Positions 1 through 64,000 of a DNA stretch of 64,000 bases are shown in pieces (within the stretch, counting starts at the first letter, position 1; each line of letters opens with the position of its first letter). Source of the DNA: Ianthella basta (Eukaryota; Porifera; Demospongiae; Verongiida; Ianthellidae); the NCBI GenBank assembly GCA_964019415.1, contig OZ025883.1, forward strand, positions 6,226,088 to 6,290,087, given 5' to 3'. The notes beneath the pieces were generated by a model, which saw nothing but the letters and a program-made list of their open reading frames with translations, did not search any database and was not told the DNA's origin. A program made the position numbers and the translations under genes.

Positions 1-394
1 CCTCTCCTCCATCCACCTGACAGACCATCTCACTACACTGATTGTGTTGTATAGTCTGTTTGTGTTAACAAGTGAGACCAACTTTATTTGCTGTCCCATA
101 TGGTCACTACACATGTGTACATGTATTCTAATACACTATGTGAATTGTACGTGTTTGAGTCACAATACACATACTCTATTGTCTACACATTTGGCTGAAA
201 TTCCATTAATGGTGACTGTGTTGATCACAAGATGGCTCATGTCAAACAGAACACTTCATTTGCGTGCAATGCATTATATACAGGAATAGCCGTATTCACA
301 CTATCCTCGACACATTAGTGGTGTAGTGGACTTCACCTCATGAGAAGTACACGGAATATACACAATTGATATTGTACACATACACACACTGTTA
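1..394. repeat. Segmentally duplicated non-coding block (paralogue near 13.13-13.62 kb)
   Basis: This stretch has no convincing gene. Most of it aligns by eye with 13,130-13,620: both contain the run CTCTCCTCC followed by CACCTGACAGAC, the phrase ACTTTATTTGCTGTCC and the phrase CAAGATGGCTCATGTC, in the same order and spacing. The block therefore belongs to a local duplication unit that also carries mTOR exon fragments. The block may begin upstream of the window. Confidence 0.7.
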
Positions 395-800
395 GCTCAG
401 TGTTTACCTCATGTCCTGTGTGTGGTGTGGTCTGGTCCAGTGTCACTCCACACAGTGTGTGTATGTGAGTGTAGTGTTTACCTCATGTCCTGTGTGTGAT
501 GTGGTCTGGTCCAGTGTCACTCCACACGGTGTGTGTATGTGAGTGTAGTGTTTACCTCATGTCCTGTGTGAGGTGTGGTCTGGTCCAGTGTCACTCCACA
601 CAGTGTGTGTATGTGAGTGTAGTGTTTACCTCATGTCCTGTGTGTGGTGTGGTCTGGTCCAGTGTCACTCCACACGGTGTGTATGTGAGTGTAGTGTTTA
701 CCTCATGTCCTGTGTGAGGTGTGGTCTGGTCCAGTGTCACTCCACATTGTGTGTATATGTGAGGGTAGTGTTTATCTCATGTCCTGTGTGTGGTGTATAA
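395..800. repeat. 74-bp minisatellite, about 5.5 copies
   Basis: The start TGTTTACCTCATGTCCTGTG recurs at 401, 475, 549, 623, 695 and 769, giving a period of 74 bp with one 72-bp unit. Each unit holds the core GGTCTGGTCCAGTGTCACTC. The same unit reappears near 19.87-20.1 kb and 20.82-21.0 kb, so it is a dispersed minisatellite family. Because 74 is not a multiple of 3, the long open frames across it are a repeat artefact. Confidence 0.9.
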
Positions 801-1190
801 TTGTGTGTGTTTCCTTCACTGTACAATAGATAGGTATGTGACATTCCATTTGTGTCTGCATTGTGGGTCCACCTGTGTGTGTCCATCCCTACCCCAACCC
901 ACTCCCCTCCTCTCCCTCCCCATCTGTTCCCCCACTGTGCTCAAAGTGCTCCCTTCTCCCTCTCCATCCTCTGTGTGCAGCTGTAGCCTCGTCCGGACAG
1001 ACTCAACTACACTCAGTTTGTATGCAAATGAATGTGGGCGTGGTCAGTCTGCAAAAGGTAAGTCCCTAGTGTGATTGGTACCACGCAGTGGTGTGTGTTC
1101 TTACACGAGACACAATGAGAGAGTGTTGTGTTGTGTGTTGTTCTGAGTGAGCTGCTCTCTGTGTCTGTTTGAAGGTGTGGGTGGCCACAG
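801..1190. other. Non-coding spacer, no supported gene
   Basis: The first part resembles the sequences following the 74-bp repeats near 20.1 and 21.0 kb (tokens CCTTCACTGTACAAT and GTCCATCCCTA). Around 969-1060 a short segment lies between an AG and a GTAAGT, so it could be an exon relic, but no frame gives a recognisable product. Confidence 0.4.
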
Positions 1191-1317
1191 GGAGGATCTC
1201 CAAGAATGACTGAGTGGAGTGGTTGTGTCAGCTTGGAGTGGAGCTGCTGAAGGAGTCCCCTAGCCCCACCCTGTGTTCCTGTTGGGCTCTTGCTCAAGTG
1301 TACAAGACACTTCCTCA
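1191..1317 (+). pseudogene. mTOR FAT-region exon, copy 1, with in-frame stop
   Basis: Flanked by an acceptor (CCACAG) and a donor (GTGAGT), this exon translates to a peptide beginning RISKND, then a stop (TGA at 1211-1213) where the sister copy at 12,083 has TGG, then VEWLCQLGVELLKE and LRSCWA. This matches the conserved mTOR segment RISK-DDWLEWL...ELLK...LRSCWALAQ just ahead of the FAT repeats. The stop, and the absence of other mTOR exons in order around it, make it a pseudo-exon. Identification rests on remembered family similarity. Confidence 0.75.
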
Positions 1318-1641
1318 GTGAGTGGAGTGTGTGAGTGTGCATGGGTGAGAGTGACTGGTGAGTGCTTGAGTGGGTGAGTGGCCTTACATCGGGCACTCCC
1401 ATCTCCCCTAACTCTGCTCCCCGGTCTCTGCCACTCCTTCCTCCCCTCCCACTTTATCTCTCCCTCCACCTCCTCTTCTGCCCCTTCCTTCTCCTTTAGT
1501 CTTCTCTGCCCTTCCGTCCTTCCCTTATCTTCTGCCCCTCCCTACTCGACCCCCTTTGCCTGTCCCTTTAGGGGTAAGGACAATCAGTTGTTGCCAAGGT
1601 GACATGTTCTGATCACATGACCCCTGTTTCCTGTTCCTCAG

Positions 1642-1746
1642 GTAATGACTTCCCCATGAGAAGGGCATTGATGTGTGTCATCAAGTGGAGCTGCTGATTG
1701 ATCAAACCACTTCACATAAGAACCTCTGCCAGTGCTACATCGGATG
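1642..1746 (+). pseudogene. mTOR FATC exon, copy A, frameshifted
   Basis: This is a paralogue of the intact exon at 2555-2660 (same acceptor TTCCTCAG, same donor GGATG/GTGAG). It is 105 nt instead of 106: the run TTCCCCC-G has become TTCCCC-A, deleting one base near the start and shifting the frame. Past the shift the ancestral frame still reads QVELLIDQ and NLCQCYIGW, which is the mTOR FATC signature. It pairs with the last-exon relic at 2188. Confidence 0.85.
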
Positions 1747-1869
1747 GTGAGTGTGTGGTCCCCTTGTGTGTTGATGTGTGTGGGAGGGGGGAGAAGGGAG
1801 ATGTACATTGACTGTACAGTGGGTAGCTGGTCGTTGACTGGTGCCATGTAGTCAGTGTAGTGTGTGTTG

Positions 1870-2036
1870 CACCTCCCACCCCCTCTGCCCTTCCCACCCC
1901 TTCTACCCACTCTGCCCCTCCCACCCCTCCCCCTCTGCCCCTACCACCCCTCCCCCTCTCCTCCTCTCATCGCTCCCCCTCTGTCTCTCCCACCCCTCAC
2001 CCTCTGCCCCTCCCTCTCCTTTCTCCAGCTGCCTTT
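1870..2036. repeat. Pyrimidine-rich minisatellite (CCCCTCCCACC units)
   Basis: This is an almost pure C/T tract on + made of variants of CTGCCCCTCCCACCCCTCCC. It has a close relative at 2785-3062 in the same position relative to the second FATC exon, so it was duplicated along with the exon. Confidence 0.9.
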
Positions 2037-2138
2037 AGTGTAGTGTGTGTTACAGTACTCCTCTTCATGCATGCTGTACAAGTCACTCACTGACTTAGTT
2101 GGAGTGAAATAATGCACTCTCTCACCTGTCTCCCCTGT

Positions 2139-2143
<5 letters not shown>

Positions 2144-2177
<34 letters not shown>

Positions 2178-2187
2178 ACACACACAG
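2144..2187. repeat. (CA)n microsatellite
   Basis: A dinucleotide CA array that runs directly into the acceptor of the following terminal-exon relic. Confidence 0.9.
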
Positions 2188-2203
2188 GTGTCCCTTTTGG
2201 TGA
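2188..2203 (+). pseudogene. mTOR terminal micro-exon (CPFW-stop), copy A
   Basis: After CACACAG the sequence reads G TGT CCC TTT TGG TGA. The G completes the TGG left open by the preceding exon, giving W-C-P-F-W-stop, the invariant end of mTOR. The 16-nt micro-exon is identical in copy B. Its partner FATC exon (copy A) is frameshifted, so this copy is probably non-functional. Confidence 0.8.
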
Positions 2204-2285
2204 AGTCCTGAACAGTGTATAGTGCGAACTCTTTGAAATTGAATTTATAGTTTTTGATCTTCAGACTGTACCTCCTATAGTGTAG

Positions 2286-3266
2286 ACCCTCCAAGTCCAA
2301 GAAGGGCAAGCTGTACCCAGCTGGTAGCATTGAGGTGGAGCCCAGTGACGGGGCAGCACATGGGGAGACAGCGGACGGCACCAAACCCGAGGAGCTGAAC
2401 AAGAAAGCACTGCAGATCATTAAGCGAGTTCGGGACAAGCTCACAGGTAGGATGAGACAGGCAGGGGGAGAGGGGAGGGGTGGCAAGAAGAGGGGGATTT
2501 AGATGTTGCCATGGTGACCTGTCCTAATCACATGACCTGTTTCCTGTTCCTCAGGTAATGACTTCCCCCGTGAGAAGGGCATTGATGTGTGTCGTCAAGT
2601 GCAGCTGCTGATTGATCAAGCCACTTCACATGAGAACCTCTGCCAGCGCTACATTGGATGGTGAGTGTGTGGTCCCCTTGTCTGTTGATGTGTGTGGGAG
2701 GGGGGAGGAGGGAGATGTACACTGAGTGTACAGTGGGTAGCTGGTCATTGACTGGTGCCATGTAGTCAGTGTAGTGTGTGTTATATCTCCCTCCCACCCC
2801 TCCCACCCCTCTGCCTCTCCCACCCCTCGCCTTTGCCACTCCTACTCTTTCCCCGTTTGCCCCTCCCACCCCGCCCTACTGCCCCTCCTACCCTTCCCCC
2901 TTTGTCCCTCTGCCCCTCCCACCTCCCCCCTTCTGTCCCTCCCACCCCTCCCCCTCTGCCCTCCCACCCCTCCCCCTCTGCCCTTCTCACCCCTCCCCAT
3001 CTGCCCCTCCCACCTCTTCCCTTTGCCCCTCCCACCCCTCCCCTCTGCCCCTCCCTCCTTTCTCCAGCTGCTGTTAGTGTAGTGTGTGTTACAGTACTCC
3101 TCTTCATGCATGCTGTACAAGTCACTGACTGACTTGTTGAATTAGTTGGAGTGAAATATCTCTTTCTTCAGTGACACCTGTCTCTCTTGTGCATGTGCAC
3201 ACACATGCACACATGCACACACACACACACACACACATACACTCACACAGGTGTCCCTTTTGGTGA
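2286..3266 (+). CDS. mTOR 3'-terminal exons, copy B (FATC domain), partial
   Basis: Three exons splice in phase: 2286-2446, 2555-2660 and 3251-3266. The first has a variable stretch ([18 protein letters not shown]) and ends in [16 protein letters not shown]. The second reads [19 protein letters not shown], then [16 protein letters not shown]. The third supplies CPFW and the TGA. This is the C-terminus of the TOR kinase, where FATC stabilises the PI3K-related kinase fold. All junctions are GT-AG and no frame defect is seen. However, no kinase-domain exons lie upstream in this window, only a stop-containing FAT exon and a broken FATC copy. It is therefore either the tail of a gene whose kinase exons were lost, or an isolated duplicate. 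The identity is firm; function is doubtful. Confidence 0.75.
2785..3062. repeat. Pyrimidine-rich minisatellite, second copy
   Basis: A C/T tract of CCCCTCCCACCCCTCCCC-type units inside the last mTOR intron of copy B, paralogous to 1870-2036. Open frames on both strands (Pro/Ser/Leu on +, Gly/Arg/Glu on -) are by-products of composition. Confidence 0.9.
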
Positions 3267-3435
3267 AATCCTGAACAGTGTATAGTGCAAACTCTTTAAA
3301 ATTGAATTTTTAGTGTATAGGCCCTTAGACTGTATTGAACAGTTTATAATGCAAACTCTTTGGAAATAATTGTATATTCTACAGTGCTTAGGCCTTCAGA
3401 CTGTACCTCAATGTTGCATGTGTTGTGTCTGTTAG

Positions 3436-3650
3436 CTGTGGGGACAGATGAGGAAGGACACTATGTTGAAAGTGGTCTGGCTCGCTATAGACCCAACTTT
3501 GCATCTCCTTTTCCACCACCACTCAATAATGAGGAGTTGGGTCTAGCGGGCCAGACCATGTTGGAAGGTGAACCCCAAGAGGAGGGAGTGCCCATAATGC
3601 AGGAATGTCTGGTACTGAGCTCTAGACTAAAGAGGGACTTCTACGTATGA
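3436..3650 (+). CDS. Unrecognised possible terminal exon
   Basis: From the acceptor CTGTTAG at 3431-3435 the frame stays open for about 70 codons to TGA at 3648-3650. The product is of ordinary composition, with tokens ARYRPNFASPFPPP and MLEGEPQEEGVPIMQ, unlike the low-complexity frames around it. No family was recognised. It lies 170 bp after the mTOR terminator and could be a fragment of another duplicated gene. Support is limited to the open frame and the acceptor. Confidence 0.35.
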
Positions 3651-4440
3651 CATTGCACCAAAGTACGTTGGACTCCCTAAACCATACAGGTGACAGTCAC
3701 AGTGACATGGACCAGTCACTAAGTGTAGAGTGACCAAACTTAAGTATGTTTGGTCCATGTGACTGTGCACATGTATGGCTTACGTTTAATAATTATGATG
3801 CAATATCAGGGAAAGTCCCCATGCTCATGAATGTGGGTGTAGTGTCACTGACTTGTCATATAATACTCTGCAACAACCCATGACTGTCACTTTTCATAGC
3901 TACCTTCTGCACTCAGTCTGGTAGCTAGTCACAAATAGCTATTCATTGCATGCATTAGTGAGTATTGTGGTTTAGCTATGTTAGCTAACCCTCCCCCTCT
4001 GCCGTGTCAGTTTAAGAAATGGAAACAGACACCTCCAGTCTCTGTTGTGCTAGTTCACACACCAGGTCACTATATATATGGTCAGGAATCGAGTTATGAG
4101 GATCTCCATCTGACACAAGAGTATCATGCGCGTGTACACCCCATCCCATCTGGCCTGCTAGTACAGTACTGTAAGCACCTATAGCTATAGCGGGTGCTTA
4201 CGGGACGGTCTAGCAGGACAGGCTACTCCCTAGCCTGTCCTGTCCACCCATTAGATGTTAGCTGATTAGCTAGCTACAACCACTTGTCTCTGCTACAGAA
4301 GGTGGAAGTGTTTGAGTACACACTACTGGAGAGCACTCAGGATGAACTCCAGTAGTTACAACCTGTGACACTGTTGTATGTACCACCAAAGGACACTGCA
4401 GTCACGGCTGTTCATGCGTGATGGTGACGTCATTCGCGCG
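3651..4440. other. Intergenic; two possible exon relics
   Basis: AG-preceded open segments occur at about 4011 (FKKWKQTPPVSVVLVHTPGH) and 4299 (KVEVFEYTLLESTQDELQ, then TAG). Their composition is coding-like but they match no family I recognise, and they may be relics of the same gene as 3436-3650. The rest shows no gene. Confidence 0.25.
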
Positions 4441-4449
4441 CGTTGCCGG

Positions 4450-4458
4450 TATATATAG
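4450..4458 (+). promoter_or_regulatory. TATA box of the ankyrin/Roc/CARD/Death gene
   Basis: TATATATAG follows a CG-rich stretch (CGCGCGCGTTGCC). It is placed about 190 bp before a GTAAGT donor (4640) that would close a 5' non-coding exon. It is the only obvious core-promoter element upstream of the gene. Confidence 0.45.
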
Positions 4459-4785
4459 CCATAATTATGGGTGTGGCGCGTCTTTCGTTGCTATAGTAGT
4501 CAGTGGTACACGCCCAAAAATCCAAGAGTTTAGTGGATTCAGTTGTTTAGAGGCAGTTAGAGATAGAGTCGTAGTCGAGTTTGTTTGAGTCGTTCTCTAC
4601 CTGCCGGGCAACCCTGGGCCTGCCAGGTGGCTTATTGGAGGTAAGTCCTTTTGCAAGTGGTTTGTGTGGATCTAGCTACAGTTCGCTAGCTAGCTAATGG
4701 CTGTCAAGTAGTTAGCTATGTCCAGTAATTTCTAGCTGCTTCACCTGCTCATTTAGCTACAAATCTTTCCCCTTCTTTCATACAG

Positions 4786-5431
4786 GTCACCCTCTCTCCC
4801 TACCGCTTTTTAATAGTAGTGCCCGGCCACAACTGAGACGGCCCGGTCTCTCTTGTAGCAGCTCAGCCAACTAACACCTTCCCGTGCGCACTAGCTCCTC
4901 CGACAGAGGAAGCATTGCGTCCTTTCAACACCAGGTTAACAGTTAACAGCAGCCTCGCAACTGACACCTTCCTGTACGCACTCCAGCTACAGAGGAAGCG
5001 CTGCGTCCCTTCTGCACTCAGTGAACAGTTAACGAAATTCACACTGTTCGTTCCACCGTCATCAGCAGCGCCGTCCAGCCGTCCAGCCGAACACCTCAAC
5101 ACTCCTACCTCCTTAACGCCTCGCCTCCTCCGCGACCAACACATCCAACCCACACCTCTACGGCTCAGTCTCTCGCAAGTAGCCCTCCGCATCCAACTGA
5201 CTCCTGGACGTATCCCCTCCTCCAACTCCTCGTCCATTAGCCGTCTGGGTTTCCCCTGTTCACCGTCCTGCTCAACACCTCTACACGCCTCCCTCCTTAC
5301 CGCCTCGCCTCCGCCACCGACTACAAACAGCTGCAACTCTCCGCTCCTTCCTCACGCGACGGCCGACTGTAGCAGCCAACACCTCTGCACTCCTCCCTCC
5401 CTAGCGCCTCAGCCCAACACCTCTCCAACTG
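4786..5431 (+). other. Probable 5'-UTR exon with a long upstream open frame
   Basis: The exon is bounded by CATACAG (acceptor before about 4786) and CTG/GTGAGT (donor after 5431). It contains an open frame from ATG 4915, rich in Pro/Ser/Thr/Leu. When spliced to the next exon at 5801, this frame hits TGA before ATG 5841, so it is an upstream ORF and not the protein's N-terminus. Its start contains an imperfect tandem duplication (two copies of a segment with ACACCTTCC and CAGAGGAAGC), so coding status is doubtful. Confidence 0.4.
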
Positions 5432-5840
5432 GTGAGTGCTCTTATACTGTATTGCAGTAGTGCATCCAACACACGTGGTGCTGTAGGTGGGTGAACCTGT
5501 GCCCTAGCTGGAGTTTGAATGGTAGCTAGTACCCTGCATGTAAAGGGGCTGTACTCAAGGTGGATCTAGCAGGGGCTACTATTGGCCTCAGGCCCCTCCT
5601 TCCTTAGCTTATTGGTATAGATAGGGGAAAGTTAAGATGGCTTGTAGCACATGTTGAGTCATTTGGAGTCATTAGCAGTAAATTGTAGGCAGTTGTAGTA
5701 ATGAACCATATTGTTTAGTAGTTAGGCATTTTGGGAGGCATTTTGTCTCTCTGTGTGTGAAGTTGTTCATCCAACAAGTGGTCCATTGTGTCTTCTGTAG
5801 GTCACACCTTCACTTGTATTTGAATTAGAGAGAATTGAAG

Positions 5841-8800
5841 ATGGATCTGTGCAATGCTTGTAGAGAGGGTGACTTGTTCAAAGTGAGGCGGTTAATTAAA
5901 GAGGGTCATGATGTGAACACCAGAGGTGAGTATGGCAGAACACCTTTAATAGAGGCAGCTATTGAGGGTCATGACCAAGTGGTGGAGGAGCTCATTACAG
6001 AAGGAGCTCATGTGAATGTAAAGAACAAGTATTCTCAACTAACTGCCCTTTACTGTGCCAGCTGGAATGGTCATTGCAGTGTTGTTAAAACACTGTGTGC
6101 AGCTGGTGCAGACACCAATGTACAAGATAAAGAGGGAGAGACCCCTTTGATGGGGGCAGCTTACTGGGGTAGGGATGAAATAGTGTGTGAACTGATTAGA
6201 GCAGGTGCTAGTGTGAATGTTGTCACTAGCCGGTGGTGGGGGGGGCTAGCTGCTGGCTCAACAGCCCTGCATTTTGCTGCTGCAAAGAATTTCAGTGTTG
6301 TGAAAAGACTGTGTGCAGCTGGTGCAGACACCAATGTACAAGATCGCTTTGGAGTGACCCCTTTGATGTGTGCAGTTGAGAGGGGTAGTGATGAAATAGT
6401 GTGTGAACTGATTAGAGCAGCTGCTAGTGTGAATGTTGTCACTAGTAGTGAGTGGTTGCGTGTAGCTGCTGGCTCAACAGCCCTGCATTTTGCTGCTAAG
6501 TACAATCGTATTAAATGCGGGGTTCTCCTTGTGGAGGCAGGAGCAGACATGACAGTCAGGGACAAATACTCCGAAACTCCCCTGGACCTTGCATCAGATG
6601 ACTTCCAACAAACTATTCAGCAGGCACAGTCTTTCTCTACCAAGCGCATTGTAGCAGTAATTGGCAATGCTGAACACGGCAAGAGTACACTGATAGCAGC
6701 TCTACAAGTTGAGGACACAGGCCGCTGGAAGAAGTTCATCAACAAGTTTATGAATGTGCAGGACATCAGCCAACGCACAGCTGGAATTGAAGCAGTTCAG
6801 TTCTCCAGTTGTAGGTATGGACAGACATTGTTCTACGACTTTGCTGGCCAGGCTGATTACCACGGCCCTCATCAGTCCATCTTGGAGGCCATCTTGAGCA
6901 AGACAGGAGTGTCTGTGACCCTGTTACTTCTGGTAAAGGCAATCGACAAGGAAGACATCATCACACAGCAAATCACTCGCTGGCTGCAACCTCTAGCTCT
7001 TACGTCAGCCCCATCCACTCCACAAGTGATCCTTGTTGGCAGTTTCCTTGACCGAGTAAAGTCCAAAGACGAAGCAGTCAAGAAGCTGCTACGATGCATT
7101 CATTCAGTGCAGGAGTTGCCTTTCAACATCCAGGGTCCCTGTCTCCTGGACTGCCGCAAGCCTGAATCTGAGGGTATCAATCAGATTTGCACCTTCTTTC
7201 AGGAGGTCCAACCTCTCCAGTTGAACTCTGATAGTCTCTCGTACAACCTCCGGTGGGTCCTAGTACAAGTGCAGAAAGCGTTCTCTGTTCCGGCCATCAC
7301 ACTCCACACTTTCCAGTCATGGCTATTGAAGAATGCTGAGCTGCTCTCCATGAACTTACCTCCAGCCGTGGAGGTGTGTCGTGATCTAACAGCAGTTGGT
7401 CATGCCCTCTTTCTCCCCAACAAGCTGGACCCCTCCCAAAGTTGGCTCATCTTGGACCTCCAAGCTGTTCTCCAAAATGTTTATGGCACCCTGTTCAGTG
7501 GGTCCCAGGGCAAGGTCAATCAGTTTGGTCTCCTCCACTGCAGTCAGCTGGCTGAGCTGTTTCCTGAAATGGATCTGACAATGATCCAAGAGGTTCTTAT
7601 CAGCCTTGATTTCTGCATCCAGGTGGATACAAAGATACTACGAGAAGACCTTGTGAAGCTAACTGCCGGTACTGAGGGAGAGGGATGGCTGTACTTCCCT
7701 GCTCTGGTGTCCGCCCAATCTCCGGAGCTCTTCCCAAAGGATGCTGACCCATACCACCTCCAGTGGGTGTGCTGGCAATTGAGGACAGAGGAGAAGCACC
7801 TCATTTCAGCACATCTCCTCCAATCCATCATCCTCCGTCTTGCAGCAAATCACGTGTTCACCCACAAGTTATCCAGTTGGAGAAAGCATTGCTGCACTGT
7901 TTGGATAAACGGCCTTTCCTGGATGTCCATCACTGGTGTGGAGGTAGCAGTCCAGATTGGTGACAGCAGTGTGATCCAGGTTGTTGGACGCAGCAAGGCA
8001 GGGCCTGATAGACTGAGCCAATACGTGTCAACCATAGTCCGAGATGTCATCAAGACAACTACCCAGCTGTCACCGAAGCTGAAGGCCACATCCTACATTG
8101 TCCACCCATACACACCTGCTATGTGGGAGAATACCAAAGCCCCTCCCCATGACTCACTGTATCCTGTTTTGAGCATCATCCGTTCCATCAGTGATGGAGG
8201 TGACCATGTTCCATCCCTGAAGCAAGTTGGCCGTCTTCCCATGAGTCTCACTGAGTTGTTTGGAGGCTGGTTTCCTTCTCTGTCACTTGTACAAGACATG
8301 GAGTATCAGACGGAGCCACAGAGTGGTGAGTGTGTTTCCTCTCCCTATAGGTGTTCAATTTGGCTATTCAGTCACTTCTTGTCTCTAAGAGTACCCAATA
8401 TGCTATTGTTGTACATGTGATAGTAAGGACCATTTGATGTACGTGTGTGTGTGCATTATTTCATTGTCTACTGTACATATACATATGTCCCCTTTGTGTC
8501 CTTGCTCTACCCTACAGGAGCAGCCTCCTCAAGTGATCAGGGACGTATAATTGTGCTCTGTCAGCCAGTGCACTCTGTGGGTAAGTCTCTCCATCCTCAG
8601 CATGGGTCTCTGAGGGCATGGGGCTACCTCACTGTGAGGGCATCTTGTGGGGTGGGTCAGAAAAAATGCCTCTGTTTTAGTGTTTGTATGTTGTGTATTG
8701 CAAATTGTAATTTGCCCATTTATTTCACACTAGCAGGGCACCCGCCTTTGGCAGGCTTCTGCTATGGTGAGTTGCACAACAGCGAGTCTGCCTCAGCCAG

Positions 8801-10375
8801 TTTTGACGTATGTGAGCTGGTAGGAACGGAAAGTAGCTGCTATAACGACGGCCGAGTTTAAAGTCGATCGTTGAACGACAGCGAATCAAACCGTCCAATA
8901 ACCGGAAGTCAAGGGAGCGATAATTAATAAAATGGCCGTCAGCCACGAATGAAAAACTGGAAATAGAAGGATATCTCTTCAAGAAATGCAAGATGGGCGA
9001 TTTCAACCCGTGGAGGACACTCGCGGAGCCCCACTTTGTAATTCCTGAGAGTTTGGTGGCATTCTGTGCAGTAGTTCTTGCCCGAATCGTGAACGAACAG
9101 ACGAACAAACAAACAAACAAACCAACAAACTGAATTATAAATATAGATTCAATCTATGTGTCTTTTCTTTCCATGAAGCTGTACAAGTTCTTGATATCTT
9201 TCGGGACCAGTTCATTGAGGAAATGGATGCTAATGTTGTCGTCCTGGAACTTCTACACAACAATATCATTGATAGAGGTGATGAGAGGAGGATCACAATG
9301 ACCCTGGACCCAACACAGCAGAATCAGTTTCTTCATTTGATATTGAAGGAGAAGTGCACTGAGGATGCCTTTGAGACCGTCTGTGACATCATCACTGCAG
9401 TTGAGGGCAACCCTAGAATGAAAGCATTGGGTGAATCTATGAAGAGGAGACTGGAGACTGGTGGGTATATGTGTGCGTGGGGAGAGGGGGATGGAGACTG
9501 TGTGTGGGTGCATATGGTTGTGTCTGTGTATGGGAGTGTTGTGTGTGTTGAACAATTTTAGCCAATCGCTGCTCTGTTCTGCTTTTTTGCTTTGCAGCTC
9601 CACTCTCTTCAGACCTGCCCTCAGTACTGTCATCCTCCAGCTCCCAAAATGGAGCTACTACTGCTGACAAAGAACCCTCCCCAGAGATGGAGGCACTGCC
9701 TACAACACAGCAAGGTATGCTCCATGCAGTGTCACTACACATGAGTGCACCTCACAGTGTACCGAGTGTGGGAGGTGTGTCAGTGCATGTGTGTGCAGAC
9801 ATGAGCTCTTCATGTTGCAGTGGAACCTAGCTATTCTGGACACCTTTGGGACAGGCCTATGTGTCCTGATTAGAGAGGTGGTGTTGCATTTTGTCTGTGT
9901 GTCACTGAAGTGGGACAGTTGGTAGTGTCCTCATTATACAGGTTCTGAACTCTGGTGTCCTTTATTTTTTAAGAGGTGTATGTGTAAATGTGTACTTGGA
10001 GGGGTTAGAAGATCACATTAGTGAGTGATTCCTAACACCTACTCTGGTCCCACCCCCTCTTCAGATGGACACACCCACTTCACTATTGACTCCACCCCCA
10101 CCTTACAAGCCATCAGGAAGTTGATTGTCCATGAAGTCGCTGAGCACTGGAGCCTGATAGCCGTCTACCTTGGTTTTGAATCCTCTGCTATCATGATGAC
10201 CAAGACTGACCAAAGTGAGCATGATTGCACAGCCATGTTTGAGCGGTGGTTGTCATGGGAACCAGGAACAGGGGAGAAAGATCGGACTTGGCAAACTGTG
10301 TTGTCAGCAGTAGAGTACGCTGGACACAAGGCCTTCTCACAGCAACTCAAGATAGAGCTGTTCAGTCTCCAGTGA
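5841..10375 (+). CDS. Ankyrin / Roc-like GTPase / CARD / Death-domain protein
   Basis: The coding exons are 5841-8325, 8518-8580, 9179-9460, 9598-9714 and 10065-10375. All junctions are GT-AG and all are phase 1; together they give 1085 aa. Residues 1-250 are ankyrin repeats (TPLIEAA, TPLMGAA, TALHFAA, TPLDLAS). Residues about 268-460 are a Roc/Ras-like GTPase with P-loop GNAEHGKST (275-283), G3 DFAGQ (333-337) and a degenerate G4 (VGSFLDRV). Residues 460-820 resemble the COR/winged-helix region of Roco proteins. Exon 3 encodes a CARD-like helical bundle (LLHNNIIDRGDERRITM). Exon 5 encodes a Death domain (VAEHWSLIAVYLGF, ending LFSLQ-stop). It is a cytosolic signalling protein, probably a nucleotide-controlled adaptor for apoptosis or innate immunity, by analogy to Roco and DAPK-type proteins. 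The start is ATG 5841; a TTG just upstream is not credible. The exact partners are unknown. Confidence 0.88.
8728..9131 (+). mobile_element. SINE-like retroposon in intron 2
   Basis: The insert begins with a head (CTAGCAGGGCACCCGCCTTT) shared with 36,880-36,968 (opposite strand) and, more distantly, with 18,183 and 37,087. It ends in a short A-rich tandem tail (ACAAA repeated about five times). A conserved head with a simple-repeat tail and no ORF fits a SINE or 5'-truncated LINE. Clear target-site duplications were not found. Confidence 0.55.
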
Positions 10376-11327
10376 ACTTAGACCCCAGCAGTACAGAACT
10401 CACAGTACATTGTAACTATACACACACAGTACTAGTATATTGTGTCGGTGTGTTCACTTGTATCTTATTGTATGTTTTGTAAAAATTTTGTTGCCAACTG
10501 TCCTCTATAATGATATTCATGATCCGCCATGCAAGCTAATATAATTCGTCACGTGCATACACTAAATTCTGCACAGCTGCGAAGTATTCCACGTGCTCGA
10601 GGACTGGATCGGAGGAGTTTTTGGATCGGCTCTGTTTTGCGAACGCTGGACTTTCACTCTGCGTCCCAAAGTATGTTCTTGTTCAGGTGAAGACCACATC
10701 CCGTGACGGCACATGCGGGGAATTACAAGGAACGAGCTAGCGTTTGGTTCTGTAGCGGACGTCTCTCTTCTCCACTGAGTCGGCCCCAGTCGTTCATAGT
10801 CTTCCCAGACCACTTGACAGTCTCTAATGGACGCGCTCTGGAGGGCCGTAGACCTCGAGCGGGCGGTACAGTGAGTTGTGGGCGGAATGCACCAGTTTTC
10901 TCACCATTTAGAGTCATTGCTGGTTGCTCTGGCTGAAGTACACCCGTAACTGTCGACACGGGGTAGTCTGGTCCAGGCAAACTGTATATATGCGTACGTG
11001 TGTGTCAGTCTTTCAACACTCCTTTCTGTGGTCACCACACACTGCACCCCTTACTAGGCTGTTGCCCGGCCAGCCCTTCACCCCCACCTTAATTGCCGTC
11101 ATTGCCTGTATTGATTACTGAGAGTCGTGTACATTCCAGGGGATTTCCCCTTTGCCCAGCCTGCCCCAGTCCTTCTGCAGCTGGTTGTGTTAACCTTATT
11201 TATGTCCATTAATATGACATGTGATTGCAAGCATGTCTGTTACCAATGTGTACACATCACAGTTTGTATGTTAGTAATGTACAGTGTGTTGTGTCCTACC
11301 ACCAGACTCCCCTCACACTGTGTACAG
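10376..11327. other. Intergenic, no supported gene
   Basis: The region holds a GC-richer patch at 10,560-10,990 and no ORF of recognisable family. A poly-A signal for the upstream gene could not be picked out. Confidence 0.4.
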
Positions 11328-11487
11328 ATGAAGGAGACAAGGAAGAGGCTGTACCACAGTGAGTCAGGTGTGAAGAAGATGGCTGTCGGACATCACCTCG
11401 ATGAGAGGTCCTACACAATTGAGTGAATCCACAACTTGCTCTCTGGAGAGAGGGTCAAGAGACAGGACTTTGTCAAGTTGGATGAAG
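11328..11487 (+). pseudogene. Myeloid leukemia factor (MLF)-like exon with in-frame stop
   Basis: Bounded by TGTACAG and GAAG/GTAAG, the frame reads KETRKRLYHSESGVKKMAVG, HHLDERSYTIE, stop (TGA 11,424-11,426), then LLSGERVKRQDFVKLDE. This follows the MLF1/MLF2 core, where ETRK...DSESG..KMAIGHH...RAHVI precedes ..TGEE...QEF.N..E. A CGA-to-TGA change would explain the stop. No other MLF exons were found nearby, so this looks like an isolated duplicated exon. Family assignment is from remembered motif similarity. Confidence 0.7.
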
Positions 11488-11782
11488 GTAAGGGAGATTT
11501 GGGTGTGGAGACCAGTGGGGTGGAGATTTGTGTGTGGGGACCATTGAGTGGTGGATGTTTGTGTTAAGAGACTAAATTGAACACTATTGAGGGACAGTAA
11601 TTTATCTTGACTTTGGAAGGAATGAGAGTAGAGAGTGTTCACTAAAGATGGCTACCTACTCCAGTTAATGCCTATTCACCAATAGCTGCAGGTCTGTAGG
11701 AAGCATTTAAAATGTGGTGTGGCCAGCTGAAAATCATCTCTGGTGTCACCCCAGTGCTGCTAAAGAGATTTTGTCAGTGCAT

Positions 11783-12010
11783 TCTATATCGGGTCCAAAG
11801 CGTCCTATATGGGGTCCAATGCGTCCTATATCGGGTCCAGTGCATCCTATATGGGGTCCAGTGCGTCCTATGTTGGGTCCAGTGAGCACTATATGGGGTC
11901 CAGTGCATTCTGTATCGGGTCTAGTGCGTCCTATGGTGGGTCCAGTGTGTCCTATATGGAGTCCAGTGCATCCTATATGGGGTCCAGTGTGTCCTATATG
12001 GGGTTCTAGT
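11783..12010. repeat. 21-bp minisatellite, about 11 copies
   Basis: Units of the form GCGTCCTATATGGGGTCCAGT repeat at exactly 21 bp, which translates as a Gly-Ser-Ser-Ala-Ser-Tyr heptad in one frame. A related, more degenerate array lies at 16,000-16,245, again just upstream of an mTOR pseudo-exon. No start or domain context supports expression. Confidence 0.9.
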
Positions 12011-12082
12011 GCGTACTATAAGGTCTTGCTTTCATATTATCCCTTAATTGGTCTTCATTATAGTTTCTTTTGGTCTCGACAG

Positions 12083-12209
12083 GGAGGATCTCCAAGAATG
12101 ACTGGGTGGAGTGGTTGTGTCAGCTTGGAGTGGAGCTGCTGAAGGAGTTCCCTAGCCCCACCTTGCGTTCCTGTTGGGCTCATGCTCAAGTGTACAAGGC
12201 ACTTCCTTA
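12083..12209 (+). pseudogene. mTOR FAT-region exon, copy 2 (open frame)
   Basis: A paralogue of 1191-1317 with TGG where copy 1 has a stop. The frame reads RISKNDWVEWLCQLGVELLK, then EFPSPTLRSCWAHAQVYKALP up to GTGAGT. The exon itself is intact, but exons downstream in the same order (15.5-16.7 kb) are degenerate, so the locus is treated as a pseudogene. Confidence 0.7.
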
Positions 12210-12464
12210 GTGAGTGGAGTGTGTGAGTGTGGGTGTGAGAGTGACTGGTGAGGTGCTTGAGTGAGTGGCAGTGGCAGTACTCTATACTGAGACTGTTTTG
12301 GGACTGTAAATTGCAAATTACTAGTTATCATGTCTACAGTAAATTATTTAATTTTTCATTTTTGACCACTCTGAAGGTAGAAATTATATTTATTGCATAG
12401 CAACATGTGTGAAAATGTTTGTAGCTGCATTTTAGACTATTTCCTCATTTTTGTACTCTTATTT

Positions 12465-12705
12465 CTATTGCCGTATGCCATATTCCCTGGTGACTTTCAC
12501 TCGGTGGTACCAGTTCCCTATGTTTGTAAAAGATGCATAAATCCTCTGGGGGGATGCCATATTCCCTAGTAAAATTTATTTCGGGGGACCAGATGCCTGA
12601 TGTTTCCAGAGGATGCTTAAATCCCTAGGGGGATGCCATATTCCCCAGTGAATTTCACTTGGGGTTGCCACTGTGCCATGTTTGTAGGGGATGCCTAAAT
12701 CATGT
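12465..12705. repeat. Three tandem copies of a ~79-bp unit
   Basis: GATGCCATATTCCC or close variants start at about 12,475, 12,556 and 12,634. Each is followed by a GTACCAG-like stretch and GGATGC.TAAATC. The copies are diverged, so the array is old. Confidence 0.75.
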
Positions 12706-13119
12706 GGTGGTGGTGGTTATATTCAATTTAGCCTGTGTTTCTCACTGCAGCTCCTTGTGTTCAATTGTACGTTGTATTCGGAAGAAGTGTCATTTCCCTT
12801 AATATTTCACATAACATGCAGTATTTAATCATTGTCCTTTGAACCGTCTTCCTTACCACTGGGCAGGTCAGGGGAAGGGACTGGCTTAGCAAGGTTCATT
12901 TCAGTGTTTCAGAGGTCAATTACTTCCCTACCTTCAAACGCTCCAACTTTAACATGAAGCTACCTCCATCGCTGTCTGCTTTTGCTCTTTCCTAGTCTTC
13001 TAGAGGAAGATGTCCCTGAAATCCTTTCTGGCCACAGCATTTCAGCTCAAAGCAGTAACCAGTTCACTGCAAGCTCTCCGTGTAGCACGTTCTTTTACTT
13101 TTGAATACACGCATTCATT

Positions 13120-13640
13120 CGTGTGCAACTCAACACGTTAGTGTGTGTAGACTACACCTCATGGGAAGTACATGGAATACACACAATGGATATTTTTCAA
13201 AGATATAATGTCCAACTATCTGCACATGTGTGAGGTGGAGTAACATCATCTCGGGTGTGGTTATGATGTAACAAACATGGCCACCTATTGGGGTATTCAA
13301 AGCTGAAGGATCAGACTTGTAATCAAGCTAATATCCTCTCCTCCAACCACCTGACAGACTATCACAACTGCTCTGAGTATATTGTATGGTCTGTTTCTAT
13401 ACACGTGAGCACGACTTTATTTGCTGTCCTGTATGGTCACTACTCGTGTGTTCATGTGGTATAATACACAATACGCACACTCTATTGTCTGCACATTATT
13501 GTGTGTCCACATTTCCCGGTGAAATGGTTTTGGAAACTTGTCTGAAATTCCATTAGTGGTGACTTTGTTAGTCACAAGATGGCTCATGTCAAACAGAACA
13601 CTCCTATCCCCTCACCTGTCCCCGTATGAATCACAAGTTA
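13120..13640. repeat. Duplicated non-coding block (paralogue of 1-394)
   Basis: It shares with the window start the same ordered phrases (CACCTGACAGAC, ACTTTATTTGCTGTCC, CAAGATGGCTCATGTC). It lies between mTOR pseudo-exons, tying both blocks to one duplicated locus. Confidence 0.7.
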
Positions 13641-13917
13641 TTGTATTTTATGTGATGAGTAAATGCAAAATACCGTCAAGTGTCAGTTTCTGAATATGGC
13701 ACTCTAATGATTGTAAATTTTATGTTTTGTTTGACAAGAGTTTGACAACTGTAATTTGTGGCAATTTGCTTCTTTTTACTGTACCGTGAAATTATTTGTT
13801 CAAAACTTTAATAAATGCAGTGTTTCTCAGCATGGCAATGAGCATGTGACTGCCATGTGACTCGATGATATAATAGCATCACATGATTGTCATGTGACTT
13901 GTTTTTTGCAGGGATAA

Positions 13918-14110
13918 GCTGTTCAAGTTGTCTGGTGAGAACTGGACAGGTGCATTGTGATTGACGACATCTGGTGTGACAGCAGCCGTGGCCAGGGTTC
14001 TGGTGGAATGGTCTATGATGAGTGAGTACGTGCAGGTGATCCCAGAGGACAGTGTTGTGTGGTGTTCTACCGGTCAGTGACAGCAGTGCAGGGGAGAGGT
14101 ACCTGCTGAC
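13918..14110 (+). pseudogene. mTOR FAT-region exon, degenerate copy
   Basis: A paralogue of 16,511-16,700, sharing the preceding CATGTGACT-rich intron and AGAAGCTGTTC-like start. Readable ancestral pieces are MMSEYVQVIPEDS and, after a one-base shift, VFYRSVTAVQG. They correspond to the mTOR stretch MEEYTCMIPRDTHDGAFYRAVLAL. Stops and shifts show it is dead. The one-base shift between the two pieces is shared with the copy at 16.5 kb. Confidence 0.65.
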
Positions 14111-14184
14111 CCAAGAGGTGAGGGAAGAGCAGTGTACTTAATGCTCCCTTGTGTGTTGAAGGTTCGAACAACTGATTTCCTTCT

Positions 14185-14340
14185 TCCTGTCTTCACCCTC
14201 CCTGCATTTCCTCCCCTCCCCTCTCACTCCTCTCCCCTCCCTTCCCCCTGCCCTCCCTTCCCCTTGTCCTCCCTGTTCCCTCTCCCCTCTACCCCTCCCT
14301 TCTCATGTCCCTCTTTACCCCTCCCTCCACTCCCCTGACA
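14185..14340. repeat. Pyrimidine-rich tract
   Basis: A C/T tract (CCCTCCC, CTCCCCTC units) on the + strand, like those at 1870 and 2785. Confidence 0.85.
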
Positions 14341-14391
14341 TATCAGGGATGACGAGAGGGTCAATTTGTGTCTATGAGTGTTCCATTCTGT

Positions 14392-14524
14392 AGGTTTATG
14401 AGGCGTTGATGAGCATTCACGTAGCTAAAAAGGAAAGTCAAGTAAAACGTTTCGACCACGAGGGTCTTCATCAGTTACAAAATCTTTTTAGCTACGTGAA
14501 TGCTCATCAACGCCTCATAAACCT
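14392..14524 (-). mobile_element. Palindromic element with hammerhead-ribozyme-like core
   Basis: Perfect 40-bp inverted repeats (14,392-14,431 and 14,485-14,524) flank a 53-bp centre. On the minus strand the centre holds CTGATGA (14,474-14,468), a short stem GACC/GGTC, then GAAAC (14,453-14,449), in hammerhead order CUGAUGA-stem II-GAAAC. Such cores are known in Penelope-like elements and related retroposons. A complete stem I/III arrangement was not proven, and one extra A sits before stem II. Confidence 0.6.
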
Positions 14525-15214
<690 letters not shown>

Positions 15215-15542
15215 TCTACAGAGTATATATTGATACCATGGCAGTCTATCTGTACTTGGCCTCATTGGTCTCCGCTGGTCCTCCTTGGTCTACCAGGTGC
15301 ACACATTGTCTGTACACAGTAGTTTGTATATGTACTCCACAGCATCCTCACTTCTTGCCCACAGTGTTGAGTTGATACCAAGTGGTCCTAAGGGGGGTGA
15401 CAACACCAACAGCCTTGCTCAGCATGGTCGTCCTGGAGTGCTGTGCCAGTGTCCATCTTGTACTCAGTCTGGTGTTTAACAGTGCACGCGCGTGTCTTTG
15501 TCTTGGGTGTGTGGTGATCACCACTGTGCTTTGTGAAAGCAG

Positions 15543-15809
15543 TTGGGCGTCCACAATGCCACCACTATCAACAGTATTCAGGAGTTCTACCATCAGGTGA
15601 GCATCGTGTGCAGTGTTGGTATATAGTGTATGTGTGTGTGAGGAGCTGTTGGTAGTGCGTGTGAGGACCCATTGGTGGTCTGTGTATATACATAATTTAA
15701 CACGACCATTTTGTTTCTCTGTTGCCATAGTGACAGGGAGAAGGCCTTTGGTTTCACTCCCATTCCCATGTTGGATCAGATACTGAGCTGTTTCAAGCTA
15801 AAGCAACAG
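15543..15809 (+). pseudogene. Two possible mTOR FAT-region exons
   Basis: Candidate exons 15,543-15,596 and 15,731-15,809 are flanked by AG and GTGAG/GTGTG. The second reads DREKAFGFTPIPMLDQILSC then FKLKQQ, resembling mTOR FQKGPTPAILESLISINNKLQQ. Their position between the 12,083 exon and the 16,511 exon follows the order in mTOR, which supports the call. The similarity is weak. Confidence 0.45.
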
Positions 15810-15999
15810 GTGTGTATATGGGTGGGTGTGTGTTTGTATGTGCCTTTTCTCGTTTTTTAATCCATAAAGGCTCTTTGTAGTCCCAGAATAGTCTCCAGCT
15901 AATCTCTTAATGGTCACCAAGTAGTTTCCAATGGTCTGTGGGTAGTCTCCTGGTAGTGTCTAAATTGTCTGCAGATAATCTCTGAGTGGTCTCCCTGTG

Positions 16000-16245
16000 A
16001 AGGTCCAATGTGTCCTATGGAGGGTCGAGTGTGTCCTATAGAGGGTCCACTGCTATCTTTAGGGAGTCCAGTGCATCAGATAGAGGGTCCAGTGTGTTTT
16101 GTAGGGGGTCCAGTGCATCATATAAGGGGGTCCAGTGAGTTCTATAGTGGGTCCAGTCCGTTCTATAAGGGGTGCAGTGTGTTCTATAAGGGGTCCAGTG
16201 CATTATATAAGGCTGGGGTGCAGTGCATTCAATAAGGGTCCAGTG
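16000..16245. repeat. Degenerate 21-22-bp minisatellite
   Basis: Units like GTGTCCTATAGAGGGTCCA repeat with small length changes. They are related to the 21-bp array at 11.8-12.0 kb by the common CCTATA..GGGTCCAGTG core. Confidence 0.8.
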
Positions 16246-16510
16246 GCAGACATTAGTCACCAGTTATTGTATTATGAGTGTCGAAATATTCAAACATATC
16301 ATTTTCTGAAAAGGACAGTTTGACGATGGTAAATCTGTTTCCATGACAAGGTGTGCAAAATTCTTGACAAGCATAGTTTGTGAGAATTTGCTCCATTTTA
16401 TTATAATGCGAAATTGCAAAGCTTTCTCAAATGCAGTGTTCGTCACCATGGTAACGAGCAGGTGACAGTCATGTGACTGAATGTTGTGTCATCTGACTTG
16501 GTTATTGCAG

Positions 16511-16700
16511 GAGAAGCTGTTCGCGTTGCCTTATGAGGACTGGTGGATTGTGGATGACGTGATCCGGTGTGGCATGGCTCACATGAGGGCAGCCTCGGTC
16601 TGGGGTCTGGGGGAGTGTTCTATGATGAGTAAGTACGTGCAGATGATTCCAGAGGACAGTGTTGAGGGGTGTTCTGCCGGTCAGTGACAGCAGTGCAGGG
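16511..16700 (+). pseudogene. mTOR FAT-region exon, better-preserved copy
   Basis: After GTTATTGCAG the frame reads EKLFALPYEDWWIVDD, then MAHMRAASVWGLGECSMM and SKYVQMIPEDS. It follows mTOR CCEKWTLVND...KMARMAAAAAWGLGQWDSMEEYTCMIPRD. Beyond that, a one-base shift is needed to continue as VFCRSVTAVQG, and the current frame ends at TGA. The same shift occurs in the 13,918 copy, so both descend from an already broken exon. Confidence 0.75.
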
Positions 16701-17247
16701 AGAGGTACCTGCTGGCCTAACAGGGGAGGGGAGGGGAGAACTACACAGTGCTCCTTTCTGTATGATGTGCCCTATGACGGGGTTGTAGACATGGGCTTCA
16801 GGGTATGGGCAGGGCCTCCGTCATGATCGATGACATTTTGCACGAAGTGCCAGTTTTAACACAATTGCCAAGCATTGGTCCGATCCCCTCAACGCACACA
16901 CCATGTAATATACATCCCTGGTATATTATATGTATGCCCATATCCATGAATCATGTGTATCATTTGTGTTACTATGTGTTATTCCACAATATTGTATGGT
17001 TTGTATGTGTGTGTATTTCTATGTACATACTGTATGAACATACATGCACAACTTTAGCCTATTGCACTCATTACTTCACACCAGCTTATAATTTTCACAC
17101 AAGTTAGTTATTACAAGTGGAATTGAGTTAATCAGTACAAAGCCTACACTGTATCTAAATGCTATTCACACAATGAAGTTATGGTTCACTCTTGTATCCG
17201 ATCCTGTGTCCGTATCCAGAGACTAACCAATCTTGTGTATCCGAGGA

Positions 17248-17909
17248 CTAACCCCACCAACGGCGGCGACGTACATGACGGATAACCCTACGCACATGAG
17301 GGGCAGCCTTACGTGCATGACGGACAGCCCTACGTACATGACGGACAATCCTGGGAATCCTGAGAATTGTTCGAAATACACCCCACTGAAGTTTGACCAA
17401 TTTGTCTTTGTCCATTTGCCGTTTTTTCTCCGGAAACTTGGCTTGTATGCGTTCACCGCTTTCTTCTTGGCTGTGTGTCTCCTCATGCTCTATATCATTG
17501 CTGTCGGCCTGTTTGCCTTGGTCTTCCTCTCTCTCGCTGTCCTCCAATTCTTGGAGAAGGGCATCCAGATCATCTTCATAGTCGCCATCTACATCATCTG
17601 TGGCATGAGAAGAAATGATCAAGGCATGAACCTCTTACATGTAGTAGCTCCAGTACTTGGTTGTATATACATGTATAGTGTCCTCATGGTGCAGAGAGAT
17701 CTGCTGAGACTACATGTCAGTGCTATTCCCTGTAGTACTGAAACAGGCAGACTGAAGAATGGTTGTAGTCTCTGATGAGTGTTTTGGTCCTCACCTTCCA
17801 TACCGTTCTCATCAGCCCATTCTGGCTGCTGTCCTTCCTTCTGCGCTGAGCTCATGGAACCAAACAAAAGGCTGCCAAAGATGGCTACAAATAGGAATGC
17901 GGTCTTCAT
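17248..17909 (-). CDS. Secreted cationic heptad-repeat peptide precursor 1 (putative antimicrobial peptide)
   Basis: Two exons on minus, 17,909-17,795 and 17,597-17,248, have a GAAG/GTGAGG donor and CCACAG acceptor and give 154 aa. Residues 1-22 form a signal peptide (MKTAFLFVAIFGSLLFGSM). An acidic propiece follows (DGDYEDDLDALLQELEDSE, then EERE/HEETHSQEE). After a basic site (EKKR) and LVKLQW comes a cationic tail of four heptads, each of the type V-R-H-V-R-R, ending RRRRWWG. The last 36 residues hold 13 Arg, 4 His and 1 Lys and no acid. Val/Ile at positions a and d would make an amphipathic helix. The terminal Gly could donate an amide. This architecture is that of host-defence peptide precursors, where the acidic part neutralises the toxic tail until secretion. 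No named family was recognised. The start is the second Met, which gives the better signal sequence. A near-identical paralogue lies at 22.8-23.5 kb. Confidence 0.8.
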
Positions 17910-17982
17910 CCTGCTGCCGGGAACTTGTTCCACTTTCGCTGGACGTCCAACCTTGCTGTTGTTTGTTGTGTTGCAGTTGCTT

Positions 17983-17990
17983 TATTTATA
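17983..17990 (-). promoter_or_regulatory. TATA box of peptide gene 1
   Basis: TATAAATA on minus, about 75 bp upstream of the ATG at 17,909. It is conserved with its surroundings in the second gene copy (23,550-23,559). Confidence 0.65.
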
Positions 17991-18125
17991 GACTATTCTC
18001 TATTGTCTTCCTACTGATTAGGCCCACTACTGAGTACTGCATATGAACAGAGTGGCAGGAAATAACATTGACCACTGCAGTCGGAGGACAATACTGTGTA
18101 TTTACGGTATATGCCAGTGGTACTC

Positions 18126-19867
18126 ACCATTGCAATGGGTAGCTGTACATACATATGTACGTATGTAATTTTGTTTTTACACTTACTAGCTGAATACCGC
18201 CCTTTGGGTGCGTTCCCAGCCTATTGCCTGCAATTTGAACACATGTAGCGAATCAAAATAATTATTGTGTATTTTAAGTGTCCCGTTTCTGTAGACTAAC
18301 TCCGTAAAACTCCACGGGCACAAAGTTTCTTAGGTTAGTGTATTTCATCTAAAGGAGGCCAGCAGCAATGACACCAGCCACCTTAGACCACTCACAGTTT
18401 TGTTATTTTGCCATGTGCCACACTTGGTGTTGATTGGTATAGAAAACTGATGGAGGAGTTTATGGACAAAGGAACTACAATCTTTAAATTGTCCTATCCC
18501 ATAGATATTGTGGTGACTGTAAAGATGCAAGAAGTCAGGCGAAGCGGCCTTTAACCAAATTTCAGCTCTGCCATGTCCCTCTCTCACAACACCTCCCCAT
18601 ACTCCTACCACGATTAGTGATCATTCTTCACCAACTGAAGGAATATTTCATGGGACACCTACAAACATGATTTACATACCACCACCACGCACCACACAGT
18701 GCAAGTTACATTACGATCGTGCACCACTTGTGCTAGTAGTGTAAAAGCACTAGTCGCTGGTTGAAGAATACCACCATGCAGCGCAATGTTACAGAGGCTC
18801 AGGACCACATGAGCAAAAAGAGCTATTGCACTAGTTGGTGGTAGAATATTGAACACAACCCATGCATGCAAGCTGCAATAGTTCAGGAGCATGTTCTAGT
18901 ACAGTAGAGAGAAAGACCACCAGCACATTGTGATAGAGGCTCAGGACCACATGTGCACTGCACAATGCAGTAAGCAAAGTTGTGTACGTAACTTGCACAA
19001 AAGGGTGTGTAGACTGTAACGTATGCCCATATATGCTAGTTACATTGCTTACTGCATTGTGTACTCGAGTGGTGGCCTGAGAAGCCATATTGTTCACATA
19101 GGACTTGTCCCACATGTTCCTTTATAGTAGACAATACCATTCAAGCTGCTTTCCTATGCTAATCAATAGGCACCATTTATATTTTGGAATATCATCGTTG
19201 TGTTTCCGTATATTGAGTGGTGCCCTTTGTATACCTCTGAAGCTTCCAATGGTACAAACACAAGTGGACCATGTCAATAGAGAAAGGCACACAGCTGTCT
19301 TGTGGTTACAAGGTCATTCCACTCCTTAGAAGCGGAATTGCTTAAGGGTATCACAGCATATGGGTTACAAACCATTGTACAAGCAAACCAACGCATGCAT
19401 TCTGTAAAGGCACAGATCCCGAGGTACCCCTTTGACTGATGCAGTCAAAAGTTGAACGACCCATTTACCAGTGATGAAGGAGAACTACCTATCTTTGGAT
19501 TACCATCAAGGATAACCTTTTTCAGCCAGCATACTCCTCCTCCAGGCACACAGTAACATCTGCATCCTTGTTCAGAATGTTATGCCAATCATTAATACAG
19601 TCAGCATAAATTATATAGCATTTCAACATTTAGCTAGGGATTACCTTCACTATATAGTCCATCCAGAAACTTGAACTCTTACTAACCAATAGTCTGTGAA
19701 ATCTTGATGTGTCTTCCAGGCCATCAGCAATGCTGCATCCCCAACTACTATCTGAAGTACTGAACATTCACAGCATACATGGAGACATAGCTGGTGGGTA
19801 GTTTGAGTGTTAGGGGGCGCAGATGCCCCCAGTTTTTTAATCCGGAGCACATCTTTTCTGTGAGCTC
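18126..19867. other. Duplicated non-coding region with a SINE-like head and a decayed exon-like block
   Basis: 18,183-18,340 starts CTAGCTGAATACCGCCCTTT, a short retroposon head also seen at 37,087. 18,660-18,850 resembles 24,045-24,180. 19,135-19,380 is repeated at 20,240 and 21,135 (phrase CCTATGCTAATCAATAG). 19,440-19,770 resembles 24,320-24,620. On minus that last pair retains blocks such as LDGNP.IG and GLED, suggesting a decayed exon of an unidentified gene. Confidence 0.5.
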
Positions 19868-21700
19868 ATATCCTGTGTGTGGTGTGGTCTGGTCCAGTGT
19901 CACTCCACACAGTGTGTGTATGTGAGTGTAGTGTTTACCACATGTCCTGTGTGTGGTGTGGTCTGGTCCAGTGTCACTCCACACAGTGTGTGTATGTGAG
20001 TGTAGTGTTTACCTCATCTTCTGTGTGTGTTGTGGTCTGGTCCAGTGTCACTCCACATGGCGTGTGTATGTGAGTGTAGTGTTTACCTCATGTCCTGTGT
20101 GTGGTGTGGTGTATAATTGTGTGTGGTTCCTTCACTGTACAATGGACCATTCCAGATGCATGTCTGTATGATTGAATGCCCATCTGTGTGCATGTATGTC
20201 CATCCCTAACCGAACTCACTTCCCCCTCTGCCTCTCAAACTACTTTCCTATGCTAATCAATAGGCACCATTTATATGTTGGGATATTCTTGTTGTGTTTC
20301 CGCACACTGAGTGGTGCCCTTTGTATACCTCTGAAGCTTTCAATGGTACAAACACAAGTGGACCATGTCAATAGAGAAGCCACACAGCTGTCTTGTGGTT
20401 ACAAGGTCATTCCACTCCTTGGAAGTGGAATCACTTCAAGGTATCACTAGCATACGGATGTCGAACCATTGTACACGTTGGTGTATTTGCAAATACACTA
20501 ACGCATGCATCTGTAAAGGCACAAACCAAGCACCACACAGTGCGTGCATGTGGGTGTAGTGTTTACCTCATATCCTGTGTGAGGTGTGGTGTATACTTCT
20601 GTGTGTTTCCTTCATTGTACAACAGAAAGGTATGTGACATTCCATTTGTGTCTGCATGCTTGTGTTTACACACAAACATGCAGGATAAAAACGGTGCAAA
20701 TTGACGCCGTTTTGACTTACCGTTTACACACAAACGATGAAAATACTAGAGTAAAACAATCATATCCTAATCCGCTGTTGAAGGTGGATACAGCCTTGTG
20801 AGTGTAGTATGTGAGTGTAGTGTTTACCTCATGTTCTGTGTGTGTTGTGGTCTGGTCCAGTGTCACTCCACACGGCGTGTGTATGTGAGTGTAGTGTTTA
20901 CCTCATGTTCTGTGTGTGGTGTGGTCTGGTCCAGTGTCACTCCACACAGTGTGTGTATGTGAGTGTAGTGTTTACCTCATGTCCTGTGTGTGGTGTGGTG
21001 TATAATTGTGTGTGTTTCCTTCACTGTACAATGGACCATTCCTGATGCATGTCTGTATGATTGAATGCCCATCTGTGTGAATGTGTGTTCATCCCTAACC
21101 GAACTCACTTCCCCCTCTGCCTCTCAAACTACTTTCCTATGCTAATCAATAGACACCATTTATATGTTGGGATATTCTTGTTGTGTTTCCGCACACTGAG
21201 TGGTGCCCTTTGTATACCTCTGAAGCTTCCAATGGTACAAACACAAGTGGAACATGTCAATACAGAAAGCCACACAGCTGTCTTGTGGTTACAAGGTCAT
21301 TCCACTCCTTGGAAGTGGAATCACTTCAAGGTATCACTAGCATATGGGTGTCGAACCATTGTACACATTGGTGTATTTGCAAATACACTAACGCATGCAT
21401 CTGTAAAGGCACAAACCAAGCACTGCACAGTGTGTGTATGTGGGTGTAGTGTTTACCTCATATCCTGTGTGAGGTGTAGTGTATAATTCTGTGTGTTTCC
21501 TTCATTGTACAACAGAAAGGTATGTGACATTCTATTTGTGTCTGCATGCTTGTGTTTACACACAGACATGCAGGATAAAAATGGTGCAAATTGACACCAT
21601 TTTGACTTACCGTTTACACACAAACGATGAAAATGCTAGAGAAAAATGATCACATCCTAATCCGCTGTTGAGGGTGGATACTTGCAAAAACGGTGCCACA
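19868..21700. repeat. ~0.9-kb tandem duplication built on the 74-bp minisatellite
   Basis: 19,868-20,790 and 20,812-21,690 are tandem copies. Each contains two to three 74-bp minisatellite units, then the segment with CCTATGCTAATCAATAG and TTCCACTCCTTGGAAGTGG, then a further partial minisatellite unit and an end with CCTAATCCGCTGTTGA. Divergence is low, so this duplication is recent. Confidence 0.85.
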
Positions 21701-22349
21701 ATGTCTTCGTGTAAACAGCAAAACGATCGGGTTTTTGGGGTGTAGCTTCTACTGTGACATGTCACACCCGAGACAGCATCCAACATCAGCTGAAACCACA
21801 AAGTAAGCTCATCTCTTCAACTCCAAGCATTTTGTGTACTAACCTCATCACCAAATTAACGGTTTGGTGTCACAGCGCAAGCGATTGATTCCTGTTACTC
21901 CTATCGTTTTAGCATTTAAATAACCCACTGGGTTGGCGGCAAGCTGTTTTGCGTAGTCCTCAAATATTGGCATTTTACGAATTCAGTGAAACTTCAGATG
22001 TAATTAATGCAAGGATGAAATGAACAGAGATCTGGGTTTCTAATCCTGCCAATAATCTTTCTCTGCCTAGTCCCTGCAGCTAGAAAAGCGGCTAACAAAA
22101 GGTGTAGTATCTAAGTGAGACATGTTCCGCCACTTCAGGTTTAGACATGTCACATGTACCTGTAAAGGGACGAAATTTCTTAATGAGTAGCTTTTTATCT
22201 TAAATCTTACCTGACAGCGTACATGGCAGTGTGGTGCCTTGTGCATATTTGTTAATGGACTATGAGTTTTGACAGATGAAACTACTTATTACATTAATGC
22301 AGTATCCCATTCTGTTGTGGGTGTTGATGGAGGGGGGGAGGTAGCAGAG
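21701..22349. other. Spacer, no supported gene
   Basis: There is no coding signal. 22,205-22,350 resembles 25,430-25,560 (ACATGGCAGT.TGGTGCCT, TTGATGGAGGGGGG) and forms the left flank of duplication unit B. Confidence 0.45.
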
Positions 22350-22823
22350 GTGACGGGGTTGTAGACATGGGCTTCAGGGTATGGGCAGGGCCTCCGTCGT
22401 GATCGATGACATTTTGCACGAAGTGCCAGTTTTAACACGATTGCCAAGCATTGGTCCAATCCCCCCAACGCACACACCGTGTAATATACATCCCTGGTAT
22501 ATTATATGTATTCCCATATCCATGAATCATGTGTATCATTTGTGTTACTATGTGTTATTCCACAGTATTGTATTGTTTGTATGTGTGTGTATTTCTATGT
22601 ACATACTGTATGAACATACATGCACAACTTCAGCCTATTGCACTCATTACTTCACACCAGCTAATAATTTTCACACAAGTTAGTTATTACAAGTGGAATT
22701 GAGTTAATCAGTACAAAGCCTACACTGTATCTAAATGCTATTCACACAATGAAGTTATGGTTCACTCTTGTATCCAATCCTGTGTCTGTATCCAGAGACT
22801 AACCAATCTTGTGTATCCAAGGA

Positions 22824-23473
22824 CTAACCCCACCCACGGCGACGTACATGACGGATAACCCTACGTACATGAGGGGCAGCCTTGCGTACATGACTGACAG
22901 CACTACATACGTGACGGACAATCCCGGGAATCGTGCGAATAAAACGCCACTGAAGTTTGACCAATTTGTCTTTGTCCATTTGCTGATTTTTCTCCGGAAA
23001 ATTGGCTTGTATGCGTTCACCGCTTTCTTCTTGGCTGTGCGTCTCCTCATGCTCTATATCATTGCTGTCGGCCTGTTTTCCTTGGTCTTCCTCTCTCTCG
23101 CTGTCCTCCAATTCTTGGAGAAGGGCATCCAGATCATCTTCATAGTCGCCATCTACATCATCTGTGGCACGAGAGAAAAGGATCGAGGCATGAACCTCTT
23201 ACATGTAGTAGCTCCAGTACTTGGTTGTATACACATGTATAGTGTCCTCATGGTGCAGAGAGATCTGCTGAGACTACATGTCAGTGCTATTCCCTGTAGT
23301 ACTGAAACGAGCAGACTGAAGAATGGTTGTAGTCTTTGAAGTGTGTTTTGGTCCTCACCTTCGATACTGTTCTCATCAGCCCATTCTGGTTGCTGTCCTT
23401 CATTCTGCACTGAGCTCATGGAACCGAGCAAAATGCTGCCAAAGATGGCTGCAAGCAGGAATGCGGCCTTCAT
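22824..23473 (-). CDS. Secreted cationic heptad-repeat peptide precursor 2 (putative antimicrobial peptide)
   Basis: Two exons on minus, 23,473-23,359 and 23,161-22,824, have the same splice sites and phases as gene 1 and give 150 aa. The signal peptide is MKAAFLLAAIFGSILLGSM. The acidic propiece is almost unchanged from gene 1 (three substitutions over about 70 residues). The tail begins FIRTIPGIVRHVCSAVSHV and ends VIRHVRRRGWG. Compared with gene 1 it lost four residues before the heptads, gained one Cys, replaced several Arg by Ser or Gly, and changed the EKKR processing site to EKNQ. All reading frames and splice sites are open, so it looks functional. Role is inferred as for gene 1; the altered charge and lost basic site suggest a different activity or processing. 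Confidence 0.8.
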
Positions 23474-23549
23474 CCTGCTGCCAGAGAACTTGTTCCACCT
23501 TCGCTGGATGACCAGTTAACCTTGCTGCTGTTTGCTGTGTTGCAGTTGC

Positions 23550-23559
23550 TTTATTTATA
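23550..23559 (-). promoter_or_regulatory. TATA box of peptide gene 2
   Basis: TATAAATAAA on minus, same distance from the ATG as in gene 1, within the conserved block GCAGTTGCTTTATTTATA. Confidence 0.65.
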
Positions 23560-23699
23560 GTATACTTTCTATTGTCCTCCTACCGACTATTTAATTCATA
23601 TTACAAAATTGTAGGAAATAGCACTGACCACTGCAGTACCTTGTGTATATACCAGTAGTGAGAGATCTCTCACCATAGCATTGAGCAGCTATTCATACG

Positions 23700-23890
23700 T
23701 ACACTAGTCCCCCTTTTGAGAGCCTCCCTGGTGAAGGACCACCCCTTATATAAGACCCTGCCTCTTTACTAGTCACGGATGCATACAGTGCACATGTACC
23801 AGACACTTCCTTTGAGAGACCACCCCTTTTGAAAGACCTTCGTAGACTGGTCTCTCAGGGTGGTCTTTAAAAAGGGGACTACTGTACTAT
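23700..23890. mobile_element. MITE-like palindrome
   Basis: The left end GTACACTAGTCCCCCTTTTG mirrors the right end, whose reverse complement starts GTACAGTAGTCCCCTTTTTA. Inner blocks (GACCACCCC, GAGAGACCA) are also inverted. There is no ORF inside. It fits a non-autonomous DNA transposon. Confidence 0.65.
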
Positions 23891-26635
23891 AATATGAATG
23901 CATTAGTCGTTCAGCTGACAAGCACCCTCAAGCTCAAAATGTCCTGATTTTGTTCCCTTCTCACGTGATTTGTCTGAACAAGGCTTCCTCATTCATCCAT
24001 GATGCAGCAATAAGCCTCTACAGTAATGTACTATTTACCATTAATATTTTAACTATTACACCACCACCACATAGTGCAGGTTACAGTACAACCACCACAA
24101 GTGACAGTAGTGGGATTGCGCTAGTTGGTAAGAGAAAACAACCACTGTACAGAGGTTGTTGAGGATGTGTCAGAGTAAATGCACTATTTACTCTACTGGC
24201 ACCTGTGGTCTATGGATGTAGATGTTCATAGAATATTTATACAGTATGAAGCAAAAAGCTTATGCAAGTGCTCTACGTAGCTCCTGCAAGATACAGCTCG
24301 TGCAAAATACAATAAAAATTGACCGACCAATTTACGAATAGATGGAGACATGCCAATCGTTGGATTCCCATCTAGGATAGCATTTTCAGCCAGAAACTTC
24401 CTCCAGGACAACTGTAACATTTACATCCTTGTTTGGAATGTTGCCGCTGCAAATGCCAATCAGTAATACACTCAGCAAAGCATTTTGACTGTTTGGTAGG
24501 GGTTGATTCTCTGGTCCTCCCAGAGGCTTGAAACTAACATCTGTGTATGAATCTTTGACATGTCTTCCAAGCCATCAGGAATGATGCACCCACAGCTACT
24601 AATTAAAGCATTGAACAGTGCATTGGGTTTTCCCACTACTTCAATGGCTTCGTAAGCTGCAATATATATCTCTGTATCACAGTAACAAGTGCAATGGTAT
24701 ACATACCATAATTATCACACATACTGTATAATTGAAATGTTTGTTCTTTGTTTTAATGCTTGTTTGACTGCAATCTGACTGAGCAAGTAGGAGGTAAGTA
24801 CAAGCAAATCTGCAAAGGTAATAATTGGCCACGAACAAGCCACATTCTATTCTTAATGGACAATCCCACATGCATCATTCTGTTCAAACTTCACATGTGC
24901 AGTATCAAGCTCTATGTCCTGTTTGTCTTGTATGCCTTAGTCTTTGCATGTAAACCTTTTATTATGATATTAGTTAATGAATTAATTTAATATAATTTAT
25001 ATTATGTTTACATATGTTTTTGCTCTATATTGAAGAGTGCAGTATAATGCTGTATGTATGTATGGCCCAAAAATTGGCACCGTCTCATTAGAAACCCATA
25101 GGAGCCAAATTCCCTAGGAATCATCATTCTTTCTTGTGCACACATAACTAGCTAATGGCTAATGGCTAATAGCTAATGGAAATAGTACAGCACATACTGT
25201 ACTTCAAGTCCATTTCCGAAGGTCAAGGCCTCAAAAGTTGAAATGGCATTAGTGCATGCATATGGAAGACAATACCATTCAGACGTTCAAAGTCTTTTCC
25301 TATGCTAATCAATAGGCACCATGTACATCATTGGGAAACTATTGCTGTACATTGGCGCAAATTGCTCAAAGGTAATTAGTGAAAGGCAAAGTTAATTATT
25401 TATTGAATAGTTTTTATGCACACCGCGTTGTTCTGGACAGCATACATGGCAGTTTGGTGCCTCGTTCATTCTTAGACTTGTACAGCTATTCACTGCATAT
25501 ATGCCCTGTCCTATTCTGTTGTGTGTGTTGATGGAGGGGGGAGGAGGGTGCAGAGGTTGCAGGGTTGTAAACATGGACCTTAGTCCTGAAGACATATAGC
25601 TATTGCCGAAATTGCAAGACTATTCTCTAGACATCTCTTTCTTGTACACTGGTAAGTGCTTTCACAAGTGGTGTTGAAGTTGTTGGAGTGCCTTCCTGTT
25701 TCCATCCTTAGATATGATTGAACCTTTGACCATAACTTTAGTGAGCAATGAACAATTATGACAATTTCAATGTGAACTGAGAGAACAAAGACTGTTGTGC
25801 TCATCAGCTGTGCTGCAATTTGATAGGACTGATTGTTTCTGAGTAACCAACAGACGTCTAACAGCAATTTTCAATGACTTGGCAGCTGCAAAGATTCTGG
25901 ATTCAGAATATACGTAATTGACCATTTCAAACTGCACTTGCCATATATTGCCTTGTAAACACATATTCATACTGAAGTACAGTTGAGTTCATGCGTTATC
26001 GTGTCAGTCAGTGTGTAAACCAGATAGACTCCGATCCCTTGGCCAACATTCACATAGCCCACAAAGTCATTGCCCTTTAGCAAACATGTGGGCGACAAAA
26101 TCTTTTATCTGTTGTTGAGGGCATTAATATTATCAGTTCTGTCTAATTAAGGATTTGGGAATGAGTCTTATAATTGGTATTAGGTCTTAGTTCAGGTGGA
26201 GGCTATTCATTAGAACACATGTCAGTGTAGTCTCCTATTCAAGTGTTGCATGTCCTCAAGTGTGTGTGTAGGTGTGTGCATGGTGAGCTCCTGTGTGGTC
26301 TGTCATGTGACAGGACACTGCTATAACCCCATACATGGCAATGACCACGAATTAGTGTGACAGAAGTGCAGGGGGCTAGTAAATACTAGGGCATCATAAG
26401 ATGCAAATAGCCTTGCTAAGAGTAATACCAGATAGCTTGCAGGAAGTGAAGCAAAGTTTGTGTGCACTCTGGGTGATATGGCTAGCTGCATATATACCCT
26501 CTGTGCATGCCTTGACGAATTTGCCTGGCTAGTCGAAGGACATAGAAAGCCAGTTTGTATAATGCTGTAAACCCATGAAGGGCTGCGCATATCCCACATG
26601 ATTGGTGTACAGGGCCTGGGCCACACTGTGCCAAT
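23891..26635. other. Gene-poor region with fragments of the duplicated blocks
   Basis: Besides blocks paralogous to 18.66, 19.13, 19.44 and 22.2 kb (at 24,045, 25,262, 24,320 and 25,430), no gene is supported. A third left boundary of the peptide-gene duplication stops at about 25,580 without any peptide exon, so this copy is truncated. Confidence 0.5.
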
Positions 26636-27405
26636 GACATCATAAAATGTCAGAAGCTTGCCAGCCGTCTGTAGCTCAGAACAGTAATAAGCAACAAAAG
26701 TGAAGAGCCAGACTCAGTGTATATACAGCGAAAAGTGGCCATTCAGAGCAGATCTGTGGCCACTACTGGCGGCAACCTACTTCCTGTTCACAAGGCACCC
26801 ATGTGACTCTTGCTTAAGCAAGGTGTCCCAAACTGGCATCAAGATTACTTGCCTCACTTTACAGTTCGTCAATTATCATAACAGCACACCTTGCACAAGG
26901 GCACAATCAACATACCCACGTGCACCTTGCACTTGTGGACTTTTCCAAGTAGCACTAGCACAAACATTGCACGCACATACTGCAACTTGTACCGTGGGTG
27001 GTGGCGACGCCATTGGGTGGCCACAGGGAATATATAATCGGAAAAAGCATCAACATGTTGTTCCATTTTCCCTCTGTGCAAGCACTTTGAGATGAACTAT
27101 ACAGAACACACTAATTATGTGACTGCCAAGATCTTCTGAATGGTGAATTGCGCAGCTAGTTATAATTTTCCATTAATCGTGCCTTTGCCATTGCCAATTA
27201 GCAACAATTAACGACAGTAAGGCTGTCGGAATTCACTTGAACCCATTTTCCAACAAGTGACGTCTCTATTCATATCTATTCATACTGCTTGAATGTCAAT
27301 GCAGTGTGTGGCACCCGCCATTTTATGTGCCATACATCTTAATGAGTATTTCTATTTCCCGCTGACAAAATGGCTGCTGCTCACGAATAGCATGACTACC
27401 ATGTA

Positions 27406-27762
27406 AGCTCTAATTTCTGCAGGGCAAAAATTTTGTGAATTGCCATTTGGAAGAGTAATTTGTGATTATATTTCTGCAAATGGTCACCTGGTTATTTATA
27501 TTGGTGACATATGCAATATGTATTAGTTATGACACCTCCTTGAGGGATGTCGCTGATTTATAGGCACGCGGCCCAAGGGCGTGAAGCACCTGAAGGGGGA
27601 GTGCTTATAAATCAGTGACATCCCTCAAGGAGGTGTTATAACTAATACATATTGCATATGTCACCAATATACATAACCAGGTGACCAATTGCAAAAATAA
27701 AATCACAAATTACCCTTCCAAATGACAATTCACAAAATTTTCGCCCTGCAAATTTTTGTCAT
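27406..27762. mobile_element. Palindrome 1 of the array (~175-bp arms)
   Basis: The left arm runs from GCAGGGCAAAAATTTTGTGA to ACACCTCCTTGAGGGATGTC and GATTTATA. The right arm is its near-perfect reverse complement up to TCACAAAATTTTCGCCCTGC. The centre, about 40 bp, contains GCCCAAGGGCGTGAAGCACC. This is foldback or MITE architecture. Confidence 0.8.
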
Positions 27763-28814
27763 GCAAATGACATCATTAAACGTCAGAAGCTTGCCAGCCA
27801 TCTGTGGCTCAGAACAGTAATAAGCGAAGAAAGTGAAGAGCCAGACTCAGTGTATATACAGTGGAAAGTGGCCATTCAGAGCAGATCTGTGGCCACTACT
27901 GGCGGCAACCTACTTTCTGTTCACAAGGCACCCATGTGACTCTTGCTTAAGCAAGGTGTCCCAAACTGGCATCAAGATTACTTGCCTCACTTTACAGTTC
28001 GTCGATTATCATAACAGCACACCTTGCACAAGGGCACAATCAACATACCCACGTGCAAGTTGCATGTTGTTGTTGCAGCCCACATCAACTTGCACTGATT
28101 GATGCTGACGCTCAGTCCCCCTGACCTTCAATGTAACTTGCATGTCTTTCATTCCATCAACTAGCGCAACCATTCTACTTGTGCCTGTACATGTAGTGGC
28201 TACCCTCTGCACCTTGCTCTTGTGGTCTTTTCCAAGTAGCACTAGCACAAACATTGCACGCACATACTGTAACTTGTACCGTGGGTGGTGGTGACGCCAT
28301 TGGGTGGCCACAGGGAATATATAATCGGAAAAAGCATCAACATGTTGTTCCACTTTCCCTCTGTGCAAGCACTTTGAGATGAACTATACAGAACACACTA
28401 ATTATGTGACTGCCAAGATCTTCTGAATGGTGAATTGTGCGGCTAGTTATAATTTTTCCGTAAACATGCCTTTCCCATTGCCAATTAGCAACAATGAACG
28501 ACAGTAAGGCTGTCGGAATTCACATTAACCCATTTTCCAACAAGCGACGTCTCTATTCATATCTATTCATAACTGCTTGAATGTCAATGCAGTGTGTGGC
28601 ACCTGTCATTTTATGTGCCATACATCTTAATGCGTATTTCTATTTCCTGCTGACAAAATGGCTGCTGCTCACGAATAGCATGACTACCATGTAAGCTCTA
28701 ATTTTTGCAGGGCGAAAATTTTGTGAATAGCCGTTTGGAAGAGTAATTTGTGATTTTATTTTAGCAAATTGTCACCTGGTTATTTATATTGGTGACATAT
28801 GCAATATGTAATAG

Positions 28815-28925
28815 TTAAATGCCGCCCAAGAGGTGTCTGCGGAATTCAGAGCACGAAGATCGTGGGTGCGAAGCGCCCAAGTGCTGAGTGGTCTAAACCT
28901 TCGCAGACACTGATTGGTCGTCATT
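28815..28925. mobile_element. MITE-like hairpin (family also at 59.53 kb)
   Basis: Inverted ends GTGTCTGCGGA and TTCGCAGACAC enclose a GAAGCGCCCAAGTGCTGAG-type loop, followed by TTTAAGTAATATAGATCC. A diverged copy with the same ends and following TTTAAGTGATATAGATCC lies at 59,525-59,640. Confidence 0.65.
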
Positions 28926-29374
28926 TAAGTAATATAGATCCAAAACTGTTCACTAATCCAATAAAAATTCTCTCCACTAGCTCCTCTTGACGACGCCCGC
29001 ATCATTGGCAACAGATGACGATGTGGAAGCTCAATAAAAGAACTTTACGGCACCCGCAATCTTTCTCGTTACACTCCTTCACTGCCTGCCCTTACTCCTG
29101 CTTCGTAGGGAGGCCATTCGGCGAGAACTGAAGGAAACACTTGCAGCGACAAGCTCGTATCACAGCAGATACAAAATGGCAGCAATGATGTCATTATACA
29201 CTTCACGCGCACTTTACCTGCCACGTACATGTATGGGATTTATTGTCATGTGCACTCTGCCCGCTACGTACGTCTACGGTATTTATAATCTCGGGCAAAG
29301 CAATTGGAATGCTTCTCTTTAATTTAGAATCATCGTTTATACGCACATTACTACGGCAACAGGATCTATGTATT

Positions 29375-29615
29375 ATTTATAACACCTCCTTGAGGGATGT
29401 CACTGATTTATAAGCATGTGACCCAAGAGCGTGAAGTGCCTGAGGGGGGAGTACTTATAAATCAGCGACATCCCGAAAAGGAGGTGGTATAACTAATACA
29501 TATTGCATATGTCACCAATGTAAATAACCAGGGGACCATTTGCAAAAATATAGTCACCAATTACCCTTCCAAATGACAATTCACAAAATTTCTGCCCTTC
29601 AAATGTTTGTCTTGC
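29375..29615. mobile_element. Palindrome 2 of the array (outer left arm displaced)
   Basis: The core ACACCTCCTTGAGGGATGTC...GACATCCCGAAAAGGAGG is present and the right arm is complete. The outer left arm (28,702-28,812) is separated from it by about 560 bp that include the hairpin at 28,815. Confidence 0.7.
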
Positions 29616-30711
29616 AAATGACATCATAAAACGTCAGAAGCTTGCCAGCCATCTGTGGCTCTGAACAGTAATAGGCGACGAAAGCGAAGAGCCAGCCTCA
29701 GTGTATATACAGTGAAAAGTTGCCATTCAGAGCAGATCTGTGGCCACTACTGGCGGCAACCTACTTCCTGCTCACAAGGCACTCATGTCACTCTTGCTTA
29801 AGCAAGGTGTCCCAAACTGGCATCAAGATTACTTGCCTCACTTTACAGTTCGTCAATTATCATAACAACACACCTTGCACAGGGGCACAATCAACATACC
29901 CACGTGCAAGTTGCATGCTGTTGCGGCATTCCACATCAACTTGCACTGATTGATGCTGACGCTCAGTCCCCCTGACCTACAATGTAACTTGCATGTCTTT
30001 CATTCCATTGACTAGCGCAATCATTCTACTTGTGCCTGTACATGTAGTGGCTACCTTCTGCACCTTGCACTTGTGGACTTTTCCAAGTAGCACTAGCACA
30101 TACATTGCATGCACATACTGCAACTTGTACCGTGGGTGGTGTTGACACCATTGGGTGCCCACATGGAATAATCGGAAAAAGCATCAACATGTTGTTCCAT
30201 TTTCCCTCTGTGCAAGCACTTTGAGATGAACTATACAGAACACACTAATTATGTGACTGCCAAGATCTTCTGAATGGTGAATTGTGTGGCTAGTTATAAT
30301 TTTTCCGTAAACGTGCCATTGCCATTGCCAATTAGCAACAATGAACTACAGTAAGGCTGTCGGAATTCATATGAACCCATTTTCCAACAAGCGACGTCTC
30401 TATTCATATCTATTCATAACTGCTTGAATGTCAATGCAGTGTGTGGCACCGTCATTTTATGTGCCATACATACGCAACGACAAGCTCGTATCAGAGCAGA
30501 TACAAAATGGTAGTGATGACGTCATTATGCACTTCACACGCACTTTACCTGCCACGTACATGTATGGGATTTATTGTCATGCGCAATCTGCCCGCCACGT
30601 ACGTCTACGGTATTTATAATCACGCGCAAAGCAATTGGAATGCTTCTCTCCGATTTAGAATCATCGTTTAGACGCACATTACCACGGCAACGGAATCTAT
30701 GTATTATTTTT

Positions 30712-30895
30712 AACACCTCCTTGAGGGATGTCAGATGTCACTGATTTATAAGCACGCGGCCCAAGGGCGTGAAGTGCCTGAGGGGGGGTGCTTATAAATC
30801 AGTGACATCCCGAAAAGGAGGTGGTATAACTAATATAATCACCAATTATCCTTCCAAATAACAATTCACAAAATTTCTGCCCTGCAAATTTTTGG
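30712..30895. mobile_element. Palindrome 3 of the array (partial)
   Basis: The core stem-loop is intact, with a small local duplication (GATGTCAGATGTCACTG). The outer left arm is missing and the right arm is shortened. Confidence 0.7.
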
Positions 30896-31591
30896 CATGC
30901 AAATGACATCATAAAACGTCAAAAGCTTGCCAGCCATCTGTAGCTCAGAACAGTAATAGGCGATGAAAGTGAAGAGCCAGCCTCAGTGTATATACAGCGA
31001 AAAGTTGCCATTCAGAGCAGATCTGTGGCCACTACTGGCAGCAACCTACTTCCTGTTCACAAGGCACTCATGTGGCTCTTGCTTAAGCAAGGTGTCCCAA
31101 ACTGGCATCAAGATTACTTGCCTCACTTTACAGTTCGTCAATTATCATAACAACACACCTTGCACAAGGGCACAATCAACATACCCACGTGCAAGTTGCA
31201 TGTTGTTCCTGCATCCCACATCAACTTGCACTGATTGATGCTAATGCTCAATCCCCCTGACCTTCAATGTAACTTGCATGTCTTTCATTCCATCAACTAG
31301 CGCAATCATTCTACTTGTGCCTGTACATGTAGTGGCTACCCTCTGCACCTTGCACTTGTGGACTTTTCCAAGTACCACTAGCACATACATTGCATGCACA
31401 TACTGCAACTTGTACCGTGGGTGGTGTTGACGCCATTGGGTGGCCACATGGAATAATCGGAAAAAGCATCAACATGTTGTTCCATTTTCCCTCTGTGCAA
31501 GTACTTTGGGATGAACTATACAGAACACACTAATTATGTGACTGCCAAGATCTACTGAATGGTGAATTGTGTGGCTAGTTATAATTTTTAG

Positions 31592-32485
31592 GGGCTGCCA
31601 CAGGCAGTCCCTATATTGTTTTCAAATTGACATTTTTGTATGGCTTCATGTTACGAATATATATATTATATATATAATACGCGAACCTACTGTTGTACGT
31701 CAATGATTACATTTATATTGAATGTATTGGGCGAAGTATTGGGTATTGGTGATTTTATATTGTCGGCCATTTTATTCGGCCGGAAGTAGACCGTGTGCGA
31801 GGCCAAGGGACTTTGAAAAACGGCTTCTAAACGACGTCTTAGCGAACTTTAGACGTTCTCTTCCGCCTCTGATCCTGGAACAGACTCCTACAGCACTTCT
31901 GGTGGACGGGCTAAGAGACAGCTTCTAGACAGCGCCCAACAGGTCATTGACTTCACCCCGCGCCTTCTTCAATAATGGCCGCGCCCGCCTCGGAGCACTT
32001 AACTCCGCCGCCTGGAACACATGACAGGAGTCATGTAGAAACTGGTGAGCGCCGTGATACGTACACGTTAACATTCTTCAACTGTTTCTAGCATTGAAAA
32101 GTTTAGCTCGCACGGTTGCCCTTCTAAATGCTCTTCAGAACCTGGCCCACGCGTACTGCGCTGTAGCAAACGTACATAGCTTTTGCCATCCCAGACCACT
32201 AGCTACTCTGGCGATTGTGGGTTCCTTGGTACATTATGTTTCTGTGAATATTCACGGTAAATGCATGTGATATAAGCAGTCATGTGTCTGCCTTTGCTTG
32301 AGATTTTTCTGTGCATGTGTGTGTGTGTGTGTGTGTGTGCCTGTCATGTAGCTATGTCTGGTGACTAGTGGTGTATGTGTACTGTCACTGAGGTGTATGA
32401 CACAATGTCATGTGTTACCAATCATGAGTGACAGAGCTGCGACCGAAGGGAGCAAATATTTTGAGTTGCGGCGGCAGCCCCACAA
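31592..32485. mobile_element. 0.9-kb insertion in array copy 4
   Basis: Copy 4 is interrupted between AGTTATAATTTTT and TTCCTTAAAAGTGCC, which are continuous in copy 5. The insert has short inverted ends (GGGGCTGCC at 31,592 and GGCAGCCCC near 32,481), an AT-rich palindrome at about 31,660, a (TG)n at 32,312, and an ATG-containing segment ending in a GTGAGC donor (about 31,975-32,043). The last could be a captured first exon of an unknown gene. The right boundary is uncertain by about 40 bp. Confidence 0.5.
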
Positions 32486-32750
32486 GTTTTTTTTAACTCG
32501 AAATACTTGTTCCTTAAAAGTGCCATTGCCATTGCCAATTAGCAAAATTAACGACAGTAAGGCTGTCGGAATTCACATTAACCCATTTCCCAACAGGCAA
32601 CGTCTCTATTCATATCTATTCATAACTGCTTGAATGTCAATGCAGTGTGTGGCACCCGTCATTTTATGTGCCATCCATCTTAATGTAAATTTCTATTCCT
32701 GCTGACAATATGGCTGCTGCTCACGAATAGCATGACTACCACGTAAGCTC

Positions 32751-33104
32751 TAATTTTTGCAAGGCGAAAATTTAGTGAATTGCCGTTTAGAAGGGTAATT
32801 TGTGATTTTATTTTAGCAAATTGTCACCTGGTTATTTATATTGGTGACATATGCAATGTGTATTAGTTATAACACCTCCTTGAGGGATGTCACTGATTTA
32901 TAAGCACGCGGCCCAAGGGCGTGAAGTGCCTGAGGGGTGGAGTGCTTATAAATCAGCGACATCCCTCAATGAGGTGTTATAACTAATACATATTGCATAT
33001 GTGACCAATATAAATAACCAGGGGACCATTTGCAAAAATATGATCACCAATTACCCTTCCAAATGACAATTCACAAAATGTTTGCCCTGCAAATTTTCGT
33101 CGTG
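32751..33104. mobile_element. Palindrome 4 of the array
   Basis: Both arms are present (GCAAGGCGAAAATTTAGTGA and its complement TCACAAAATGTTTGCCCTGC), with a core loop GGCCCAAGGGCGTGAAGTGC. Confidence 0.8.
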
Positions 33105-34034
33105 CAAATGACATCATAAAACGTCAGAAGCTTGCCAGCCATCTGTAGCTCAGAACAGTAATAGGCGATGAAAGTGAAGAGCCAGCCTCAGTGTATATAC
33201 AGCGAAAAGTTGCCATTCAGAGCAGATCTGTGGCCACTACTGGCGGCAACCTACTTCCTGTTCACAAGGCACTCATGTGGCTCTTGCTTAAGCAAGGTGT
33301 CCCAAACTGGCATCAAGATTACTTGCCTCACTTTACAGTTCGTCAATTATCATAACAACACACCTTGCACAGGGGCACAATCAACATACCCACGTGCAAG
33401 TTGCATGTTGTTCCTACATCCCACATCAACTTGCACTGATTGATGTTGACGCTCAGTCTCCCTGACCTTCAATGTAACTTGCATGTCTTTCATTCCATCA
33501 ACTAGCGCAATCATTCTACTTGTGCCTGTACATGTAGTGGCTACCCTCTGCACCTTGCACTTGTGGTCTTTTCCAAGTAGCACTAGCACATACATTGCAT
33601 GCACATACTGCAACTTGTACCGTGGGTGGTGGTGACGCCATTGGGTGGCCACAGGGAATAATCAGAAAAAGCATCAACATGTTGTTCCATTTTCCCTCTG
33701 TGCAAGCACTTTGAGATGAACTATACAGAATACACTAATTATGTGACTGCCAAGATCTTCTGAATGATGAATTGTGCAGCTAGTTATAATTTTTCCTTAA
33801 AAGTGCCATTGCCATTGCCAATTAGCAAAATTAACGACAGTAAGGATGCCGGAATTCACATTAATCCATTTTCCAACAAGCGACGTCTCTATTCATATCT
33901 CTTCATAACTGCTTGAATGTCAATGCAGTGTGTGGCACCCGTCATTTTATGTGCCGTCCATCTTAATGCGTATTTCTATTTCCCTCTGACAAAATGGCTG
34001 CTGCTCACCAATAGCATGACTACCATGTAAGCTC

Positions 34035-34262
34035 TAATTTTTGCAAGGCAAAAAGTTTGTGAATAGCCATGTGGAAGGGTAATTTGTGATTTTATTTTAG
34101 CAAATGGTCATCTGATTATTTATATTGGTGACATATGCAATGTGTGTTAGTTATACCGCCTCCTTGAGGGATGTCGCTGCCTTATAAGCACGCAGCCCAA
34201 GGGCGTGAAGCACCTGAGGGGGGAATGCTTATAAATCAGCGACATCCCGAACAAAGGGAAGC
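34035..34262. mobile_element. Palindrome 5 of the array (right arm truncated)
   Basis: The left arm and core are present. Homology stops after GACATCCCGAACAA, marking the end of the array. Confidence 0.7.
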
Positions 34263-35974
34263 GTGGGCAAATGTTAATTGGTTTCTTGCCAAATAAGGAA
34301 AGTGCTAAGGAAACGCGGGCAAATCCACTGCGGCATTAATATTATCATCATTTATGCAGGAGAGCTAGCATGGAGGCAGCGAACCGGCAGGCAGAAGCAT
34401 CGTATGCTACTCCTCAGAAATCTCCTCCTCTATGAAGGAGACGTCTTACTCATCTCCTGCAACACAATCGGAGGTGCCAACTATGACCAAAACTTGCCTG
34501 GTGAATTGTACCTCAGCGGAAGATGTGCCCGACCGCATTGGAGGCAGTAGAAGCCAAGCCGGCTCAGAGGAATCTGACCTTGGGATGGTACAATGGATCG
34601 GAAATCAGCTGCAGTGGAAATGGCCCTAATCTGAGTCTTTGTTCTTTCTGTAGCTAGCTAGTTACCTGAGATGTCTATTGGTACGTCCTCTCGCTGAATA
34701 TTCGGCCTCCTTTGACGCACAATGTGTGGAGTTGACAATAATCTCTATGTTGCTTCGTTACCTGCAATACCCACACTACACTACCTAACCATAGCGGTTG
34801 AGTAGTGCAGTGTTCATCTGAATGTATTGTGCATCTCAAGACTTGATAGCTACTATCAATCCAATGAGACATGCGTACACAGTGCATTCATCCAACCCTC
34901 TGTTCCCAAACTTGGGTAGTCATTAGTACATGGACTGTGTGATGTCATAGTTGTGTACAGGTAACAGCTACCCACAGCTTGCATGAGAACTAATGTGTGA
35001 AGCCAGCAGTGTGCAATTAGATATATACACCAAAAATTACATATACACCCCAAAAATCAGATATTCACATCAAGAATTAGATATAGTCAGGCACAACAAG
35101 TAGCAGATATATAGGCAACCAATAAACATAGTGACCACCTAGCAACAGCAAATCTATATATATTGAACATATTATTACATTACACTTAGTACAGAAGATA
35201 ACTGGTGATATCTGTATAAATAACTACCATGTCAAAATTTAAATACTATACAATGATAAATTTCTAAAATTATAACATGAATAATAAAGTAATGGTCATG
35301 CTTCACTGTTGGCTAGTTGGCTAGTTAAAAAAGGAAGTCCTGACCAGGCAGCTGGCCAGTGGTCCCCAGCACTGATGCCGAGTTCCCTCTCTGAACAGCC
35401 ACAGACAGCCTTTGGAAGAGGTAGGTGGTGGACCTCTCATCTCCAGATGCTTGAGCTAACCCCTATCAGTGTTGATTACGGTCTGCGTATACGGGATTCC
35501 GGTTATTTAACGTTTCAAAACAAGCACCATGCCAAAGGGAGAACGCTCGCGCTCTGCCATGCAACAGCGCTGCAGCTAACACTATCTATGGCACCATACT
35601 GATGTAAATCAGATGCAATATGAGACTAAAATGCGGCAACATTTTAAACCTCTTCCTTCTGTGAAGCAACAGAGCTGCAGCTAACACTATCTGTGGCACC
35701 ATTCTGATAATTTAACATCAGCTACAAATGAATCTACAATGCAGCAACATCATAGACCTCTTCCTTCTGTGAGCATGTTGCTGCTTTTGCATCAAGTCAA
35801 TGATAGCTAACAATCCATCGGCAACATTTTGCACCTTCTATCCACCGTTGTATATCTGTGTGTGTGAGCACATCAAGTATTGGAGCCTAAGTACACTCAG
35901 GTGAGCAACATGTCTTGATGGTTTTGGACAGTACATGCATGGTACTGTTCTAGGCCAAAGTGAGATATAGTAGC
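34263..35974. other. Gene-poor, AT-rich region
   Basis: A 34.3-34.63 kb stretch has coding-like composition but every frame is interrupted. 35,015-35,080 holds four degenerate ~22-bp repeats (ATATACACC.CAAAAAT). 35,530-35,720 contains two diverged copies of a segment with GCTGCAGCTAACACTATCT. No gene is supported. Confidence 0.4.
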
Positions 35975-36300
35975 TCAATCAGTGACTTTTCATCACACTT
36001 TGATCTGGAACAGTACCATGCATGACCTGTCCAAAGCCATCTTTAGACATGGTGTTCCCCTGAGCATTCATAAGCTTCCAATTTACTCGATGTGCCCACA
36101 TACACTGTTCTTCAGTTCCATTGTTCCATTGACTACCAATTTTGTAGTTATTTTCATGTCATATCTATTGTCAGTGCATGCATGATTCCACTAAATTATT
36201 TTGGGTGATTCTCTGTCCACATCATGCTACGCACAGTATCGCCTGCAACATGCATGCATATAGTTATGATTGCGGCCTACCAGCTGGCATACCCAGGCAG
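35975..36300. repeat. Direct repeat flanking LINE remnant, left copy
   Basis: It matches 36,622-36,880 (phrases GGTGTTCCCCTGAGC / GGCGTTCCCCTGAGC, GATGTGCCCACATACACTGT, CATCATGCTAC). The two copies bracket the RT remnant. Confidence 0.75.
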
Positions 36301-36315
36301 ATTGATGTCAATGTA

Positions 36316-36654
36316 TTAGAAGTGGAATAAGTGCCAAGTTATGTAAACATTTATTGTGTAAGACATTAGTTTGTATAAATACACTCTGATGCTGAATTTG
36401 TAAATGATGCTAATGAGTTTGAGGCATGCACGAACGGAAGATGGAAGTGAGTGCCACAGGGACACACCAAGGAAGCTGAATGAGTGTTGATAGGATGACT
36501 TGACAGATAGAAGATTTATTTGATCTCTCTTGCGAGTGGAGTAATTATGGGATGGTGTCTTGACAAGAGTAGATAGGTAGGAAGGCCAGAGCAAGAGAGT
36601 TGTGGCATTTGGACTTAAGATATGGCGTTCCCCTGAGCAAACATAAGCTTCCAT
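36316..36654 (-). pseudogene. LINE ORF2 C-terminal remnant
   Basis: An open minus frame of 112 codons reads STRKRDQINLLSVKSSYQHS, then FSFLGVSLWHSLPSSVRACL and FKFSIRVYL-like residues. The succession R-..-(N/Q)-..-R-(T/S)-..-Y..SF...G...WN.LP..(I/V)R is characteristic of the tail following the reverse transcriptase in CR1/Jockey-type LINEs. No upstream RT remains on this strand nearby, so it is a 5'-truncated copy. Confidence 0.65.
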
Positions 36655-36882
36655 TTTTTCTTACTTGATGTGCCCACATACACTGTTCTTCACTTCCATT
36701 CTTTGACTGCCAATTTTGCAGTTGTTTCTATGTCATATCCATTGTCAGTGTGTGCATGGTTCCACTTATTCTCGGTGATTCTCTGTCCACATCATGCTAC
36801 ACACAACATTGCCTGCAACATGCATGCATAGCTATGATTGCAGCCTACCGGCTGGCATACCCACACAGTCATAAGCCACACT
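36622..36882. repeat. Direct repeat flanking LINE remnant, right copy
   Basis: The paralogue of 35,975-36,300; it overlaps the first bases of the LINE remnant. Confidence 0.7.
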
Positions 36883-36970
36883 GTCGTGGAGTAGCTATCG
36901 TGCAGCAGCCGTCGTGGAGGTGCCGGAGCAGGGAAGCCTGCCGAAAGCGGGCTTTCCTGCTAGTAAAATA
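36880..36970 (-). mobile_element. SINE-like head, minus orientation
   Basis: On minus it begins TACTAGCAGGAAAGCCCGCT then TTCGGCAGGCTT, matching the head of the element in the intron at 8728. It is truncated. Confidence 0.45.
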
Positions 36971-37086
36971 TATTACAATATTGTTATTGTTGACCGATTT
37001 TCTCACATTTTGGAACTTTTCTGTCATAATTATTATTCATGATGAAAATGGGAGTGAGCAGTACATACAATATGTGTATTGTTTGT

Positions 37087-37245
37087 ACTAGCTGAATGCC
37101 TGCCCTTCGGGTGGGTTCCCAGCATATCGTTTGAAATTTGAGCATTTAACCAATCAGAACCATCCGTTTAATTGGGGGCATTTCGTAGACTTGCTAGCGT
37201 AGACTCCGATTATCCCGAACAACGAAAATGTGCGTTACTTTTATT
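37087..37245 (+). mobile_element. SINE-like head, plus orientation
   Basis: CTAGCTGAATGCCTGCCCTT and GGGTTCCCAGC correspond to the element at 18,183. The body continues with AACCAATCAGAACC and is AT-rich downstream. Confidence 0.45.
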
Positions 37246-37439
37246 ATAATAAGATAATTAATGGCAAGAACTGTACATGTGATAATAGAAAACAGGCACA
37301 CATGCACACTGCCTGTGATAATATATAACAAGAGCACTAAGATATATACATATAAATGATAAGTATAATTTATGTCATGAAACATTGATTATGTCAGAGT
37401 ACATAGTGAAAAATAGCAAGTGTCAAGATGATGTATTGT

Positions 37440-40330
37440 CAGGATATCGCTAGTTAATTGCGCTCCACCCGACCCTCGGACATTGCAAGGTCCACAGCAC
37501 TCATGTCGATTCAGCCTGGGTGGTGATAGGTTGACCGTGCACTCCTGAGGCATGCGATAGCTGATCGCAAGAGGGCAAAGCTGAGGCGGCAACGAAGCAA
37601 TTCGATTACCATGCTGTAGGTGGAGTGGTGCTTCTTGGCTTGCAAGGCTGCCAGCCTTTGGAAAAAGTTAGTTGCACAGGGACCTGCTCCACCGGTGCAA
37701 GACAGCACTAGGGGTACAAAGGAGGCATGCTCCACTTCCCGTACTCGTTCTTCATACTTGCACCTCTTCTCACGCTCATGCTGCTGATAGCAGGCTGCTG
37801 TCTGCAGGGTTCTGTTCAATGGGGCGTAGGGGTTAAAATCCTCACATCAAAAAATGCCCTCCCAAACCTCCCTCCCCAGAAGCCACTTGCTGCAACGTCT
37901 AGTCTGGCATTGTCCTCAGTCGTAGCACTGCGAGTAGACAGTGTCTCACCCAACAGTGCTTGCAGGCGTGGCTCAATGCACACATCATGGCATACCTTCG
38001 TGAGGAGGCTGGCGGTGAGGTCGCGTACTTCATTGTGCTGAATGATTGTGATTCCTCCGGTTGGACATGAGAGAGCATGGTCTGTGGTGAAAGCTGCACC
38101 GCAAACACACTCTTGGCAGATTGGCTGGTGTCCAGTTGTAGCGAAGGCAGAGTGCATCACGAAATGCACTTTTGTGAAGTGCAAAGCCATGGGCAGCAAC
38201 TGGGAGGGCAGTCACCCAGCTGTAGGCACCCTTCTTGCTAGCCAGTTCAGCAGCTCTCTGTAGGTGCTGGGGCAAATGAGTCTTCAGCTCAGCAGCGGCC
38301 TCCTCTTGATGTTTGCGTCTTTCTGTACGCAGTGAGGACTTAATGGATTGTTGCTCTTGTCTGGAGTCTCCAATGTCATCCCTCTGCAGGGTGATGACTG
38401 CAGTCAGGGGTGCCATCAGGCGCAGTGAGAGTTGTGTGCTCCTCAGACATGGTTGTTGGGTTCACCAGTCCCAGACAGCCATGGCGAGCGGGAAGAGCCA
38501 TGAGCTCACATTCCAGATCAGAAACTCCATTCTGTCCAGTCAGGGCCAGAAGGAAGTGCTGGCGAATGGAGTCCTCAAGTGGCTGTAGCAATGGTGCGAC
38601 CCCATCAATTGTTCGCAGGAAGTACACCCAGTGGCCAATGAGGCCATGGGTGAATGCTGCAAAGGCTGCGTGGGGATCTGACTTGGCAATGGATGCAAGC
38701 TTGTCGAGATCAGCAGTCCACGTAGCAACCTTCTCTTGAACATACTCCTTAATGAAGGATCCTGTTCCAAGGGCTGCTCCAAGGTGACGCTTGCCTGTAC
38801 ATGTGACACGAACTCCACTTCCATCAAAAATTCTCTCTGCTTCAGATATAGATAATCTGCCTTCACCACCAACCATGTCTTGCTGCTATTCACATGGTAC
38901 CCATAGGCTGGATCCTAGTCATCTAACCTGTCCCACCATGTCCGCAGCAGGTGTAGGCATCCCCCGGCAGAGGCATCATCTGCGAACCACAGCTGCTTGA
39001 TGTCAGGGATGCTTACTGCTTGAATCAGTGGTGTGATACCCAGGGCATACATCGCCATTGCTAGTGGATCACCCTGAGTGGTCCCTTCCTGTGAGAAGAT
39101 TGTCTCACCAGCAACAAAGAGTTCTGCATTCATTCGGTAGATGTTAGTCAAGGCAGGTGCAAGGCAAGGGCAAAGGACCTGGACATTGTGTAGGGTTGCT
39201 GCACAATTCAAACTGTTGAAAACATTACTCGCATCCACCAGTAGAACTCCTTCAGTGCTCTCGCTCTCAAAAATCATTCGCATTGCATGTACTGCAGCTT
39301 CAACTCCTGCGTCCTGGCCAGCACAAAGCTGAAGTGGGCCTACAGCTGACTGGATGTCAGACTTTGTCACACTCAGGATTGCCTTGCTGATAGTTCAACA
39401 TGCAATCTCACTGATGCCGATGGGTCTCACCCCGGGCTGCTTGTCGAGTGGAATCAGTCGGCTGGCAATAAAGGCTGTGAGACCAGATGAGTCAAGTTCT
39501 GTGTTGATGCACTTTGTCACAGCAGCAAAAGCGTCACATAGGTCCCTAGAAGCACCTTTGGAATGCTGTACACATGCAGCGCCACCCTGCAGCATCCACA
39601 CCCGATGGCCCGGCTGAGCCATGTACTCAGAGGGAAACTGATCGAATTAGGTTACCATTGACTGTCTCAAACATTACTGGATTATAATCAGTGGTGCATG
39701 CTGATGGTGGCAGGAGAGTGCTGGGGTGTGCCAGTTGTGCAAGGGGGTGCTTGTCTTTGAGGATGTCACGGACAGGTGTACCTTCAAACTCTTGGTCAAT
39801 ACTTAGAATGCCAGACGATGACTGGTCTGACAACAGACGTAGAGCTGCACGCACTTTGCCCTCGAACATGAGTTTGGCAAAGGCTCTGGATTTCCTCTCC
39901 TCCCAGGTGTGATCATTGAGGCCTGACTGAGGAAGGTGCTGCTGGATGGTTCTACCCTCTCTCAGGAGGTCATCGATGTCGCCAGAGGACCATTGTTGCA
40001 GGCATCTCTCTAATCACTTCACATGGTCTTTGGCTTTGGATTTGGTGTTGGGCTTCTGGAGCAGAAGCGCAGGCATGGTCATGGCAGCCTTCATTGCAAT
40101 CCACTCGATCGGTTTGCACTCTGTGTAGGCCGTAAAAAGGCGGCTTAGTTCCCTGACGAAATCTCTGCCGACCTTACCAGACGTGAGTAGAAAGATGTTA
40201 CGCCACCAGTGTACAATCTCAGCGTAGGATTGCTGTCTTGTGATCAATAGGGTTCATCTTGCAGTGATACTGAAGCATCCGTGTCGCGGTCAATGCTTGG
40301 GCTGCTGTCATTCGCGGTAGCTAGATTTTA
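37440..40330 (-). pseudogene. LINE-like retroelement with RT, broken by frameshifts
   Basis: The minus-strand pieces, 5' to 3' of the element, are: an N-terminal region with RNIFLLTSGKVGRDFVRELS (40,247-40,014); RT motif RLIPLDKQPGVRPIG (about 39,470); motif A VLLVDASNVFNSLN (about 39,245); motif B EGTTQGDPLAMAMYALG; motif C WFADDASAGG (about 38,995); a connection region; a CCHC-like finger CQECVCGAAFTTDHALSC; then ARLDVAASGFWG...AFFDVRIL, resembling the restriction-like endonuclease end of RLE LINEs. At least five frame breaks separate these, so the copy is dead. It is a different family from the intact element at 42.5 kb. Confidence 0.8.
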
Positions 40331-41059
40331 ACATCTCTGCGGGTTTGTTCTCGAAGGATGACAGTCAGTACATGTTCTTCCCGCCTTAACACAGGCACAC
40401 CTAACACAACAACCAATGCTCATGCGCGAGCAGCATGTCGGCATCTTTCAGTCTTCTTAGGTGCCCGGCAGGAGGAAAGCACTGAAGCGCTCGAGACTGC
40501 TGCAGAGGAATCTCCAGGGATCACAGGTCTAACAACCAGCCACCATTTTTTGTAGTACACTACCTCAACTGTACATGTACTTTTTGTACTTCTTTTAGCT
40601 ATGTGGATCTGCATGTGCATGCCAGCTTGTGTGACGTCACTCCGTTGATCTAGCCATCTCTATCCTGGCCTCCTCTAGCTATATAGCTATATAGCTTTCC
40701 TTCTCACACTCCCTCTCTATAATTTGAATTCATCATGCAATGTACATAATACTAGGCAGACTAAAAGAAATGAGCTTTGAGAAGACAACAAAGAAAGTGT
40801 TTGTTGGAGAGATGGAGGGGAAGAGGCCAAGTGGAAGACCACGCTTAAGATGGATTGACAATTTTAAATAACCTTATGATAGCTACCTATTCTTTATGCT
40901 AACTCACTGTCTGCACTGTTTTAGTGTAAGAGGGGTGACCTCCAGCACTGGAGATGAATCCACTTTTGTGATTGATTGATTGATTGATTGATTGATGTAC
41001 ATGATACAACTGTCTCTGTCAACTGTCATGCATGGATGTTTGTTAACTGCGTTATACTT
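40331..41059. other. Spacer with microsatellites
   Basis: It contains AGCTATATAGCTATATAGC near 40,678 and (TGAT)n at 40,968-40,996. A short segment at 40,765-40,870 (tokens GAGAAGACAACAAAG, GGAAGACCACG) may be a LINE tail fragment. No gene is supported. Confidence 0.4.
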
Positions 41060-42491
41060 TTAATTGGATGTTCATGCACTTTGCAATATAATAAGCACAA
41101 TTATTGTTATATCAATTGTACAATCTGGGGTGGTACATATCATAATAATTGTATTATTATATCTCCAGCAGTCACACACAATATTACAGAGAATCACAAT
41201 TGATATGAAATAAGAATCTCACAATAAACATGCATGCACAATGTCATGTATATTCTTGTATATAAATCTACACTGCAACGTACAACACTGTTTAAATGTG
41301 TACATATACATAGCTGGTTCACCAATATTTAATGGTTAATTCTCGATCCAAATTCACTCGCAATGTGAACGTTATGTGGTACTAATGCTGTTGACATGGG
41401 TGGGAGTGGTGGAGGCCGACCCTCCAGTAGACACCTGGCAGTGCAGGTCAAAGCCATGCATGTGTACAGCGCGAGGGAATGCATTCCTAGAGATATACAT
41501 CTTGTATAAATAATTATAATATCAGAATATATAATTTTCAGTGGCTCAGAGATGGGTGACACTATATGATTATGGCTGCTATTTTACTTTAATTATACAC
41601 TGTGGCCACACACTCTGTATACAATGAAATTACAAGAGTGATGCATGACGATGTTAAAAATGTTGTAATTATTCTCACAATACATTTGGATGCATAATTA
41701 TGTATAGCTATAGTTGTATGATCTTTCCATTATGATGGCTGTCAAGATGACACTGGTATATTATATATATATCATATACACCATAAATTGACTGACTGGC
41801 TAGGGCTTCTTAAATTGACTGAAGTATATTGGATTCACTGTCACAATGTGTAATTATATATGAAACGTGATCCAAAATACTCAGATTCCAGTAAAATACA
41901 ATCAATGGCAATATGGCAACTGGTGTGTTTATGCGTCTTTTTCAAGCCACCAGTGCATGCAATGGAACAGCAAATTACATAGTCAGCACTGATTGGGCTT
42001 TGATTACATGGCAATATCATAATTGTATACTATGCTTGCATGCACCTATTCTAGATTAGTCTGGCACGCTAGCCCCTACTTCTGGCCTTGATTGCATGTG
42101 ATCGGGGGCCGAAAGTATAGGGGCTAATGTGCCAGATTAATTTTAGATAAAAGACAGATTAACATGCACGTATTCAATGGAACAATACATATTCTCTGCA
42201 TTCCATGGGGTAAGTGACAGTGTTACAAATTTATGTTCTGTGGTATCAGTTTCCGTAAGAAACAGGCAGGGACGTCTGCATCAAACAGCTCCATCATTAA
42301 AGAAGTGCCATTGTTATGCCTCCAACAGAGGTAGTTTTGTGCACACACATCTCTTAGTAGCACAGCAGGTCTTGGACAAGACAGCATGATTTATAGTCCT
42401 TTTTATCAAGAACGGTTCTTATCTTAAGAGATGATGCTATGAATAACTCAAGAGGCAGGCCACATTGCACTGTATTTATTAATTAAAGATA
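41060..42491. repeat. Diverged duplicate of the GTPase-gene flanks, exon 2 absent
   Basis: 41,065-41,310 matches 46,262-46,517 (GGATGTTCATGCACTTTGCA, CTGGGGTGGTACATATC), and 41,775-42,491 matches 47,368-48,083 (GGGCTTCTTAAATTGACTGA, CAGCACTGATTGGGCTT). In the second location these flank the GTPase exon 2; here the exon is missing. The duplicate resumes after the retroelement at 45,667. Confidence 0.8.
42052..42148. mobile_element. MITE-like hairpin (copy also at 47,645-47,738)
   Basis: Inverted ends ATTAGTCTGGCAC / GTGCCAGATTAAT and inner GCTAGCCCCTA / TAGGGGCTA enclose a short loop. The copy in the GTPase intron is at the orthologous position of the duplication, so the hairpin predates the duplication. 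Confidence 0.7.
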
Positions 42492-42501
42492 ATTTTATCC
42501 C
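42492..42501. repeat. Target-site duplication, left
   Basis: ATTTTATCCC directly precedes the retroelement and is repeated at 45,657-45,666. The paralogous empty site at 48,085-48,094 has a single copy, ATGTTATCCC. Confidence 0.8.
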
Positions 42502-45500
42502 TACCCCGTCATGTGACGGATGATGATGGGAAAATGGCGGAAAGATCTCAAGCACGATCGCAAAGATGTTGCCCATGTATGAAGACTGGTCGCTGTGTGA
42601 GGTGTCAGTGCGTGAAGAATAAGCTATCGTGTGTCGATTGTTGGCCATCGCTGTCAAACCCAATTAGATGCCAGAATTTGAAGCGCTCACCTTTAACACC
42701 GATTCCAGTCGCGGAATCTCGCGTAAGAAGTAACGTTGAAAGCCCTCGCATACCGGATTGCACTCACTCAGAAGATTCAGAATCTATCGGTTCGGAAATT
42801 GGAGAACTGCTTAAAATTTTAGCCAAGCCTACAAGGATTTTAAGAAGGATACCCCGCCTGTCTCGACCATCTGCTGCTAGAAAGCTCGCCGCCATTATTG
42901 AACAAGTTGTGTCTCGTAATGACGTCCCATCCTGGGCTAGGCTTCTCCAATTTCCCAGAAGGTGTCTTCGCCGTCCTGAGCGAGGGGGTAGGCGGTGGAG
43001 TTTGGCTTCTTCAGTTAGTAAGCAAGTGTCCGAAGAGAACGGTGATCCCAACGAGTCGTACAGTACTGGAAGCTATGGAAGACGGCCAAAATCGCGGAAT
43101 TCCACGGAGGCATTGGCGGCCAGAGTCAGCAGCAAGTTGGAGGAAGGGGACTACAGAGGTGCAGTGAGGTTGGCTTGTAGCAGGGACACAATAGCAGAGC
43201 AGTCCCCTTCCACAATTGAAGCCATGAAACTGAAGCATCCCCCGCGGAATTTGAATTCCATCATTGAGGATCAGCCACACCCGGCTCCCTTGAGTTTCAC
43301 TGTTAATGAAGAATTGATTAGAAGAGCAATCATGTCGTTTCCCAGTGGCTCTAGTGGGGGAACTGATGGTTTGCTGCCACAACACCTGAAGGATCTTATT
43401 GGACCTGCAGCAGAGGATGGTGCTGTAAGTGTTTTGAATGCGCTAACTGCCTTGATTACCTTGATTCTAGAAGGTAGAACACCTGTAGCAGTACGCAGTT
43501 TATTGTTCGGTGCTAAACTTACAGCGCTCACAAAAGAAAATGGTGGCCTTCGCCCAATTGCTGTGGGAAGTACCATCAGGAGACTTGCTTCTAAGTGTGC
43601 ATGCCTTCATGCTCTCAATACCATCCCAGATATCCTGGCTCCCCACCAATTAGGGTTCGGAATTCCCAGTGGAGTGGAAGCAGCAGTGCATGCCACAAGG
43701 ATTTACTTGCACAACCTACCATCCAACAAAGCCCTCATTAAGGTAGATTTTGAAAATGCATTCAACAGTGTCAGGCGTGACAAGATGCTTTATGCAGTGA
43801 AGAAGTTCATTCCAGAACTATTGCCATATGTCCACTCAGCCTACTCTACCGAGTCAGTGCTTTTATGGGAGAAAGTGGAGATCATCTCATCAGAGGGTAT
43901 ACAACAAGGAGACCCTATTGGCCCATTGTTGTTCTGCTTATCCATCCACGACCTTGTCTCTAGTTTGAAGTCAGAGTACAAGATCTTCTATCTTGATGAT
44001 GGTACAATAGGAGGCACACTTGAGGACATCGCTGCGGACCTGTCATTCATCGAAGAAGCAGGGGAGCAACTAGGCTTGCGACTTAATGTAGCAAAGTCTG
44101 AACTGATCTGTAATGATGGTTTTGATACACAGGATATGCCTGTGCTGGCTGATCTGCAGTATGTTAGTCCTGATCAAGCAATGTTACTGGGGTCTCCTTT
44201 GGGGGCTATGTCATTGAAGAAAGTTTTGGATTGCCAAATTAGCCAGCTTCAATTGATAGGAGAACGCCTGCACCACCTCCATGCACATGATGCTCTTACT
44301 CTCCTTCGGCATTCATTCTCTGTCCCAAAACTGCTACATATTTTGCGTACATCACCAGCTTTCCAGACACCTTTGTTAATTTCTTGGGACCATCTGCTGC
44401 TATCCATCTTGTCTAAGATCACCAACCTCAACTTCCATCCAGATGATCCCTGCTGGCTTCAGGCCACTCTCCCTGTCTGGTGTGGTGGTCTTGGCATACG
44501 AAGGGCCTCCCATCTTGCACCTACTGCCTTTTTGGCTTCAGCTGATGGAGCCCTGTCGCTTATGCTAGACCTGTTACCAGCTCACCTCTCAACAACTCAG
44601 TATGAGGAAAGAGATTTTGCTTTGAGGGTGTGGAAGCAAGACCTACCACCCGAGATGCCTGCACCCACTACATCGAGTAGGCAGAAAGTCTGGGATAGGC
44701 CAAGGATTGATGCTCTGTTTGAGACCATCCTCACACTCTGCAATGATGATGAATCCAAAGCCAGGTTGCTGGCTGCTGGCTCAGCAGAATCTGGAGCATG
44801 GCTGAATGCTCCGCCAGTTTCTTCCCTTGGACTGAGAATGAGTGATGAGGCCATCAGGATTGCTGTGGGTTTGAGAGTGGGAGCTCCCCTTGGACAGCCT
44901 CACCAGTGTGCACACTGTGGCAGTGATGTTGACCAATTTTTCAGACATGGTCTAAGTTGTCGTTTCAGCCAGGGGAGATTGTCGCGTCACAACACTGTGA
45001 ATAGTCTCATCCAACACGCTCTCACAGCTGCGAAAATCCCCTCTCGGCTAGAGCCTTCAGGGTTGCACCGGGCAGATGGGAAGCGTCCTGATGGGATGAC
45101 CATGGTTCCCTGGGAACAAGGAAAGTATCTAGTATGGGATGCCACATGTGTCGATACGTTTTGTCAGTCGCACCGTCGAAGAGCAGCCACAGAGCCAGGA
45201 GGAGCAGCGGCACATGCTGAAGAAGAGAAGGCCAAGAAGTATGCTCACCTGGACAGCATGTATCTTTTCCAGCCAGTTGCTCTGGAGACTTGTGGTACCA
45301 TTGGTCCAAAGTCCAGGGATTTTCTGAGGGAGCTTGGCCAGCGGCTCAAGATGGTTACTGGGGAAGCACGGTCATGTACCTTTCTACTGCAGAGAATCTC
45401 CATTGCCATTCAGGTCGGAAATGCAGCATCGGTGATTGCATCCCTCCCTGACAGTGCTAATGTTGACATCAGTTTTGATCTCTGACGATTCTGTTTTAGC

Positions 45501-45656
45501 ATTTTGCATGCATGCTTATTTAGGGTGTACTGTACTTTTAGCACTATTTAGTGTTTAAGCACTGTGTGTCAGAATCTGTATATGTGATATTATTATTGTG
45601 GTTAATCTATTATTTGGAATGGTTCAATTTTGTTAAAACTCATTATTATTATTATT
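42502..45656 (+). mobile_element. Complete LINE-like retroelement with target-site duplication
   Basis: The boundaries are defined by 10-bp direct repeats and by comparison with the uninterrupted paralogue at 48.09 kb. The element has about 30 bp of 5' leader, one long ORF, about 155 bp of 3' UTR, and ends in a short (ATT)n tail (45,641-45,656). A simple-repeat tail and variable-length target duplication indicate target-primed reverse transcription. Confidence 0.85.
42534..45485 (+). CDS. LINE-like reverse transcriptase with Cys-rich N-terminus and RLE-like C-terminus
   Basis: The ORF gives 983 aa from the first in-frame ATG (a GTG 21 nt earlier is not used in animals). Residues 12-46 carry a Cys cluster (CCPCMKTGRCVRCQC, then C33, C36, C46), likely zinc-binding. 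The reverse transcriptase spans about 265-540: LRPIAVGSTIRRL, motif A VDFENAFNSV (D405), motif B EGIQQGDPIGPLLF, motif C YLDD (486-489) and motif D GLRLNVAKSE. A CCHC finger (C792, C795, H805, C809) precedes RPDG (851-854) and WDAT (D869), which resembles the restriction-like endonuclease of R2/NeSL-type LINEs. It ends QRISIAIQVGNAASVIASL. No apurinic endonuclease is seen at the N-terminus. The frame is fully open, so the copy may be active. Clade assignment needs a phylogeny. Confidence 0.9.
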   Translation: MAERSQARSQRCCPCMKTGRCVRCQCVKNKLSCVDCWPSLSNPIRCQNLKRSPLTPIPVAESRVRSNVESPRIPDCTHSEDSESIGSEIGELLKILAKPTRILRRIPRLSRPSAARKLAAIIEQVVSRNDVPSWARLLQFPRRCLRRPERGGRRWSLASSVSKQVSEENGDPNESYSTGSYGRRPKSRNSTEALAARVSSKLEEGDYRGAVRLACSRDTIAEQSPSTIEAMKLKHPPRNLNSIIEDQPHPAPLSFTVNEELIRRAIMSFPSGSSGGTDGLLPQHLKDLIGPAAEDGAVSVLNALTALITLILEGRTPVAVRSLLFGAKLTALTKENGGLRPIAVGSTIRRLASKCACLHALNTIPDILAPHQLGFGIPSGVEAAVHATRIYLHNLPSNKALIKVDFENAFNSVRRDKMLYAVKKFIPELLPYVHSAYSTESVLLWEKVEIISSEGIQQGDPIGPLLFCLSIHDLVSSLKSEYKIFYLDDGTIGGTLEDIAADLSFIEEAGEQLGLRLNVAKSELICNDGFDTQDMPVLADLQYVSPDQAMLLGSPLGAMSLKKVLDCQISQLQLIGERLHHLHAHDALTLLRHSFSVPKLLHILRTSPAFQTPLLISWDHLLLSILSKITNLNFHPDDPCWLQATLPVWCGGLGIRRASHLAPTAFLASADGALSLMLDLLPAHLSTTQYEERDFALRVWKQDLPPEMPAPTTSSRQKVWDRPRIDALFETILTLCNDDESKARLLAAGSAESGAWLNAPPVSSLGLRMSDEAIRIAVGLRVGAPLGQPHQCAHCGSDVDQFFRHGLSCRFSQGRLSRHNTVNSLIQHALTAAKIPSRLEPSGLHRADGKRPDGMTMVPWEQGKYLVWDATCVDTFCQSHRRRAATEPGGAAAHAEEEKAKKYAHLDSMYLFQPVALETCGTIGPKSRDFLRELGQRLKMVTGEARSCTFLLQRISIAIQVGNAASVIASLPDSANVDISFDL

Positions 45657-45666
45657 ATTTTATCCC
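45657..45666. repeat. Target-site duplication, right
   Basis: ATTTTATCCC, identical to 42,492-42,501. The sequence after it (TTAATTATTAATCTGCTCAC) continues the duplicated GTPase flank exactly as at 48,095. Confidence 0.8.
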
Positions 45667-46601
45667 TTAATTATTAATCTGCTCACGGTGACCTTGACAT
45701 GAAGTGTAGAACTAGCTGTTATCTGCGTATGAACAGTGTGTGCATACTCTTGTACCCTTATCTTGTGCTTACCTTGTGTTGCTGTACTTTATTAGTGTTG
45801 TGATGTCATAATTGGTTTTGTATGCGCATGCGCAGTGCTTTTGGGCCTCAGATTTGGAGGGAGTCAATAATTGTGTCCCGCATTGCTGTTCGAACCGTGT
45901 CTGCCTTGCGAAACGCAGCGCACTAGTTACATATTCATGATGGAAATGGGAGTCAGCTGTTATATGTGCACATGTGCTTAATTGTACGTAAATATATGGC
46001 AAGAACTGTACGTTTTGTCTTTCAGCTATTATGTGGATCTGCAGGTGCATATATATATATGCCAATGTCACTCCATCGATCTAGTCATCTCCATCTCTTT
46101 CTATCTCTCTCTCAGTCTCTCTGATTCCCTCCACTCTAGATAGATCTATCGATCTCTCCCTCTCAAACTCCTAGCTGGCTTCTCTATATAATCATGGGGG
46201 TGCAGTCATCATCAACGTGTGTTCAACTATATATAAGGCATGTTTGTTAACTATATGTTATACCTTTGGATGTTCATGCACTTTGCAATATAATAAGCAC
46301 AATTAATGTTATATCAATTGTACAATCTGGGGTGGTACATATCATAATAAAGTTGTATTATTATATCTCCAGCCATCACTCATGATATTACAGCAAATCA
46401 CAATTGATATGAAATAATAATCTCACAAGAAACATGCATGCACAATGTCGTGTATATTCTTGTATATAAATCTACGCTGCAACGTACAACACTGTTTAAA
46501 TGTGTACATATACATAGCCCATAACCACCATAACAATATGCAATATATAAAAGTAATTAAACTGTAACATGTAAAATAAAATGAATGAAGAAACACTATT
46601 T
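45667..46601. other. AT-rich spacer
   Basis: It begins with about 35 bp continuing the duplicated block, then non-coding sequence. 46,262-46,517 is the 3' flank of the GTPase gene that is duplicated at 41,065. There is no additional gene. Confidence 0.5.
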
Positions 46602-47218
46602 TCACATTATACTACAACACCCATCACCGTTTGATTCTGATCTTTTCAGGGATGCTGACTTTTTCTTGGAACCACTAACACTAGTGCTTTGACTTCTGCC
46701 TATCTGGAATGTGTCAGGATCAAACGAGTCAGACAGAGTAAAGGTAGACACTTCTTTCACTCCAGGGGAAGTTTTCTCAAGTTTCTTCGCTGCTCGTCCC
46801 AATGTCACAAGCAGCTTCGTAAACCCCTCCTTGGTGTCCAGGTTCACTTCAAATATGAGGCACTCACTGAGGTAGTGATGCTGTAGAAAATTGCTCAGCG
46901 TATCAAGGGAGACTTCCGTGTTGTCATAAGTGAGGGGAGGGTGTAGCTCCAGAGCCTGTTTGGACCGCAAGCCAACTAGACCAAAGGAGTAGGTCCTGTC
47001 AGCTTTATCCATTTGGACCTTTGCAGTCTCAATCCAGGTGTCCAGTGACTGAAGAGTCTTGACATCATAACAGCAGTATACAAGAAGGATCAACCGTGCA
47101 TTGCGATAATACTGGGGCATCATGGAGTTGACCTTAGTGTGTCCAGCTGTGTCACAGAACTGCAGCTGATTCATTGCAAGCAAAGAGGAGAGAGGTAGTA
47201 AATCATTACACTCTCCTT

Positions 47219-47276
<58 letters not shown>

Positions 47277-47288
47277 GCACACACACAA

Positions 47289-47321
<33 letters not shown>

Positions 47322-49041
47322 CACATGCACACTGCATCAATTCACTGATGATGTCAACAGCAACACCATAAACTGACTGACTAGCTAGGGCTTCTTAAAT
47401 TGACTGAAGTAAATTGGATTCACTGTCACAATGTGTGATTATACACGAAACGTGATCCAAAATATTCAGATTCCAGTAAATACAATCAATGGCAGTATAT
47501 GGCAACTGGTGTGTGTATGCATCTTTTTCAAGCCACCAGTGCATGCAATGGAACAGCAAATATCATAGTCAGCACTGATTGGGCTTAGGTTTTGATTAGG
47601 TGGCAATATCATAATTGTATAAAATGCTTGCATGCACCTATTCTAGATTAGTCTGGCACACTAGCCCCTACTTTCGGCCTTGATTGCGTGTGATTGGGGG
47701 CCGGACGTAGAGGCTAGTGTGCAGACTAATTCCAGATAAAAGACAGATTAACATGCACGTATTCTATGGTACAATACATATTCTCTGCATTCCATATGGG
47801 GTAAGTGGCAGTGATATAATTTTATATATGTTCTGTGGTATCAGTTTCCGTAAGAAACAGGCAGGGACATCTGCATTAAACAGCTCCACCATCAAAGAAG
47901 CGTCATTGTTATCCCTCCAACAGAGGTAGTTTTGTGCACACACATATCTCAGTAGCACAGCAGGTCTTGGACAAAACAGCATGATTTAGCCCTTTTTATC
48001 AAGAACTGTTCTTATCTTAAGAGATCATGTTATGAATAACTCGAGAGGCAGGCCACTAAGCACTGTATTTATTAATTAAAGATAATGTTATCCCTTAATT
48101 ATTAATCTGCTCACGGTGACCTGTACATGAGGTGTCACTGCATACCATTACAACATAGCATGAAGGGATATGAATATTCATTAGCTCACACCATAGTCAT
48201 ATACTCCAATACTATTAGTATTTACATGTGTGTGGCTCACATGCAAACCCAGAGCTGTGTTATGTATGGATGCAGAGTTTACATACATATTTGGGCAATC
48301 TGGTAATTCCAAACACAATCCTAATGTCATGTGGTTAGATTTGGAATGCGTCCTTCGATTATGTGTTTGTTGTGTGCGGTTAACATTATGCATAGTGAAA
48401 ATGAAACTCCTCATTCAAAGGACCGCTTTCTCACAGTCAATGGCACACAATATGCCAAAGAATCTGAATCACGAAGACCATCGGTTTCAACTGCATGAAT
48501 TAGCAATGATCACAAGTGCCCCTCAAGATGTCTCGTTATTCGCAGTACTCACTCACAAATGTACATAGTTACACATCCACACACATACCCATGCACATAC
48601 ACGCAATATACAGTCCAACTACGGAGGGAAACTTCACGACCGACTGCCCATGTGCTGCTAGTGACACTGCACGTGACTTTAGTTCGTAAACAAAGCCATC
48701 TTTGTGAAATTCAACCTGCATTCGCTTCAGCCGCAATCAGTATTTCAGGGCAGTACACCTCGTAGCCTACTGGTCGCACTGCGCTTCTTACTTACCCGCA
48801 CGACCTGTCCTCCTCCTCCTATCTCCACGTCTTTGGTACAAGTGTCGATTTGCGACTCCACTGTGCTGATCATCGAACGCGACGGTTCTCTGTCAACCGC
48901 GCCACTTGATGCGTGATCCGTGCAGGATTCTCCCTCCGTGTTTACCTCCGTCTCCATTTCCCTCAGCGCCTTGAACAGCTTAGTCTTCCCCACCCCCCGC
49001 TCGCCCAGCAGGATCACCTTGTAGCTGACGGTAGACGTCAT
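46602..49041 (-). CDS. Atypical Rab/Ras-like small GTPase, CaaX-ended
   Basis: Two exons on minus, 49,041-48,796 and 47,165-46,602, join in phase 0 (CGG/GTAAGT and AATCAG/CTG), giving 269 aa. The P-loop GERGVGKT spans 13-20. A long acidic/serine insertion replaces the usual switch I. G3 is FCDTAGH (85-91), followed by YYRNARLILLVYCCYD, which is Rab-like. The G4 motif NKxD is replaced by GLRSKQ, so guanine specificity may be altered. The last four residues, CSIM, after another Cys form a CaaX box, predicting farnesylation and membrane attachment. The tail before it is Ser/Lys-rich. The precise subfamily is not recognised. A (CA)n array and a duplicated segment lie in the intron. The ATG was chosen because an upstream in-frame region lacks domain features. 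Confidence 0.82.
47220..47325. repeat. (CA)n microsatellite in GTPase intron
   Basis: An interrupted CA array about 50 bp inside the intron from the exon 2 acceptor. Confidence 0.95.
47366..48130. repeat. Duplicated intron block with intact (empty) LINE target site
   Basis: The paralogue of 41,775-42,491 plus 45,667-45,700. It contains the second hairpin MITE (47,645-47,738) and the unoccupied target ATGTTATCCC (48,085-48,094). Confidence 0.85.
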
Positions 49042-49302
49042 CTCTTTTTGTTTTGTCTTCCGAGAGTGCGAGACGGTGATAACGGTGACGCTATGACTGC
49101 GTTGTCTCGCAGGCGCTAATCCCCTAGACAATAACTGTGGAATTCCAAAAATGTGCAGATGGAGCATATATTTGATTGTGTCCTACTATAGAGATGTTGC
49201 AACGCGTCATAGGTGTCACGTGACATCTTACTTCCGCATGGCAAAAGGTGTGCGTAAATACATTGACGAAGAGCGAGATTCGACCCGTAGGACATCGCCT
49301 CG

Positions 49303-50285
49303 ATGGTACTTTCATGCTGCGCGCCGTTTTGCGCTAACAGAGCGACGAAGGAAGCCAAGGAGAAGGGAATCTGCTTCTATCGACTTCCACAAGACCCCAT
49401 AAAGAGAGGATTGTGGCTTACGGCGATCAACAGGAAGGACTACAATCCTGGACCGAACACTTACATTTGCAGCGAGCATTTCGTTGGCGGTGAGTGGCAA
49501 ATCAATAGCCAACTGCCTCTGTATCTGTATATTTATTATTCTAACACGTTGCACATATAATTGTAGGTAAAAGGAGTGATGATCCACAGTCTCCATCCTA
49601 CTCACCGTCGATATTTGGGCAAACTAGGGATCCTGCTAAGGGGCTTACTGCAATGCAGCAACAGAGGAGATATGAAGCAGTGAAGCGCAGGCAACAACAA
49701 AAAGATGAAGCAGAAGTGGTGGAGGAAGGGGAAATCAGTGAAGACACAGTGGAAAAGATGAGTGAAGATGCAATGGAAACAGATCAGCCATTATCCTCTG
49801 ATATAGTTACGGCTGATGAATCTTTGGAGGACTCCTTTAAATCTCTTGAGCAAGATTACCAGTTAAGGCTTGAGGAGCTGCAAGCTGCAAAGTGTAGTGC
49901 TGCATTGGGTAGAGGCTTTCCTGACGAAACTATGCTGAAGGGAGATGACAAAATGTGTTCCTTCTACACGGGCCTTCCTAGTTATACAATTATAATGTCC
50001 TTGTTCAGGTACACCACAAGGAGACTTCCAGAGAGTTCAGCAAACAAATTAACCAACTTCCAGTGCTTTCTATTAACACTGATGAAGCTACGACTGAACC
50101 TTTCAAACTTCGACTTAGCGTGATTGGCTCAGTGAGGCAAAAGTTTCAGATATTGAGCGCAACAACGCCATTGCCAACCCAGTACACAAGGTTGAAGAAT
50201 GGTGGTCCTATAATACTTGACTCTATTGTGCGAGTTTCTTGTGCTTTACATAATGCATGTGACATTATTGTTTCAGCTACCTAAT
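49303..50285 (+). pseudogene. THAP-domain DDE transposase with internal deletion
   Basis: Exon 1 is 49,303-49,489 and exon 2 starts at 49,567 (GGCG/GTGAGT, TTGTAG), open to TGA 50,121-50,123 (247 aa). Residues 1-62 are a C2CH THAP zinc finger (CCAPFC, then FYRLPQDP, YICSEHF). A Gln/Glu-rich linker (MQQQRRYEAVKRRQQQ) follows, then the helix-turn-helix head of the DDE_4 transposase (CSFYTGLPSY, LTNFQCFLLTLMKLRLNL). The frame stops at DLA. Immediately after, in another frame, comes the C-terminal end of such transposases (GSVRQKFQILS, DSIVRVSCALHNACDIIV). The whole catalytic centre is missing, so the transposase is inactive, though a DNA-binding THAP protein could still be made. Confidence 0.78.
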
Positions 50286-50491
50286 GGGTCAACCCAGTTC
50301 ATGGCTTATGTTGTCATTTTCTTTGTAAAACATGTTCTGCTTGCATATCTTTGTATGATAATCATGAATGTATGCAATTGGAAATTATATATAATGGCCA
50401 TTATATATAATCAAGACAGACGTGTCCAAGTAGAAAGATGGTGACTGTACATGTTGATATTGCATTAAAATGACTTGAAATTCATGCAGTG

Positions 50492-52462
50492 TTAAAATAT
50501 GCGTGGTTTCTTTGCTTTTTGCACTCCTTGGGCTGGGTGGCAAGTGGGGCAGAACCATTTACCTGAAGGAACTGCTGCCATTTGCAAACATGACACATGG
50601 AACCACTTGATTGGGCAATTTTTGTTGTCGCAACCAACCATGTCACCTCCTCTTGATTCCTGGCAATAGCACCATGTCCCCGGATCATCATCATCTGCAT
50701 CATCGGCCAATTCATCTGTAGGCAATATAGTGTGACTCCGGGTATACCACTTCCCAGCCAGCTCGGGAAGTATACATAGCCTGAAGAAGTGATCGGCCTT
50801 TACCAAATTCAATTGCTGGTCAACAGGGGCAATGCGCTCGACATGAAGGCCTGCACTGTGCCAGACAGCAAAATCACAGTATGCACGCCTTGTAACATGC
50901 AACTGCAACTGGCATTGTAGGTAATATGGATGGTCCGTTGCCAGATGTAGGGATCCTGTTGCGGTTTTCTGCAGACAAAAATCCTTCTGCTGCTCAGCAA
51001 CCTCTTCCAGAGATGCAGCATCCCTGGCACTCCAAGGACACTTTACTTCAACAATTCCAAGCCCACAACAAGTACAGTGCACCAAAGCATCAGGTGATGC
51101 ACCAAGATAGGGAGCTTTTCGATCAACAAACAAGCCACATGCCTTGATATTCAAGCCCACATGTCCATCCATCCTTGACTTGTAAGCCTCTATTGCCTGA
51201 TCTTCATGAGTAGATCCATACGCGGTAGCATCAGTAGTAAATCTGTATGATTCTGGATAGCACACTTTTCGGACTAGTGACAAGGATGGCTGGTGTGGGT
51301 CGGTATGACACACTTGGTGAAACTGAGAGGCTGTGATACGACCAGCCCTATACTTAAACCACTGCTTGTTCTTAGCCTGACCTCTCGTCAGTTCTTCCAA
51401 GTGGCTGACTTGCTCCTCGCTGATTGCCTCTCGACACACATTCTCAACTTTCCCCAGCAATTGAGTATAGTTCAGGTCAAGGTAATCTGGCTCGTATAGA
51501 TCTTGAAGGAGAGGTGGTAGGTGATCTGAAGCTGTGGTGAAACGCTCACAATACTCCTCCGTCAGGCTGAGTATAGCTGGCTTCCTATTCGTGTCCTTGC
51601 TAAGGTCACTGAGAAGCTCTGCCAGCTCTTGCTGGGTAGGTGCCTGCTTGGCTACCATTTCCTTCCATTTCGAACTTGAAGTTGACACTTTATTCCTCTG
51701 TGAGGCTGTCTTCTCTAGTTCTTCCATGGTAAGGTATGGCACCTGGCTACAAGCCATTGGCATGGATGGAGGTAACCACATGTTAGGCTTGGAGGTGCAG
51801 GTGGCATCGCGACGAATCCGAACGGCAGTCTCCAGCCAGTAAAGCATAGCTGCAACGTGGGAGCATGTTTCTGCCAAGCCAGCCATGCACGTGCAGTGGC
51901 CACATTTAACTGTACCATTCTTCTGGATGGCTACCCATGGTCTTAGAGGGCTTAAGCTGGCTGTGTACGAATGCTTTACTCTTCCAGTCAAAAGGACAAT
52001 GTCGCCATACAGCTTCCAGGATGCTTCAAGGACCCATCCATCAATAAAGTACTTGTATGCGTCCAGGCTTTTGTAATTTCTTACTTCTTCTTCCGTCTTA
52101 AAACTGGTAGTGAATATCAGATAATGGTACAGGTCGGGATACCTGTGTGTGAGAAATTCAAGAAAGGACAAGTGGTGAACAAGGTGACATGAACAGGGAT
52201 AATGTTATAGAGTTAATAACACTTGCATACGGGAGCCTACAAGACAGAACAACTAAAGAATCAAGTGCAGGCTGCGTAGCTACGCGTGCATATGCCCTAC
52301 TCACATGAAATCTGGAAGATCGTCCTCCATCTGCGAAAAGGCGTCCTTCTTCAACCAACATGGGTCTTCGCCATTAAAAAGAGCTATCTTCTGGGTGTAC
52401 CGCTTCTTGCTTGCACTGTCCAGAGTGAAATAATAGTCGGAGAGCCGCTTTCGATCTGCCAT
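50492..52462 (-). CDS. SWIM zinc finger / YqaJ-like nuclease / PHD finger protein of the transposon
   Basis: Exons 52,462-52,305 and 52,142-50,492 on minus are joined at AT/GTGAGT and CACACAG/G, giving 602 aa. The SWIM finger is C136-T-C138...C146-S-H148. The YqaJ/lambda-exonuclease fold has WFKYRAGRITAS, GASPD (D404), then IVEVKCPW (E418, K420) and YYLQCQLQLHVT, which are the D...ExK metal site and the following helix. An acidic linker leads to a C-terminal PHD finger (C544 to C587; CYCQESRGGDMVGCD, WFHVSCL, WFCPTC). It is open and complete. In ISL2EU-type transposons this partner is thought to act in DNA processing; the PHD could tether it to histones. Its role here is inferred from context. 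Confidence 0.85.
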
Positions 52463-52565
52463 CGCACTGCAAGAGCCGTTTTCTGCACCTCGCGCAGGTA
52501 TTATCGCACTTCTTTTGCCATGCACGCGTCATGCACGTGATCGCCGTGACGTCACATGCAACATC

Positions 52566-52574
52566 TCTATATAT
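52566..52574 (+). promoter_or_regulatory. TATA box of the Eph receptor, overlapping the transposon end
   Basis: CTATATATA lies 90 bp before the Eph ATG and straddles the right terminal repeat of the transposon. Part of the TATA element is therefore contributed by the transposon end or its target. Confidence 0.5.
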
Positions 52575-52661
52575 ACCATCTACCCGCCAGAGAGGTCCCC
52601 CATAGTGTGCGTGTGTGTAGATAGAGTATTCCGCGCCAGCTTGTCTTACAACGGTGTAGCC

Positions 52662-64000
<11,339 letters not shown>

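Follow-up and report, generated by a model that had tools for sequence, protein, structure and literature searches.

Genes A and B, two paralogs in the 64,000-nucleotide stretch of Ianthella basta DNA analyzed here (the window), may well encode the precursor of a cationic, membrane-active peptide that is secreted, amidated at its C-terminus and acts like an arminin of Hydra, a reading by analogy to which we give about an even chance. Judged by sequence comparison, both genes look like shortened relatives of a family of much larger, strongly cationic proteins, named here the VKxQWGxF polycation family. It is this origin that looks new, the architecture of the precursors itself being already known.

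As originally predicted, both genes lie on the minus strand and consist of two exons separated by a 197-nt phase-1 intron (Table 1). Their ATG codons at 17909 (gene A) and 23473 (gene B) open reading frames for products of 154 and 150 amino acids, and a TATA box (TATAAATA) is present upstream of each, starting at 17990 and 23559, respectively. The hydrophobic N-terminus with its small-residue SSA/Q end supports the prediction of a secreted precursor, by inspection rather than by SignalP. Counted as R+K minus D+E, the charge N-terminal to KLVKLQW, with the signal counted in, is -21 in A and -25 in B; the tails carry +18 and +13, respectively, and each has four His. These values bear out the acidic propiece and the cationic tail. 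The gene A product has no Cys and the gene B product has one.

Table 1. Features of genes A and B, in positions of the window
Feature	Position	Strand	Description
Gene A exon 1	17795..17909	-	115 nt; predicted signal peptide and start of propiece, MKTAFLFVAIFGSLLFGSMSSAQ...; matched in 6 C16 copies
Gene A intron	17598..17794	-	197 nt, GT-AG, phase 1; same length in 6/6 C16 copies
Gene A exon 2	17248..17597	-	stop included; acidic propiece, VKLQWGVF motif, cationic tail ending RRRRWWG
Gene A tail repeat	17269..17352	-	21-bp (7-residue) tandem repeat, 4.0 copies
Gene A promoter stretch	17983..18094	-	ends at TATA box, TATAAATA from 17990
Gene A 3' flank	16899..17090	-	homologous to 3' flank of 605-aa paralog on C2
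Gene B exon 1	23359..23473	-	predicted signal peptide and start of propiece
Gene B intron	23162..23358	-	197 nt, phase 1
Gene B exon 2	22824..23161	-	stop included; acidic propiece and cationic tail ending RRRGWG
Gene B tail repeat	22842..22920	-	21-bp tandem repeat, 3.8 copies

The two genes had been taken for a pair; instead, the same genome holds at least six copies on one contig (C16), all on the same strand between 6.027 and 6.250 Mb. All six have open reading frames and a 197-nt intron, and gene A shares 89-97% identity with the rest. Among the C16 copies the sense frame of exon 2 has a dN/dS of 0.44 and zero stops, whereas four of the five other frames give 0.93-1.18 and the fifth reaches 0.43 but contains 6-7 stops. 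The six open copies and the exon 2 ratio are more than chance would give and support coding genes under constraint. An antisense ORF at 17227-17775 was rejected as a gene: over exon 2 it is a stop-free antisense frame with a ratio of 1.12, and it looks like the shadow of the real gene A. The same open frames and exon 2 ratio speak against the idea that these are young duplicates in decay or lacking expression. We consider this explanation improbable, even though the copies are so similar, the homology of the copy with its ATG at C16:6027917 to gene A ends exactly at that ATG so that the common promoter is missing, and, in the Hydra cell atlas, 24 of 28 periculin paralogs are without transcription.

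Constraint differs along the protein, with dN/dS values over 15 non-independent pairs of 0.33 for the propiece, 0.66 for the tail, 1.05 for the signal, and 0.52 overall. The difference between propiece and tail indicates a conserved acidic part and a looser cationic part, as in arminins. The weak constraint on the tail, with few changes, and the absence of constraint on the signal count against an antimicrobial role.

The tail, described in the original prediction as Arg/His-rich and amphipathic, is indeed amphipathic and cationic, but it is no free sequence: it is an in-frame 21-bp tandem repeat. The helical moment of the tail is 0.63-0.70 at 103-106 degrees in the six C16 copies, and a heptad predicts a helical period of 102.9 degrees. 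Shuffled tails had a mean moment of 0.33-0.35 (sd ~0.08), and for each of the six copies at most 1 in 2000 attained the observed value. In AlphaFold2 modelling the tail helices appear only with very low confidence (mean pLDDT 52.9), which counts against the arminin-like reading, and the models, with mean pLDDT of 52.9 and 48.7, fell short of the quality that a fold search requires.

The W-G end was found in all six genomic copies and also in the public relatives P0001-P0004, against one of the six long paralogs described below with a C-terminal G. Exons resembling those of amidating enzymes (PHM- and PAL-like) were recognized by eye at C17 in the same genome. A fully conserved dibasic site before the tail is absent (KKRQ in five of the six C16 copies, KNQQ in gene B), which speaks against the antimicrobial interpretation. 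The C-terminal Gly, the PHM/PAL-like gene and the -RWWG end would also suit a neuropeptide-like signalling precursor, secreted and yielding a C-terminal amidated peptide that acts on a receptor. We regard such a precursor as very improbable: the tail is a single repetitive helix of ~50 residues and not a series of short peptides between dibasic sites, its length differs by one heptad between public relatives (by eye, P0003 is P0002 minus exactly 7 tail residues), and the abstract of a study on neuropeptide origins states that, before it, none had been found in sponges (PMC9004410).

In our searches, neither Pfam (genes A and B) nor NCBIfam (gene A) gave a match over the curated cut-off. No Pfam cut-off was reached by three long proteins of this genome or by the long relatives P0010-P0012, and nothing exceeded the NCBIfam cut-off for P0011 and P0008. 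Sub-threshold matches to SNARE, synuclein, phasin, senescence, and suprabasin models were dismissed as reflecting common helix composition, not kinship. A PDB search gave no convincing match, the best match of one search being labeled a designed helical bundle, and Rfam at gathering thresholds gave 0 matches on the 64-kb window. A chromatin or other nucleic-acid-binding basic protein might be suspected from the high Arg content and from a match of the long relative P0011 to an archaeal histone model, far under the cut-off; with a signal-type N-terminus, an acidic propiece and none of these proteins over a family cut-off, this is hardly credible.

Altogether 12 genes of the family were found in this genome, the six short ones on C16 and six long ones that bear long Lys/Arg-rich repeats. 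Genes A and B share with the family the signal exon followed by a phase-1 intron, the acidic propiece, the VKxQWGxF junction, and a cationic amphipathic part. One of the long genes, on C2, encodes a protein of 605 aa. From promoter region and signal exon through intron and propiece, and again in the 3' flank, it is homologous to gene A and collinear with it, the two differing only in the C-terminal coding part. Comparison of propiece-plus-junction profiles by hhalign gave a probability of 95.6 (E 1.3e-8), and the signal exon with its phase-1 intron was readable in four of the six long C2 paralogs. In single-sequence searches with gene A only C2:11023864 was matched strongly (E 2e-14), and matches to 9565995 (E 8e-5), 9558535 (E 0.004), 9553102 (E 0.007), and 9992252 (E 0.18) were weak; we assign these four to the family because of their alignment, profile match, intron phase, and long-to-long matches. 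Gene A also matched C9:73910 (E 0.58), but the similarity was to a His/Met repeat and was discarded as due to chance. Neither A nor B has the C-terminal segment KSPIGQ...GVPPxVSGP seen in the long forms. Public relatives are 37-44% identical to the C2:9992252 protein, and a literature search covering titles, abstract openings, and some passages found no description of the family.

Because the short genes belong to a large polycationic family, a matrix or structural role has to be weighed. The main rival is a polycation associated with matrix, mucus, or mineral, whose tail would bind polyanions (glycans, silica, acidic proteins) in a role inherited from the long family. Long helices rich in Lys and Arg occur in the long paralogs together with a hydrophobic segment, and their C-terminal ends, rich in Gly or in Pro/Gln/Tyr, resemble matrix proteins; one of these paralogs has so much of its gene in common with gene A. 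Six of the 12 family genes found in this genome encode long proteins, of a size atypical of classical antimicrobial peptides, and this also counts against a defence role. Genes A and B are without the hydrophobic and Gly/Tyr-rich parts, however, and end in an amidation-type Gly, and we judge the inherited role possible but unlikely. Perisilin, glassin, and hexaxilin are likewise sponge proteins, secreted or silica-embedded and some with His-rich parts; the His-rich stretches of silica proteins are described as random, whereas A and B have a regular cationic heptad repeat. Silica proteins known from glass sponges differ in kind: perisilin has a CAP-like domain, accompanied in some members by ends rich in His (passages of PMC10772126), and no CAP match was listed by Pfam for A or B.

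As background on silica, cathepsin-family matches in this genome were also inspected. Of 45 matches, 14 were read at the active site; the Cys (SCW) is kept in 11, and in three copies on C6 it is lost, with Ser at or near its place. Such a change is typical of silicatein.

The original prediction recognized a host-defence precursor plan, which holds, but knew no named family with it, which does not: Hydra arminins and Trichoplax arminin-like peptides are built on the same plan. We know of no counterpart of the long polycationic paralogs for arminins, and this and the heptad-repeat tail set the sponge genes apart from them. In plan, A and B resemble arminins in their clustered paralogs, C-terminal Gly, and conserved acidic N-part followed by a variable cationic C-part, as described in passages of PMC4820302; arminins are further reported to be restricted to Hydra, and Hydra antimicrobial peptide paralogs to be clustered in the genome. 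The Trichoplax precursors AMP1-4 are similar by description, with 150-250 aa, a signal peptide, an acidic then a basic half, and a C-terminal Gly for PAM (passages of PMC12013895); DE cleavage motifs are also described for them. Hydra periculins have bipartite charge and clustered paralogs too, but also a complex Cys pattern that A and B lack. ASABF peptides are Cys-stabilized, and with 0-1 Cys neither an ASABF-type nor a knottin fold fits A and B. The ASABF-type peptide of Suberites domuncula (PMC3210614) is like the proposed product in being a sponge antimicrobial peptide.

The arminin-like reading of A and B is drawn from the six open clustered copies, the acidic propiece, the amphipathic heptad tail, the W-G end, and the PHM/PAL-like gene. 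Under it, the signal peptide would be removed and the acidic propiece would neutralize the tail along the secretory route until a protease cuts close to the conserved VKxQWG junction and sets the tail free; an amidating enzyme would convert the last Gly to an amide, and the resulting helix of 47-51 residues could then bind anionic microbial membranes. On these grounds we infer a function in defence.

From the sequence comparison we also infer that the short form arose from the long form by loss. More tentatively, and with less than even confidence, we propose that the shrinkage of a giant secreted polycation gave rise to an antimicrobial peptide family. In this scenario a gene from an undescribed family of large Lys/Arg/Trp repeat proteins would have lost ~450 codons of its C-terminal part and gained a heptad tail from a 21-bp minisatellite together with a signal for amidation, while promoter region and signal exon were retained along with the propiece and the 3' flank; the shortened gene would then have multiplied until at least six copies existed. 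For their part, the long proteins could be an unnamed kind of polymeric membrane-active defence or matrix protein. If these proposals are true, the arminin-type plan, an acidic guard with a cationic amidated helix, would, in addition to Hydra and Trichoplax, be present in a third lineage of early animals, its route of origin would be visible as the miniaturization of a large polycation, and the six long paralogs would represent an undescribed extracellular protein family with testable chemistry.

We found genes A and B, two paralogous genes of two exons each, at exactly the coordinates of the original prediction; the splice phase and TATA box that it had described as common to both were likewise recovered, a TATAAATA box beginning 81 nt (A) and 86 nt (B) upstream of the ATG. 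In both proteins the N-terminus is hydrophobic and, judged by inspection, of signal-peptide type, and the middle is acidic: with the signal counted in, the charge up to KLVKLQW is -21 in A and -25 in B. The tail of A (51 residues, +18, four His) ends in RRRRWWG and that of B (47 residues, +13, four His) in RRRGWG. The genes had been taken for a pair, but the genome (209 Mb, 96 contigs) carries at least six such genes on one strand of contig C16, between 6.027 and 6.250 Mb. The reading frame is open in all six (154 aa in five, 150 aa in B), with an exon 1 of 115 nt and an intron of 197 nt.

Location of genes A and B, of the long paralogs and of other open frames (window positions, except those on contig C2)
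Feature	Position	Strand	Details
Gene A	ATG 17909 to stop 17248	minus	197-nt GT-AG phase-1 intron; 154 aa
Gene B	ATG 23473 to stop 22824	minus	197-nt GT-AG phase-1 intron; 150 aa
Long paralog	C2:9553102	minus	signal exon, then phase-1 intron readable
Long paralog	C2:9558535	minus	no signal exon found within the 1.5 kb searched
Long paralog	C2:9565995	minus	signal exon, then phase-1 intron readable
Long paralog	C2:9992252	minus	signal exon, then phase-1 intron readable
Long paralog	C2:11023864	plus	605 aa; gene at C2:11023536-11025555; signal exon, then phase-1 intron readable
Long paralog	C2:11028562	plus	561-residue frame and an extra intron
863-aa open frame	5829-8420	plus	ankyrin repeats; weak, below-cut-off GTPase match (MMR_HSR1)
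1000-aa open frame	42483-45485	plus	retroelement; reverse transcriptase domain
204-aa open frame	46602-47216	minus	Ras and Roc matches over cut-off
570-aa open frame	50492-52204	minus	YqaJ exonuclease domain; weak, below-cut-off PHD finger match

The coding frame of exon 2 gave a dN/dS of 0.44, whereas four of the other five frames gave 0.93-1.18; the fifth, at 0.43, contains 6-7 stops and so cannot be coding. A stop-free antisense frame over exon 2 (ratio 1.12) was taken as a shadow. By region, in 15 non-independent pairs with small counts, the ratio was 1.05 for the signal, 0.33 for the propiece and 0.66 for the tail. In the copy with its ATG at C16:6027917, similarity to A ends precisely at the ATG, so this copy is without the upstream sequence (common promoter) of the others; unrelated sequence directly precedes it.

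Copies of the promoter stretch that ends at the TATA box (window 17983-18094, minus; 73-113 bp, 83-86% identity) were listed at 13 places without a match to the coding part of A, including C16:6.97-7.12 Mb and C2:7.94-8.24 Mb. Four of these 13 places were read, and in none did a clear secreted ORF follow; three of the four are similar to further segments of the window as well, among them 16413-16759, a little downstream of gene A. The stretch may be a promoter module that these loci share, or a dispersed repeat carrying one.

Both tails contain 21-bp repeats (Tandem Repeats Finder; 4.0 copies in A, 3.8 in B), which read as heptads in the protein, e.g. VRHVRRA; by eye, the public relative P0003 has one heptad fewer than P0002. 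The hydrophobic moment of the tails is 0.63-0.70, with its maximum at 103-106 degrees (heptad prediction, 102.9), against a mean of 0.33-0.35 (sd ~0.08) in shuffled tails; at most 1 in 2000 shuffles per copy reached the observed value in the six copies. AlphaFold2 modelled helices in the tail, but with very low confidence (mean pLDDT of 52.9). WG forms the C-terminal end in all six C16 copies and in the public relatives P0001-P0004. A PHM/PAL-like gene lies at C17:6320681, its exons recognised by eye after a family search of the genome; the wider copper-monooxygenase family includes a DOMON-type monooxygenase on C4 and a cluster of many C-domain fragments at C1:8.10-8.80 Mb.

Six larger genes on C2 were matched by exon 2 or by a long form that exon 2 had retrieved; five of them (all except 11028562) have an open exon-2 frame of 376 to 741 residues. 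In single-sequence searches 11023864 was the one strong match of A (E 2e-14); the next four were weak, with E from 8e-5 to 0.18. The long paralogs have an acidic segment (e.g. DDFDDALNDLRD where the short form has DDLDALLQELED), then V[KS]xQWGxF[KR], replaced by VKFQWKPR in 11028562, and then long cationic stretches, with 11-residue units such as VWRGVKRVGRK in four (by eye). They also share a segment like KSPIGQxLIxGGLTALGVPPMVSGP, and their C-terminal ends are varied, often Gly- or Pro/Gln/Tyr-rich, with a terminal G in one of six. The public proteins P0007-P0012 resemble them, P0011 and P0012 also carrying an in-frame N-terminus of signal type. Across 11 aligned sequences the junction residues V, Q and W never vary, and K, G and F are conserved at 90% or more. 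Profiles of propiece and junction, tails excluded, linked the short forms (the 605-aa paralog included) to the long ones with an hhalign probability of 95.6 (E 1.3e-8). Long, matrix-looking paralogs make up six of the 12 family genes found, which counts against a membrane-active peptide and for a matrix or mineral-binding role of A and B, a role we consider rather unlikely.

The 605-aa gene aligns with A through promoter region, exon 1, intron (202 vs 197 nt) and early exon 2 (65% over 854 columns), and the match resumes in the 3' flank of A just past the stop codon of the 605-aa gene (E 6e-28, 66% over 343 columns); the two flanks score 112 bits, against a maximum of 25.4 bits in 40 shuffles. 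Between these blocks lie ~1.43 kb of coding sequence in the 605-aa gene and ~100 nt of tail in A. Given long forms in the remaining C2 paralogs and in P0007-P0012, loss of sequence in the A/B lineage would be the simpler direction.

Elsewhere in the window, 19141-21566 holds large direct repeats at ~889 bp spacing and 74-bp tandem units that are also present at 399-796. In silicateins the active-site Cys is typically replaced by Ser; three cathepsin-like genes at C6:3129864-3135966 have lost this Cys and carry Ser at that position or close to it.

No Pfam or NCBIfam family matched over cut-off for the family members tested, and no paper describing the family was found in the literature searched. 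Searched with the family alignment, a database of 5.8 billion proteins, which may not cover animal proteomes well, yielded 12 hits among the 7992 best candidates scored; all 12 belong to the family itself, and they do not delimit its distribution. The architecture, however, is already known. Hydra arminins are described (PMC4820302) as strongly conserved in their acidic N-region but poorly in the cationic C-region, and recombinant c-arminin 1a as bactericidal. A and B have this plan; we do not call them arminins, since the likeness is one of plan. Three further papers report a bipartite charge and clustered paralogs in most Hydra AMPs (PMC10945409), arminin-like Trichoplax precursors of 150-250 aa with a C-terminal Gly for PAM (PMC12013895), and signal peptidase subunits and prohormone convertases in a demosponge (PMC6850559). 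The weak constraint on the tail and the lack of a fully conserved dibasic cleavage site speak against a membrane-active peptide. Because of the arminin-type plan, the Hydra and Trichoplax parallels and the demosponge processing enzymes, we nevertheless favour, with about even confidence, the reading that A and B would each yield a secreted, amidated, membrane-active peptide.
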